A stretch of DNA of 64,000 nt from Eutreptiella sp. 'Long Island Sound 2002'. Lineage: Eukaryota > Euglenozoa > Euglenophyceae > Eutreptiales > Eutreptiaceae. Below are positions 1 to 64,000 of the stretch, piece after piece (the stretch's first letter is position 1; every line of letters begins with the position of its first letter). The translations under genes and the position numbers were made by a program. The DNA lies in contig OZ038398.1 in NCBI GenBank assembly GCA_964036045.1, positions 27,954,309 through 28,018,308 on the forward strand. The letters are read 5' to 3'. Below the pieces are notes generated by a model. It worked only from the letters and a program-made list of their open reading frames with translations, ran no database searches and had not been told where the DNA came from.

Positions 1-1250
1 CCTGAGGCCACCGCGTCCCTGCCACACGTGATATGTGAAATAGCAGCATCAAGTATGCATGCAAAGATCGGTCACTTCCGAGGCGAAACATCCCCCAAGT
101 TTCCTTCTGCATGCCCAAAAATGGACCCCACGGCGCGTTTTGGCAAATTTCAGTTGCGCGCCAAAAGTAACCCCCCCCCTTTTTTTTTGAAGTGGCCAAT
201 TTTAGGCAAAACCCCATGACTTCACATTTCGTAGAAACACCCCTCCCCTGGAAAAAATACACAATTTTACCTCCAGCAAAATTGCACACTTGGGTTATGT
301 AGCCAATTTGCGCACTTTGGGCTATTACTGATTTTGTTCCCTGCTTTTGCACCGGACAAAGAACAGAAAGAGGACAATGGGATCACACACTGTCGATCTA
401 ATTCTGAACGACAATGTTGATTGCAAATTTCTCCATAAGACTCACTGGACCTCCTATGTGAACACAAATAATTTAGTCAAGAAATAGTCAAGAAACAACA
501 AATGCATGAACCGTCATTTTCAACCCAAAACACACACACAACACCCAATCCAAATCCGAGACCCCGGAATTTTATTCTGCGAGAACACTATTTCAGAGTT
601 CAAACAAACACATAAATAGGACACTTATGCCATGCACAAGTGCATTGAACAAGGTTTAGGGACATTTGAGGTTTATGCACTTGGTATGAAAATTGGAGGT
701 GATTTGTGCATATTGTGTGTGTAATACCTATTTCATGCATTGTGTGCTACACCAATGGCTACTTGCTGCTGCATGCTGCAGTGTGCCCGACCTTGCCTCT
801 TCTTGAAAAGGGACAGCATTCCACCGGCCACGGCAAGTAGCAATAGCTTGTGAGGGCTACACCCCTGCGGCGCCTGTGGTGCGCCCTACGGTGCGCGTTA
901 GGAATAATCCCGATAGCAAACAAGACAGGCACTTTATTGTTATTGGATTCACTCGTTTTTGACACTCCATCCCTTTGCACTGTGCAATATGTCGTTGGGG
1001 ACTCTTTTTTCTTTTTTGAGCCCCCCCCCCCCCCCCGCTCACCCGTGGCAGGCGCAGGCGCAGCCAGAGCCAAATGCGGACACTGCAACCTAACCATTTG
1101 AGGCCGCTCACCCGTGTGTGTTGGGGCTTGGGGTTGGGGTGATGGGGAATGCTGGGCTATATAGCCGTTCTACCCACGGTCTACGGGTACCAAGCTTGCT
1201 TCCTCTACATTTTGGTGCATTTGAAGGGGTTAGTAAAATGGTTTAGCCCA
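1..1250. other. Spacer without recognised gene
   Basis: No coding region could be supported. The stretch holds C/G homopolymers (for example a C run at 1021-1036), CA-rich tracts and a partial copy near 290-350 of a short dispersed repeat whose core reads GGTTATGTAGCCAATTTG. The short overlapping ORFs near 759-1111 on both strands depend on the homopolymer and look like chance. Confidence 0.5.
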
Positions 1251-1257
1251 TGTGGTC

Positions 1258-1454
1258 ATGCTCAAGAAGGCAAGGGTTATGTTGCTGCTTGAGAAGGTAG
1301 GGGTTCCCCTTTGCTTCCCTGTCATCAAACGTCCATGCTTTGAGCGCCACATTCGCAAGATGAGGCACTATACAAATGCCGTTGGTTGCTCAGTGAAGAT
1401 CTTGCATTCGGAGCTCTTCCCCGGCTCAAGTGCAGTCCTTGTGCTGTTTACACA
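1258..1454 (+). CDS. Candidate upstream exon of the coiled-coil gene
   Basis: An open frame begins at ATG 1258 and reaches a strong splice donor, CA|GTGAGT, at 1455. It ends two bases into a codon (phase 2). The next confident exon, at 2653, begins with the third base of a codon, so the two join in frame. The encoded 65 or so residues are hydrophobic and basic and are not heptad-like, unlike the later exons. The link therefore rests only on splice phase and order. It could equally be a chance ORF, or the true first exon may lie outside the window. Confidence 0.3.
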
Positions 1455-2029
1455 GTGAGTTTTGTACAGGCAGGTACTCCAAATGGTCATGGAGTGGTGT
1501 TTTTTCCTTCTTGTTGCAAGTTTCACTGTTTCTGCAGTTTAAGAGGATTATTCTCGCCCTGTGGCACCTATGGTGCGCAGGTGTAGCCCTCTATGGCATA
1601 ATATTTCATGATTTGAACAATGCTTGTTGACACTCATAGCATACACACAAGTGAATGCATGAATTATTGAGAACATGTATGTGATTGTTTTGCATATGTT
1701 GCTTTTCATTGATGTATGCTTTTGTTGTAATCATTGCATATTGCATATTGCATATTGCATATTGCAGTTCATCAAATGTCTTCATGCATATGAATTTTTC
1801 CAATGAGATTCCGTGTGCATTAATTCCCAACTGCCAAAGACATGGTGCACTTGCTTTGCATGTGCACATAACATTTGTGTTGCAGTTGTTCCTCTCTTGT
1901 AGACATTTGAGGAGCGGAGTCGTATGTAGTGTGTTGTGATCTTTTGTGCCGTTGCTTCATGTTTTGTGTTTGCTTTGGGTTTCTTTTCGTTGCAAAATCC
2001 GGTAGATCCTCCCTCTTGGTAGAGCTCTG

Positions 2030-2215
2030 AAGTGTTGGGGACCCCCTAGACAGCAGGGGTTATGTAGCCAATCTGCCCATTTGTGGGCCTCTTCTGATTT
2101 TCTCCCCCGCTCTAAGGCGTTGGGGACCCCCCAAAAGGCATGGGTTATGTAAGCAATTTGCCCACTTGTGGGCCGCTGCTGGTTTTGTGCCCCGCACTGA
2201 AGCGCTGGGGACCGA
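2030..2215 (+). repeat. Two tandem copies of a short dispersed repeat
   Basis: Two adjacent units of about 85 bases share the order GTTGGGGACCCC, then GGGTTATGTA, then TGTGGGCC, then CTGATTTT or CTGGTTTT and a CCCC stop. Related copies occur near 290, 36300, 36460-36530, 37285-37500 and 60970. No ORF is carried. The family is unidentified. Confidence 0.65.
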
Positions 2216-2404
2216 AGCGTTCGAAGCGTTCAGTTAGATGGAGTCTTGGTGCTTTGTTTCCTGTGGGTAAAACTATGTTATATAGGCTGACTCCCAACTA
2301 GTTGGTGGCGGCACAGAGTACTTGGTGCTTTGTGGACTCGGCATCCCATCGTTAAGGTTGCTATGGGATGCTGTACGGAACCAGCAACTGTACAATTGCA
2401 TGTG

Positions 2405-2431
2405 TATTGCAAAAGCTGCACTTTTTTTTTC

Positions 2432-2462
<31 letters not shown>

Positions 2463-2640
2463 CAATTTTCCAATTTTGTTTTACAATTACACGCCTTACT
2501 GCGAAAAAAAGATTACACGCACTGAAAAAAAAAATTTAATCGGTCGATTTTTTTTATTAGTACACAACTTACCGGAAAAAAAAAGACGATTTTACCGGAA
2601 AGAAATATTTCTTTGCACGAGTGACATTTTGCACGTGGTC
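2405..2640. repeat. T-rich low-complexity intron end
   Basis: A CTTTT microsatellite at about 2405-2462 is followed by A/T homopolymers. It lies just upstream of the acceptor at 2651-2652. Confidence 0.7.
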
Positions 2641-2652
2641 TGTGACATGCAG

Positions 2653-2818
2653 GTATGAGCGCATCCAGGAACGAGGGGCAGAGCGGGCAACCAAACGGCT
2701 GGAGGACCGCATGAAAGCCCTCGTCAACAAGGGTACCAAGGCCCAGGCGCGATTGCAGGACCTCTATCAGGAGCGGACTGCAAAGTCGATGGAGCTGAAG
2801 CACACGATGCTTGAGAAG
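2653..2818 (+). CDS. Coiled-coil gene, exon A
   Basis: The acceptor is ATGCAG at 2647-2652 and the donor is AAG|GTTCGT. It is the only exon with a phase-2 start; its end is phase 0. It encodes 55 residues including RYERIQERGAERATKRLEDR, highly charged and helical. Confidence 0.8.
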
Positions 2819-5800
2819 GTTCGTGGTTGTGGGCGGAGGGTGAATGGCAGGGAGACGGTCACTGCAGGGGTAAGGAGGCAGGCGTGTGGAAGGAGTCCGT
2901 TCAGGGTAAGAGATGGAGCTGGGAGGGTCAGATACGGTCGGCACTGGGATGGCCATCTCTAGCAGGTGGCAGGTGCAAGGGGAACGTGTGGTGAGTGATT
3001 CGGCACCTCCACCTGTATTCCGGGGCGGTAATGCGATCTGCCAACCTCTATCTTTCGCCACATTGAGTTAGGGATGCACGGCTGGATGCGAAGCCACATA
3101 CATACCCCCTTTCGGGTATGCTTTCGGGGTATGTTTGATGTAGTCAGCGCCCAACAATGCACGTGTGTTGCCCAAAGACATGTAACTGCTGCAAACTGAC
3201 ATACAAACCACGAGGCACTGTACGCTATGACGGGTTTATCAACTCCCCCCCCCCCCCCCCCCACCCACCCACCCACCCACCCACATACCAACAGCAGTAG
3301 ATCACACTAAAAACACGGCACTGGACGCCGGTTGTCCGATGCGCCAACCAATCAGCCTTTATGCCCCCCCGGCCAATGTAGTAGCGCAAGTTCTTGGCTG
3401 GCTCATTGCCACCTTTTTTGGGAAGGACAAAGGTGTGGCACAGTCCAAGATTGCATGTGCTCTAGGATATGCCGGTACAGTAGTTGAAAATTGAGGGCTG
3501 GGTTTTTGTTGTTGATTGGTCTTTGTTATGGAAATCCGAGTGGCCTGGGCTGCGTGGAGTTGTGCCGGCGGCAGCTGCAGCAACAATTGGGAAGGGCTGA
3601 TTCCATCGCGATTGGAGTATGATTGGTGGCAAGTGACAATGACTGCGGAGCAACACAACTGCGAGTAACTGCCGGCCGGAAATAGTAGCCAGCCCAGGCG
3701 GCCAGTAACCGACAGCTCTTGTCGACTTGAAGTGGTCACAGTCCCATCACAACCACAAGATGCTGCGTTTTCACAGATGCAGCAGGCGGCACACACCCGT
3801 GAGGCCCAAAACAATGCCAAAGCGGACAAGATGCAAGCGCTGCTTGAAGCGAGTGAACAAGGAGTTGAAGCGCGTCTCAAGGCCATGCATGAGCAGCGTG
3901 CCATCAAAATGCAGCAGTGGATGAGCTCCACGGTATGCAGAGTGGTCTTATCAGATGACAACTAGTTGTAGTGTCTCATCTTTACAGATATTGCCACCCA
4001 AGCCTTTGGAAGCCATAAACGGCAGTTGGCGACCCCCCCCCCGTCCCCCTTTTTGTCATGTCCTGCTCGATGGGTAGCACTTTTTGAGACAGCATGCCCA
4101 TAGACAAATTGGGGGTTTGCGCACCTTTGCCATGCAGGCCCTGCTCGTGTAGTGCTGGCGCATCTGTGCGGCTTTTGCCTCTGTAAGTTGGGTGAAGAGC
4201 ACTCACAGAAATGTGCAGCATTCATGTCATGGCATACAGCGGGAGGGAGAATTTCAGGCACTGATGATTTCATGGTATAATTTCATTTTTAAGGAAAGTG
4301 GCGAAATCACCTCGAAGAGAGGTTGTTAGATCAAGCGCACGCCCGGACCTGTACACCCCCATTTTGGGGGTCGTTTGCGTAGCATACCCGAAGGCATGAT
4401 ATTGGATGTCCAACCCCTTGTAAAATCATTAGTTTGCCCGACAAAACGATCCCCCAATGGATTTTTTGATTTTAATTTAACCTCTATCCCCGTGAAACTG
4501 AATGTCACATTTTAGGGAGGGAGGGGTTGGGGGGGGGGGGGGCATGTCCGACATGTCCGACATGTCCAGTCTGTAGCATGCACCGTCACAGCGCATGCTA
4601 GCGCATGCTGTCGTCCGTGTGGTAGATAAGGGTCCTGGTCACCTGTGGGTTTCTGTCAAGCGTGGGCGTGGGATGCACTGCAGACATTTTTGACTGTACA
4701 AGGCTACTCCTGGGAGGCGGCCGATCAATCGTCTATTTTTCAAGACCTCCAGCACGCGGTGCAGCGCCACGCGTGGCCAAGCAATCCCAAAGCCCGCCTA
4801 GCCCTCCTCTATCTCATCGGTAAAGCTAAATCTTCCATCCGAGTTGAGATCTTATGGCGTCCCATTACTGCTGCTTCCTCCCCTATCATTTCCCGTTCCC
4901 ACCTACGCATTGCCGCGCGCGCATACACATGCTTCCTTCGTACATTGGTCAGTGAGTTACCCACTGCGTTCCTCGTCCGAAACCTCAACGATATGGGTTC
5001 CTGGGTACGAAAACTGGGCTCCTGGTCCCCCCAATGTATCGGTGAGGCCGGCTGTAAAGAGCAATTTGACCATGTCCCCCCTTCAGTCAATCACATGCGC
5101 GAAGCCGCCGCCTAGTTGAAAGCCCGCCGCCGCTAGCGAGCAACCACGTTGGGCTGGAGCATCCATAAAGAAAATCGCCGCCTAGATCGGGCAGGGCAGG
5201 CAAAAAAGTCCACGTTTCACTTCATCACAATGGATTAGTTGATCTCCCTGGTTGAATTTTCCTTAACCTATGATAATGTAGTCATAGCCGCGGGTGAACC
5301 TTGGCGGCGAGGTGGCGCTATACCCATGGGAGGCCCGTTTAGTGCCTAGTTGGCAAACCTACATTTGCATTTGGATGTGCAAAAAATTGGTCTCCCTCCT
5401 TCGAACCATGGGTGTCATGTCAGTTACACACTCCGGCATCCTGCAATGGACGTTGAATTGCGGGGACATTGTAGCTCTACAACAGTTCCGGGACAACCTG
5501 ATGGTGGCAGCGAAGGGCCCCACACCCAAAACTGCCATGTACACGGTGTGTTGCACCATGGAGTCAATTTGGGGCTTGCGGGTCGTGTGCCCCTGTCTTG
5601 ACAAGGATCCAAACTTGGTTTGCCATGGTGACTGTATGGGTCCGCCAGTCCGTTGCGTCTCCATATACGTCTCGCCGTCTTGCACCCTTGCACATGCACA
5701 CCCCAACGCACTGGATGCCAATTGGCAACTAAAGTTTGGTGCACCCTTACAGAGCCACTGGGCTGCGACCACACGGCACACCACCAATGTGCTGTTGTCG

Positions 5801-8800
5801 GCCCTCTCCAGTGTGTTGCCTTTCGTCCATTCCTGGGGATCATTTTTACTGTCTGTGAGGGTTGGATGCAACTGGCCTTCCTCTCAGGATACCCAGCCCT
5901 CGCCGTGCGCGCATCTGCAGCGGTGCATTGCGTTTTAGCGAGGATCGAGTGGGATGTTCCTATGTCTTTGCGGTGGGTCACATTTATTTCATCGCGCCCA
6001 CTGCAATCCCTCGGGGACACTGTTTCCGACCTCTTAGCATGGCTCCATAAGTCCGCTGTATGGCAGGGCCACCCATATGCCTCCTGGCACATTTCCCATT
6101 TGGGTACCTGTACAGATTTCTGTGCCGACTGGTCTACAGACCTGCTGGCCCTCCAGGGCCTGCAGTCCCTGCTTTCCTCTCATCCACGGGTGGATCCACC
6201 GGGGGCGAGGGGGTGCTGCTGTTACGATTTAACGTCAGAGTTTCATACCAGGTACCCGGTGGCACCTTTTGCTGCTGCCCTGTACCAACCAGATGATAGT
6301 TCATAGGACCATAGGAGTAGTGGACAAACAACATTCATTTGCTGTCTTGTGTGTTACACTGAAAGGCGCCCATGACATGTCACTGAAGAGCTTTAATCTT
6401 CGACTTTTGCTTTGCATTTCTGCTTTGCTTTGAGCAGTGCCAGTCGTGCACACGCAACTGTTTCCCATAGCGGGGGGGGGGGGTTTAAAAGTTTGTCCTT
6501 AGACCAATTTGAACCAGAGTCGGGTGAAAAAGAATAGTTGGTCGCCGATTGTGCAGCAGCGATAGCCGGTCGGGATTTGAACTAGCGACATTCCAAGCGA
6601 AAAGTGAGTGTTCGACCACTCGATCGCCGATTGCTCCGGTGGAATTGGGGTTCCCCACTGTTGGTAGATGTAGGCTGCCACCAATAAAAAAGCCACACTG
6701 TGTGTTTCTGCCTGCACGTCTGCCTGCCTGCCTGCCCGACCGACTGCCTGACTGACTACTTGCCTGACTGACCGACTGATTGGCTGACTGTCAGCCTCTC
6801 TTCGAGTTGCCTTGCCGAAGGCAATAGAATTTTCTCCTGCCGAAATTTGGCCGTGTCGGTAGTGCAGTGAAGATGCCAATGGCCCACTTTAATGTGCAAA
6901 TGTGCACCCTGCCTAGCGGTACGTCAAGGTAGTGTCAAAGGGGAGTTACAACGGTGTGAGTGAGGAGTGAGGTGTGCAAGGAGCACCATTGCCAAGGGGA
7001 TCTAAGGGGGAAGTTGAATTGCTAGCGGGCCGAATGAACAATTGCGGCCACGGGGGGTTCCATAACCCCCCGAAACACGGCACAATTAGCTAATTCACCT
7101 TGGTTTTGTGCCCCAATATAATGTGCTAGATGCCCAATAGAGCCAACAAGAGCAGTGTTCAAAGTGTCAGCACATGTGCCTTTGTCTTCCATTTGGTTGC
7201 TTTCGTTGAGTCTGCATCAAAAGGGATTTTCACGGGTTTTATTGAACAATGTCACCAATGTGCTTGTAATTAGTGCAGCCCCTCCAATTGGACAAAATTT
7301 CTTCACAAATATATGGCACCTGGAAATGCATTGGGGAAAATTCATTGGTTGTTGTCCCCACCACCTTCGGGACCCCCCTCCCTTCTGAATGTTTTGCACA
7401 AAACCGGTGCCCGGCCATGCCACTAGCTTCGGTGCCTGTTTGGGTGTTCAAGTAGGGGCCGTATAGGGAGGGGGAATTTTTGTGGGGGGATGATTTTGCC
7501 GGGGAAAATTCATTGGGGAAATCACCTCGAAGAGAGGTTGTTAGATCAAGCGCAGGCGCGGGCGTCATATACCCCCCTTTTTTGGGGTCATTCGCGTAGC
7601 ATACCCCAAGGCATGATATTGGATGTCCAACCCCTTGTAAAATCATTATTTTGCCCAATAAGAGCATCCCCCAATGGATTTTTTGATTTTGAGGCCTCTA
7701 CCCCCTAAAACTGGATATCACTTTTTGGGGGGGGGGTGGGGGTGGGTTGGGGGGGGGGGGGGGGTCAAAAGTTTTTGCTTAATAGGCTACAAGCAGTGGG
7801 GACGCACGGTGCTGGTAACACGGCCAGCGGTCCAATGGTAACGCAGCGGACAACAGGTGTGCAGGCGTCGGTTCGAATCCTGATCAGCTGACTTTTAGCG
7901 CCGCCGCCGCCGGCGGCGGCGCAAAAGTGGGCAGGCTGGGATTCGAACCGCCGACCACACGGCTGCAGGTCGGCTGCATTACCACTCGGCCACCACCGAA
8001 TACACAAGGCACAAAAGGCCTCCCTGCTGCTTGGCGCCGCATCTGCCACTGACAAAAAACCCAAACTGTGTGTATCTGTCTGACTGCCTGCTTGCTGGCT
8101 CGGGGACTGATTGGCTGACTGTCAACCTCTCTTCGAGGTGCACTGCCGAAGGCAATAGAATTTGCCACCCTAGGCATTCCCAAAAGCCCCAACTACATCC
8201 CTCGAGCACACTCTAATGCGCAAGCCCATGCTCTGTTTCATGTTTCAGAGGCAGAAAGATTTGCAATGGCCACAACATCTAAAAGAATGTGCGGTTCCAA
8301 ACACTTGCCCAAAAACTATGGACCCACAGAATGTAGTGCCATGGGGGAGGCCCTTCGAGCCTCTGAGAATAAGAGGACGACGAGGAGGGACTAGCTTATG
8401 TTGTTACCGGCGAGCGAGCACAAAACGGCAAGTGGGCCTAATAAGAGGGGGGGGGGTCTAGAAAGAGGGTGGGGGTCCACACCCTGCACTAGCCTCCAAT
8501 TTCGAGGCCCCAGCCCCCTCTACTTTGCCCCCTCCTCGTCGAAGGTGAGGATCTTTCGGAGCCCAAGGACAATATTGGTGTCATCCCCTCCTCGGAACCC
8601 AAAGTTGGAGACTCTCCTCCCTCAACAGCCTCCAATTCCAAGGCCCCACCTCCATCTACTTCGCCCCCTGATTGTTGAAGGTGAGGATCTCGTTTTTGAG
8701 CCCAAGGAGGACACCCCCTCCTTGGAGCCGAAGGCTGGAGAATCTCCTCCGACTCCAGCCCCTCCCTCCGAGGACGCCCCCATGTGGCGGTTGGTGAAGG

Positions 8801-11800
8801 ACAGTGTTGATGCCCACCCCCAGACCCTACACCAAGGTAAGGTTGCCTCATGAGATCCCACCGGAATGACAACCGTTAGTACGTGTCCATCCCTGGGAAG
8901 TGAGTCCAGGTCTCCGAGGGGTATCCAAAGGACACACAGGGTCGATCGGAGCGCGACCAAATGTTTATGACCTAACCAAGGACGTCAAACAGAATCTCTA
9001 TTAGGCTTTTGCGCGGAACACAAATCCAAGTGCAAAGCCCAAGTCATCAGACCCGAAGTCTGATTTGATCTACAAACGTGTATTCTCCACCTTCTTGCAG
9101 TTGGTGCATGTTTTGTAGCACATTCTCCTCCCCCTCTCTCCTCTCCTCTCAAGTCACCTTTCTTGTTATACTTTTTTGCCTGGAAAAAAAAGTGTACTCG
9201 ATTTACACCAAACAAAAAGTGCATGCAATTTATGCAAAAAAAGAAAAGCAGTTTTTATTGTCACTTATTTCCATATGCGACCTACACCAAAAAACAAGTG
9301 CGCGTGATTTATGCCCCCCCCCCCCCCCCAAAAGTCTGCAACTTACGCTTTTTCCCACACACCACCTACAATTTCCTCCTGCAGTTGCAGCTTTAGCTTC
9401 GGCAAAACATAAAAAGCAAGCAAAAGACTTGTCTGTTTCCAAGAAATGGACATAATTTAAAATAAGTTTTAAGGACTGGGACAGAATTAAGAAGGATATG
9501 ATGTGTGGAAATATAGTTTTCTCCGGACCGCTTCCCCTCCCGCTGGAACAGTATACTATTCAATACCTGAAGTCTGATGATGTGAAGTTGAATACTTTGC
9601 CGTTTCTTTTGTGACAGTGTGATGCCCGGAAGGACGTGGTTCTGGATATGGATGACAGAGCAGCTGAGGAGTTGCAGGCTACATTGAAAGCACGCGAGGA
9701 CAGCCGTTTGGAGGCCAAGCGGGAGCAGGAGAGGGAGGATGCCCTTGCTGCAGAGCAGAACCGCAAAAAGACCTACCAACAGGTGTCAATCCCTCCCGGT
9801 TGTGTTCGTATAGCTTGCCCTAGCCACGTGAAGGCTACCCCAACCATTCGGATTATATGCAGGGGTTTTCTGGGAGGAGAATATGAAATTTGCATATTTG
9901 CGCATGTTCTTGCACTTTTCGCACATTTTGCCATGCTCTGCTTTGATGCTTGATGATACCAGTGAATCACAGATGGACAGGAATTTTATGCGACAAAAGT
10001 GTAGGAAAAGATTTTTGTTGGGCTGCAAGAAACAGAGCAATGTTGATAAGCAGGGCAATTGTTGGTAAAAATGCGGTCATCAGCCCCCCCCCCCCCCAAC
10101 CCCCAAACCCAAACCCAACCCCAACCCCAACCCCAACCCCAACCCCAACCCCAACCCACCCACCCTCGACATGAGAACAGGGAATATGGGGATACAAGAA
10201 GGTGGGCGGTCCGTTTTGGAAGAGCAGTGTTACGTAGCTCAGCACACTCTGTGGGTGCCGGGAGCATGGACTCTATTAGGTACCTGCAGTTCAAGAATGC
10301 GGTAGTCCTGCTCTTTGATATTGATTGAGACTTTGCTGCCTTTGATGTGTAGCTACGATTGAGACTTTGCTGCCTTTGATGTGTATCTACAATTGAAACA
10401 AAACTAGAAGGACCACAAGCTGTGTGGAGGGGGGGGTTGTGCGATTTGACGAGAATCAAAGGCGGGTGTCTGTCTAACCCCCGAAGAATGAGTTTTGCAG
10501 TTAACAAGCGAGCTTGTTCATTGCTTTTTTTTCCGGATAGAAAACCCGCAAGATATCAAAGCAGAAATAGGGATTTAAAGACGAAATGAAAGATCGTGGC
10601 CGGAGGGTCACACTTGGGCTTCCAATGCACTCGCTCGTCCATTCGTGCTGCATCCGCCCGCGCACATCCTGCACAGCGCCTGGAAAGATGTTTGGCAAAC
10701 CGCCAGGAAGTGAACGCAAGCGCGGCCCGTCACAGGCATGCACTTTTGAAGGCCAGCAATGGCAAGCTGGACCAACTGACGCAGGCTCAGAAGAAGGACG
10801 AGGAAGAGACACGACTGAAGGTCCGCGAGAGTGCAACCAACTTAGTGGAACGGGTATGACCTCAGTCAGTCCTCAAGGTGCTGGACCTAGGATTGGTAAC
10901 CCTCCCGTTTCGTTTTCACAGATCCCTCATAAAGCACCTCCTGAAACTGGGAGCTTGTACCTCCTCTCCAGGCTTCATTTACACGTAATTAGGTGAGGCA
11001 CAGACATGTGGTTACAGCCGTGCGCAAGGGTGGGGCTTTGCTGTGCGCAACTGTGCGTCCTCTTCAAATGTAGCCGTGCGCAACCGTGCGCTGCCTTGTA
11101 ATCTAGCCGTGCGCAACCGTGCGACCAATTTTTGACCAAAAATTTTGACCGGAAAGCCCCTTAAGTGCCGGCCGCGTCCGATGATGGTGTTTATTGGTAC
11201 AACACCGGAGGGGTGGGGGTACCTCGTCGTCTTCTCCTTCTTTGCCAACAAAAGCTGCTGCACAAAACGAACCAAGAAGCAGACCCAACGGCCTTTAGGG
11301 CCCTCACTGCGGAGAGGCAAGCATGCAGCACCAGGTGGATATATTTCAACAGCAACCATGGTATGAAAAGATGGGTATTTGGCGCTACTGTGGGTTGTGG
11401 AAGTTGAAAGTTGCCTGGGCCACTGGGTAGTGTGGTATGCTTGCCAGAAAGGAGTAGACACTCAGACCTTTGGCTGAGGCATGTCGCCACATGTCGGTCA
11501 GCAAGTGATTCTTTTCAAGGATGCAGGCCGATCCCATCCCTTGGAGCAACACCTCTTTTTCCTCTTTGGCCACTCAGACTACCTTTTTACGCGACATGTT
11601 GGCGAAGTGGGTGAAGAAGGCGCAGATTCCACTCCCGAGCGACAGCACCAGCAGCAGCAACGACCTCCGTGTTGCTGAGCAAAGTGTAGCGCAAGAGCCC
11701 AACCCACCATCCCCTTCCACACCGTTACAGGCGGGCAAAGGCAAGACCAGCAGGGAAAAGAAGAGGAAGGACGCGGAGAGTTCATCGCCATCGCCAAAGA

Positions 11801-14800
11801 AGTCAACAAGATCAAGTTCACTGCAGGTACCTTTCTTTGTGCTATTTTTCCATGCCTGTGGGGCAGAGTTGTCTTTAGCGGTGGTCACAATCACAGTCAC
11901 TATCACAGTCACAGTCACAGTCACTATCACAGTCACTATCACAGTCACAGTCACAGACACAGTCATTATCATAAGTCACAGTCACAGTCACACTCACAGT
12001 CACAGTCACAGTCACAGTCACTATCACAGTCACATTTGGGCAGAATTTGTTGTTGCTTTCTGTGTGCCACTTTTCTGTTTGTGTGTTTGTAGAGGACACC
12101 GAAGTCCCGCAAGTCCACACCGGATGCGTGTACCGTGGCATCGCCGAAGCGTGCATTCCGGAAGGAGTGGCAGATCGGGCGCAATTGGTTACTATTCTCA
12201 GTGGACGATGGGATGTGGTGTCTCCTCTGTTATAAGTATCGTCACGATTCCCGAGTGGTACTGAGCACTCTACCCTGCTGTCATGTCTTTTTCATGTCAT
12301 TGTCGTGCTTCCGTTCAGGTACAAGGAGCGCTACTACGTACCGTTGGTGTTGTGCTTTTTGGCTGCGGAGTGCCGGCGCTGGTTGTCGAGGAAGTTGAGC
12401 ATGGCAACATCACGGTCGTTCATGGCCGATGAAGTACGAGTGGCTGGTGAGGATTGGCTGACAATATGTGCACGATGGTTTGGGCCACAAGAATTCAGGG
12501 AAAGTCCAATTGGAGTTTTGCAACTGGGAGAAGACCGCGATGCTGCTGCCTTGGTTGCTGGATTTGTTTCCATTATGCAGGGATTGGGCTGCAATGACAA
12601 GGTGTGGATGAGTTCTTCAACAATTTCGTGCACGTTTGATGGTGCGAAGGTTCTACTTTCAGCAGTATCCCGGTCATTGAGAGAGCGGGTGTTACCAAAG
12701 GACGAGGAAGAGGAAGAGCAGAAGGAGAGTGCCCAAGAGGAAAGGCCTTTGGCAGGCATGTATACACTTTATTGCTGCAGCCATCGCACACAACGTGTGG
12801 ATGCAGATGCAACCAAGAACTCTCCCATTGTGCGGAAGTTGCACTCCTTGCTGAAGAACACTGCGAATTTCTTTGGCCGTTCAACCAAAAGATGGCATGG
12901 AATGCGCCGTGTGGCCCGTTGTATGGGTTATGCCACAGAACTGGGGGCAAAGAAAGCAGTGCTGTGCAGGTACACAAAGTTGCAGAAGACAAGGTTTGTG
13001 GTTTGGAAGGCCAAAGCCATCAAGCGTTGGTTGAAGAATATTTTTGCCCTACTGCCATACCTGGAGGGGTCAAAGTTCAAAGACAGGAAGACTCGTCGCA
13101 AAGCTTCTGGACTTCTTCGCCGTGCGCAAAAGGCTCAGTATGTGTATGCCCTGCATCATTATTTCCACTACTGTGCTGCACTCCAACACTTGTCGCTCAG
13201 CACGCAGGGGTATCAAGCTGTGTTACCAACGTTGCGACATTCTCTGGTCACATGCCACCATATGTTGGACGCTGCGCGCACAAACACGTTCCGTCAAAAA
13301 TGGGATCCTTCAACTGGGAAATATCATACAGTTAAACTGATGGGCACGTTGGAGGAGCTGGACCACGTGGACAATTGGTACACCAGGCTACTGGGCTATA
13401 CACGGCAAGCCTTGAAGGATCGGTTTCCTGAGGATGAAATAGTAACCGCAGCCAGCCTTTTTGACCGCCGAACATGGCCAAAGGAGCCCAAGGACCTGTC
13501 AAAAGATGACCGTCTCCCTGCATTGCAAAAGCTGAGCAGTACATTTCCTGCAATCAAACAGTTTTCGGAGAAGCAGTTTGTGTCAGCGGCCTGTGCAGTG
13601 GCAGCAATGGTACCACCTCTGGTTTCTTCAAGGGGCCGCATACGAGCACATGATTGCACGCATTGTTGGGCAATTGCGAGTCAAGCATCCTGGGCAACGT
13701 CACACCTCCCTGTTGTGCGGGCTGCCACCGTGCTTTGCACTATTGCCCAGTCCCAAAGTTCCACCGAACGTATGAATAGTATGTTGAAGCTAGCTGCGGG
13801 TGGTCGGCGGTGGCGTTTGACCGGACAAGGGTTAGCGGATGAAGTGCTTATTCGTACAGTGGGTCCAAGTCTGCCGGATGCAGAGGATTTGATACATCGG
13901 GCTGTGGTGCAGTGGTCTATCGCTGCGGAACGTCGTCCTCAAAGCTATGAAGACTCATCAGAAAGTGATTCTGATGAAATGGGTACCTCGGATTCCGATA
14001 CTTCGTTTGCTACGGGCTCAAGTATCTCAAGTGGGGAAGAGGGAAGCATGTCAAGCCGTTCAGCAGCTTCAGCTGATGACGATGAAGAGCCTTTGCCGCA
14101 ACCTGAACCAGCTGAACCACAACAACCCGAACAAGCCGAAGAAGATGTGCAACAAGACGCTCCACAAGATGCTGCACCAGATTTCTTGTCATGGCTCTCT
14201 AAGTACCGCCCCCAATTGGCTGCTTATGAGATCCGCCTGCGGCGCGATGGTTGGGACACAGTTCAATCGTTGAAGCTATTGACAGTGGAGGACATGGCGC
14301 AATTGAATATTCTACCAGGACATCGCCGCTTATTGGTGGACACGGTGAAGGACTTGTAGCTCATGGTGCTTGGCCTGGTGGGGCGCCAACATTTTTTGGT
14401 TGGCCCAGAATTGACTGGGGGGTCTTTTGCACTGCACAGTGCCCTTAAACACAAATTCCACCAGCACCACTTTTTGGTATGTACTTTTTCTTGAAGTGCC
14501 GCTCAACCGTGCGCAAGCGTGCGCCACGTTCAGATCTCGCTGTGCGCAACCGTGCATATCCGGAAAAAGTAGCCGTGCGCAACCGTACACGCACGGCTGT
14601 AACCACATGTCTGGTGAGGCAGCGAGAGGTCGGGGGGGGGGTTTTGTTGGAGGCTGAATATTCAAAATTGATTTTTCCTGAGCCAAGTTCTGGGTCAAGA
14701 ATCGTTTCCGGTGGGTGGGTTAGTGGGGGCTCAACCCCTGCCCTTCTTGTACCCAGACGTACCAACTGGCATATTTGCTTTTATGGCAACCCCTCCGCCT

Positions 14801-17800
14801 CTTATAAGATACCTGTTTATGTATTGTTGTGGATTGTGCTGTTTTCTGCCTCAGACCCCTGTGCCGGCGAACGGCACACAATATAAGAGGCAACGTACAA
14901 ACATACATACGTACATGGGAAAGGGAGGATCTCCAAGTCAACAGCAACTGCATAGCAAGCCAAGTCATTCTGTGCAGCCTGAAAGGGGTACTCATTCCGA
15001 TTCAAAAAGTATATTTGTGTGTATGGATGGATGTATACGTAGGTAGGTAGGTAGGTAGGTAGGTAGATAGGTAGGTAGGTCGGTAGGGATGCATGTATAT
15101 ATATGTGTGTGTGCAAATATGCACATGTACGTGTGTGGCAGGTTACGGTATGGAGGAGCCGAAGAGGAGAGCCTCTGCCATGATGCCGAGTCGGTTCAGG
15201 CCCGAGGGGGTCACCCCACCGACGACCGCATCCCAAGTCGGTGAGGCACTATGGGGCGCGTGCGGGGCGCGCCAATTGGGATTGCATCTCCTCCTCCTAC
15301 GTACGTACGTCCGAACATATGCGCGTACGTATGTACAACATACATGCAACTCATGATTATTGCAGCTCTGTAGGACTGGAAGAATGTTGGATCTTGGGTT
15401 GGGGCATGATTTGTGATGCCTTGGTACATGGATGCATGTGTGCATGTGCACGCCTTGTTCAGAGGTTGGACAATATGAGCAGAGAGGAGGAGGAGCGACA
15501 AATGCGGGTCAGGAAGTTGGAAGAGAAGCAGGAGGCAATTCAGCAAGTCCTTGAGCGACGTGAGCAACAGGTCTCATAATGGGATTTTGGTCAGGAAGGT
15601 GCATATGAGGGGTCAGTTTTGGTTGGTTCTGGGCAGCGCAACATTTGGCTACTTGTGATGACCAGTTAGTCATGATCACTGACGTCCGATCGTGGCAGTG
15701 CCACTGTTAGCCGAGCCCCCTGCCGCGCTGATCAGATCTTTGTGTCGCATGGGATTTCTTGTTTTACCCCCTACGCCCCATAGGAGGTCTCTAGGGGTCA
15801 TGCGCCAAATCATACATGCCTGGGAGGGGGTGTGGGATTTGGCGCGCACCCCTTACACCCCATGTTTCCGCCTCTAGCCCCCATTTTTTCTACCATTTGC
15901 CCCCATTTTCCCACCGCTTTCCCCCATGTTTCTGCCTCTCGCCCCCATTTTTTCCACCATTTCACCCATTTTCCCACCGGTTTCCCACATTTTCCCGCCA
16001 CTTGTTGAAATTGATTGAATGAAATTGAAACACACACCCCAATGTTTGCAAAGCAGCCGTTGGGGCGCTTGGTTTGTTGCAGGACAGTTCCATGACAGAT
16101 GTGATTCACGCCTCAGGCGTGAGGCTTTGTTTGCAGATGTGCTTTCCTGCCTCAGGTTTGAAAGTCCGCCGCACACTCAGACATTTTGTTGGCAGGTGTC
16201 GGCGGCACAACGTTACGAAACATCCTTCCCAGACACATGACGGACCACATCTGACGTGATTCAAGGACCCACCTGCATAGGATTTGATTCAGTGTACCCC
16301 ACCAGCATCATTCACTCAGTAGGGCTCAACTGCATCATCTACTTTGTGAAAAAGGGGGTCAGCCCCAGTCCACACAAGCGGGAAGTCTCTTTCGCCACGT
16401 GCATTCAGGTGGATATGGTGGCCTCCAAGGCAGCAGAAATCGGAAAGCACAAGGAATTTCCTGAGACTCCGAATGCCATGGATGCACAGAGACGGCGCTT
16501 GGAGTATGCAGAGATGGTGCAGGAACGTGAGAAGAACGCCCAGGAAGCGGTGTGTCCGTCACACAAAGCTCCACCCGCCTACCGCATATTGATGCAATTG
16601 CATGATTCCCCCTGGGATACACCTCATGAAAGCACAACCCAACAACCATGTTCCCACATCACATCCAGGTTCGAACCAAGGTGAGACGAGTGATAGTGTG
16701 CATGAAGTCACCCCCAAACTCCACACACTCCCCTACTCGAGACTGTACAACTAGAACCTCCCCCGCCCCCCTGCTTCCTATCCCGCTCCCACATTACGAT
16801 TCGGTGATACAGCTGAAAAGAAACCCCTCATCTGCAACATGGTGCAGCAGACCGTGTTGAGCTGTCAAGAGACAGTGTCTGCAGACTACAGGTTGGCGTG
16901 CCCTTCTGCAAGGGGTCACATTGATATCAGACCTTGTTCGTGAAGGGGGGCTTCGTCCCCCTTCCTCCTCGCGTCCACAATATGCCGACAGGGTCCACAA
17001 GGAGCAGACGGCGGGTTGTTGGTATCTGGGCACACACTCATCCAACCCAGTCACTCCACCGCATCATCACACTAACCTCCGTGCACACCCACCCAGCGGG
17101 CTACCGTCACACACACAGACACACATGCACGCACACACCACACACCACACACCACACAACCACACACACACACACACACACACAATGGCGAAAATTTTCG
17201 CCAGGGCAATTTCCAAATTGAGCAGGTCATGGGACCACCCTGTGGGCACCTGCAAATCTGGGCACGGCTTTGCAATACGGGGTACATACCTCGGCCCGTG
17301 CGCAGGCACACACACACACACACACACATGACATGTAGGACCTTGGGTTGTTGAACCTCGCAGTATGAGCTTGATTTGAATGTCTTGGGCGTCACTCTCT
17401 CTCACACATGCACTCTCACGCCTGAACACGAACAATCCTGAGTGCGTGCACACATTCCTATGGATCACGCCTCCCAAGTCCACTCAGCCGCAAACCCATG
17501 CATACTCATATGCACTTCCGCAGCCATGCACCCATCCTCACTGCTTATTGACAAACATGTGTACATTTGCAGATTGCCGCCGTGGGCGCGTCCAACATGG
17601 GGCTCAGGTCTGCACAGATGTGTTTATGCAACTTTTGGTCATGCAGCTGCACAGTTTGTGCGTGCCACAGGGTGTTGTAGTGGCCCACTCCATGCTTCAG
17701 TTTTGTTCCAGAAGCCGCCAAGTGCAAGTGCATGTGGTTGGCACCCAGGGGTTGTCTCTGGAGATTACGTAGGAGCTGATTCCTGACACACGGCTTCTTC

Positions 17801-20800
17801 CATGCTGAATCTCCTGGAGCCTGTGCTGCGTCACTGTTTGACAGCAGGTGGGAGGGTGGTGGGGGTTCCCAACGCAGCCATATGTATAGTTGTGTGGCTG
17901 TTCCATTGCAGCCATTGGTGTGCTTGATATGTGCTCAGCGAAAGGAACACGAAGAGGAGAAACAAAAGAAATTGACGAATCAGCACAAACGCTGGGAAAA
18001 AGCGGAAGAGAAGTATGAGGAGCTCGTCACAGAGCGTCTAGAAAAGATGCAGCGACTGAAGCAGGTTTGCAGTGCAATAATAAAGCATCTCCCACGTTCT
18101 CCTCCATTCATTTTTGGAGGTTCGGAACTTCTTTGCCCTATGTTACACTTTCTTGGTGGAGGTATAAACCCGATATATTCCCTCCTATCTTCCACTCCAC
18201 ATTGTCTTCGGGCAACCCTTTCTTCTGGGTGCCAGTGGAATGGAGTGGAGTTGAGAAACCTGTGGAGTGTGAGATTGGCCAAGTCCGTTTAATTGGACAG
18301 AGCGCTCTGTGCTTTGTGGACTTGGCATTCCATGATTAAGATTGCTGTGGGGTGCACAAGGACAGCAAGCGTATTTTTGCAATAATAGGACCATTCACAT
18401 GAAAAAATTGGTATTTGCAGCTCGATAAAAACATTACTTGCATTTTGTTTGTTTTTGGGGCGGGGGGGGGTTCCTGAAATCGCCTCGAAGAGAGGTTGCT
18501 AGATCAAGTGCAGGCGCGGGCGTCGTATACCCCCCCTTTTTTGGGGTCGTTCGCGTAGCATACCCCAACGTATGGTTTCTGACGTCTAACCCCTTTTAAA
18601 ATCATCCTTTTAGGACCAATAATGATCCCCCAATGATTTTTTGGATTTTGACACCTGTACCCCCCTGTACCTGGGTACCCCTGTTGTGGGGGAGGGGTGT
18701 TGGGGGGGGGTCAAAACTTCTTTGCGTATTGTGGCCACTGTGTGTGTATTTGGATATGGGTCCCGGAGAACTTTTTTCTTGTATATGGACCCCCTGACCC
18801 ATGGCGGGGTCCCGGGTCTCAACTCCCAGTATGTCCTTGGGTGCACCCTGGCCCATGTGTGCTGCAGTTGTGTGTGTGCAGTCCAGCTGAACTTGGCAAG
18901 GGTATACAGGTTGATTTCGACTAGTATCCCTCAGAACGACCATGGCGGCAGGATGCCAATCAATTTCCACAGGTATCCCAGACTGACCATGGCTATCCAC
19001 CCCGAGTGACCATGGCAAGGGGATGCCAGTCAATTTCCACCGGTATTGCCCCGACCGACCATGGCTATCCACCCCGACCAACCAAACAAGCATGCCTACT
19101 TAGCCAAAATGTCATGGGTGCAATGGTGTAATGGTGCCATTTACCCTGATTCTGTGATTCTCTGATTCTGAGAATTCTCCCGCCTAATACATACTCTCTC
19201 GGCCTGGACGCCCACGCACACCGGAGGCCTGATGGCCTGAACTCAGCGTGTCAGTAATCGAAATTTTCGAACCCTATTTTTAATCATCTAAAATGACCAT
19301 CCAAGATACGTCAAGCATGTTTTAGGCCGTATTTGTGTGTTTCTCACCCTATTTGGGTATTGGGTGCAAGGGGGGGGGGTCAAACGGGATTGGTGCGCAA
19401 AGTGTTGATGCACTTTTTCAGCCTAAACAGCTCAACAATCGAAGTTTTTGAAACTTATTTTTTTGATATGGTGATCACCGAATACAACCATCCCAAGTAT
19501 TTAAAGCATGTTTTAGGCCGTATTTATGTAGTTTTTACCCTATTTTGGATCTGTGTTGCGAGGTGGACTTGCCGAAGGCAATAGAATCACCTCGCAGAGG
19601 TTGTTAGATCAAAGCCACGCAGGCCCATATATAGGGGAAAACGCCACATACCCCCCCTTTTGGGCCTTTTTGGGCCTATTCGCGTACCCTACCCCAAGGG
19701 GTTGAATCGTTTGTTTCACCCCTTGTAAAATCGTTATTTTGTCCGATAAACGCATCCCTCAATGAGATTTTGGTCCGGACCCCCCTAGACCCCCTTCACT
19801 TGAAACCCACTTTTTTGAGGTTTTGAGGGAGGTGGGGGGGGGTCAAAAAATGACCCCCTTTTTTTGGGGGTCGAAAATCATGAATCTTTTGGTTTTTTTT
19901 TCGATTTTGAGCCGAAAAAGTGTTTCTGGGTCTCGACTCCATGGGGTTTGTATGGGGCGGAGTGGGACGAGCGCTTAATGCAGTTCATGCACTTTTTGGC
20001 CGTTTTTGCTATGTTGGCGGTTTTGGCGACCTCGGTGACCCCGTGGTACCCACTCTGAGGGGTGTGAGTGGGAATGTTGTGACAGTATATGCCTACTAGG
20101 ATACGAAAGGACGTTTTTTTGCAGTCTGTAGCCTTGTTGAGGGCCACTCAATGCCGGTGCCAAAGACGCGAAACGGCGGTTTCCACCAATAATGGCTTCC
20201 ATGAGTGAATGGGCCCGTGCACACCCTGCTAATGCAGTTTTTCACCTTTGGCAGCTCAAAAATTGAAGTTTTCGAAAGTTTTTTTTGATATTTTGTTCAC
20301 CTAAAATGACCATCCAAGGTATGTAAAGCATGTTTTAGGCGCATTTCCGTGTTTTTCACCTTATTTGGGTATTCGGCGCGCCTAGGGGGGGGGGCTCCCA
20401 AGGGATTGGTGCACCTGCTTTATGCAGTTTTTTGCCTTGTACAGTTGAAAAATGGAAGTTTCCGAAACTAATTTTTTTGATACCTCGATCACCTAAAATG
20501 ACTATCCAAGATATGTAAAGCATGTTTTAGGCCGTGTTTATCTGTTTCTCACCCTATTTGGGGATTGGTTGTCGGGGGGGGGGGGGGGGTCACCCAATGG
20601 AGTGGTACACAACCTGCTAATGCAATTTTTCACCCTGTGCAGCTGAAAAATCGAAGTTTCCGAAATTTATTTTTTTTGACATCCTGACCAGACAATATGA
20701 CCATCCAAGGTATGTAAGGCATGTTTTAGGCCGTATTTATGTGTTTTTCACTCTATTTGGGTATTGGGTGCGGGGGGGGGGGGGGGGGGCGTCCTCCCCA

Positions 20801-23800
20801 GGGGTTGCTACGCAACCTTCTCATGCAGTTTTTCACCTTGGGCAGCTCAAAAATCGAACTGTCGGAAACTTATTTTTTTGACACCGTGACCACCCAAAAT
20901 GACCATCCAAGGTATTTGAATCATGTTTCAGCCCGTATTCATTTGTTTTTCACCCTATTTGCGATTGGGCGTGTTGGGGGGGGGGGGGGTCAAACGGGAT
21001 TGGTACACGTTATGCTTATGCAATTTTTCAGCCTACACATCTCAAAAAATCGAAGTTTTCGACACTTACTTTTTTAATATTGTGATCACCTAACATGACC
21101 ATCCAAGATATGTAAAGCATGTTTTAGGGAGTATTTACTTAGTTTGTGTGTGTTGCTTGGGGTAGATTCTCTGCGAGGTGGACTTGCCGAAGGCAATAGA
21201 ATTTTGGTATGTTAGGTGCCAAAAGGCACTTTGCCTACCTCAACAAGCGATGTCACGATTCTCATATAGAGCATGCTTACGCTGCATTTTTGATAAAACT
21301 TGATAAAACTGCACGTGATTCACAATGTGACCAAGTGGAGGTGCAATGCGACATGGGATCGTTGTGTTCATCTTTTGATCGTCAGCTGTGCTACTCAATC
21401 GTTGGCGATAAGACACCCACACCCTGGTGTGGCGCTTTTCTAGCTGGGGATATGGATTGGCACCCGAGAGAGTGATGGTGTGGTAACGCAATGCAAATTC
21501 CACCGTATGTGATTGAGGCACTCGATGGTGCAAGACAATTCGCTGCACGATCCATCTCATTATTTCTCTTGCACACCAACGGTAGTGGCGCAATGCAAGC
21601 CGTTCTGTGTACGGTGTCCAATTGCGCTATGCCGGCCTTTCTCCTATCCATCTCATTACTTCTCTTGCACACCAACAATGAATGCGCAATGCAAGCCGTT
21701 CTGTGTACGGTGTCCAAATACGCCATGCAAGCCCTTGTCCAATTCATCTCATTACATCTCTTGCACACCAACAATGAATGCGCAATGCAAGCCGTTCTGT
21801 GTACGGTGTCCAAATACGCAATGCAAGCCAATTGTCCAATTCATCTCGATACTTCTCTTGCACACCAACGTAGTGGCGCAATGCAAGCCGTTTTGTGTAC
21901 CATGTCCAATTGCGCTATGCCGGCCTTTCTCCTATCCATCTCATTACATCTCTTGCACACCAACAATGAATGCGCAATGCAAGCCGTTCTGTGTACTGTG
22001 TCCAAATACGCAATGCAAGCCAATTGTCCAATCCATCTCATTACATCTCTTGCACACCAACAATGAATGCGCAATGCAAGCCGTTCTGTGTACGGTGTCC
22101 AAATACGCAATGCAAGCCCTTGTCCAATTCATCTCGATACTTCTCTTGCACACTAACGTAGTGGCGCAATGCAAGCCGTTTTGTGTACCATGTCCAATTG
22201 CGCTATGCCGGCCTTTCTCCTATCCATCTCATTACTTCTCTTGCACACCAACAATGAATGCGCAATGCAAGCCGTTCTGTGTACTGTGTCCAAATACGCA
22301 ATGCAAGCCAATTGTCCAATTCATCTCATTACATCTCTTGCACACCAACGGTAGATGCGCTGCACAATGCTGGCCCATTTTCTTCCTTGACCTCATGACG
22401 GCACAACATTTCATACATGTGTACAACCCTTCTGCTGTAGAACCCCTAGCTTTTGTGCTACTCTTTGCTGCAAAGCACCTACCCCCTCCTCATCACAAAT
22501 GCATGGTGCTAGCCCATTCTTTCTCCATCATCCGGTCATTTCTCCCATCCACCTCATTCTCTTCCTCTTCTTCCCTTTTACCAGCACCCCGATCCACTTC
22601 CAGTTTACCCTTGATGCATTTCTCACCCCATGATGTATCTCTAACTCCATTTTGTATTTGAAACCCCATGACCGCCCCGTAAACTGCAAAAAAAATGCCC
22701 GCATAATGCTTTTTTTGGTAGGTGCATTGCATTACTCCCAAAGATGTCAAAGGAAACACATTTTCTGAAAGTCTTGGTAGCGCTGAAACAGACATTCCAT
22801 CATTTAATGGATGAAAGTGCGTACAGTGGGGGATTGAGTTGATCTGAACCAACTGTCCCGCCGCTCGTTCATTGAACCCCACATTAGGCAAAAGTATGTG
22901 CCATCTTCTCTTACAACCTAGCAGGGACTGTGCATTTGCCCTCAAGTTTCCATATGTCGGGCTGCTCCACTGCATGAGGCTTCCATACCACTCAAGGCAG
23001 ACCCAACAAGGTCACTGCCCAGGCTCTCCATCGAACTGGGATCTGGCCAGTCTCACCTTGTGAGACTCAGATTTGTCATGGCTCCCAATATAGGGAGTTG
23101 GGATTTGGCCACTCTCACCCGGTGAGACTGGGATGTTTCATGGCTTTCGTTATCGGAAACGGAATCTGGCCAGTCTTACCCGCTGAGACCATTTCCCATT
23201 TCCCATTGCCAGTTTGCTGTTGTGATGCAGGTTGCTGAGGAGAAGGAGGAGCGCTTTGCAGGCCTACAACAGAGCAAGGCACTGGAGAGGGAGCGCCAGG
23301 CAGTGCAACTTGCGAGGTCAAGGCAGGTGTGGTTTTTCTCTGCAGTATTTTGCGAGTGGGTCACCGCTTTTGAAGCCTAGTGGGCACACAAATTTGGCCC
23401 ACCAAATTTGAGGGTGAGGGAGGGCCTGTACAAAGGTGTGTAGGCAGTTGGCACCAGAGGGCGGACCTGGGACTGCTGGTGGGTTCAGCTGAACCCTCAG
23501 TTATATATGAGATCTACATGGGCCCTACTGAGTGATATTTGTGGGTGGGTCCAACTGAAGTGTGCATCAAGAGATGTACCTGGGTCCAACTGGTGACTGA
23601 TGTATCGAACCACTTCAGAAACACGGTGTGTGGGTGGGTCAAATTGAACTGCTAAGAGGTCTTGCAATCCCCGTCTCCCCAAACCCACATGGACAGTCAA
23701 CCTTTAAGCCCACGGCAGCCAAGGGGACCACCCGGGGCCCTCTACATGGCAACGGCTGTAGTCAGTGCTGCACCCACAACACCTTCACCTCTCCCCCACC

Positions 23801-25419
23801 ATTTTGATCTAGGGCAGCTTGGCCTTGCCAAATTGTGGCGCCTGTAGTCCAGGAGGGGGGGGCGTACCTGTGAGGCCTGACACCAAGCCCCCCCCCCCCC
23901 CCCAGCCCCCCAACCCCTGTGGACCCTCCAACCCATACTAGTTAGCACTTGCTTAGAACTGACAATTTGGGTGCCAGTGGCGCCCGGAAAATTTTTTGAG
24001 CCTGGAAAATTTGCAACACAGTTGATTTCCCCCAACTTGTTTACATTCAAAATGCTCACAATGAGTTAGGGAATGCTGTGCCACATGTCTTCTTCTGCTG
24101 GCCCGGAAGCCTTTGCTGATTCAGAGGTACATCTGTTGGAATACGGTACTGTTTTTCATTTGTTGTGAGGGGTAAAACCAAATTTCACCCCATTTGTGTA
24201 TATTCAAAATGCTCAGAATGAAATGGGGAATTCAAAAATGCCCCCAAGACGGAGAAAATTTTCGACCCCCCCCCCCCCCCCCCCACCCAAAGGGAAAGGG
24301 TCCAAGGGAAGGGCAGTGAATGGCGATCGGCCAGTAGGCGCCGCCAGCTGCAGACGAGATCATCACACCATGGCGTCATGCCAAACCCCCCCCCCCCCCC
24401 ACCCACGCCGCGGGGGTTGGTGTCTAGAACTGAACTGCAGACCCCCCCGTGCTGTAGTCAGTGATGTCCAAGTTTCCCCGTTTCCTCCACTGAATTCCAA
24501 GCATGGCCAAATGTTCGCCGCAACAACAAAGGCGCGCCACCACGTGGATGCTGGCCTAGCACTTACGCGTGTCGGCTGACAACACACACAGCAACACAAC
24601 GCAGCAGAATTGCCGTACACCAGGGACGCTGTCAGCCTGGAACACAGGTCCTTGAGGAGGTTCTTTTTTGAAGGGTACGCTGGACAGGCAATACTGCATA
24701 GAAAAGCCATGTGAAGGAGCACAGTTTGACTGCCAAGCGCATGCCTTTGCTGGTGGATGGTGGGATCTCACGGCAATTCTTTGCTCACCCCTTTTCAACG
24801 GAACAACACTCACCGCATTGGCTTTCGTTTGGGATGGGATGTCCAGAGAGCACTTGGGACTCCATCTTGATGTGCCCAACCAGCAATCATGACATTGCTA
24901 TCAAGGGATAGTTCGGGTTCCTTTGTATTTGTGGCTGGCGTGCACACCTGAGTAAAGGCACCCCTTGTGCAGCATTCTGTTCGTTGGATACGCGGGCAGT
25001 CTTCGTGTCTGGGATCTTCCTTCATGGTTTAGCTGCTCATCATTCGCTCCTTCCCAGCGCTCGTATGCTGGGAAGAATCACACCATGTCAGATAGTTCAG
25101 GTTCATTTTTGTGTCAGTGAAGTCCACTAGTTTTCGGAGGCCCCCACTCCGCTCTCTGTGGGATGTATGACAGAACGGCCAAACCAAAAAAGTCCCATCC
25201 TGCATAAAAACGTCACCATAATCTTGGGCCCGTGCCAATTTCAAATTTGTTGGCTTTTTTGCTTTTTGCACCTCTTCTGCCGCTGCGTCGCATGTATTTT
25301 AGGCCAAGAAGTACCTCGCTGAAGAGCGGGCGCAGGCAAAGATGGACCGAAGCATAGGAGATGTGGAGACTCGGACTCAGCAGAGGATTGACACATGGTT
25401 TTTCAGCCAGTCTATGTAG
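2653..25419 (+). CDS. Multi-exon gene for a charged coiled-coil protein
   Basis: Nine exons can be joined: 2653-2818, 3777-3932, 9618-9782, 10677-10853, 15463-15570, 16409-16549, 17939-18064, 23231-23326 and 25303-25419. Each inner exon is bounded by AG and GT and is phase 0, so all nine join without frame change. The last ends at TAG 25417-25419. Together they give about 416 residues, very rich in E, K, R, Q and A with heptad-like spacing and few aromatic residues. That is the pattern of a long coiled coil, as in cytoskeletal or flagellar-associated proteins. I do not recognise a named family. The start is missing; a candidate upstream exon ends at 1454. Introns run from 0.6 to 5.7 kb and hold a hAT transposon, an RT remnant, satellites and tRNA-like repeats. 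Because exon units are symmetric, skipping any one keeps the frame. Further exons may be hidden in the 5.7- and 5.2-kb introns. Confidence 0.8.
3777..3932 (+). CDS. Coiled-coil gene, exon B
   Basis: The acceptor TTTTCACAG ends at 3776 and the donor is ACG|GTATGC. Its 52 codons, phase 0 at both ends, include ADKMQALLEASEQGVEARLK. It is flanked on the left by a 3-kb region with homopolymers and on the right by the 5.7-kb intron. Confidence 0.8.
4305..4520 (+). repeat. Dispersed repeat R1, copy 1
   Basis: It opens with AATCACCTCGAAGAGAGGTT, a small hairpin (CCTC, GAAGA, GAGG), then GTTAGATCAAGCGCACG, CCCCCATTTTGGGGGTCG and CCCCTTGTAAAATCATTA. Six other copies, all on the same strand, start at 7520, 18478, 19585, 49393, 51905 and 52786. 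It is non-coding. Confidence 0.75.
4645..6306 (+). pseudogene. Decayed reverse transcriptase of a retroelement
   Basis: Frame 1 from 4645 runs through about 5465 with several internal TAG codons (5113, near 5134, near 5239 and near 5348). Reading then moves to frame 2 at about 5465 and to frame 1 again near 5860. Recognisable pieces in order are a CKEQFDHVPP segment in the position of RT motif A, AIPMGGPFSA as motif B (GxPFSAQ-type), and QFRDNLMVAAKGP as a motif C analogue. A C-terminal piece reads HPYASWHIS and CADW. This matches, from memory of family patterns, a group of RT-like ORFs common in algal and dinoflagellate genomes. Multiple stops and shifts mean it is inactive. No clean ends or target duplication were found. 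It sits inside an intron of the coiled-coil gene in the sense orientation. Confidence 0.7.
6540..6835 (-). repeat. tRNA-like short repeat (SINE-like), copy 1
   Basis: Read on the minus strand, it begins with ATTCTATTGCCTTCGGCA, then a CTCGAAGAGAGG hairpin, then an imperfect CAGT/CAGG microsatellite. It ends in a tRNA-like segment containing GATCGAGTGGTCGAACACT (A-box-like) and AGTTCAAATCCC (B-box-like). The same order recurs at 7925-8163. A complete tRNA cloverleaf does not form, so a tRNA-derived SINE or a non-autonomous element is more likely than a tRNA gene. Confidence 0.55.
7520..7740 (+). repeat. Dispersed repeat R1, copy 2
   Basis: It has the same opening hairpin as the copy at 4305, then TTAGATCAAGCGCAGGCGCG, a TTTTTTGGGGTCATTCGCGTAGCATACC-type block (quoted in part) and AACCCCTTGTAAAATCATTA. 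It ends near a G-run at 7724-7764. Confidence 0.8.
7822..7890 (+). repeat. tRNA-like sequence, plus strand
   Basis: It contains GGTCCAATGGTAACGCAG (A-box-like) and, 32 bases on, TCGGTTCGAATCCTGA (a B box with the GGTTCGAATCC core). It faces a second tRNA-like sequence on the minus strand across a GCC/GGC near-palindrome at 7898-7922. The acceptor stem does not close convincingly. Confidence 0.5.
7925..8163 (-). repeat. tRNA-like short repeat (SINE-like), copy 2
   Basis: On the minus strand it starts ATTCTATTGCCTTCGGCAGT, has the CTCGAAGAGAGG hairpin and a degenerate CAGT/CAGG tract. It ends with GGCCGAGTGGTAATGCAG (A-box-like) and GGCGGTTCGAATCCC (B-box-like). The anticodon-arm region makes a CCGAC/GTCGG stem with a 13-base loop, unlike a real tRNA. 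Confidence 0.6.
8488..8836 (+). pseudogene. Pro/Ser-rich coding remnant with internal duplication
   Basis: Two related stretches of about 90 bases (8492-8580 and 8628-8720) encode APxPSTxPP followed, after a shift of one base, by VEGEDLxxEPK. The second continues as EPKAGESPPTPAPPSED and reaches a good donor, CCAAG|GTAAGG, at 8837. No single frame spans it. It lies in the 5.7-kb intron between coiled-coil exons B and C, and its phase does not fit that gene. It is probably a fragment of another gene or element. Confidence 0.35.
9618..9782 (+). CDS. Coiled-coil gene, exon C
   Basis: The acceptor TTTTGTGACAG ends at 9617 and the donor is CAACAG|GTGTCA. Its 55 codons, phase 0 at both ends, include SRLEAKREQEREDALAAEQN, a classic charged helix. 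Confidence 0.85.
10083..10158 (+). repeat. C-rich tandem repeat, CCCCAA type
   Basis: A 15-base C run is followed by CCCAAA and then about eight CCCCAA units. It resembles a degenerate telomere-like repeat but is interstitial, inside an intron. Confidence 0.8.
10330..10395 (+). repeat. Two-copy 36-base direct repeat
   Basis: ATTGAGACTTTGCTGCCTTT-GATGTGTA is present twice in direct succession. No function is seen. Confidence 0.7.
10677..10853 (+). CDS. Coiled-coil gene, exon D
   Basis: The acceptor TCCTGCACAG ends at 10676 and the donor is CGG|GTATGA. Its 59 codons, phase 0, include NGKLDQLTQAQKKDEEETRL. The hAT transposon begins 147 bases downstream, wholly within the following intron. Confidence 0.85.
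10993..11000. repeat. hAT target-site duplication, left
   Basis: GTGAGGCA directly precedes the left terminal inverted repeat and is repeated perfectly at 14614-14621. Eight bases is the diagnostic length for hAT elements. Confidence 0.92.
11001..11024 (+). repeat. hAT terminal inverted repeat, left
   Basis: The first 20 bases are CAGACATGTGGTTACAGCCG. It matches the reverse complement of 14590-14613 over all 24 bases. Confidence 0.93.
11018..11125 (+). promoter_or_regulatory. hAT left subterminal repeats
   Basis: There are four copies of a motif close to GCCGTGCGCAACCGTGCG, spaced 30-40 bases apart. By analogy with plant and animal hAT elements they are likely transposase-binding sites; the binding is inferred. 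Confidence 0.65.
11521..14359 (+). CDS. hAT-family transposase with C-terminal SAM-like domain
   Basis: The coding exons are 11521-11826, 12093-12235 and 12319-14359, giving 829 residues without a stop. Introns are GT-AG: 266 bases (holding an AGTCAC microsatellite) and 83 bases, and the joins are in frame. Domains in order are a Ser/Lys-rich nuclear-signal-like N terminus (KKRKDAESSSPSPKKS, around residues 75-92) and a W..GMWCLLC zinc-finger-like motif (Cys145, Cys148). A FDGAKVL motif follows (Asp257), then CCSHR near 302-306, both matching the RNase H fold of hAT/ZNF862-like proteins. The hAT dimerisation motif SSTERMNSML is near residue 631. After a Ser/Asp and Pro/Gln/Glu linker, residues from about 770 to 829 resemble a SAM domain: FLSWL, LLTVEDMAQLNI, GHRRLL. 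The SAM-like tail is unusual for a transposase. The start is the first in-frame ATG; earlier non-coding exons are possible. Confidence 0.88.
11827..12092 (+). other. hAT transposase intron 1 with microsatellite
   Basis: The donor is CAG|GTACCT and the acceptor TTTGTAG. From 11888 to 12032 it is a near-perfect array of CAGTCA/CTATCA six-base units. A long microsatellite inside a transposon intron is a potential copy-specific marker. Confidence 0.8.
12236..12318 (+). other. hAT transposase intron 2
   Basis: An 83-base intron opens GTATCG after TATAA and closes TCCGTTCAG. It splits a Lys codon right after the CxxC zinc-finger pair. Without splicing, the frame meets a stop at 12262-12264. Confidence 0.75.
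14590..14613 (-). repeat. hAT terminal inverted repeat, right
   Basis: The reverse complement begins CAGACATGTGGTTACAGCCG and matches the left end for 24 bases. Subterminal motifs GTGCGCAACCGTGC lie inward. Confidence 0.93.
14614..14621. repeat. hAT target-site duplication, right
   Basis: GTGAGGCA is identical to 10993-11000. Confidence 0.92.
15040..15085 (+). repeat. GTAG tetranucleotide microsatellite
   Basis: About ten GTAG units with one GATA interruption, within an intron of the coiled-coil gene. ATGT/GTAC-rich flanks continue to about 15350. Confidence 0.85.
15463..15570 (+). CDS. Coiled-coil gene, exon E
   Basis: The acceptor CCTTGTTCAG ends at 15462 and the donor is CAACAG|GTCTCA (weak beyond GT). 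Its 36 codons, phase 0, include EEEERQMRVRKLEEKQEAIQ. Confidence 0.8.
15880..16005 (+). repeat. Short C/T-rich tandem repeat
   Basis: Two copies of a block of about 60 bases containing CCATGTTTCTGCCTC and CCCCCATTTTTTCCACCATTT. It is non-coding intron sequence. Confidence 0.7.
16409..16549 (+). CDS. Coiled-coil gene, exon F
   Basis: The acceptor CGTGCATTCAG ends at 16408 and the donor is GAAGCG|GTGTGT. Its 47 codons, phase 0, include QRRRLEYAEMVQEREKNAQE. It has a Pro-containing break (EFPETPN) that may interrupt the coil. Confidence 0.8.
17097..17330 (+). repeat. CA dinucleotide repeats
   Basis: ACACAC tracts at about 17108-17184 and 17307-17329 flank 120 bases of unique sequence. Confidence 0.85.
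17939..18064 (+). CDS. Coiled-coil gene, exon G
   Basis: The acceptor ATGTGCTCAG ends at 17938 and the donor is AAGCAG|GTTTGC. Its 42 codons, phase 0, include KRWEKAEEKYEELVTERLEK. An alternative acceptor at 17911 (TTGCAG) would add 27 bases in frame. Confidence 0.82.
18478..18830 (+). repeat. Dispersed repeat R1, copy 3 (extended)
   Basis: It opens like the other copies (AATCGCCTCGAAGAGAGGTT) and is collinear for about 350 bases with 49393-49725. Shared features include CAAAACTTCTTTGCGTATTG and a segment ending in ACCCATGGCGGGGTCCCGGG. Confidence 0.8.
18900..19080 (+). repeat. Tandem repeat of about 57 bases
   Basis: Successive copies carry CGACCATGGC, GGATGCCA-TCAATTTCCAC and GGTAT-CC. 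It ends before the satellite at 19258 and is non-coding. Confidence 0.6.
19258..21140 (+). repeat. Satellite of about 190-bp units with G-run, array 1
   Basis: About seven degenerate units have the order AATCGAAGTTTTCGAAACTT, then ATGACCATCCAAGGTATGTA, AAGCATGTTTTAGGCCGTAT, GTTTTTCACCCTATTTGGGT, a run of 8-18 G, then GGGATTGGTACACAACCTGC. A 640-bp head block of repeat R1 (19585-20227) sits between units. The array ends at a hairpin-like tail, GAGGTGGACTTGCCGAAGGC, near 21180. No coding potential. Confidence 0.88.
19585..20227 (+). repeat. Repeat R1 head block, long form, copy 4
   Basis: It begins AATCACCTCGCAGAGGTTGT and is collinear for about 640 bases with 51905-52555 and 52786-53480. It includes CTCCATGGGGTTTGTATGGG, GACCCCGTGGTACCCACTCT and TGACAGTATATGCCTACTAG. 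It runs directly into satellite units, so head and satellite form one repeating entity. Just before it, GCGAGGTG and CACCTCGC form an inverted repeat around TTGCC-GAA-GGCAA. Confidence 0.85.
21545..22365 (+). repeat. 96-bp tandem satellite, nine units
   Basis: The marker GCACACCAAC recurs at 21571, 21667, 21763, 21860, 21955, 22052, 22149 (variant), 22243 and 22340, a period of 94-97 bases. Units alternate between two forms: one with CGTAGTGGCG and TTGCGCTATGCCGGCC, one with AATGAATGCG and AAATACGCAATGCAAGCC. Since 96 is divisible by 3, several frames stay open on both strands, giving a Cys-rich 32-residue peptide repeat (QCKPFCVRCPN). I treat that as a by-product rather than a gene. Confidence 0.9.
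23020..23190 (+). repeat. Tandem repeat of about 60 bases, three units
   Basis: Units contain GGGATCTGGCCAGTCTCACC or a close variant, then TGAGACT and TCATGGCT. It lies directly upstream of exon H. Confidence 0.75.
23231..23326 (+). CDS. Coiled-coil gene, exon H
   Basis: The acceptor TTGTGATGCAG ends at 23230 and the donor is AGGCAG|GTGTGG. Its 32 codons, phase 0, include QSKALERERQAVQLARSRQ. The preceding intron is 5.2 kb, most of it satellite. Confidence 0.82.
24556..25271 (-). other. Possible coding debris, minus strand
   Basis: Three adjacent minus-strand open stretches in different frames (25271-25029, 25025-24810, 24879-24556) have mixed composition and no homopolymer dependence. I recognise no motif. 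They may be fragments of a decayed element inside the last intron, or chance. Confidence 0.2.
25303..25419 (+). CDS. Coiled-coil gene, terminal exon I
   Basis: The acceptor GCATGTATTTTAG ends at 25302. Thirty-eight codons then TAG at 25417-25419; the protein ends TQQRIDTWFFSQSM, a more hydrophobic tail than the rest of the coil. It closes the gene. Confidence 0.82.
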   Translation, partial: AKKYLAEERAQAKMDRSIGDVETRTQQRIDTWFFSQSM

Positions 25420-27270
25420 CCCAGTCGCTCCGCAGACATGTGCGGTGTCTCTAATGGCAAGTGCTGCGCCATACCCCCGGGGCTGTGCTCAACATCACCA
25501 GATGGGGTGGAGGCGTCCAGCAGGCCCCAAGAGTGCAGCCTGGGATGCACTGAACCGTTGGTGAGACATTGGGGGCCCAACAGCGCAGATTGGGACATGA
25601 TGGATGTATGGGTGACACCCGGAATCCACCCAACCTGCCAAGCAACAAGGGCAGGACAGGACAGGGGGTGGTGCAGCAGTACAGTGCAACAGGTGCGCAG
25701 GGCGGGAATTCATGTGTGGGAGTCTGGGGAGCATCTTAACCCCTCCACTTGGCTAGCAAACATGCTTTTGTGCGGAACAGTGGCTGTGCGGGCATGTGGG
25801 TGTGTCTCAACACCCTGTTCCAGGGTGGATGGAAGCTGCCAGATACCCTCCTTTTTGGTGGCTCTACACCCCATCACCCGTAAGTGCCAACCGTAAGTAA
25901 CCATCAATACTTTGACCCCTCGCACCCACAGTTCTCGGAAACGTGGCATCACGATATCTTGCTGTAAAAAAGTGAAACAGAAAGCCGGTGCTGAAGAGGC
26001 AACCTGCTTGGACAATCTCACCATTGGCCATCTGGTCCGCTTGTGTTTGGCAGGAGTTGCAGCACAACCAGGTTTCTTGGAAACCTGTGCAATCACTGCT
26101 GCACATAAATGGGCCTTAACGAGTGCCGATTTCTGCCCCCCCCCCCCCCCCCAGAATCTATTGGTTAAGTTGGACTGTTTGTGCATTGCCAGAAGTGTGT
26201 CATTCTTGACATGTTCCATATTTCGACTCCCATTTAGGGGTTGCCGTGAGCCAGTGCCTTTGAGTATTTTTTGATCATGTCTACCAGGATCACTCGAAAT
26301 GAGTTGTACCACGTGCCATTGAACCTAATCTGTGTACTGTGTGCATGGCTTTCAACACCTGCAGCAGGGTGCACGAACCCAACATATTGCAGTCCCGCTG
26401 GCACACAATTGACGGTGGTGCTGCGAAGAATTGGCTTTGTAGGTGACTTGCTCTGAGGGGTTGGAGGTTTACACGCGAACCTCAACAATATGCTATCAGC
26501 AGCAGTTGTCCAGCGACCATAGGTGAAGCAACCGCGGTCATTCATTTTGCAGTTCTGACCTAAAAAGCAATTGGGTGTCCATTGTCTTGATTTCACTGTC
26601 CTAGTTTTTGAGGTTAAGCTTTTTTACATGTTAATTTCACATGGTTCTGCATGTGGTGGTTTCTTGAGGTGAAGGTCATTCTAACTGCGCACCATGCTTT
26701 TGACCCCAAGCTCTTGCTTGCCTGAGGCTGTGGAGCTGTGCTCTACTCACCCGGGCTTGTATCCCGACAACTGGAATTCCATCAGTGTTTGTTCCTGCAC
26801 CATCACAGACACGCTCCTTTGTTTCTCGCTGCAAGTGATGGACCGTCGCTGCTTCTCATGGAATGTTTTTGACATTTGTGGCTTGGGCACGGACAGTTTA
26901 TCAGCTGGTTGGAATGCATGTGCAGCCCTTTGTCATTTGCCACATGCCCTTGTCCCAACCCTAACCTTTGTGCCACCCATTTGTCTCGTTAACCTGCATG
27001 CTGTATGTTGTGCTGTATCTGGCATGCAATCATCAAACCTTATCGAGTCGATACAGCTTGTCCCTGACCATTGTCCCTAACCAGTGACTCACCTGCATTT
27101 ACAAAGTTTTTTACAATTGCATGCATCCTTGAGACCCCTCTTGGTTGTAATCTCCCCCCCATATCCAACCAATGCCGTGTCCAACGAACACTTCCGTTTG
27201 GACCGTATTTTTGAGGACATAATTAATTACGTACTTAATTATGTACTGGGCTGCAGAATCGATGTTTCAG
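25420..27270. other. Spacer after the coiled-coil gene
   Basis: It presumably starts with the 3' untranslated region. Minus-strand open stretches at 26312-25710 and 26596-26234 overlap in different frames; the second includes FNGTWYNSFRVILVDMIKKY, which looks protein-like but matches nothing I recognise. No supported gene. Confidence 0.4.
27178..27260 (+). repeat. Short AT-rich dispersed repeat
   Basis: CCAACGAACACTTCCGTTTG, GACCGTATTT and a TAATTAATTACGTACTTAAT palindromic block recur, slightly changed, at 59615-59700 and in part at 27672-27725. It lies just upstream of PWWP-like paralogues at both main sites. Confidence 0.65.
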
Positions 27271-27393
27271 GCTAAAGGATTGGGGAAATGAGGGGTTGTA
27301 GTGAGTAACTGTGGGTAAATTTGTAAGGAGGATGTGAGGGAATATTGTCCCTCAACTACAGGACCTCTATTGCCCACCATGACTGATTCTCTG

Positions 27394-27573
27394 CTTGCAC
27401 CTGGCCACTATGCAAGCATACAAGCGGTGTCCGTCCCAAAGGTCCCTAAGCCAGATCAGGCTGCCATTTCTGCCTGTGCCAAGAACCAGGAGGGCCCCAA
27501 GCCCGGGGAGCATGTTCAGCTTTTCCGCATGGAGCGGGACCACAACAAGGGCTTTTACTCTGAAAAGCGCTAA
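27394..27573 (+). CDS. PWWP-like small protein paralogue, C-terminal part
   Basis: The open frame ends SEKR-TAA at 27571-27573 and carries EGPKPGEHVQLFRMERDHNK. The same tail occurs at 59921-60016 (KKGPKPGEHVQLFNMKRD) and, more distantly, at 41180-41268 (HSGEHVQEFKVKW). The upstream VWAK-containing part present in the other two is not recognisable here, so this copy is partial or begins in an unseen exon. DNA similarity to the 59.8-kb copy continues past the stop for over 100 bases, so the duplication is of DNA segments and not of coding sequence alone. Function unknown; the family resemblance to PWWP chromatin readers is tentative. Confidence 0.45.
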   Translation, partial: LAPGHYASIQAVSVPKVPKPDQAAISACAKNQEGPKPGEHVQLFRMERDHNKGFYSEKR

Positions 27574-28004
27574 TTGGAGGCCTCCATCGCTTTGTACTTT
27601 GAATGGGCTGGGTGTCTTTTGCCTTGGGATGTGTTACCGCCGTTTCACAATATTGTTTCGCGCACCGAACGACATGTCCAACGAACACTCCCATTCGGAC
27701 CGTATTTTCTGAGGACAAAATTGTTCGTTGGATAGGGGGGGGAGGGGGCGGGGGGGGCAACAACAATCTCCAGTCTCCAGGTCTATGACCCTCAGCGAAA
27801 TGTACATACCAACATCAATACACTGTACATAGCCGAAGCATCCCAATACTGTTGCAGTGGAAATGATGATTGTGCCCTCAGGGGCCTCCGGCCAACAATT
27901 AGTTGTCAAAGGTACCAACCAGCCTAAGGGGTCCATGGGCGCCAAAGGCGCCTGAGGCTCCACAGGCACCAAAGGTGCCAAGGACATTTTTGTCCATTTT
28001 GCAT

Positions 28005-28110
28005 CCCAACATTACCCTTAAACTCAACCGTGACCCTAACGCCCACCCCAACCCTAAGCCTAGTCCTAACCCTACTGCTACCCCTAGCCCTAACCGCAAC
28101 CCTAATCAAG
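28005..28110 (+). repeat. Degenerate telomere-like tract (CCCTAA type)
   Basis: Irregular units such as AACCCTAAGCCTAGTCCTAA and CCCTAGCCCTAACC. It is interstitial, not at a chromosome end. Confidence 0.7.
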
Positions 28111-28199
28111 ACTGAATATTGGGACCGAGCTGGTGGGGGAGGGAACATCAGCTATGACTGGTGAGGGACATCAAGAATGATTCACACATTGATGGCTCT

Positions 28200-29014
28200 T
28201 GACAAAATGAAATTAGCTTGCAAGTGAACCCCATCACCACGAGGCCCACTTTCAAGGCTTTTTGGACTTCTAAGGGGCCAAAATGCCCCAAAATGGGTTC
28301 AAAATGGGCTCATTTCACCCGTTTGTGCACCCCAAATGGTCTCTGATGAGGTTTGGAAAAATGCGTTTTTGACCTATTTTTGGTCCCAAAACAGCCCATT
28401 TTCAAGGCATTTTGGGATTTTCGGAGGACCAAAATGGGCCACCACAAGCTCAAAACGGTCCAAAAACTCTTGTTTTAGCGTCGCACATGGTCTAGGATCA
28501 TTTTTGAGAAAAGTCATCTTTTTGCCCCTACTGGACCCTGTTAACCCATTTGGGCTCCCACCTTGTTGGGCTTGAGCTTGCAGCTTGCAGCCTACTGGGC
28601 CTAGGTATTGGGGTCTAGGCGTCCGTTTGGGCAGTTCTGAGGGGTGGAAACCACAACAAGTGGGGGGTTGTGGGTGGAGAAGGTGCCCTCGGAATCGCAT
28701 TTTGAGCCATATAGCCAAAGATATGGCCTATTCCTGGTTTGTGGCTGTCGGCATTTGGAGCTTCTGGGGGCCTTTTTGGGCCGTTTCCGGGACATATCAT
28801 GGTGTTAGAGGGCCGCAAAGAGCTCGTTGACACGGGGGAGTCAAGCCGCACATGCAGTGCACCCACCGTTTCCCTTCGCTTGGCCGTTTTGAATGTGTTC
28901 CAGGGCTTTTTTGGCCCAAAAATGGCTGCTTTTGGCCCTAAACTGCAGTTTTTGAAACGGAGGTCCGCCACTTGCGAATCCCCTTCCCGGCCGCCACCGT
29001 TGAGTTTCTTGCTC
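28200..29014. other. Left flank of the retrotransposon, no gene seen
   Basis: Unique sequence rich in CCAAAATGG-type words; open stretches on both strands lack recognisable motifs. The host side of the insertion ends ...TTGAGTTTCTTGCTC at 29014. Confidence 0.5.
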
Positions 29015-29126
29015 AAACTAAAGTTTATGCAGTAAACTTGAGTTTAAATTGGGCAAGGGGGTGGGAGGAGGGCACCTCGTGAACACTCGCCTAGTGTTTG
29101 TTTGTTTTGTGGTGTGCCGTCGCCCT
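29015..29126 (+). repeat. Split direct repeat A1
   Basis: 112 bases identical to A2 at 34461-34572. It begins AAACTAAAGTTTATGCAGTA and ends TGCCGTCGCCCT, four bases before the Gag ATG. It holds half of the junction palindrome and probably the promoter or leader. Confidence 0.95.
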
Positions 29127-29130
29127 GACC

Positions 29131-30147
29131 ATGCCCGAGTCTGAGAACCAGCCGATCAAGTTTGAGGATTACCTCGAGCAGGGCCAGCATAAACTGGCCA
29201 CGCAGCTGCTAAACGCATCCACGCTTCAGCAAGACACGGACAGACTCGTGGCGGCGGCAAAGACAGCGGGAATTGACACCGTTGAACTAGCAGATCGGCT
29301 GAGGCAGAAGTATGGTCTGAAGGGATCCATGGAGGGCATCTACGAGCAAGTCGTAGCCTTCGGGACCCTCCACAAGCGGACCTTCAATTGGAACGACTGC
29401 ACGTTCTACATGTCAGCACAGCATGCCCAAGTGATCGCAGGGAACGGAACCCCGGAGAAGAACCCCGCGGACGTGGTGTCAATTGGGGGCAACTCCAGTG
29501 CCAGCGGGTCGCCAAACGACAAAGGGGTGCACGCAGACATCGAGAAAATGCGCCAAGAAATGGAGGACATGAAGCTCGTGATGGAGCAGCAACTACGAAC
29601 GATACAAGAGCTACGAGCGTCCAAGACAGTGCCGCAGCTGCGGCAGGTGGTTTTCGTACTGGAAGCAGGACATGAGATGGAGGCCAACGAGGCGAAACCT
29701 GACTGGGCGAGAGCGATAGCGGGGGCGATGGCAGGCTGGGCGGCGGAGAATCTGCAAAGCATGCTGGAGTCTGAGTACGAGGCGGCGATGAAGGCCCTGT
29801 CCGAAGTGTGGTCACACCTGCTGTTCGAGGTCGAAAAGGAGGAAGTCAAGGCGCAGCTGGAGGCTCGAACCGCCGACGGAGCAAACGGGGCCAGGGGCTC
29901 AGGGAAGGCGAACGTCAAGGAGGAGGGAGCAAAGACCAGGCCTCAGACGGGAAAATTGGCTCCGCAGCACGTGCAAGACAGGCGGAGGGAGCGAGTGAAG
30001 GACCGCTTCACCAACATGGGAACACCCGAAGAGACGTACGAGTCCAAAGGCGGCAAGGTGCTCAAAACAGGGAAGCCCCCGCGATATCCCTGCGACGTGT
30101 GCAGAGTCAAGCACTGGTGGTTCCAGTGCCCAGTCGAGAGCGACTGA
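29131..30147 (+). CDS. Gag-like protein of the YR retrotransposon
   Basis: 338 residues. The start chosen is ATG 29131 (context GACCATGC), the first ATG after A1; the open frame begins slightly earlier without ATG. The N-terminal half is helical and moderately charged. Residues near 145-175 form a short coiled coil (KMRQEMEDMKLVMEQQLRTI). A basic stretch follows, and the C terminus has a zinc knuckle CDVCRVKHWWFQC, spaced C-x2-C-x3-H-x4-C, one residue shorter than the classic retroviral knuckle. This is expected to package the RNA. The TGA stop at 30145-30147 is followed immediately by the in-frame ATG of the recombinase, so readthrough or reinitiation could couple the two. Intact. Confidence 0.85.
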   Translation: MPESENQPIKFEDYLEQGQHKLATQLLNASTLQQDTDRLVAAAKTAGIDTVELADRLRQKYGLKGSMEGIYEQVVAFGTLHKRTFNWNDCTFYMSAQHAQVIAGNGTPEKNPADVVSIGGNSSASGSPNDKGVHADIEKMRQEMEDMKLVMEQQLRTIQELRASKTVPQLRQVVFVLEAGHEMEANEAKPDWARAIAGAMAGWAAENLQSMLESEYEAAMKALSEVWSHLLFEVEKEEVKAQLEARTADGANGARGSGKANVKEEGAKTRPQTGKLAPQHVQDRRRERVKDRFTNMGTPEETYESKGGKVLKTGKPPRYPCDVCRVKHWWFQCPVESD

Positions 30148-31587
30148 ATGGAAGGGGGTCCCCGCCGCCTCGGAGCTCGGCGAGACGGCGGGCGCAGGGG
30201 GGCAGCAAGTGCCCGTGGAGGGGACGGTTGGGGGGCGGCCCTCCAAAAGATGGAGAGACTACGCACACAAGACGCTCTGCACAGCTGGCAGACGTTTGTC
30301 CTGCTGGGATGGGAAGAATCGTCATTGGGGACGTACCAGTGTCACCTGCGCAGGCTGGCGGCGGTCGAGCGGCGGTTCCCATGTGATGCCAAGGAGCGGG
30401 TCCTGGAGCAGGCCATATTGGAGTGCGCCCGATTGGGGAAGTCCGAGAGCACAATCAAAGGGATCATCAGCGCAGCCGTTATGGCGACAGAAGTGCGGCT
30501 GGTTGACGCGTGCATCCCGGCCACCATCTGGAGATCCGTCAAGGCGGCGAAGAAGACAAGGAACGCGGCAAAAGAACGTATCTGGGGATCCCCGATCATG
30601 CTGCTACACATGGCAGCAAGGGCCAGCGGCCTGGAGGACTGGGCAGTGGTCGGGCTGGCCATCGACTCGTTCCAGCTCTTCCTGCGCGTCGGAGAGGCAA
30701 TCACTCTACAGCCTTGGGCGGTCGTGGACGACGCCGTACGGTTCTTCGACTCCAAGACGAGGCAGGACTGGCAACAGAGGTCACTCACGCCGCTTACAAG
30801 GGAGTGGCTGCAGTGGCTCCAGCGCCACTTCCCAGAGCCGGCGGCGGAAGGAAGGCGGCCGTGGACGACACAGCAGCTGGAGAAGGGCATGCAACGCCTC
30901 CTCGTCGGGTCCCCATTTGAGGGTGCCCGCTGGCACGCTTGGCGCAGAGCTGGAGCTCGAGCCATGTGGACGGCAGGGGCCACAATACGGCAGGTCGCCG
31001 TGTGGGGCCGCTGGGCACGTGACTCCACCGCGCGGTGGTACGCGCATCCGACCGAAACGCAGCCCGTGCAAGCGGAAGATTTCTGGCCGCGACCTCCCCG
31101 AGAGGGAGCTGGAGGCAGGTGGCGCAGCCGCACGACGTCCCTACGGCTCGAACAGCTCTGGCCGTCTGGGATACGACAGCAGTGGAAGCACAGAAAGGAG
31201 CATGTGGCGTTTGGGCCCTCGAGGACCATGCCCGGGACCGACGGGCACGCTGGAAACTCGACGGCGGCCCAGGGCGGGGCGGGGAGCAAACTGCGACCGA
31301 AGCGACAGCTCGCCAAGCACAGGCAGGCACCCGATAACGGGGGCGGCAGCTCGACAGGGGCGCGGCAAGTTCAGGGTGGTGGGCAGCAAGTGCCGGCCTC
31401 CTCAACCGAGTCGGCTTCGTCCGACTGCCGTCCCACAGAGGAAGCCCTCGTCCCCTTGCGCCTGGTCCCTAAGTTTAAGAGAGGGCGCGCTGAGGAGGCC
31501 CGGGCACAGGGGGGGTTCAAGCGAGTGCGGAGAGCCACCGGCAGCGTGTCCTACTCGTCTTACTCGTCTTACTCCTCCACCGCTTAG
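30148..31587 (+). CDS. Tyrosine recombinase (integrase) of the YR retrotransposon
   Basis: 479 residues, intact. The catalytic pattern is visible: Arg180 in FLRVGE, a candidate Lys203, His263 and Arg266 in WHAWRRAG, Trp289 in the His/Trp position (WGRW), and the nucleophile Tyr298 in STARWYAH. Residues 35-150 resemble a SAM-like core-binding domain. The C-terminal 170 residues are low-complexity, rich in G, R and P, and end with SSYSSYSST. It probably recombines the circular DNA intermediate into the genome at the AAACT core. The start directly abuts the Gag stop, in the same frame. The RT frame (+1 relative) is already open across this gene, leaving room for a frameshift. Confidence 0.9.
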   Translation: MEGGPRRLGARRDGGRRGAASARGGDGWGAALQKMERLRTQDALHSWQTFVLLGWEESSLGTYQCHLRRLAAVERRFPCDAKERVLEQAILECARLGKSESTIKGIISAAVMATEVRLVDACIPATIWRSVKAAKKTRNAAKERIWGSPIMLLHMAARASGLEDWAVVGLAIDSFQLFLRVGEAITLQPWAVVDDAVRFFDSKTRQDWQQRSLTPLTREWLQWLQRHFPEPAAEGRRPWTTQQLEKGMQRLLVGSPFEGARWHAWRRAGARAMWTAGATIRQVAVWGRWARDSTARWYAHPTETQPVQAEDFWPRPPREGAGGRWRSRTTSLRLEQLWPSGIRQQWKHRKEHVAFGPSRTMPGTDGHAGNSTAAQGGAGSKLRPKRQLAKHRQAPDNGGGSSTGARQVQGGGQQVPASSTESASSDCRPTEEALVPLRLVPKFKRGRAEEARAQGGFKRVRRATGSVSYSSYSSYSSTA

Positions 31588-33082
31588 TGGAGAGCTGTGG
31601 CTGTGCGTAGGCGGGTTTGGCGCTTTGTTGGCGGTACTGGTGCGACTAATTTCGCGGGCGTGGTGGGTTGCGGTGGTATGCGCGTCGTACGTGGCCTGCG
31701 TGTGTCGTGTCGGGGCGGGAGTAACGTCTGATGCTACCGTTGAGGCGGGGCGGCCCTCCAAGGCCAGGTTCCGAGAGGCCATGTATCAGCTTTCGCTGCG
31801 TTTTGCGCAAAAGTGGGGTGTAGAGCAGGGACGCGCGTACAAGGCGTTGGATGTGTTCAGGAAAGAGGTGTTCCAGTTGAGTGAGGATTTGAGGGACGAC
31901 AGGCCACTACTAACATGGATGCATCTGTGCGAGGCCATGGTCATGGAGGGACTTAGGGAACTGCTGGACGGCATTTACCCCGCCGTGCCGGAAGGTGAGG
32001 TGACTCCTGAGATAGCCCAAAAAGGGATAGGGTCAGTGGGTGCGGTTCCACTGCCGGATTGGCTGTGGCAGATCTATGTCAGTCCGCGACAGGAGATTTT
32101 ACTCTCTTCTGCTGAGGAGGTACGGAAGGTGCGAGGACCCACGGCTGACATGCTCAGGGCCATTGCAGGGACAGGGGCACTGCAGCAACTGTCTAGGCAG
32201 GAGGCGGATGCCTTGGGCATTCCGTGGTCGCCTACGGCGACTGCCTTCACCATCCCCAAAAATGAGACCAAGGCGCGACTTATCCTGCACGGGGTGCGCG
32301 CAAACCAGCGGCAGTGGGAGGGCGGGTACAGGGTGCCGCGTGTCAGCCTGCCTCAGGTAGAGTCTTTAGCGGAGGTTTTTTCGCAAGGGCTGCGTGGCTG
32401 GGGGGCCAACATCGACATCACAAATTGTTACTGGTCTATACTGCTGCCAAAGGGGAAGGGCCACCTTTTTCGTGTGGGGGGGGAGGAGTGCGTGTGGATT
32501 TTTAAGACGCTGCCGTTTGGTTGGAGCTACAGTCCACTACTGTGTCAGCGACTGCTGGCACAGTTGACGGGGAAGGTGGGGCTGGAGGTGGCAGGGGCGG
32601 TGCTGCGGCTCATGCACTACCTCGATGATTTTCTGGTTTTCGGCGACTCCGAGGCCGCCGTCGCCACAAAGCTGGCGGAGTTCAAGGAAGTTCTGAAAAA
32701 CGCAGGCTTCCTGATCAGTGAAAAGTCGTCCAGTCGGCCGGAGAGGGAGCTTGTCTTTTTAGGCAAGCATGTCGACTTTGGGCGGGGGGTCATTCTGAAC
32801 ACCAGGCACACGTTGGAAGATGCCCTGAGCAGGTACGTACTGATGGCATCCAGGCCGGTTACGCGAAAGTCCGTACAGCGGGTGGTGGGGAAGTTGATCT
32901 GGGCCTGCAGGCCATCGCATTGGTCAAACCTTTTTCTGGCGCGGCCCATTGCGCACGTACAGTGGGGCGCAAAATGGATGCCGCACCCGCCCACAAACCT
33001 TCTGCGGTCGCTGTCGGGTGCGTTGTGGTTTGCTGGGAGGGGCTGGTGGCCGCCTACGTCGTCCCCCCCCCCCGCCCCCTAA
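31588..33082 (+). CDS. Reverse transcriptase of the YR retrotransposon
   Basis: The frame (codon starts congruent to 2 mod 3) is open from 30209, but RT-like sequence begins after the recombinase stop; a candidate start is ATG 31781. Motifs in order: KARLILHGVRANQ (near 32270), NIDITNCYWSILL (motif A, near 32408), TLPFGWSYSPLLC (motif B, near 32510) and YLDDFLVFG (catalytic Asp codons at 32624 and 32627), then KSSSRPERELVFLG. This is the DIRS/Ngaro-like RT pattern. The frame ends at TAA 33080-33082 just after a C-run (33063-33079), and RNase H continues one base ahead. Either the run is mis-sized here, or a shift is needed. Expression from the recombinase frame could use a +1 shift, or internal initiation. 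Confidence 0.88.
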
Positions 33083-33563
33083 GGGGCTGTGCCCGCAGGT
33101 GTACTCCGACGCAGCGCGGGACGGAAATAGTGGCAGGCTGGGTATGTGCTCATCGGCGGGAGCGCACCACTCCCTGCGTGTACCGCTGCAGAACCAGCAG
33201 GTGCTAGAATTTCGAGGGGCGGCTGCGGCCGTGAAATCAGTGGTGGGACGGAAGCTCCCTTGGGCTACACTGCATCTGGACAACCAAGGGGTGCTCTGGG
33301 GCCTAAGATCAGGGAAAGTGGGAATTGGGCTGAGGGAGCAGCGTCGGTGTGTTCGACAAATAATGTATGCTCTGGCAAAGGGAGGGACTTCGGTGCACCT
33401 TTCGTATGTACCCGGGGCCATCATGCCGGCGGACTATCTGTCTCGGGTCTGCACCAATTTTTTTGGTGACAAGAGCATGGCACTGGGGTCTGCCTTCGAC
33501 CAAATGGCAGATTTGTTACCTGTTTGCACTCAGACAGAATGTTGGGGTGTCTTGCGGTTCTGA
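33083..33563 (+). CDS. RNase H domain of the YR retrotransposon
   Basis: The frame (codon starts divisible by 3, open from 32949) ends at TGA 33561-33563. RNase H signatures: VYSDAARDG (first Asp, near 33108), VLEFRGAAAAVKS (Glu), TLHLDNQGVLWG (Asp) and YVPGAIMPADYLSR (final Asp). It removes RNA from the RNA-DNA hybrid. It is separated from the RT only by the C-run frameshift at 33063-33079, so RT and RNase H were almost certainly one polypeptide. No Dam-type methylase motif, typical of DIRS, was found after it. Confidence 0.85.
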
Positions 33564-33717
33564 TTTCGAGCCGTGAGTCTGCGCGCCTGTAGTGAGCCTG
33601 CGGTGGGTGTGCGTGAGCGTCGTGCGTGTGCCCGGCAGCAAGTGCCTGGGCTGTTGAGGGGAGTGTTGTGCACTGCTCGTGGCAGAACTTTGTTTTGCGG
33701 CGCCACACGTGCTACAC

Positions 33718-34221
33718 ATGCCACGAGCTGGCAGCGCGCAGCGCGATGCGGCGCAGGTGGCGGCTAAGCGGGGGCGACGAGACGATAGACTGGTGGCGGC
33801 TCACAGGTTTGAAGAAGTATACGAGGTGGCGAGCGTGTCATATCGAACGTGGACGGTCACACCAGGGCTGGCGAACAGTAAGCGCTTTCCGGTCGTGATG
33901 CGGTTGTGCAGACGTGTCGAGGCAACATGGCGGCGCGAGACGCAACGCAAGGTCGAAGGAAAGCCGCAGGGAACACACTCCATGGAGCGAGCGGTCTTCA
34001 TCCCAGAGTGGACCGGGGCGACACGTGGCGTGCGTATCTCCGTAACGGTGGAAAAGCTGAAACACGGGCCTCGGCTACCGCCGGGGACGCAAAGGCTTTG
34101 GGCCGCCGGTTCGCCGGCTATGGTGCAGGCGGTGGCCGCAGTGATGCGGGAAGTGCAGCAGGAGGGGGGTGGCCACGGAGAGGTGGAAAGCGCAACTGGA
34201 GATGTGGACCAAACCCAGTAA
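33718..34221 (+). CDS. Unknown ORF 4 of the YR retrotransposon
   Basis: 167 residues from ATG 33718, intact, 154 bases after the RNase H stop. The middle is basic (RRVEATWRRETQRKVEGKPQ) and the end acidic (GDVDQTQ). No family recognised. It lies between RNase H and B1, where Ngaro elements carry an extra ORF (a hydrolase in some), but the typical GDS or HxD patterns are not seen. It may be a real accessory protein or chance in GC-rich DNA. Confidence 0.5.
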   Translation: MPRAGSAQRDAAQVAAKRGRRDDRLVAAHRFEEVYEVASVSYRTWTVTPGLANSKRFPVVMRLCRRVEATWRRETQRKVEGKPQGTHSMERAVFIPEWTGATRGVRISVTVEKLKHGPRLPPGTQRLWAAGSPAMVQAVAAVMREVQQEGGGHGEVESATGDVDQTQ

Positions 34222-34246
34222 GAAGGGTGATTTTGAATAATTTTTT

Positions 34247-34465
34247 TGTGCTCCCTGGTGGTGGTGGTGACGGGTGGTGCCGCCGGCACAGCAGCACAAT
34301 GGTCACGCGACACTACGTTCTTTGGGTTCAGCAATGTCCACGACTGTGCACTGTTGTCTCGTCTATTGTGTGGATGACAGTGAGGGGAGGTGGAAGGAGG
34401 TGCGTGGGGTTTGGTTGGGCGAAGCAGCAAGTGCCAAGCCCATGGGGGGAAAACCAATTTAAACT
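34247..34465 (+). repeat. Split direct repeat B1
   Basis: 219 bases, two mismatches to B2 (34864-35082). It begins TGTGCTCCCTGGTGGTGGTG and ends CCAATTTAAACT, overlapping A2 by the 5-base AAACT core. Confidence 0.95.
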
Positions 34466-34498
34466 AAAGTTTATGCAGTAAACTTGAGTTTAAATTGG
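34454..34498. promoter_or_regulatory. Lox-like palindrome at the B1/A2 junction
   Basis: The left arm CCAATTTAAACTAAAGTTTA (34454-34473) and right arm (34479-34498) are inverted repeats with one mismatch in 20, around a 5-base spacer TGCAG. The size and form recall sites of simple tyrosine recombinases. The palindrome exists only where B joins A, as in a circular intermediate; each outer end keeps only one side. It is the likely recombinase-binding site. The host junctions fall at AAACT within the left arm rather than at the spacer. Confidence 0.8.
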
Positions 34499-34572
34499 GC
34501 AAGGGGGTGGGAGGAGGGCACCTCGTGAACACTCGCCTAGTGTTTGTTTGTTTTGTGGTGTGCCGTCGCCCT
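34461..34572 (+). repeat. Split direct repeat A2
   Basis: 112 bases identical to A1. It is followed by 291 element-specific bases before B2. Confidence 0.95.
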
Positions 34573-34863
34573 CCCACCCTCCCTAAAACAACGGGCACGT
34601 GCCGGACGTGCGTGGGTGAGCGCGCAAGGTGTGGCATAGAGTAGCAAGGGCCGCGGGGCGAAGTGTGGCGCACGGGCACAGAGCAACTCGCCAGCGAACG
34701 GCCTCGAGGGGGCCGTGACACGTTTCACGGGAGAACCACCGCCCACCACAGGCACAGGTACAGGCGCGGCCGTCGCACAGGCGATGGACCAACGTATATG
34801 TGTGTTGTATAAACGTCTATCGGGACCGTGAATGTCCCCTACCATGCACCACCCGCACCACCC

Positions 34864-35082
34864 TGTGCTCCCTGGTGGTGGTGGTGACGGGTGGTGCCGC
34901 CGGCACAGCAGCACAATGGTCACGCGACACTACGTTCTTTGGGTTCAGCAATGTCCACGACTGTGCACTGTTGTCTTGTCTACTGTGTGGATGACAGTGA
35001 GGGGAGGTGGAAGGAGGTGCGTGGGGTTTGGTTGGGCGAAGCAGCAAGTGCCAAGCCCATGGGGGGAAAACCAATTTAAACT
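34864..35082 (+). repeat. Split direct repeat B2 (right end)
   Basis: 219 bases. It ends CCAATTTAAACT and is followed by host sequence TTGTGTGATTG. Confidence 0.95.
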
Positions 35083-35179
35083 TTGTGTGATTGTACTTCA
35101 CACCCATAGGTATCATCCACCAAAATTTCACCCGAATCGGAAGCACCACGACGGAGTTCTGATTTTTACCCATTTTGCG

Positions 35180-35184
35180 CGTGC

Positions 35185-35231
<47 letters not shown>

Positions 35232-35235
35232 GCTA
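35180..35235 (+). repeat. TTGC tetranucleotide microsatellite
   Basis: About twelve GCTT units with two GCTGCTT interruptions, 100 bases beyond the retrotransposon. Confidence 0.85.
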
Positions 35236-35302
35236 AACCTGGTAGGTCCACCCTAGACACTAAAAAGGGTTATAAAACCAAGACCGGTTCCACCAGCTCG
35301 GT

Positions 35303-35400
35303 GACCGCAACCCTAACCCTAGCCCTTACCCTAACACTAGCCCTAGCCCTACCTAGCCCTCACCCTAGGCCAGGGTGAGAGTTAGTGTTGGGGTTAGTGA
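35303..35400. repeat. Interstitial telomere-like tract with inverted arm
   Basis: CCCTAACCCTAGCCCTTACC and variants run to about 35372. They are followed by the partial inverse, GGGTGAGAGTTAGTGTTGGGG, so the tract can fold back on itself. Confidence 0.75.
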
Positions 35401-35683
35401 TGTGGCCAAAAGTAGCCATGAACAAAATTTGGAAGATCTTGTTAAGCAAATTGACATGGCTGCATGGCCAAACAAACTCGCTGCAAAGGTTAGGGTTAGG
35501 TCCAAGGGATGGTATGGTCAGAGGCAGGGCAAGGGGAGGTAAGGGGAGCCTATCATTAACAAACGCTTGGCCTTGAGGGCATGTACCCCCCCCAAGACCC
35601 CACCCCAAATCACTGCACCTGGAACCCCCCCCCCCCCCCAATCGCCCCTGCCGAACCCCCCCCCCCCCCACCACCCCTAGGGC

Positions 35684-35766
35684 CCAGTGCCGACAGTAAC
35701 AACGATAGTGTCAATGCCTACAGTACGGACGTCAGTGACAACAGGAAACGGCGTCGCGGCTTGTAA
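35684..35766 (+). CDS. Terminal exon-like segment with STDVSD basic tail
   Basis: The frame ends NAYSTDVSDNRKRRRGL and TAA-like stop codon TAA at 35764-35766. A very similar ending, FSTDVSDTRRQRKKRRLRKR, closes the protein at 58618. Acidic/serine residues followed by a basic cluster suggest a nuclear protein. Upstream are C-runs, so the exon start is unclear. Probably a paralogous last exon. Confidence 0.4.
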
Positions 35767-36356
35767 GCTATCATCTCCTTTTTTTTTCCCTTTTCCCCCA
35801 CAAACACCAGTGGGAGCTACGGGTGCTCGTACAGTCAGGCCGTAGGAGTGCAGCATGCTCTACGTCGCTAGAGTATCCCGCCGTTTCACACACCATAGGT
35901 ACCACACAAGGCATGGTTGTCTTCGTGCTCTTGTGTGTTTTGGCAGGTACACAGGTATTGATCTCTAGAGGGTCGATGATCCACAAGTTATATAGCACGT
36001 GCAGCAGCTATGCTATGCGTGACGCTATAACTGAATATTGTACATACCCCCTTGTACATGGATTAGTGGAACACCCCAACCAAGAACGGTACCTATGCAA
36101 TTGTGCGAGAACCGGGGGGGGGGCATCTACGGAGAACGATGGCATGGGGGGTTTTACATACCCCCCGCTTTTTTTTACGTAGGCCAAATTTTAGGCAAAA
36201 GTAAGGTTTTCATATAATCGAAACTCCCCCCCTTTTTTGGGTGAAGGGTTTGCCTAGTCCACCTCATACTACCACTCCACTTGGAGGAAAATTGCCCCGT
36301 GTGTTGAGGATATCGGCTTATGTAGCCAGTGTGCCACTTTTGGGCCACTTGTGATT

Positions 36357-36417
36357 AGGGCGGTCCTTAAGGAACCAAAAAAAATTCTTTTCACGACAGC
36401 CCTTAAGGACCACCCCT
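36357..36417. repeat. Small foldback (MITE-like)
   Basis: AGGGCGGTCCTTAAGG at 36357-36372 pairs with CCTTAAGGACCACCCCT at 36401-36417 with a one-base bulge, around 28 bases. The related words CTTTAAGGACAGCCCC and GCCCTTAAGGATGACCC bound the inverted repeat at 54422-54685. Confidence 0.6.
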
Positions 36418-36456
36418 CAGGGCATTTACCATTGGCCCGACTTCAGACATTCTTGT

Positions 36457-36535
36457 CCCCTTTGATGGGACCCTGAGAACACAGGGGTTACGTAGCACCT
36501 CCGCCCTCAAGTGGGCCCCCGAGAAGGGGGGCGTA
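36457..36535 (+). repeat. Short dispersed repeat (CCCCTTTGATGGG type)
   Basis: The order CCCCTTTGATGGG, CCCTGAGAACACAGGGGTTA, GTAGCAC and GTGGGCCCCC is shared with 37300-37365 and 37396-37450. Confidence 0.65.
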
Positions 36536-36788
36536 CCGTGCGCTGTGCACACGCTGTGCGAAAAGTAGGCCATTATCCACCACCGGTAGGCAGTTTTTTG
36601 GGTGTAGGATTGCCGCAGGATACTATTGCCATTGTGTATCCTTGTAGCATCAACCCTCCCCCTTCTTGCGTGTATGTACCCTTGCAAACGGGCACCCTGA
36701 GGCCGGTATATGGTCATACATTCTGAGGGTGTCTGCCGCGGGGCATCATCTTTTGCTCTCATTTCTCAGACCCTCTATTGCATTCACC

Positions 36789-37281
36789 ATGGACTTTAAT
36801 GTTGGAGATAGGGTGTTCTACACTCGCTCCAATGGGGTGCGAGTTCGTGCCATAGTGGTGGGGTTTGCGCCCGACGGATTAGTCCACTTGGAGTATTTCC
36901 GAGACGCGGTGAAGGTGGTGAATCGGTAGTGCAAAGTTGAGTCCATCTCCTTTGCCATCCCGAGTGCCGACTCACCGCCCCCCCTACTCACGCAGCCCTT
37001 CGCCGCCGCCCGACGATCGGGGAAGGAGTCCATCAAAATCTGCAACTCCACCACCCCGTGCAAAGCCGCGCGCCCCCAAGACTACACAACGGTCTCGGGA
37101 GGCTAGCAAGCAGCTCGCTGCCACCGTGAAGACCTTGAAGGGTGGGCTGAGTTCGGTAAGTTCGGAAGGTTGGAAGGAGATTATTGAAGGGGCTGTTCGG
37201 GCTGTTACCAGGGTAAACACCGTAATAACTGGCGTTGTGCGCGCGCTGTGCGAAAACGCCCCCAAGGTAGGGGCGAGGTAG
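36789..37281 (+). pseudogene. Tudor/Agenet-like small protein, broken
   Basis: It starts with ATG in an ideal context (CACCATGG). The first 46 codons read FNVGDRVFYTRSNGVRVRA and then HLEYFRDAVKVVNR, the pattern of a Tudor, Agenet or chromo-barrel fold that binds modified histones or nucleic acid. A TAG at 36927-36929 stops it. The next codons, CKVESISFAIPSADSPPP, read on in the same frame as if the stop were new. A different frame (to 37281) then carries an S/P/R-rich stretch and a helical end, EGWKEIIEGAVRAVTRVN. So one stop and one shift at least, or an unrecognised intron. Function inferred only from the fold-like pattern. Confidence 0.5.
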
Positions 37282-37299
37282 TCATTTCTGATTTTGTCC

Positions 37300-37505
37300 C
37301 CTTTGATGGGGACCCCTGAGAACGCGGGGGTTATGTAGCACTTCCGCCCACTCGTGGGCCCCCCAGAAGGCAAGGGTGAGGTAGCCATTTTTGATTTTGT
37401 CCCCTTTGATGGGAACCCCTGAGAATACAAGGGCTATGTAGTAGGGATGAGGGAGCCATTTCTGATTTTCCCAGGGGTTCTATATCAGTTCCGTTGGGGA
37501 CCCCC
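37300..37505 (+). repeat. Tandem short repeats (GTCCCCTTTGATGGG type)
   Basis: Two and a half units of about 95 bases with GATTTTGTCCCCTTTGATGG, CCCCTGAGAA and GGGxTATGTAG. Related to the family at 2030-2215. Confidence 0.7.
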
Positions 37506-37833
37506 GGACGACAGCGGTTAGCAAGTGGAAGTTGAAATGGGGAGTACGGCGGGTTTTATTGCGTAGGACGGAGCCTCAAACAACTCTCCCTTTTGTGACG
37601 AATCACGTTGCAGTAGCATGTCGCTTTGGATGATGTGGGAACAAGGGGGATGTGCGCCAAATTAGGGTGTGTCGGTTGCCAAGACTTGTGGCTATTTCAT
37701 AGGCTTTCAAGATTTGTTCATGATATCAAGGGAAACACGTGATATGGTGGATGCAAATGAACACACCTAAGGCCAGTTTCTACGTGACATTGCTGGGTTG
37801 CAGCCCAATGAGTACCTTTATTCTTGTTTGCAG

Positions 37834-38643
37834 CATGGTGCACAATTGTAATTTTGATATGGCACAACTGATGACTCGCCTCAGCACCATCATGAGTGTC
37901 ATGAAAGTGATCGAGGATAATCCGGAATGGAATCAGACTCATACTCGCTACCTAGTGGATCGTCTAAAACTACTTGGGTACAAGGGCAATTGCAAAGTGA
38001 AAAACATCAAGTTGGGTGTTGTGTGGCGGCAATGTGTCAATGAAGCCGAGAAGATTCTAGCTGTACATCCCAACATTGGAAGGGAGGGTAGCATTGGTAT
38101 ATTCGATCAGTTGTTTGTAGAAGGAGCAACCTTCTTGAAACCAAAGGGCCGGTCTCTACAAAAGACAGCGAGTGAGGAGAAAGATGTCTCTATGGTGGAG
38201 GAAGAAGTACCAGAAACCCGCCCCAAGGGACCGCCAACCGCCGACCAACCGCCAACTCCCACCAACCGCCAACCACCACCAACCGCCAACCACCAACCGC
38301 CACCAACTGCCGCCAACCGGCAGCGGCGACCAACCGCCAACCGCCAACCACTACCAACCGCCACCAACCACCAATCGCCAACCACCCACTGCCGCCAACC
38401 ACCACCAACCGCAACGTACCGCCAGTTGCTAACTGCCAACCGCCAATCGCCGCCAACCGCCAACCACCAACATCGGAGTCTAGTTCCGAAAGCAGCAGTT
38501 CAGGCAGCAGTACCAAAGTGGTCTTCGCGACGGGACACAAGAAAGTGTACAAAAAGACCGCCAAGCAACCCCGCGGGCGAGCCAAGCAAGTGAAAAATGG
38601 GAAGACGGCGTCTGTAGCAGCTGTGACAGCTTCATCGGCATAG
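37834..38643 (+). CDS. Hypothetical nuclear-like protein with in-frame minisatellite
   Basis: A strong acceptor, TTATTCTTGTTTGCAG, ends at 37833 and coding sequence follows (ATG 37835). Residues 1-110 look globular (NPEWNQTHTRYLVDRLKLLG, then LGVVWRQCVNEAEKIL), with no family recognised. From 38222 to 38470 an ACCGCCAACC minisatellite encodes P/T/N/Q-rich repeats. After it, this frame gives an unconvincing tail ending at 38593. The frame one base off reads SESSSESSSSGSSTKVV, then a Lys-rich segment, ending at TAG 38641-38643. An acidic-Ser then basic tail fits a nuclear protein and resembles the tails at 35766 and 58618. I infer a frameshift inside the minisatellite. Earlier exons are unknown. 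Confidence 0.5.
38222..38470 (+). repeat. ACCGCCAACC minisatellite
   Basis: Imperfect units of 7-13 bases built from ACCGCCAACC and ACCACCAACC. The same words occur at 54440-54510 and inverted at 54598-54665. Confidence 0.85.
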
Positions 38644-39012
38644 AAGCGACAGACACCACAACGGAAGTCGAGTAGTGACTCCAAAAGGCAGCGGAAGTAG
38701 ACACGAGGATGATCCGTGGACGCCTCCGGCAAGGGTACGTGGCGCCTTTCAGCCCTAGGGAATGTACGAGTGGGGCAAACGTGAACTAACGGTGGACAAT
38801 CTACCATCCTTCCCGCAAGTCGGCTATGCCGACCAGGCGACGGTTCATCTGGGTGCACAACCAATATACATTTTCGATTTGCGCCACAATCTTGCAGACC
38901 CACACCTTGGTCCTAAGACCGTTTCATACACCACCCATCACTCACATGTGGGGACCACACATCATCACATCATCACGTGACCACTAACCCGGCCAGCCAC
39001 AGCTCACATTTG

Positions 39013-39402
39013 TCATTGGTGATGACGGGCAGTGCCACAAAAACCCCATTGTCATGATAATCGTCGGAAACAAGAGATTCAGGAAGGTGGTGGTGGTGCA
39101 CTGCAGTGAGACGGGGGGGGGGGGTCCCACTTGAAAGAATTTCTGGCTCTTACAGCCCGTTTCACACCACCCTCGAAAAGACAACCCAACAGTTTCAACT
39201 GTTGGACCCCATTAGGCTGGTGTGGAAACCTTTTGAGATCACTCCCATATTTTCATGACCCCTGCATATGGCAATTTGTAAAGTTTGCAGCTTTAACATT
39301 TGTCACTGTGTTGAGGATGCACCCGGACATTTTCTGGCTGGTGCTAGTGAAGGGCACTGCCACAAAAACCCCATTGTCATGATAATCGTTGGAAATTACC
39401 CA
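39013..39402 (+). repeat. Direct repeat pair of about 60 bases
   Basis: CACTGCCACAAAAACCCCAT followed by TGTCATGATAATCGT(T/C)GGAAA occurs at about 39030-39070 and 39356-39396. A CATATTTTCATGA-type word also recurs nearby. Non-coding. Confidence 0.7.
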
Positions 39403-40936
39403 TTCTCATTTTACCAGCACTGCAAACGTTTACGGCGCCGGCGCCGTAAATGTGTACCCACTCCAGAATGATCCCTCCCGTGCCCATTGGAGGTGTTCAC
39501 TGGTGTGTTCTGTGTTCTGTTGGGCTTGTGTGGAAAGCTTTTGAGTTCACCCCCATATCATCATGATGCAACAAGTGGACTATGCAGGTTCCTCCCAATT
39601 TGCCCTTCTCCGTCAGACAGGGATCCAAAGGAGGGGTGTATTCTCTATTCTTCTTGGGGGGAGGGGTCAAATCTCCCTACTACGTGACTGCTTCCCCTCC
39701 AATACCCCTGCCGATTGACGGCATCAGCGCCATAAATGTTTGGGCGCCGGCGTTGTAAACACTTACATTAGAAGTGTGCCAAACCGCCGACCGGAACTTA
39801 AAAAAATAATTTAGAAAGTCTTTAGAGCTCTTTCCTCCCTGCACCCTTCCCCAGCCAGGTAACAAAAAAATTAAAGGCAAGCATGCGGGGGATCATTCAG
39901 CAAAGCCTTCGAAAGCAACTAGTGCAAAGTACGTGTACTTGCAAGGACCTACTTGAAGTCTCGAGTTGGGATGTTTCCACAATGCCCACAAAATAGTGAT
40001 ACCCCCACCAGTGCATGTGTGGTTCAAAGATTGGAGCTCAGATTACAAGGACCAAATCTACAGGTCCATGTGGGTGGAATTGCAACATCATAATTTTGTT
40101 CTAGATGGACACTTGTCAATGCTTCCGGACAGTCTAAAAGGGAAATAAAATAAAACAAAAAAAAGGAACAATGCATAGTTGGTGGGAAGAAAGTGCACTT
40201 TCGGTGGGGGCATGGCGTCATGCGTTGACACAAAATGCCCTAAAGCAACAAACATGGTTGCAGCAGACTTTGCAACATGACAAGGACTCTGTGGGTAAGA
40301 GCTAGGATAGATGCAGGTCAGGGAAGGGGCCAAGAAATGGGAAAGAGAGTGAGTGACGCTGGGACAGGAGGATGAGAAAACCAGAAAACTCCGAGTCAGA
40401 CAGCACGTGGCAGGAAGAGGGAGATTGAACGGGATGGATGCATTGGCAGCTTAGAGTAGAGGCAAGTGAGATAAAGAGATAGGAGTGAGAGTGAGAAGAA
40501 AGATAACGCTCCTTGCGAATGGCGTTGTGAGATGATGCATGGCCGAGAGGCATACCCTGATGGTTGAATGTACCAATACCGGAAATTTGAGGGGTGTTTC
40601 TCAACGTCTTGAACAGACTGGCATGTCAGACCATTACGGACCGCGGCATAGCCATGATCCCGCTCCCCAGATGGGCCGCACATTGGATTGGCGGAGGAAC
40701 AAAATAAAAGTACCCCCCCCCCCCCCATGTCCAGTCCCCCCCCTTGTCCATCCTGCGGTGTGTCACGGGGGTCATATGGTAGCTGAGTATCCGTTGCTTC
40801 ACACCCCTTGTCCATCCCCCGGGGGTGGGGGGGAACCGTCACTTCAAGCACCCAAAAAAAATCGCGCATTGTGGTTGATATGTGCTGTGTGTTGCCCCAC
40901 TGCCATTGTTGCCCATCCACTGTACATATTGTTCTG

Positions 40937-41268
40937 ATGGTGATCTGCCTGAAGCGGACACCACTGACGAGGACAGTGATTTGAATTCAGACACGGAGAT
41001 TGTGTGGGCAAAGAGTGCTCGTGGTGTTTGGGGTATGGGTCACAGTTTTGGAGGTAAGTTGTATTTCACAAGGGACATTCCAGAGGAAAAGTGGATTCCC
41101 AAAGACCTTCTAGCCCCAGTTTCTGCGAAGCCTCCGGCCAAAAGGGCCAAGCCGGCACCTAAGGGTGCTGCTCAGCCCATCCCTGTACACAGTGGTGAAC
41201 ATGTTCAAGAATTCAAGGTGAAGTGGACCAGGAGCAAGAAGTTTCACACTGAGCCTGTGAGGGACTAA
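40937..41268 (+). CDS. PWWP-like small protein, best-preserved paralogue
   Basis: The frame ends at TAA 41266-41268. It opens with an acidic stretch (DTTDEDSDLNSDTE). Then comes EIVWAKSARGVWGMGHSFGG, reminiscent of the start of a PWWP domain, where V-W-A-K and a W-rich turn line an aromatic cage. A Lys/Pro/Ala-rich linker (KPPAKRAKPAPKGAAQPIP) and a tail, GEHVQEFKVKWTRSKKF, follow. Paralogues near 59750-60016 and 27394-27573 share the WAK..RGVWG and GEHVQ.F landmarks. This is probably a last exon; a clean acceptor was not settled (an AG at 40953 is possible). It would act in the nucleus if the PWWP reading is right, which is an inference. Confidence 0.5.
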
Positions 41269-42185
41269 ATCACAGCACACTGACAGCCAAATGTGTTGAA
41301 GTGTTGTCGTTTTTTGTGGAATTCAGTGCTCGTGTATGTTGACAGTGCCGGTTCCCCCCCCCCTGGGGGGGAACCGTCACTTGGCAACCGTTCCCCCGGG
41401 GGTGGGGGGGGACCGTCGCGCGCCGGGGGGGTACTGGACAAAGGGGGGGGAGGGTACGGATGCATGGGTTTTACAAACATGCTGCAGTGAGCACGCAGAG
41501 CAACAACATTCCCATGTATAGCTGGAATTCATCAACACAGTGTTGCAGACACTTTAAGCTGTACATGCTCCCCCCCCCCCCCCCTTCTCCACGCACAAAT
41601 CATTTCCAAGCAATTTATTTCTAATACCTGAATCTAGTGTGTACACCCAGGAGTGCCAACTGGCACACTTAGCCTTTAGGGCAACCTCCCCCCAACCCCA
41701 GCCCCCGACCCCCACGGCCAAGAAAGTTCAAGAAAGTCACAGAAAGTGCTGAGTGACAGGTAGGACAGTGCAGTATGCCAGGGTGATTCTGGAGGGTAAC
41801 GACTATCGTAGGTTTGTAGCCAAGAAAGTTGCTCAGGTGCGGCAAGGGTAGGCGCATGGGCCATCCCCCCTGCATGCTGGTGGAGGTATTCAGTCAATTA
41901 CCACCGATCGTTGATCCCTCATGGCTTCATCCTCTCTCCACTTAGAGGATGGGATATGCTGCCTTGGGCTGTATGGTTTCTACTGCTTTTACATGTGGGT
42001 GGTAACTTGGGTACACTGCAACAAGATATGGTTATTAATCAACATTGGACTGCATCCAAATATCGTGCACAACCTTCAACACCCAAATTCGTTCAATTTA
42101 AATGCTCCACTCTCGCCTTCCAGGCACCACAAATACCATTACAGGCCTTTTGACGGGTTCAAAGAGGGTGCCGTGCATCTTTTAA
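41269..42185. other. Spacer upstream of the transporter gene
   Basis: C/G homopolymers at 41356-41455 and 41571-41584; no supported gene. The 400 bases before the transporter start are of ordinary composition and could hold its promoter or a leader exon. Confidence 0.5.
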
Positions 42186-42281
42186 ATGGGACAGATTGTG
42201 CACAAGGGTCAGCGTCTCGTCCTGTGCGTGTGGCTGTTGACCTCTGCACCGCACACGCCACTGGCTTTCCTTCGCCACAGC

Positions 42282-43736
42282 ATGAGTATGGAAGGGCTTG
42301 AACCCAGAAATGGCATTGGATACGATATTGCAGACAATGGAAGTGAGCATAGCATGAGCCTTAGAAATGGAAGTGGATATGGTGTCGTCGGATCGTACGG
42401 AACTCGGCACATGCGATCGTTGACTGCTGGTTCACTGGACCCCGGCGCGCTTCGCGACGATCTGCGAGAGTCGAGCTGCCTGTTGATTAAGCCCTCGAAG
42501 GTGGGCAGCGCAAGCATCATGTCGTGCAGTATCAATTTATGCAACACCATCTTGGGTGCAGGCATCCTTGGTTTGCCGCATGCATTTGCCGAGTGTGGCA
42601 TAGTGCTTGGGCTGTCGCTATTTGCCTTCGCTGGCATCCTGAGTGCTACAGGCCTCCACTTGCTTTCCGCTTGTGCACGGGCAGTTCCAGACGGCTCGTT
42701 CAACGTCATGGCGGACCTGACGGTTCCGACACTGAAAGTTCTTGCCGATCTCGCAGTGGCGTTAAAGTGCTTCGGGGTGGGAACGAGTTACCTGATTGTC
42801 ATCGGTGACGTCATGCCTGACGCGTGCAGAACCCTTTTCTGTTCTGACGACAACCCTCATTGCGCACTCGACTTTCCCTTGTCTCTGTTGACCGATCGCC
42901 GGCTATGGATCCTTGTTTTTTCCGTGACATGCGTCGCAGGGCTGGTTTGTTTCAAGAAGCTGGATGCCTTGCGCGCCACATCAGCGTTGTCTCTTATGAT
43001 GATGGTTTACGTGTGTTGTATGATAGTGGCGTATGCGTGGATCCCGCAATTGGATCCTTGTGCGGGCATGGGGGATGACTGCAAGGGAGACATCTACATC
43101 ACACCCCCTCACAACCCTTTCGCCATTCTGAAGGTCATTCCCATTTTCATTTTTGGCTACACTTGCCACCAAAATACATTCACCCTTGTGAACGAACTGA
43201 AGCGTCCAACCCAGTCCCGCTGTGACACTTTTATTATCCTTGCAGTCAGCACTTGTTGCCTTTTCTACTTTGTCGTGGCGTTCTCCGGTTATCACACCTA
43301 TGGGTCGAACGTTGCGAAAGACATTATAGCCGCATACCCGAACACAAAGTTTTTGGCTGTCGGGCGTATTGGGTTGGCTTTCAATATGGCTTTCAGCTAT
43401 CCACTCCAATGCCACCCTTGTCGGAACTCTGTGTCAGTGTTGGTAACAGGAGAACCAGCGCAGTACCTTGACGACCGAGTGTTTTACACCATAACTTTCT
43501 GCATCCTGGTTCTTAGTGTCGGAATTAGTATGGCAGTGCACGACCTTGGGCTCGTTTTGGGGCTCGTTGGTGCCACAGGCAGTACGACTATATCATACAT
43601 TCTGCCTGGCTTGTTTTATACGCAGTATTTTGAAGAATGGCATTTCATGAAGGGGATGGCATATGCCATGGTGGTCATGGGGGCCATTATGATGCCTGTT
43701 ATGGTCACACTTTGCTTCATGGGTGGTGGGGAGTGA
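42282..43736 (+). CDS. AAAP-family amino acid transporter (SLC38/AVT-like)
   Basis: 484 residues from ATG 42282, a usual length for the family, intact and in one exon. A hydrophilic Ser/Gly-rich N terminus (about 75 residues) would be cytosolic. The first membrane segment carries the family signature NTILGAGILGLPHAFAECG (residues 88-106). About ten further hydrophobic segments follow, including VIPIFIFGYTCHQNTFTLVNEL (quoted in part; the FxxxCHxN substrate-site region near 320) and GLAFNMAFSYPLQCHPCRN. Such carriers move neutral or cationic amino acids across the plasma or vacuolar membrane, often coupled to protons or sodium. The upstream in-frame ATG 42186 would give 516 residues. CTTCGCCACAG just before 42281 looks like a splice acceptor, so the extension may be intron. 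This is the clearest host gene in the window. Confidence 0.9.
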   Translation: MSMEGLEPRNGIGYDIADNGSEHSMSLRNGSGYGVVGSYGTRHMRSLTAGSLDPGALRDDLRESSCLLIKPSKVGSASIMSCSINLCNTILGAGILGLPHAFAECGIVLGLSLFAFAGILSATGLHLLSACARAVPDGSFNVMADLTVPTLKVLADLAVALKCFGVGTSYLIVIGDVMPDACRTLFCSDDNPHCALDFPLSLLTDRRLWILVFSVTCVAGLVCFKKLDALRATSALSLMMMVYVCCMIVAYAWIPQLDPCAGMGDDCKGDIYITPPHNPFAILKVIPIFIFGYTCHQNTFTLVNELKRPTQSRCDTFIILAVSTCCLFYFVVAFSGYHTYGSNVAKDIIAAYPNTKFLAVGRIGLAFNMAFSYPLQCHPCRNSVSVLVTGEPAQYLDDRVFYTITFCILVLSVGISMAVHDLGLVLGLVGATGSTTISYILPGLFYTQYFEEWHFMKGMAYAMVVMGAIMMPVMVTLCFMGGGE

Positions 43737-46700
43737 TCCTCAGTCGTGTCTCACTGGTATGTTCTTCGTGGCCTTCGGTTTGTCTCGGTGTTGAATGTTT
43801 TGCATTATAATCGATCTTCTACACTCTGCAAGTGGTGCACTGCTTGGTGACGCAGCGTGCCCATTGAAACGTGTGCATGGTGTCATGCACAGAGGATGCG
43901 AGGCACATAATAGTATCAACATTCTTTTTTGGGTGCTCACTGAGGCAGGAAGCACCTGCTTCCCAGCTCAGCCTCCGTGAGTGGCAACGGCGGTGGAATG
44001 GCCGTCTGTAAATTAGTGAATGCAGCTGCCTATTTTTGAGATTTCTGTTTCAATCACTGGTTGTTTTGCTTCCCCTTGGGCTGTCCACACATCCTTGTTG
44101 CGTTTGCGTAGCCACTGGTAGAGAAAATGTATATATGTTTCAATTTCGTGTCGTGAATCGTTCCAATCACCTGGTGGATGGCGCGTTTGAACAAGGAAAG
44201 TCTGCTGGAGGGTTTTGGCATTCCCTCGAAGTTTCGACATGTGTGTGGAGTCTACAATTTGTATCTTATGAAGTGGACGCGGGGAATGACAGGCAAAACG
44301 GACAGCGTAGGCTACGATAAAAGCAGCCCTCACAGTCACGTGAAACATGGCCATTTTGATTGATGGGTCAAAGGAGTGTATTTTTTACAAGCAAAAGCGA
44401 GTGCACCTTTTTGGCCACGGGGCACAGCTTACGCCACAGAAGGACCATTTTCAGAGCACGTTCCAATCACCCCTACCCACTGCCACATGTCATCGAAGGC
44501 GCTCACCGATGCATCCATTGTATTTGTACACAGATGGCATGGTCGCCCATGAGAACGCGCAAGCATGTGATACTTGGCAGTGCACCCAAGATTTCCCCTG
44601 CCCTTTTTGGTTACATGTCAGACATTCCGCCAACCGCTGACCCCATTGTGAGCATTTTTCAGGGCGTGTGGCAGACGGATGCCTGAAACTGGTGTTTGCT
44701 GTTGGAGGAGTGTGGCAATACTGAGGAATGGCTATTTTGCCACCAAGTGGAGGCAAACACAGCCCAAAATGGTTTCGATTTCGCTGCCCTGCTTCCCACG
44801 CAATGGCTAGTGGCGAGGGGTTTCATCCATGACCTCTTCCAACTGAAGCACAGGAAATGGCTCGGTCTCTGCACCGATTTAGCCTATGATTTAGCCTATG
44901 CATACATTCATGGCGTTTTGGCATTTGGCATTTGGCGTGCGGTGGAGTTAGTGCAATCATTAACATGCATGCGTGTGTGTGGCGCGCAACAAACAAAATG
45001 CCCCCCCACACCGCAGGCTGTACAATTCAATTTGATAAGGCGCATTGTGTTGCTGCGGTGCACCTAGCACCCCTAGAACTTCTTGATCAACCATGTTGCT
45101 AACTAACCATGGTACCAATTCATGCACATTATCTGTGCACTCCCACCACTTTGCTGCTAGACACACCGTAGAAGCACACACGGGCAAGAGCAATTTTGCC
45201 AATCGCATCTGCGCCAGCGCGGTGGTGGGCTGGCCTACCATGTACCCCCCCCCCCCCCCTTGTCTAAGCTACGCCCTTGTCCAAGCTACAGTAGGCGTAG
45301 GGACCGTATTAATTTGGTACCTAATTTTAATTCGGTACCAAATTTAGTGCAACCACATAAGACATGGGTTTGACGAATTTGCCGGGTACATAGGGTCATG
45401 TACACATTTGTTGTGAGTGTTTGCCCACTTGAACCCACATAACTCTGATTTTGGGGGTATTTGTGCATTATGGAACATGGAACATGGGTGGAGGTTGAGG
45501 TGCACTCATACTATGCGCTCATTTACGTGTTTGTCGGTAGTTGTATATGTCGCGCGCAAGCTACGCCCGTGTCCAAGCTACAGTAGGCGTAGGGACCGTA
45601 TTAATTTGGTACTTTGGCGTAGCTTAGACAAGGGGGGGGTGGGGTAGTTCCATCCAGCCACAACACAAGAAGAATCGGTGGGCCGCGTCGGGGGCAGGCG
45701 AGAGAGATGGCTGAAGGGTCCAAGGTATGGAGCATGTAGTGTTTGGTTGCCCTCATAACTCATGGAGGAGGCGTACCCCTCCTCACCCTGCAACCTCTTG
45801 AAGTTTAGCCGTGCTCCACAGCTTTGTAAGGGGATGACTTTGCACACAGTGCGGAGTGCACACGCAGTGCAAAGTTTTTGATATCCACAGCTACCCAAAC
45901 CCTAATTATGGGCCTTGTCCACAAGGTACTATTTTTTTGGAGGTGGGAGTGGGAAAATGAGTTTAGTTCTATCCATGGTAACCATGTGATGGGGGATCAC
46001 CTTGCACCTCGTACATTCGCAATGCAACGGCCATGTTTTGTCATCTCGTTCATGCATGGCATTAGAGATCTGTGGGATTGAATACAATGCTTCGGCAGGC
46101 ATTGATATCAGCTTTAAGGATGTACAACCAAATGTCGATCAAGAGATCGCAGGGGTGAAGAATATATTGACACATCTGGAGAATTTTGCACCTATTTGTG
46201 TTGTTGCAATGCCCTGATGTAGAGAGTTGGTGGTTTTAGAGGTTTTCCTATCCCATGCATTTTGCCAAATATGCATGCAGTGCGCACGCAGCACGCAATG
46301 CAAAGTCATCCCCCTGGAGTAGTGGCCCATGGAGAGCTTGAATCAGACCTGTAGTGTGGCTCCCGAACAATCAGTGTTTCAAAGCGGAGGGCATGCCTGC
46401 AGCATGTTTTCTTTTAGTGGGCATTCTTGCATAGGTGCTGCCATCACGTCCGTCACATCCAATGCCACTTTTCTATTGTTGCATGTGTGGCCAGAGCTGA
46501 AGGAATGTGGTGAACAACAGCTGACACGAGCAGATTTTAGAATTCAGCTTCAAGCATCACACGTGCTGCTCTCTGGCCCCATCACGTGCTGTCCTCTGGC
46601 CCCATCACAAGCTGTATGTTGGTCCACATTAGCAACAATGCATGTCCCTACAAGGTGGGCAGGTTCACAAAAAAAGGAGTGACGCAGAGTCGAACCTGGT

Positions 46701-46800
46701 GTCCCACTGGAAGACCTCTTTGCGTGTGCAGTGAGTGACCCATGCAGTGGACGGAGGCATGCACAACACGGGTGACTGGGGTGATTTCCTGGAACCAACC
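43737..46800. other. Spacer with minor repeats
   Basis: No gene supported. A direct repeat of 43 bases (TGTCCAAGCTACAGTAGGCG then TAGGGACCGTATTAATTTGG) occurs at 45279-45320 and 45571-45613. An exon-like stretch at 46070-46216 (GIEYNASAGIDISFKDVQPN, ending in TGA) reads as protein but has no recognised family. Confidence 0.4.
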
Positions 46801-47720
46801 TCAAAGGGGCAGCGTCAGCACGCCACGTGTGCGCCGGGCATCTTTTTGGGCCACTTTTGATACGGAACCCTAATCCACGCTTTTTGCATGGTCCCTTTCC
46901 GGTTGGGGATGCGGACCGGCCCGTTTCTAGTTGGGGATATGGACTGGCCGACAGGTTGAATTCTTGTCCCTATTTTCCATTCTCTATGACACATTTCAAG
47001 GGCTCCATGCTTTCATTGGTGGTATATGGAGTGCTGACCGGTGGAATTCTGAATATGCTTCGCATGTTTACAAGGTAACTGTTGCCGTTGATATGTCGGG
47101 ATAGTTAATACAAAAGTAGCACGCCGGGCATGCAGTGGGCACGCGCCGGGCAACCCCCCCCCCCCCCCCCAAGCTACCAAACACCAAAACCCAACATGCG
47201 TGGGCCCAACCTGAGAGGAAGATTGGGAGTGCCCATGGACTGCATGCTGTGTTGAGGCCCGTTTGTTAGGTTGCATTTATGCAACGGGTTTATCCACGGC
47301 CCCAGGTGTTTGGAGAACTGATGGGGAAAGGATGGCCCTCTGTCCGAAATCAGAGACCATGGAATGTGGGATTCAAGTGAGTCCCAGTGAGCCCCAGTCA
47401 CATATGATGTTCACACCTCAAAGCACACGTTGATTGAGGGAGAGCATCTTGACTCTCTGATGGGGCAGACATGTCTGACCTGCACGCATCTCAGCAGGGT
47501 TGCAAGGTTGGAGTTACACGAAATTAACCTGGCAAGCTCTGAAATATGCCTTGCCTTAAGCATGCGTGATTTTCTGCTTTCCCGCGGATGCCTCAGCAGC
47601 TGCTGCTGCTGCCAAAACTGCAGTGAATACCCCATTGAGTGGTGGCGCATTCAGGGGGAACGTTAGCGCGCCGGGCGCGCGCCGGGCATCTTTTTTGACC
47701 TGTGCCCTACCGGTGGACTT

Positions 47721-48005
47721 TTGCCGTTGATATGTTGGGCAACATTGAATGGATTTGCCCCTTGGCCCCCGGGACATCAGCAGATTTGGGATGGGTATGG
47801 ACCTTCTCGTACCCGAGGTGATTTCTTTGATTTCGAAGTTGGGGGCCATGATGGTGCTTATAAGGGCCGGATTCATGTCATTGTGCCATTAATTGGAAGA
47901 AAGAATGGCACTTTGACAGCCCGCCAACAATGTTACAATGACGTGCACGGGTGGTATAGGGCACGCATTGAGCAGCTGTTTGCTCGGTTGTGGCACGCAA
48001 GATGA
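47721..48005 (+). pseudogene. Harbinger-like (DDE_Tnp_4) transposase fragment
   Basis: The last 55 residues contain GGHDGAYKGRIHVIVP, then LTARQQCYNDVHGWYRARIE and QLFARLW. This matches the C-terminal part of PIF/Harbinger DDE transposases, where an LTxxQxxYN stretch precedes an R-x-x-(V/I)-E-x-x-F motif holding the third catalytic acid. The catalytic Asp pair upstream is missing. No terminal repeats were found. Either a fragment or the last exon of a decayed transposase. Confidence 0.6.
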
Positions 48006-48053
48006 GGCAGAGGATGAGGCAGAAGTGTGTGTGTTGTGTTGCCATAACGCTCC

Positions 48054-48386
48054 ACCGTTGTAGTTTGGGATGAGTGTAAGGAGCACGATTGTACTGAATG
48101 TATTGACACCCACACTTGTGGGACCAATGTTATGATGCAGCTCTACTGTTCGCGATACCTCAATGACGCCTATCGCTTCTACCGGAGATCGATGCGGTTG
48201 TGCTATCCTAACCCCCCATTCTCCCAACTTGCTAAGGTGTTGACCAAGACCGCCCTTAAAGGAGCGAGAGTGGTACTGTGTACCCCAGTTTGCAACTTTC
48301 TTGAGCTGGGGCAGTTTGAGTCACCTAATTCTAAGGGCGTTTCCAAGGGGTGTGCTTGGGGGCTCTTCGGGGGGAACATAGTCTAA
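48054..48386 (+). pseudogene. Dam-methylase-like fragment of a retroelement
   Basis: A plus-strand frame reads VVWDECKEHDCTECIDTHTC and then RLCYPNPPFSQLAKVL, with GARVVLCTP after it. NPPF followed by a hydrophobic strand is motif IV of N6-adenine methylases of the Dam group, a domain carried by some algal and DIRS-type retroelements. The fragment ends at TAG 48384-48386 after an unrelated tail. Its source may be a decayed polyprotein; no RT is adjacent. It is bounded right by the GCGCGCCGGGC motif. Confidence 0.5.
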
Positions 48387-48419
48387 AAGTAGCGCGCCGG
48401 GCGCGCGCCGGGCAAACAT

Positions 48420-49390
48420 TCCCCCTCATGCGCTGTCAACCAAGGATGGTTGGTGATGCACGCCATGTATGGTAAGAGCTTGTGGTGTTATAGGCCTGTG
48501 TTGGAAACATGTCCTGGATCAGTTTCAGCCATGATGTGTTGTTCAATATAAAGACAATTTTTCTTTGTTTGGAACCTGCATTTTTGATTGGTTTTTTTCC
48601 TGTGACATTTTCCTCGTTGCTGCTTGAGTTTTGCTGCAACCCAGCTGTTGAACAGCTGGTTGCTGCCAAACACTCCAGAAGCACACATTCCCTCCTGACA
48701 TTTGTGCTTTCTCCTGTGGCCTGGCACCAGATCATTCCAGCTTCCTCTTGTTGGGGTCCACTAAACCAGTGTTTTGACAAAAACCATAAGTTTTCTACTT
48801 TCTCAGATTTTTTTCTGGTTTGTGTGACCACCCACCCACTCCAACATTCACCCCGCCAGACGGGGCTTGCAAGTGTATTCTGAGCCGTGTGAGACGCCGC
48901 AGACTGTCTGGAGTGGACAGCCAAGATGGAGTTCTGTGTGCTGAGATGATTGCTGTCATGCTGCGTGCAAGGAAGGATTGGGACAGGGGTGCAGCAAACG
49001 TCTCTTGAGAGTACCAAGCCATGCCGTGAGTCTATCTGCCCTGCAACACATCACAACAATCCCCAATGCTCATGCTGTTTTTTTTTGTTGCGTTCCAAGC
49101 AGCTGATGATGCCCTTCATACCACAGCTGGCTCCATTGCTTTTCAAGTGCAGGCGTACCCAGAACGTCCATCCCCCCCCCCCAGTAATCCCCCCCCCCTG
49201 GCAGCCAGAATGCACAATCATCCCCCCCCCCCCGAGCGAGGGGGGAGGGGTCCAGCGGAGGGGGGGAGGGGGTCCAGGGGGGAGCCCCCCCCCCTTGCCA
49301 GAACATACCCAATCCACAGGGAACAGAAAAATTATTGGAGAATGAACAACTCAGCACATGGAAATGTCATGTTGTCGGCCGTAAAAACAG
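48420..49390. other. Spacer without recognised gene
   Basis: C-runs at 49170-49300 form an imperfect purine/pyrimidine mirror (CCCCCC then GGGG). No ORF with recognisable motifs. Confidence 0.5.
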
Positions 49391-49392
49391 GA

Positions 49393-49725
49393 AATCACCT
49401 CGAAGAGAGGTTGTTAGATCAAGCGCACGCGCGAGCGTCGTATACCCCCCCTTTTTGGGGTTGTTCGCGTAGCATACCCCACTGTATGGTTTCTAATGTC
49501 TAACCCCTTGTAAAATCATCATTTTAGGAACAAAAATGATCTCCCAATGATTTTTTGGATTTTGACCCCCGTAACCCCCGCACCTGGGGACCCCTTTTTT
49601 GGGGGGGGGTCAAAACTTCTTTGCGTATTGTGGCCGCTGTGTGCGTATTTGGACCTGAAGAACTTTTAACTTGTATATGGACCCCCTCACCCATGGCGGG
49701 GTCCCGGGTCCCAACTCCAGGTACC
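49393..49725 (+). repeat. Dispersed repeat R1, copy 5 (extended)
   Basis: Collinear with 18478-18830 over about 330 bases, including the opening hairpin and the closing ACCCATGGCGGGGTCCCGGG. Confidence 0.8.
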
Positions 49726-49939
49726 CCTAGTCGCCCCCCCCCCCCCCATATGGCCCTGTCTGCGGAAGCTTGTCCCGCTCGGCAGTGCCCTGTCGCCTCT
49801 GAGATGGCGTGGCAAGCTCAGGCGATCCTGGGTGGAAGGGGTGTACAAACACAAGCCACGGCCGCTGTGGCCGCCCTCCCCCCCCCCCCCCACTCTGCGC
49901 GATGCACCCTTACAGGCGCTGCAGCCAGAGGTCTCCCGC

Positions 49940-50075
49940 TCTCTCATGCTCGACAGCCAGCGATCTGGCGAAGCCCGCACTCTCCCCCAGGCTCGGCAGC
50001 TAGCGGTCTGGCGGAGCCCTCACTCACCCTAGGCTGGGCAGCCAGCGATCTGGCGGGGCCCTCACTCACCCCCCT
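49940..50075 (+). repeat. Minisatellite of about 44 bases, three units
   Basis: Units contain GGCAGCCAGCGATCTGGCGG (or a one- to three-base variant) and CCCTCACTCACCC. Confidence 0.8.
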
Positions 50076-50324
50076 GAACCAAGGGACTACTGACTTTTTA
50101 TTATTTGCCTGCTAGTATTACCTACCTGTCTACCTGCACAATGGTGTGTATTGCATAGCCAGTACTGTATCCCCGTGTCCCCTCCCCTCCCACCGTCTGC
50201 TGCACGTCTGCAGGTGCGTCACCTCACGTGACAAGAGGAGCGGGAACCCTAAAGGTGACCCGCACAGGTTGTCCTCCCCCCTGCCCCCTGCCCCCCTGCC
50301 CCTGCCCCTCACACACCTCCCTTC

Positions 50325-50570
50325 CTTGGCAGCGCCAGTGGGCCGTCCCACGGCTGCCCTCCTACCCTCCACCCTCCCCCAGGAGCGCCAGTGGGCGATC
50401 CCACGGCTGCGCTCCACCTTCCCCCCTCTCCTGCGGCGCCTGTGGGCGATCCCACGGCTGCAATCCACCCCCCCCTCTCTTCCCCTGCAGCGCCGGTGGG
50501 CGATCCCACGGCTGCACTCCTTCCCCCTCTCTTCCCCTGCAGCGCCGGTGGGCGATCCTACGGCTGCGCC
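50325..50570 (+). repeat. Minisatellite of about 58 bases, five units
   Basis: Units are built around AGCGCCGGTGGGCGATCCCA followed by CGGCTGC and a C/T-rich tail. Open frames across it are a by-product of composition. Confidence 0.85.
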
Positions 50571-50609
50571 CCCCCCCCCCCCCCCCCCACAACCCGCCCC
50601 ATTACACCG

Positions 50610-50690
50610 CCGGCCGAGTGGTCGAGCGGTCAACCCCATGAGCTGCTGAGTGGCAGTCGCGGGTTCGAATCCCTTCCTTCCCCTCGTGCC
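50610..50690 (+). repeat. tRNA-like sequence
   Basis: GGCCGAGTGGTCGAGCGGTC (A-box region) and CGCGGGTTCGAATCCCTT (B box) are 33 bases apart, as in Ser/Leu-type tRNAs, but the acceptor stem does not close. Likely a SINE head or pseudogene; a diverged tRNA is possible. Confidence 0.5.
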
Positions 50691-51904
50691 CCCAACTTAG
50701 GTAATACAGTATAGGTAGCTGTACTACACGTAACTGTATTTTGCCTGCTAGTATTACCTACCTGCCTACCAGTGCAATAGTGTATATTGTATTGCCAGTA
50801 CTGTATCTCCGTGACCCCTCCCCTCCTACCCCCGCTGCACATCTGCAGGTACTTCCACTCACAGAACCAGGGGAGCGGGAGCCCCGACAGTGCCCCGCAC
50901 AGGTGGACCTCCCTCCCCCCTGCCCCTGCCCCTGCCCCTACCCCCAGGCACAGCCACACACAGGAAATACAGTATAGGTGGCCGTACTACACGTAACTGT
51001 ATTTGCCTGCTAGTATTACCTACCTACCAACCAGTGCAAAAGTGTATATTGTATTGCCAGTACTGTATCTCTGTGACCCCTCCCCTTCTACCCCCGCTGC
51101 ACATCTGCAGGTACTTCCACTCACAGAACCAGGGGAGCGGGAGCCCCGACGGTGCCCCGCACAGGTGGACCTCCCTCCCCCCTGCCCCTGCCCCAGCCCC
51201 TACCCCCAGGCACAGCCACACACAGGAAATACAGTATAGGTGGCCGTACTACACGTAACTGTATTTGCCTGCTAGTATTACCTACCTACCTACCTACCAG
51301 TGCAATAATGTATACTGTATGGCCAGTACTGTATCTCCGTGACCCCTCCCCTCCTGCCCCCCGCAGCACATCTGCAGGTGCTTCAACTCACAGAACCAGG
51401 GGAGCGGGAGCCCCGACGGTGCCCCGCACAGGTGGACCTCCCTCCCCCCTACCCCTGCCCCAGTACAAAGCACAACGCGAACACGCCAGGGATACGGCCG
51501 CACTCAATGCACGTGCGACAATACTAGAGGAGGAGGCGTGTGCCCCGCCCGCTGGCTGCATGGCCAAAGGGTGAGTGTGGTGCGCCGGAGCCGAGCTTCC
51601 CCAATGCGGCCCTCCGTGGGCCCCTAAGGCCCTCTTCGGATTCGGGAAGGTAAGCCCAAAGCCCAAAGCCCCCCCCATATGGCCCCTTGCCAGTGAGGAC
51701 TTTGCCGTTTTCACGTTGGATAGGCTGTTTAGTGGCACGTGAAAGTTTTTTGAAATTCGACTTTTCATGAAACCCTTCCGTTGCCCCTAGGATGGGTTTG
51801 GCTGATCATTTGGTGACAATGTGGGTACTTGAGCACCCATGGGGACCCACGTAGTTGCCGCTAGGCCTATGTAGCCCGTGCCATGGGCCCTCCGAAAGCC
51901 CCAA

Positions 51905-52555
51905 AATCACCGCGCAGAGGTTGTTAGATCAAAGCCAGGCAGGCGTATACAGGGGAAACCGCCACATACCCCCCCATTTTGGGCCTTTTTGGGCCTAGTC
52001 GCATACCCTACCCCTAGGGGTTGAATTGTTAGTTTAACCCCTTGTAAAATCATTATTTTGTCCAATAAATGCACCCCCCAATGAGTTTTTGGTCCGGACC
52101 GCCCTAGACCCCCCCCCCCCACTTGAAACCCACTTTTTTGAGGTTTTGAGGGAGGTGGGGGGGGTCAAAAAATGTCGAAAAAATGAACCCCCCCTTTTTT
52201 CGGTCGAAAATCATGAATCTTTTGGTTTTTTTTCGATTTTGAGCCGAAAAAGTGTTTCCGGGTCCCGACTCCATGGGGTTTGTATGGGGCGGAGTGGGAC
52301 GAGCGCTTGCAGTTTATGCACTTTTCAGCCGTTTTTGCTATGCTGGCAGTTTTGGTGACCTCGGTGACCCCGTGGTACCCACTCTGAGGGGTGTGATTGG
52401 GGATGTTGTGACAGTATATGCCTACTAGGATACGGAAGGACTTTTTTTTGCAGTCTGTAGCCTTGTTGAGGGCCGGTCACAACCCGTGCCAAAGACGCGA
52501 AATGGATGTTTCTACCAATAATGGCTTCCATGAGTGAATGGGCCCGTGCACACCC
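51905..52555 (+). repeat. Repeat R1 head block, long form, copy 6
   Basis: AATCACCGCGCAGAGGTTGT opening. Collinear with 19585-20227. It passes into one satellite unit (52556-52785). Confidence 0.85.
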
Positions 52556-52785
52556 TGCTAATGCAGTTTTTCTCTTTGGGCAGCTCAAAAATCGAAGATT
52601 CCGAAACTTATTTTTCTGATGTTTTGATCACCCAACATGACCATCCCAAGTACGTAAAGCATGTTTTAGGCCGTATTCATGTGTTTTTCACCCCATTTGG
52701 GTATTGGGTGCAGGTGGGGGTCACCCAATGGAGTGGCACACAACCTGCTTATGCAGTTTTTAACCCTGGGCAGCTCAAAAATCGA

Positions 52786-53480
52786 AATCACCTCGCAGAG
52801 GTTGTTAGATCAAAGCCAAGGAGGCGTATATAGGGGAAAACACCATATACCCCCCATTTTTGGGCCTTTTTGGGCCTAATTGCATACCTTACCCCAAGTG
52901 GTTGAATTGTTAGTTTAACCCCTTGTAAAATCATTGTTTTGTCCAATAAACGCATCCCCCAATGAGTTTTTGGTCCGGACCGCCCCAGCCCCCCCCCCCC
53001 CCCCCAACTTGAACCTGGGACACGGGGGCGTATGCGAGCCCAGTTTCCGTTGCCTCATGGCCCCCAACTTGAAACCGACTTTTTTGAGGTTTTGAGGGAG
53101 GTGGGGGGGGTCAAAAATGTCGAAAAAATGAACCCCCTTTTTTTGGGTCAAAAATCATGAGCCTTTTGGTTTTTTTTTCGATTTTGAGCCGGAAAAGTGT
53201 TTCCGGGTCCCGACTCCATGGGGTTTGTATGGGGCGGAGTGGGACGAGCGCTTGCAGTTTATGCACTTTTCATCCGTTTTTGCTATGCTGACGGTTTTGG
53301 TGACCTCGGTGACCCCGTGGTACCCACTCTGAGGGGTGTGAGTGGGGATGTTGTGACAGTATATGCCTACTAGGATACGGAAGGACTTTTTTTTGCAGTT
53401 TGTAGCCTAGGGCCGGTCAAAACCCGTGCCAAAGACGCGAAATGGCTGTTTCCACCAACAATGGCTTAGTGAATGGGCCG
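52786..53480 (+). repeat. Repeat R1 head block, long form, copy 7
   Basis: Opens AATCACCTCGCAGAGGTTGT, right after a satellite unit. It carries an insertion at 53017-53061 (GACACGGGGGCGTATGCGAG followed by CCCAGTTTCCGTTGCCTCAT) that is also found at 59560-59600 and 60268-60310. Confidence 0.83.
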
Positions 53481-54255
53481 GTACACAACCTGCTTATGCA
53501 GTTTTTCACCTTGTACCGCTCAAAAATCGAAGTTTTCGAAAGTTTTTTTTTGATAATGTGACCACCTAAAATGACCATCCCAGGTATGTAAAGCATGTTT
53601 TGGGCCGTGTTTACGTGTTTTTCACCTTATTTGGGTATTGGGTGCACCGGGGAGGGGGGGGGGGGGGGGGCTCCCAAGGGATGGGTACACAATGTGCTAT
53701 GACACTTTTTCACCCTAGGCAAGTCAAAACTCGAAGTTTTCGAAACTTATTTTTCTCATACCGTGATCACTCAAAATGACCATCCAAGCTATGTAAAGCA
53801 TATTTTAGGCCGTATTTACATGTTTTCCACCTTTGGGTGCGGGGGGGGGGTCCAGGGGGGGGGGGGGGGGCTCCCAAGGGATTGGTGCACAACCTGCTAA
53901 TGTAGTTTTTCACCCTGGACAATTCAAAAATCGAAGTTTTCGAAACTTTTTTTTTTGATTCCATGATCACCTAAAATGACCATCCAAGGTATGTAAAGCA
54001 TGCTTTAGGCCGTATTTATGTGTTTTGCACTATTTGGGTATTGGGCGCACGGGGGGGGGGGGGGGGGGGGCTCCCAAGGGATGGGTACACAACCTAGTAA
54101 CGCAGCTTTTTAGCCTGGGCAGCTCAAAAATCAAAGTTTTCAAAACTTATTTTTCTGATACTGTGATCACTTAAAATGACCATCCAAGGTATGTAAAGCA
54201 TGTTTTAGGCCGTATTTAGGTGTTTTTCACCCTATTTGGGTATTGGGGAGCCTTA
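53481..54255 (+). repeat. Satellite of about 190-bp units with G-run, array 2
   Basis: Four units share the marker words of array 1 (ATGACCATCCAAGGTATGTA, AAGCATGTTTTAGGCCGTAT). G-runs of 10-19 fall in the same unit position. Confidence 0.87.
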
Positions 54256-54421
54256 AGCGCAGTGAGCGCGCATTGCAACTATTTGGGCATCTGGCCGTAC
54301 TAGAGACCCATACTTTGACGTACTAGGGGCCCCTAGGGGCATCATGGTGACCCCTAGCGGAGGTTTTGCAAGGCGTAGCACGTTTGGGTCAAGGCATGGC
54401 AAGGCCTAGCACTAACAACAA

Positions 54422-54685
54422 ACTTTAAGGACAGCCCCCAGGGACCACCAACTGCCAACTGCCAACGACTGCCACCAACTACCCACCAGCAACCGCCAAC
54501 CGCCAGACGGAAAAAAAAACGCACTAACGGCAACAGAAACGAACGTTCGCAAGTTCGCTCTCTGCTTTATGGTCATGGGACCTTCTCTACTTCAATGGTT
54601 GGCGATTGGCTGTTGGCGGTCGGTGGTTGGTGGTGGTTTGCGGCGGTTGATGGTTGATAGTTGGAGTTTGGCCCTTAAGGATGAC
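54422..54685. repeat. Inverted repeat of ACCGCCAACC minisatellite
   Basis: CCACCAACTGCCAACTGCCA and similar at 54440-54510 face GGTTGGCGATTGGCTGTTGG and similar at 54596-54665. The outer words TTTAAGGACAGCCCC and GCCCTTAAGGATGACCC are roughly inverse. It may be a foldback element carrying minisatellite arms. Confidence 0.55.
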
Positions 54686-54689
54686 CCTG

Positions 54690-57585
54690 AACAGAAGGCG
54701 GGGGAGAAACGCAACGTAGAGGCAGGCCAGAAGGGGCAAAACACACCCACAGTGTACTATGTAGGCAGTAGTGGGGAAGGGGTTCGGAAATTGCTCAAGG
54801 GCCCTGGGCGGTGCCATGTGGGCGGCCAAGGGCCCAATGTCGACACCTTGGCAACCTTGCTACTTGAGGCCAGCCGATCTGCTAGTGACTTGCCATGTGC
54901 TAGCCCATGGGGGGGGAGGGTTGAATGGCAAGGTTGGTGGGTAGCGTTAGTTGCCCCACGAACCTGGAAGTCAGTTCATTCGTGGGTTGTATTGTGGCAC
55001 CTTGTCCACTTGCGTGTCGTGAAGTAACCATGCAGGAAGGCCGGCTTCCATTGAAGGGCAAACAAGTACTCCCCCCCCCCCCCTTGTCCACCCCATGGTC
55101 ACCATGACGCCCGCAACTAAATCGTTTTGTTTTGGCTTCTACCTCAGGTCCATATACCTATGAGTCGCTTTTCTGTTCATAGATGTATGCATCCTGTACA
55201 TAGCATCCCAGAGACTTTCGAACTGTTGCAGTGGAATCATGGTTGCGCCCCCTTGTCCACCCCCCCCCCCCCCACCCTGTTGACAAAACAGGGCCATCAG
55301 GTGCAGCTGATTGTATGGTAGCACATTTGTATCATACCAATGCTCTTATGAACTGCCGAACATTGCTGCATATGCATACCAGGACGTGCATGTGTAGAGC
55401 GCTTTGAGACCTGCTTCCGCCCACCCTGTCCATTCCGGGCCGGGGGGGGGGTCACTTGGCCCATGAGCAAGAAGAAATCAATTGGAAATCACAGGCACCA
55501 AAGGGGCCGAATATTCTTTTTAGTTGGGTTATACTGGAATTCAGGTTACTGTTGTGTGGTGTCCGTGCCCCCCTAGGTTGGGGGGAACCGTCATGTGGTG
55601 ATAGTTACCCCCGGGGTGGCGGAGAACTGCCGTCCCTTCGGGGCCGGGGTCGACATTGGGGGGGAAGGTACATCATGGAATCGTTCGTTGAACCCATTGA
55701 CGCGAAAAACTATGGCAAAATCCATGAGTTAGCGATTGATGCAACAATTATGCAACAATAATGGAAGCAACGAACATCCCACATGGGGATACAAATCATA
55801 CTTGGATACTTGACACACAACCCCAAACTGATGACTAATGCCTTCCTGGAACCTCCAAGGAGTTCAGGCTAACAGCCCACAAAGTGCATAGGGATGCACG
55901 AAGCCCATGGAGCAAGCAACAACGACACAAGTAGGTGGTCCAGGGTATCCGAAGCCCAACAAGCCCACAATGTGCTGAGGTGCTTGCCACACCTTTCCAT
56001 GCCCAAGAGTGTGGAGGCACCTTCGGCGCCTTTGGCACTCAGAAGAGGCAATACTGGGGTTGTTCCGTAGTCCGCAATCATCCAGAGCCAATTAGGGGGA
56101 ATAGTAACGCCTCACAGCCCACCGGGTACCATCTACAACTCCTCTCCCGGTAGACCATCTCCAAGAGAAGTTGTTCAAATACTTGACACGGTGCGCGCAC
56201 GGTGTGGATACTCCCCCAGCGACAGGAAGGGAACTGCCTGACAGCCATCTTTCACCGCACACATAATTCCCCCATCTTCCAACCTCACGGTGCCCCCAAG
56301 GGAGGGCACTGCATGCCTAGTCAACCAAGACTTACGACTAGGACCGAGCTAGGTCCTAGTCTTGCTTAATGCACAGGAAACCGGCTTGGAAGAAAAACAG
56401 CTTGCTTTGGAGATGGTCTTGCACGTACAGGAGGATCATCTTGAAAAACGACTCAAAGATGGCTCATTTTCACCTCAAAATGGACCACCGCGTGGAACCA
56501 CAGTGTGGAAGATGCCTCATTCAACACTCCTTTGCAATCATTTTATTGCCCAAACACAATGGAAGAAGAACGGCCCTCGTTGGAGACACTTGCTTGACAC
56601 ATTGGTGATCGACGTGAATCACCTCAATTTCAGGACGGTCGTCTCAAAACAAGCTAAAAATGGCCATTTTTGGACACAAAGTCGGCCAAAAAACAATGGG
56701 CTAGACGGCTGGAAATGGCACAAAACTTGTTGCAAGTGATGCACATTTGCTGTGCAGTCGTTTTGAGCCGGTTTTGAGCCACGGTGTCCCTGAAAAGGGT
56801 TTTTAATCTGCTAGCTCGGTGATTAAGCCCTGCAACGCTTCCATCATGGATGAAGAATTGCGCTCAGCCACGTGAAAAGCCATTTTCCCCAATGGAATGA
56901 AGTTGTCCAGTTCTTCAAGATGAGGTGCAAGGTTGGCAAGGGGTTCTATTGGTGCCTCCCATGACGTTGCCGAACAGTGTCAAATGAAGAGTGTGCAGCG
57001 TAGGCGGTCTATGAACTATCCGCCAATGTGTTGCCCAATGTGCAGAAAAGACACGATGTGTAACGTTGCATGCATAGGGTGTTCATTATTTGGAGGACAT
57101 GATATTTATCTGGAATTTTGTACTGCAAATTTTGTACTGGTTGCTAAAAACTGGACCATATTTGTGCAGATATGCGACACAATGCTGCTGTCCCTGAGAA
57201 GTCAGAGGTACAACACGATACGTCAGCGGGCAGCTCATGTAATGTCACTTTTTGTACCGAACTAAGTGTAAACAGCGCGATTGTGCCAGTTGCCAACCGG
57301 TCTAATGCAGGCGCAATTGGAGTAACACGTGGCCTCTTAGTGATTGTTGTCAAATACTTTCATTGGTATTTGGGGTGAGTCCTTATGAAGCACAAGTTCG
57401 TACACAAACATTGGTGTGCAAATGAGGGCAAGTTTGCAAAGCATACAAAAGGCATGTGTTCTACTGGCTGTCAATGTGACCCCCCCCCCTTTTCACTTTC
57501 TGAGTGTCTATTTTTTTTCGGTGTCTTTTTGTCCATGCTTGCCCGGGCCGCTGGGCCTTGACAAACTGTCGCCGACGCCACCTCC
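54690..57585. other. Spacer, no supported gene
   Basis: Open stretches (for example 54569-55027 and 56362-56739 plus) have no recognisable motif and the composition of spacer. A frame at 57172-57378 reaches a good donor, GGG|GTGAGT, at 57375 and might be an exon of the following gene. C-runs occur near 55075 and 55262. Confidence 0.35.
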
Positions 57586-57600
57586 TTGTCCCCTGACCGC

Positions 57601-58618
57601 ATGAGTGTCCGGGACACCAAGGCCCGTCTGGCCACGCCAGAGGACGAGGTCATCGTTCCTGCCGACGCCGGTCAACTGGCGTGTTTGGCAGCCATCGATG
57701 ACGCCGACTATATCATTCAGGACGAAGTGGTGCTGAAGAGTGGAGTTCCAGAGGCTGCCTCCCTGTCGTACCACCTCTTCAAGGACGACGACTCGTCTGA
57801 AAAACTTGCTGCCGTCCTTTACGGCAGTCGCCCCAATGTTGTGCTCGTTGGGGAAATGACTGAATACGACAAAATCCAACATGCAATTAAGAGACTACTT
57901 GCTCATTTGCCCATGCTGGGCCGCTTTGTTGCTATCCTGCTTGAACCTGTCAGCGATGATGATGACAGGCCATCATTTCTCAATCGGGCACTCGCCCTCA
58001 ACTCGAACTTGCCTTACGGCTGTGAAAAGTTACAAATGGCGGACAGGTCCCTCATGCACATGCGCACACATGATCGATTTGATCTCTGGATTGCAAGCAG
58101 CACAAGGGACTCCAGAAGCCTATCTCCGCCCCCAACGTATAAGCTTCTGCGGCTTATGACGCCTGGGGCAGAAGTTGACAAGGTGGTGTTCCACGAGCCA
58201 GACGTGCGGTCATGCAGTCCAGCCAGTGGAAGGCATGTGTTCAAGCCCACTGTGGTCACAGCATGTTGCACCAAAATCATCATCTGGGTCAGAGTCCACG
58301 GTAGGTTTGAGGGGAGGGTCGGGATCTGAGTCAGAGGGCACCAGGGCACTCTGGTCGTCCCTGGGTATGGTACCCATGGACAGTGATGAACTGACAGGGG
58401 AAGCATCCGGGGAGCCAGCGCCACATGGGATGGGACCGTACTCCTCAAGCAATACAGAAAGTGAGGAAATGAGACCAGGACACACACACCAGGGAGTGCT
58501 GTCGAGTGCACTGTCAGCAGCAGACACACTGTCCTTCAGCACTGATGTGAGTGACACCAGGCGACAGCGCAAGAAGCGAAGGCTCAGGAAACGCAGGAAC
58601 CCAGGACAGGGACGATAA
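57601..58618 (+). CDS. Hypothetical protein with acidic middle and basic tail
   Basis: From ATG 57601 a frame runs to 58329. It is even in composition and protein-like (for example DADYIIQDEVVLKSGVPEAA, then KRLLAHLPMLGRFVAILLEP), with no family recognised. From about 58265 the frame one base ahead is better: SGSESTVGLRGGSGSESEGT, then an acidic Ser-rich run. It ends SFSTDVSDTRRQRKKRRLRK with TAA at 58616-58618. A frameshift or a small unseen intron near 58240-58300 would join the two. The ending resembles that at 35766, so the two belong to one family. The basic tail is a likely nuclear signal. The start may be an exon start (TTTTTTTTCGGTGTC lies upstream), so the N terminus is uncertain. 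Confidence 0.55.
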
Positions 58619-58737
58619 TGCCAGAGCCAGAAGCCCTTGGCCCAGTGGATACACCACACCTCTTCTGTCCCGTGGAAGATGGTTTGAACCCCGGGGGGGA
58701 TAGAGATGCACCGAACAACCCGAACCCCCCTTTTTTG

Positions 58738-58915
58738 GGCGCGAGAGAGAGGGCGCGAGAGAGAGGGAGAGAGAAACAGAGAGAGAGAGAGAGAGAGAGA
58801 GAGCGCAGTGGGAAAGGAACAGAGAGGTGCAACAGGAGAGAAAGAGAAGGGGAGAGCAAGAGAGAATGGAAGGGAGAGAGTAGGAGAGAGACCCACAGAG
58901 CGAGAGACCGGGGCT
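58738..58915 (+). repeat. GA-rich low-complexity tract
   Basis: GAGA runs (for example 58772-58802) with AG-rich flanks, just downstream of the hypothetical protein. The GA strand is purine-only over long stretches. Confidence 0.85.
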
Positions 58916-58934
58916 AACCGGCGCAAAGGGAGGT

Positions 58935-58992
58935 GCTGGGTTCGAGCTGACCAGGGTTCGAGCTGATCAGGGTGGGTTCGAGCTGACCAAGG
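58935..58992 (+). repeat. GGGTTCGAGCTGACC tandem repeat
   Basis: Three copies of GGGTTCGAGCTGACCAGG or a near variant, resembling repeated B-box words. Confidence 0.7.
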
Positions 58993-59479
58993 TAAAAGGG
59001 ACGCCACGGCGGCACGGAACAGCCGAGAAATGTCCAGAAATGCAAAAGCAGGGCGCCGTAACGCCCCTGAGCCGCTGGCTCGACACGTTGTCACGTGTTG
59101 AACATCCGAAGCAAGGCTGGGGCGGCGAGAGTGCGACCCAAGTGAGGATGACGGAAGCAAGTAGGCATGAATGTGTAGGCGGCATGCGCATGCATGGTGG
59201 GGAGCAGAAATGGTATGCGCCACACGCCAAACAGCGATGATTTGTTGAATTGCCTGACAGACGGAGCACATACCGAGACGCCTTTGCGCCATCCAAGGCG
59301 CCATTGCGCCCCTGAGGATTGAGTATGACACGTCCTCACGAGCCAGAATGCAAGTGCATGACAGGGTCACGACCTGCAGGGCAAGGGTTAGAGACTAACC
59401 GGCACTGTGGGTGGGTGGTGGGTGCGAGCTGACCTAAATGTCCAGAGGACCAGTGCCAATGCACAGTCAGCAACCACCT

Positions 59480-60310
59480 GGTGTGGTACAGAACCGGTCT
59501 ACGCTGCAGTGCAGCAGGCAAAACACCGAACAATGTGGTTATGACCATGCGCCTGTGACACGGGGGCGTATGCGAACCCAGTTTCCGTTGCCTCATGGCC
59601 CTTTTTTCCAACGAACACTGTCTCCAAGGAACACTTCCGTTCCGACCGTATTCGTTTGGGACCTAATTAATGGGTACTTAATTAGGTACCGGGCTCCAGA
59701 ACCGCCGTTTGAGGTGAAAGGTTTGGGTAAATGGGGGGCTGTTGTGCGGTATCCACTGTGACGTGATTTGGGCCAAGGCAGGGCGTGGGGTGTGGGGTTT
59801 GTGCCATGTTTTGGAGAACACCCTGTACCTAACCGATGATTTGATGGAGGACAGTGCTGTCCCGTCAAATCTGCCCGTCCCGAAGGTGTCTGAGCCGATT
59901 GGGCTGCCACTCTTGCCCGTGCCAAGAGCAAGAAGGGCCCCAAGCCCGGGGAGCATGTTCAGCTTTTCAACATGAAGCGGGACTGCAACATGGGCTTCTA
60001 CTATGAAAAGTGCTAATCGGAGGCCTCCACCGTATTGTGCTTTGAATGGGCTGGGTGGCCTGTGCGTGGGGACGTGTTACCGCCGTTTCACAATACTGTC
60101 GTCAAAGGGGGGTGCCGGGACCGGACCCTTTACGCCCCCTCCCCCCCCCCCCCCTTCCAAAGGCCAAAGCACAATCAAAAGCCACCTGGATTGGTGCAGA
60201 ACTGGTCTGCGCTGCAGTGCAGCAGCAAGGCAAAACACTGAACTGAGTGGTGATGACCATGCGCCTGTGACACGGGGGCGTATGCGAACCCAGTATCCGT
60301 TGCCTCATGC
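59480..60310 (+). repeat. Direct repeat pair of about 130 bases
   Basis: 59480-59610 and 60180-60310 share CTGCAGTGCAGCAGGCAAAA or CTGCAGTGCAGCAGCAAGGC, then ATGACCATGCGCCTGTGACA, CGGGGGCGTATGCGAACCCA and TTCCGTTGCCTCATG. Part of it also lies at 53017-53061. Confidence 0.75.
59742..60016 (+). pseudogene. PWWP-like small protein paralogue, frameshifted
   Basis: The first frame has CDVIWAKAGRGVWGLCHVLE and TLYLTDDL, collinear with the copy at 40937-41268 (VWAKSARGVWG, LYFTRDI). Near 59905-59920 the reading moves to another frame, which gives AKSKKGPKPGEHVQLFNMKR and ends YYEKC-TAA at 60014-60016. The 27.4-kb copy reads the same tail without a shift. So this copy is broken by one indel. The upstream AT-rich repeat (59615-59700) matches that at 27178, showing duplication of a larger segment. 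Confidence 0.55.
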
Positions 60311-60335
60311 ACCCCCCCCCCCCCCTTCCCTCTGG

Positions 60336-60810
60336 TAATTTGGTCCGAGAGTGCCAGACCATGGGCGCCAAAGGCGCCCTAAGGAAAATTTGCTTGATCT
60401 AGCAGAGCATGACAAAATTGGTTTTCACCCCATGTGTCTATACTCAAAATACTCAGATTTTTTAGGAGAACTCAATATTGGAGGAAAACCATATGTGATC
60501 AAATACTAATACCACCCTTGTGCAAATATTTGTTAGAGTTGGCCACGGGGGGGCCGCCGGGACCGGACCCTTTACGCCGACTCCCCCCCCCCCCCCCCCC
60601 TCCGTGCGGGGTTTTGGCCCGGAAGTGCCGGACCATGGGCGCCGAAGGCGCCCTAAGGAAATTTTGCTTGACTTAGTAGAGGGTGAAAAAATGGGTTTTC
60701 ACCCCATGTGTCTATACTCAAAATACACATTTTTTTTTTAGGAGAACCCAATAGTGGATGAAAACCAACTTGGACCAAATATGAATACCACCCCTGTGCA
60801 GATGTGAGTC
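60336..60810 (+). repeat. Tandem duplication of about 270 bases
   Basis: 60336-60540 and 60606-60810 share GACCATGGGCGCC-AAGGCGC, TTTTCACCCCATGTGTCTAT, ACTCAAAATAC and AATACCACCC. Each is preceded by CCGGGACCGGACCCTTTACG and a C-run. Non-coding. Confidence 0.8.
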
Positions 60811-60815
60811 AGAGA

Positions 60816-60893
60816 TGGGCCATACCCTAGTAGGTAAAGCAGTGCCTTTGCAACTGGAAGGTCCTAGGTTCAAACCCCAGTGGGGTCAGTTTG
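60816..60893 (+). repeat. tRNA-like pol III promoter sequence
   Basis: CCTAGTAGGTAAAGCAG (A-box-like) and CTAGGTTCAAACCCC (B-box-like) 30 bases apart, 145 bases upstream of the non-LTR retrotransposon coding region. Stem pairing is poor, so a SINE head or a pseudo-tRNA is more likely than a tRNA gene. Confidence 0.5.
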
Positions 60894-61036
60894 CAGGACT
60901 ACAGGTAGGACCAGCGACACCATGGGAAAAATTTTGTTTTTTTTTCTTTTGCTTTTTTTTTTTTTTGCTTTGACTTTGTCCCCTTTGTTGGGGATCCCCG
61001 AGAATGCAGGGATGATGTACATGGTGGGCCCATGGC

Positions 61037-61575
61037 ATGAGATGGGAACACCGTGGGGCGCGCATTTACCGGGTCTGGGACAGGGGTCGGCCTTTCAGTT
61101 GGCCTGTTTATAAGACGTATCTACGGGGGCACCTGGGCCCCTACAAGCCGTGGGAAGCCCTTCTGCTGTTGCTTGGGGGAGACATCGAGCTCAACCCCGG
61201 GCCTTCAAGTGGTCAATGGGCTGCCGTGTATACCGCACTGAACAAGGGAGTGGTCAAGTCTGCTACCGGTTGCACGCAACCAAGTGGCGATGGCCTCCGG
61301 TGGGCGTCCTTCAATATTGGGGGCCCCACGGTTGATTGGGACCGATGGGTCACCATCGTACAGCTCTTGTCTGATATGCGCCTCGACATTGTCGGCTTAC
61401 AAGAAGTTAAGCCTACCTTCCCCAACATAGAGGCGGCAACAACATTAACCTTCCCCGAGTGGCAGATCTACCATTACCCACACCCGTCCGGGACCATCAA
61501 TGGGGTGGCATTCCTGGTCCGCAACACAATGGACCACTTCGTGCTCAAGGACGGCAATCAACGTGCCTCGCTTTG
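61037..61575 (+). pseudogene. N-terminal part: 2A-like peptide and endonuclease start
   Basis: From ATG 61037 the protein has a basic leader, then ALLLLLGGDIELNPGP (61178-61204 for GDIELNPGP). This fits the 2A consensus D(V/I)ExNPGP, which makes ribosomes skip the Gly-Pro bond. Similar N-terminal 2A sequences are known in trypanosome L1Tc and sea urchin CR1 elements. The endonuclease begins RWASFNIGG with GLQEVK (catalytic Glu) and GVAFLVRN. After KDGNQ (about 61560) this frame turns to nonsense and the next frame continues the domain. One base is therefore lost or gained there. Confidence 0.82.
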
Positions 61576-62210
61576 CAGACCCAGACGGGACCTTTCTCGG
61601 ACTTACTTTGCAGCTTCCCAACAAGCCACGGCTACGGGTCCTCAACTACTATGGACTCCAAACTGCAGCCACCAAGAAGAGGCAAGATGCCTTTGTTGAG
61701 ACACACCAATACGATATACTCATGGGCGACTTCAACGACTCTATTTGGAGCAACACCCCAAGTCGGTTTTGGCACGATGACCTTCTGAACCGCCGTCTAT
61801 ACGACCCGCTGCACGAACTATGCCCCGATGGGTCTGTACAGGCGGGACACACCAGAGGGTGCCACCGCCTGGATGCCATCCTGGTCTCTTCGCGGTGCTG
61901 GGGGAATGTTAGCCCCATGACATACCATACTGTCGCCATGCCCACCTCCGACCACCGGCTCGTCCTAATGACTACAGGCCTCACCTCCACGGACTGTGAG
62001 TCCTTCATCAAAGCCACGCACCCTGCCAAGAAGTGGAATGTGCGGCAAGAGCGAGCCGCCGTGCAGGAGACACAACGCATACTCGCCGGGCAAGACACCC
62101 CAATGGACGCAGTATCACGCGCTGATGCGGTCCTCAAGGTGGTGGCGCAGGCCGTCATTCGACAGGGGAAGCGCACCAAGCGGACCCGTCTCAAAACTAA
62201 CACACAATAG
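61566..62210 (+). pseudogene. Endonuclease C-terminal part
   Basis: In the frame with codon starts divisible by 3: LRVLNYYG, DILMGDFND (catalytic Asp and Asn), HRLDAILVS and TSDHRLVL (the SDH catalytic triad end). These are the standard APE-like endonuclease motifs that nick target DNA for primed reverse transcription. A linker follows and the frame ends at TAG 62208-62210. Coding sequence continues in the same frame after it, so this TAG is a single point interruption. Confidence 0.85.
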
Positions 62211-64000
62211 TGGCACAAACACTTCCAAGTGGTCAAGAAGCGCATCGCGCAGGAACTGCGCGAAGTGGCCAACAAGCGCCTCTATACCATGCGTCATGCT
62301 GCCCTCCGCAAGGATGGGGTATTCTTCCGCTTGACCAAAAATTGGACCCGCGGACCATTGAAGCCCACGCAGAAGCAACCGAGTCCGGACGTGGCGCGCG
62401 CTTTGCTGGCCAACTTCAGTGGCAACCCCCCCTATGACATGGCGGCCATTGAAGCACTCATCCCACAACTCATCCCACAGGGGCACATGACTGACGACCC
62501 ACCAAGCTTCGATGAGTTCAAAAGGGCATGTATGGGCAAGCGCAAGAAAGCCGTGGGCCCTGATGGGGTTCCGCACCGCTTGCTGGGCATGCTGCCAGAC
62601 GATACGCTGCACACATTGTATGAGGGGGTGCTAGAAGTATGGAGAACAGGAGATATCCCGCAGCATTGGCTGCGGTCTGAGGTGGTGTTGATGTACAAGA
62701 AAGGGGATCCTGACCGCCCCGAGAATTATCGACCCATTGCCGTGACCAACAGTATATATTGTGTTATCATGAAGTTGTACAGGCCCCGTCTGCAGCGCCT
62801 TGTGGACCGGGTTGCTAGCCCCGAGCAGTATGGGTCAAGGCCTTTGCACACCGCAACTGAGCAAGCTGCAAACCTAGTCAACTCCCTCCACGAGCACGAA
62901 ATGGAGGGCCGGGAGCCTTTTGTGGTTTTGTTGGATGTTGCCAAAGCCTTCCCGTCCACAATCCATGAGGTCATTTTCTCCATCCTGAACCATGCCGGGC
63001 TCCCGCCGAACTATGTGAACGCCTTCCGCACGATCTATGCACATACTGACACATACACGGACATACAAGGAGAAGGGATATATTTCAAGCCCACGCATAC
63101 TGACACATACACGGACATACAAGGAGAAGGGATATATTTCAAGCCCACGCGGGGCGTCAAAGAAGGATGCCCCTGCTCCCCGCTCTTGTTCGCTATTGTA
63201 TATGAGTTGTTGATCAAGCGTTTGATCGCCAAGTACCCGGACACATTCGTTTATATTGACGATATTGCCATCATTGTCAAAGATTATTCTGAATTGGAAC
63301 GACTCCTCACCGACCTCTCTGCTTGGGGGTCCCAGATTGGGATTCAGTTCAATCCTAACAAGACAGAAGTGTATCACTTCCACAGACCACGGTCCTCGGG
63401 CGCTACCGCAGGGGGTGCCCAGCAGGCAAAGCACATCTGGTGGGGACAACATCGCCTCGACTTCAAGGATCCCATGTTCACCTACTTGGGCCACACCATC
63501 GCTGGTGTAGGGTATAGGGGCAAGGCTAGGGATGCGCTCTTCGCCGCCCTGCAAGCTCAGGTAGCCGCATACACCATCCTCCCGTTGACAAGCTTTGAGC
63601 GGGCACAAATCGTCAATTCCGTACTCATCCCCAGGTGGGTATATAAGAGTCTCTTTATGTGGGATGTGTGTTGGGGCAACCGCACGGAGACCGCCTTCGA
63701 AGAGTTTGTCCTTCAGGCTCCCCGCGTGGAAAAGTACCTGCAGCACCGCCTCTACACGGATGTCACCGAAGGGGGACTGGGCCTCCACAGTGCGTCCTGG
63801 GCCGGTTTATGCGCCCTTATTCAGCTAGTCCAACGGGCCTTGCGAGTTCCACACAGGCCTATGACGAGGCATACCAACTCAGGTCATCTCCCACACATGG
63901 TGGAGAAGTACCGCAAAATCCTGCTGTCCTTTGGTATGGAAATGGGGCGCCTCCCTCGCGCCGGCCAATCGATAGGTCGAAAGGCACCCAAACGGGCCCA
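62211..64000 (+). pseudogene. Reverse transcriptase part, open to the window edge
   Basis: Same frame as the endonuclease C-terminal part. Motifs: KKAVGPDGVPHRLL (RT 0/1), VVLMYKKGDPDRPENYRPIA (RT 2), VVLLDVAKAFPS (motif A), RGVKEGCPCSPLLF (motif B) and FVYIDDIAIIV (motif C, with both Asp, near 63250). FTYLGHTIAG (motif E-like) follows. Between motifs A and B, an 18-residue segment is duplicated in tandem. The thumb and C-terminal region is open to base 64000. No further stops were seen. Antisense open frames here (for example 62874-63788) are shadows. Confidence 0.87.
63042..63149 (+). repeat. 54-base in-frame tandem duplication in the RT
   Basis: 63042-63095 and 63096-63149 are identical, each starting CATACTGACACATACACGGA and ending AAGCCCACG. 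It adds 18 residues between RT motifs A and B without shifting the frame. Confidence 0.92.

Follow-up and report, generated by a model that had tools for sequence, protein, structure and literature searches.

A probable VIPER-like tyrosine recombinase retrotransposon in the genome of a euglenid

Anatomy of the element

The window analysed here is a stretch of 64,000 nucleotides from the euglenid Eutreptiella sp. 'Long Island Sound 2002' (contig OZ038398.1, positions 27,954,309 to 28,018,308). Its positions 29015-35082 (+) hold a tyrosine recombinase (YR) retrotransposon in which split direct repeats enclose Gag, YR, reverse transcriptase (RT) and RNase H genes, all on one strand. Repeat A1 (112 bp, 29015-29126) is identical to A2 (34461-34572) at 112/112 positions and begins with AAAC (29015-29018), the left junction core that end readings across copies assign to both the element end and its target. 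B1 (219 bp, 34247-34465) matches B2 (34864-35082) at 217/219 positions, the constant part of B2 stopping at 35081. B1 and A2 overlap by AAACT, the presumed circle junction, and comparison of the repeats defines a spacer of 291 bp between A2 and B2 (34573-34863). The first-pass annotation had described intact split repeats in the order A1, B1A2, B2, a YR gene preceding RT and the lack of a DIRS-type methylase. All three points were borne out, Pfam detecting no methyltransferase domain in the ORFs searched. The strongest inverted repeats in the element lie within A and at the B-A junction, and split direct repeats are found instead of DIRS1-type inverted terminal repeats with internal complementary regions.

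The Gag-like ORF (29131-30147) contains, as read by eye, a zinc-knuckle-like motif C-x2-C-x3-H-x4-C (30091-30129) without a Pfam match; in E2, one of at least three further families in this genome (E2-E4, the window element belonging to E1), Pfam recognizes zf-CCHC near the end of Gag. The YR (30148-31587, 479 aa, R...HAWR...Y) matches PF00589 with an E-value of 3.3e-4, which falls under the curated cut-off. A fold search placed Cre at the top and XerA lower (E 7e-5 to 1e-3, with low TM-scores), and R180, H263, R266 and Y298 are invariant across three relatives at 25-32% identity. The RT domain core, with the motifs PFGWSYSP and YLDD (32357-32764), is recognized by PF00078 (E 7.3e-14). The RNase H-like domain (33099-33563) has no Pfam match and is called from its position and from residues seen by eye, the predicted structure model of RT/RNase H reaching a pLDDT of only 36. 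The RNase H tails of E2 and E4 (LNPADVPSR and FNPADCPSR) are somewhat reminiscent of the hepadnaviral RNase H motif, the E1 tail being less alike. Downstream of RNase H lies ORF4 (33718-34221, 167 aa), which has no convincing Pfam match and is open without an indel in 12 of 15 copies. In every ORF, amino-acid-changing differences among copies are fewer than silent ones, with pN/pS values of 0.41 for Gag (19 copies), 0.54 for YR (16 copies), 0.36 for RNase H (frame open in 13/14 copies) and 0.60 for ORF4; these values come without an error estimate, and where YR and RT overlap each gene limits the changes open to the other.

The RT gene lies in an open frame (29999-33082) that covers the end of Gag and the entire YR gene. 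Across the latter it contains 0 stops vs 7.4 expected, and none of 2,000 synonymous shuffles was stop-free; families E2 and E3 show the same YR/RT frame overlap. RT and RNase H meet at a C-rich run (33062-33079) whose length sets their relative frame. Among 14 copies including that of the window, RNase H is in frame with RT in six, one base off in seven and two bases off in one, and the window copy belongs to the seven. The earlier statement that all core enzymes are present thus stands as to the order Gag, YR, RT, RNase H, but is not quite true of this copy as regards intactness, RT and RNase H being in different frames. At the Gag-YR junction, the TGA of Gag abuts the ATG of YR in the same frame, as TGAATG in 18/19 copies and TAAATG in one. 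This same-frame Gag-stop-YR layout is present in E1 and in an interrupted E2 copy; in the E2 copy L068, YR overlaps Gag in another frame, and we therefore do not claim the layout as conserved. YR could be produced by reinitiation at TGAATG or by read-through of the stop; for RT/RNase H, either a shift into the overlapping frame or initiation at an internal site is conceivable. The RT frame open across YR, the loss of frame at the C run, ORF4 and the 291-bp spacer are features beyond the first-pass reading.

Copies in the genome and insertion without target-site duplication

Fourteen of 18 other stretches of the genome retain RT, and YR lies upstream in every one; a search for copies with the recombinase downstream of RT/RNase H, as in Ngaro, returned 0/18. 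A1, B1, A2 and B2 are all retained in 12/18 stretches, and the A2-B2 spacer measures 272-291 bp in 11 of these 12 complete copies, being longer in L030. An assembly artefact or a chance join of two elements, for which only the frameshift at the C run would speak, is refuted by the recurrence of the same arrangement at loci on many chromosomes and deserves practically no credence. Searches of viral-contig and genome-contig collections found no relatives of the element.

Left ends read AACT in 25/35 copies, ATCT in nine and ACCT in one. These readings combine a first set of 19, chosen by best match and leaning to AAACT, with a further 16 read out of 20, five of which have one shared flank. Right ends read AAAC in 15/15 copies. 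Target-site duplication is absent from the flanks of 15 copies and from the empty sites of one insertion, L033. For this insertion, the joined flanks match 40/40 scored places (176 candidates) with equal length across the junction, 37/40 match over all 180 nt, and the six fetched are 180 nt long. Insertion thus occurs at a short A-N-C core and does not duplicate the target site.

Replication models for Ngaro, PAT and VIPER elements are the source of the cycle proposed here. By analogy, an RNA without full ends would be reverse transcribed, and the internal B1A2 junction would serve as the template restoring both ends; the product would be a closed DNA circle with the junction CCAATTTAAACTAAAG. 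The Cre-like recombinase might then exchange strands between this circle junction and a short chromosomal core that matches it.

Two further candidates were considered and set aside. First, AGTTT-N7-AAACT, which occurs in the left flank of the window element and as a like site in A1, was considered as a target palindrome (3 in the window vs 0.09 expected); AGTTT is found at that place in 0/18 other flanks, so the palindrome of the window is a coincidence. Second, L032 breaks off at B1, precisely at the AAAC core, as a product of the recombinase might; plain recombination between B1 and B2 (219-bp repeats) would yield the same end, and L032 was therefore not used as evidence.

Relationship to VIPER and other YR retrotransposons

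VIPER elements, known from T. cruzi, Bodo saltans and further kinetoplastids, carry Gag, YR and RT/RNase H between a 5' A1 and a 3' set of B1, A2 and B2 (PMC6681497), and two further papers give the same YR-before-RT/RNase H order and A1...B1 A2 B2 repeats for VIPER and TATE (PMC5146736, PMC12278014). The repeats of T. cruzi VIPER measure 173 bp (A) and 219 bp (B), and VIPER lacks both a methyltransferase and target duplication, with a zinc-knuckle-like Gag motif in some elements (PMC6681497, PMC12278014, PMC3266345). Overlapping YR and RT/RNase H genes are also described for VIPER (PMC5146736, PMC12278014), contrary to the statement that Ngaro and Viper are usually without ORF overlaps (PMC3266345). 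Measured against these published descriptions, every structural feature examined in the window element agrees with VIPER: gene order, split repeats, YR/RT overlap (on the typicality of which the papers disagree), no methyltransferase and no target duplication. It differs from VIPER in its euglenid host, the likeness being judged from descriptions, and in possessing ORF4 and a 291-bp A2-B2 spacer, both absent from the VIPER descriptions consulted (SIRE implies ~30 bp for this spacer). TATE likewise has Gag, YR and RT/RNase H (its ORF3) ORFs, with the same repeat pattern in L. braziliensis TATE (PMC6681497). The latter resides in telomeric hexamer repeats, whereas the copies described here have diverse flanks, one (L013/L031) sitting in CCCTAA-like repeats.

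The suggestion of the first-pass annotation that the element may represent an undescribed YR clade was right in that the order exists and does not vary within the family (14/14 copies with RT), but this order is already known from VIPER and TATE. The published accounts of VIPER-like elements that were found concern kinetoplastids only; since both these and the present host are Euglenozoa, it is natural to read the element as VIPER-like. We consider the window element to be a recently active VIPER-like YR retrotransposon of its euglenid host, with a probability of about 0.78. By its anatomy and host it would fall within a clade already described with YR before RT, and it looks like a well-preserved addition to the known VIPER-type order rather than a new invention. 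Counting against this reading are the position of E1 beside the protein P0030 in unlabelled trees (see below), ORF4, the 291-bp spacer, the RNase H without a Pfam match and the PMC3266345 statement on ORF overlaps.

What unites PAT, TOC3 and kangaroo is a methyltransferase domain, which some of them have lost; their YR gene is inverted in kangaroo and downstream in PAT and TOC3. They share split direct repeats with the window element, and kangaroo and TOC3 have been found in algae (PMC4157794); in the window element, Pfam found no methyltransferase of the kind seen in PAT, kangaroo and DIRS1. Ngaro shares the arrangement A1-[ORFs]-B1A2B2 (PMC8547959) and the lack of a methyltransferase (PMC3266345), but its order is Gag, RT/RNase H, then YR (PMC8547959). 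DIRS1 is also a YR retrotransposon; of the 28 elements in PMC3266345, half have a YR that overlaps the pol frame. DIRS1 differs by its inverted terminal repeats, its methyltransferase and a YR domain at the 3' end (PMC3266345, PMC5633606). A rearranged PAT- or Ngaro-like element, whose YR gene moved upstream recently within the host lineage, would account for the split direct repeats common to both groups, and homoplasy is frequent in YR elements (PMC4157794). Nevertheless, the far-diverged families E2 and E3 share the order and the frame overlap, hence the order is old and such a recent move is highly improbable.

Diverged families in the host genome

The order Gag, YR, RT is also present in E2 and E3, and the recombinases of E1, E2 and E3 are mutually 26-29% identical. 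RT identity is 26-32% between E1 and the other families of this genome, and 26-41% among at least four families. In two small unlabelled trees, which were left out of the classification, E1 joins P0030, apart from E2-E4, with local support of 0.91 and 0.85 and very long branches. P0030 is presumably a DIRS-like protein, given its methyltransferase motif; E1 matches it at E 5e-10, with E2-E4 reaching only 0.002 to 1.2. These observations, together with the low RT identity of E1, its extra ORF4 and the poor resolution and modularity of published RT, RNase H and YR trees (PMC6681497), would suit a separate, undescribed YR lineage that reached its gene order independently of VIPER. We hold such an origin to be unlikely: E1 scores higher to E2-E4, P0028 and P0029 (75-144 bits) than to P0030 (51 bits), and order, split repeats, YR/RT overlap and the way of insertion all fit VIPER, as do the missing methyltransferase and the euglenozoan host.

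Pursuing the VIPER-like reading, we lean, with little more than even confidence, towards an old radiation in this euglenid, comprising at least four families at 26-41% RT identity with YR wholly inside the RT/RNase H frame. The group would then match Euglenozoa in age and rank beside DIRS, PAT and Ngaro, E1 with its ORF4 being maybe a separate branch or a link towards DIRS-like elements. If so, the VIPER-like group would not be a kinetoplastid peculiarity, and its origin would shift towards the base of Euglenozoa, given the abundance of well-preserved copies and the presence of several families in a free-living euglenid. The new families would also provide material for trees that are still unresolved, one question being the link claimed between VIPER and the RNase H of hepadnaviruses, and a harmless euglenid host would permit tests of circle formation and insertion. 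Such families would moreover account for some of the repeats left unclassified in the Euglena genome, which amount to 32.7% (PMC11252322).

Of the other unlabelled proteins, P0029 has no match above 35% in the same genome (79 scored of 29,572 candidates) and P0005 has a 100% match there. A reversed spliced-leader control gave 0 + 0 matches in the 2.28-Gb host genome, and the Euglena spliced leader printed in PMC6242988 gave 3,569 (1,742 + 1,827).

Anatomy and overlapping frames

The element at 29015-35082 carries two direct repeat pairs in a split pattern: A1 (29015-29126) and A2 (34461-34572) are identical over 112/112 bases, while B1 (34247-34465) and B2 (34864-35082) agree at 217 of 219, and the end of B1 and the start of A2 overlap by the bases AAACT. 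Between A1 and B1, all on the + strand, lie Gag (29131-30147), a tyrosine recombinase (YR; 30148-31587), a reverse transcriptase (RT), RNase H and a further frame, ORF4 (33718-34221), which is open in most copies compared and gave no convincing match in a Pfam search. RT is clear (PF00078, E 7e-14), YR is a weak match under the cut-off (PF00589, E 3.3e-4), and RNase H is assigned from position and motif. The R, H-x-x-R and Y of the YR active site do not vary among three relatives at 25-32% identity. The YR model has a mean pLDDT of 58 (residues 30-300 are better), and its best structural matches are to Cre, with XerA and lambda integrase lower and TM-scores low throughout.

The split repeats and the order Gag, YR, RT, RNase H hold as described in the first-pass annotation, with small corrections, as does its lack of a DIRS-type methylase, since Pfam revealed no methyltransferase in the ORFs searched. 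Its claim of a complete element stands for the repeats and domains, which are present, but not for the reading frame: RT and RNase H are out of frame in the window copy because of a C-rich run between them. Among 14 copies, the two share a frame in six, are one base off in seven (including the window copy) and two bases off in one. This break at the C run may reflect a homopolymer sequencing error, real slippage or programmed frameshifting. CCCTAA-like degenerate repeats flank the element on both sides (28009-28104 and 35292-35363).

Gag and YR share one frame and are separated directly by a stop and a start codon, TGAATG in 18 of 19 copies and TAAATG in the other. The RT frame is free of stops from 29999 onward, across the whole of YR, where synonymous YR shuffles contain a mean of 7.4 stops and none of 2,000 is stop-free; it is likewise free of stops over the remaining YR in 18/19 copies, the copy L035 having one. 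In VIPER, a kinetoplastid YR retrotransposon, the genes for YR (335 aa) and RT/RH (942 aa) are described as lying downstream of Gag and overlapping each other (PMC5146736, PMC12278014); a contrary statement in PMC3266345 holds that ORF overlaps are not usual in Ngaro and Viper.

Copies and mode of insertion

A query of A1 plus nine bases found at least 40 places in the genome (best 40 of 336 candidates scored), and 18 stretches were fetched around the best A1 matches of this family, E1. All four repeats are present in 12 of them, the others being cut down, tandem or incomplete within the stretch. RT is kept in 14, every time downstream of Gag and YR; the four stretches without it comprise two with Gag and YR alone, one with part of RNase H left, and the deletion copy L033. 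YR lies downstream of RT in 0/18 stretches, an arrangement that the first-pass annotation had named as refuting its reading. One copy, L023, bears an inversion within YR, and another, L032, stops at B1 with the AAAC core and has neither A2 nor B2, a loss that may stem from B1 x B2 recombination or from recombinase action. A protein search listed at least 102 RT matches of the family (95 scored of 8,765 candidates).

Synonymous differences between copies amount to about 1.5-2.6%, and E1 is therefore a young family. Mean pN/pS point estimates are 0.41 for Gag (n=19), 0.54 for YR (n=16) and 0.50 for RT (n=14), the latter two sharing bases, 0.36 for RNase H (n=14) and 0.60 for ORF4 (n=15), values that suggest selection on all five ORFs in source lineages. 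In L026 (G000:C11:28122461-28131961), two copies with identical left flanks stand 5,157 bp apart, element and flank having been duplicated in tandem. Five places that have one left flank in common, L050-L054 (four on C11 at 51.8-53.2 Mb, one on C23), probably go back to a single insertion multiplied along with the DNA around it.

Left ends follow A-N-C-T (AACT in 25, ATCT in nine and ACCT in one of 35), and right ends are constant through AAAC in 15/15, the bases past it being variable. No target duplication was found in the copy flanks. When the flanks of L033 were joined with the core counted once, length across the junction was equal in the best 40 of 176 candidate places, 37 of which match over the full 180 nt. 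Six empty sites fetched are each 180 nt long and share one difference two bases from the junction, that of L067 having one more. Since the empty sites are equal in length, target DNA was neither duplicated nor lost when L033 inserted. Such an insertion fits a recombinase acting on the junction of a presumed circle.

Related families and placement

L033 sits within E2, another YR retrotransposon. The interrupted E2 copy, with 85-bp A repeats (97.6%) and 110-bp B repeats (99%), is ordered Gag (Pfam zf-CCHC), YR, RT/RNase H and has stops in YR and RNase H. In a second E2 copy, L068 (A repeats 80 bp, B repeats 108 bp), Gag then YR are open, and a frame shift and a stop interrupt the RT/RNase H that follows; the RT-start frame of this copy has 0 stops over YR against 14.1 expected (0/2,000 shuffles). 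The third family, E3 (L069), has Gag and YR followed by RT/RNase H in one continuous frame of 1,158 codons that overlaps most of YR (0 stops against 10.8 expected; 0/2,000 shuffles). Its B repeats measure 106 bp (100%) and its A repeats 37 bp, and, unlike in E1, B1 and A2 stand about 110 bp from each other. Direct repeats of 1,184 bp (99.7%; L069 1-1183 and 6234-7417) bracket this copy and are perhaps tandem elements or duplicated target. E4 (L070) has split repeats and a 1,006-codon RT frame; its Gag/YR core is not recognisable in the single copy seen, and E4 is thus uninformative on gene order. An array of ~46-bp tandem units (L070 5333-6408) lies between its RT/RNase H frame and B1.

Identity is 26-41% in RT among E1-E4 and 26-29% in YR among E1-E3. 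The unnamed protein P0029 matches at least 79 RT places at 28-35% (79 scored of 29,572 candidates), including E2-E4 copies, and the group is therefore large in this genome. Two small unlabelled RT trees with very long branches join E1 to another such protein, P0030, which we take to be DIRS-like from a methyltransferase motif (local support 0.91 and 0.85), and both set E1 apart from E2-E4. Pairwise scores of E1 against E2-E4, P0028 and P0029 (75-144 bits) exceed that against P0030 (51 bits), a disagreement between RT sequence comparisons that speaks against an easy placement of E1.

In the cited passages, VIPER and TATE have Gag-like, YR and RT/RH ORFs (RT/RH termed ORF3 in TATE), A1 at the 5' end and B1, A2, B2 at the 3' end (A 173 bp and B 219 bp in T. 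cruzi), monophyletic RTs and an RNase H tied to hepadnaviruses (PMC6681497). The order Gag, YR, RT/RH is given outright for VIPER (PMC5146736), and target duplication is described as absent in these elements (PMC12278014). The order in DIRS1 and Ngaro is given as Gag, RT/RH, YR (PMC5633606, PMC8547959), and YR is numbered as the second ORF in DIRS1-like elements, but with its catalytic portion at the 3' end, outside the overlap (PMC3266345). E1 shares with VIPER the gene order, the A1 / B1 A2 B2 repeats and the lack of target duplication, so that its order and remaining anatomy are VIPER-like. The suggestion of an undescribed order, and maybe a new clade, survives insofar as several families share the order; the order itself is not new, having been published for VIPER. 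E1 is VIPER-like in anatomy and insertion mode, and would likely also belong with VIPER by descent. One source describes VIPER as known from kinetoplastida only (PMC3783388), and Euglenozoa include both euglenids and trypanosomatids (PMC2663770). Among the open-licence PMC papers listed by searches, none describes VIPER-like elements from Euglena, and the word DIRS is absent from the main text of the E. gracilis genome paper (PMC11252322).

Other features of the window

An open frame of 707 codons at 12236-14359 (+) ends in a SAM domain. At 61449-63998 (+) lies a probable LINE, in which an endonuclease-like frame (PF03372, weak) precedes an RT frame (PF00078, E 4e-28) that extends past the window edge. 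The E. gracilis spliced leader is given as ACTTTCTGAGTGTCTATTTTTTTTCG in PMC6242988; its 21-base 3' part has 1,742 + 1,827 exact matches in the genome (reversed control, 0 + 0), which were taken to place the host in Euglena, probably E. gracilis. One exact copy at 57500-57520 (+), followed by GT and by a 255-codon open frame from 57562, may be a spliced-leader gene fragment or a trans-spliced RNA copy.
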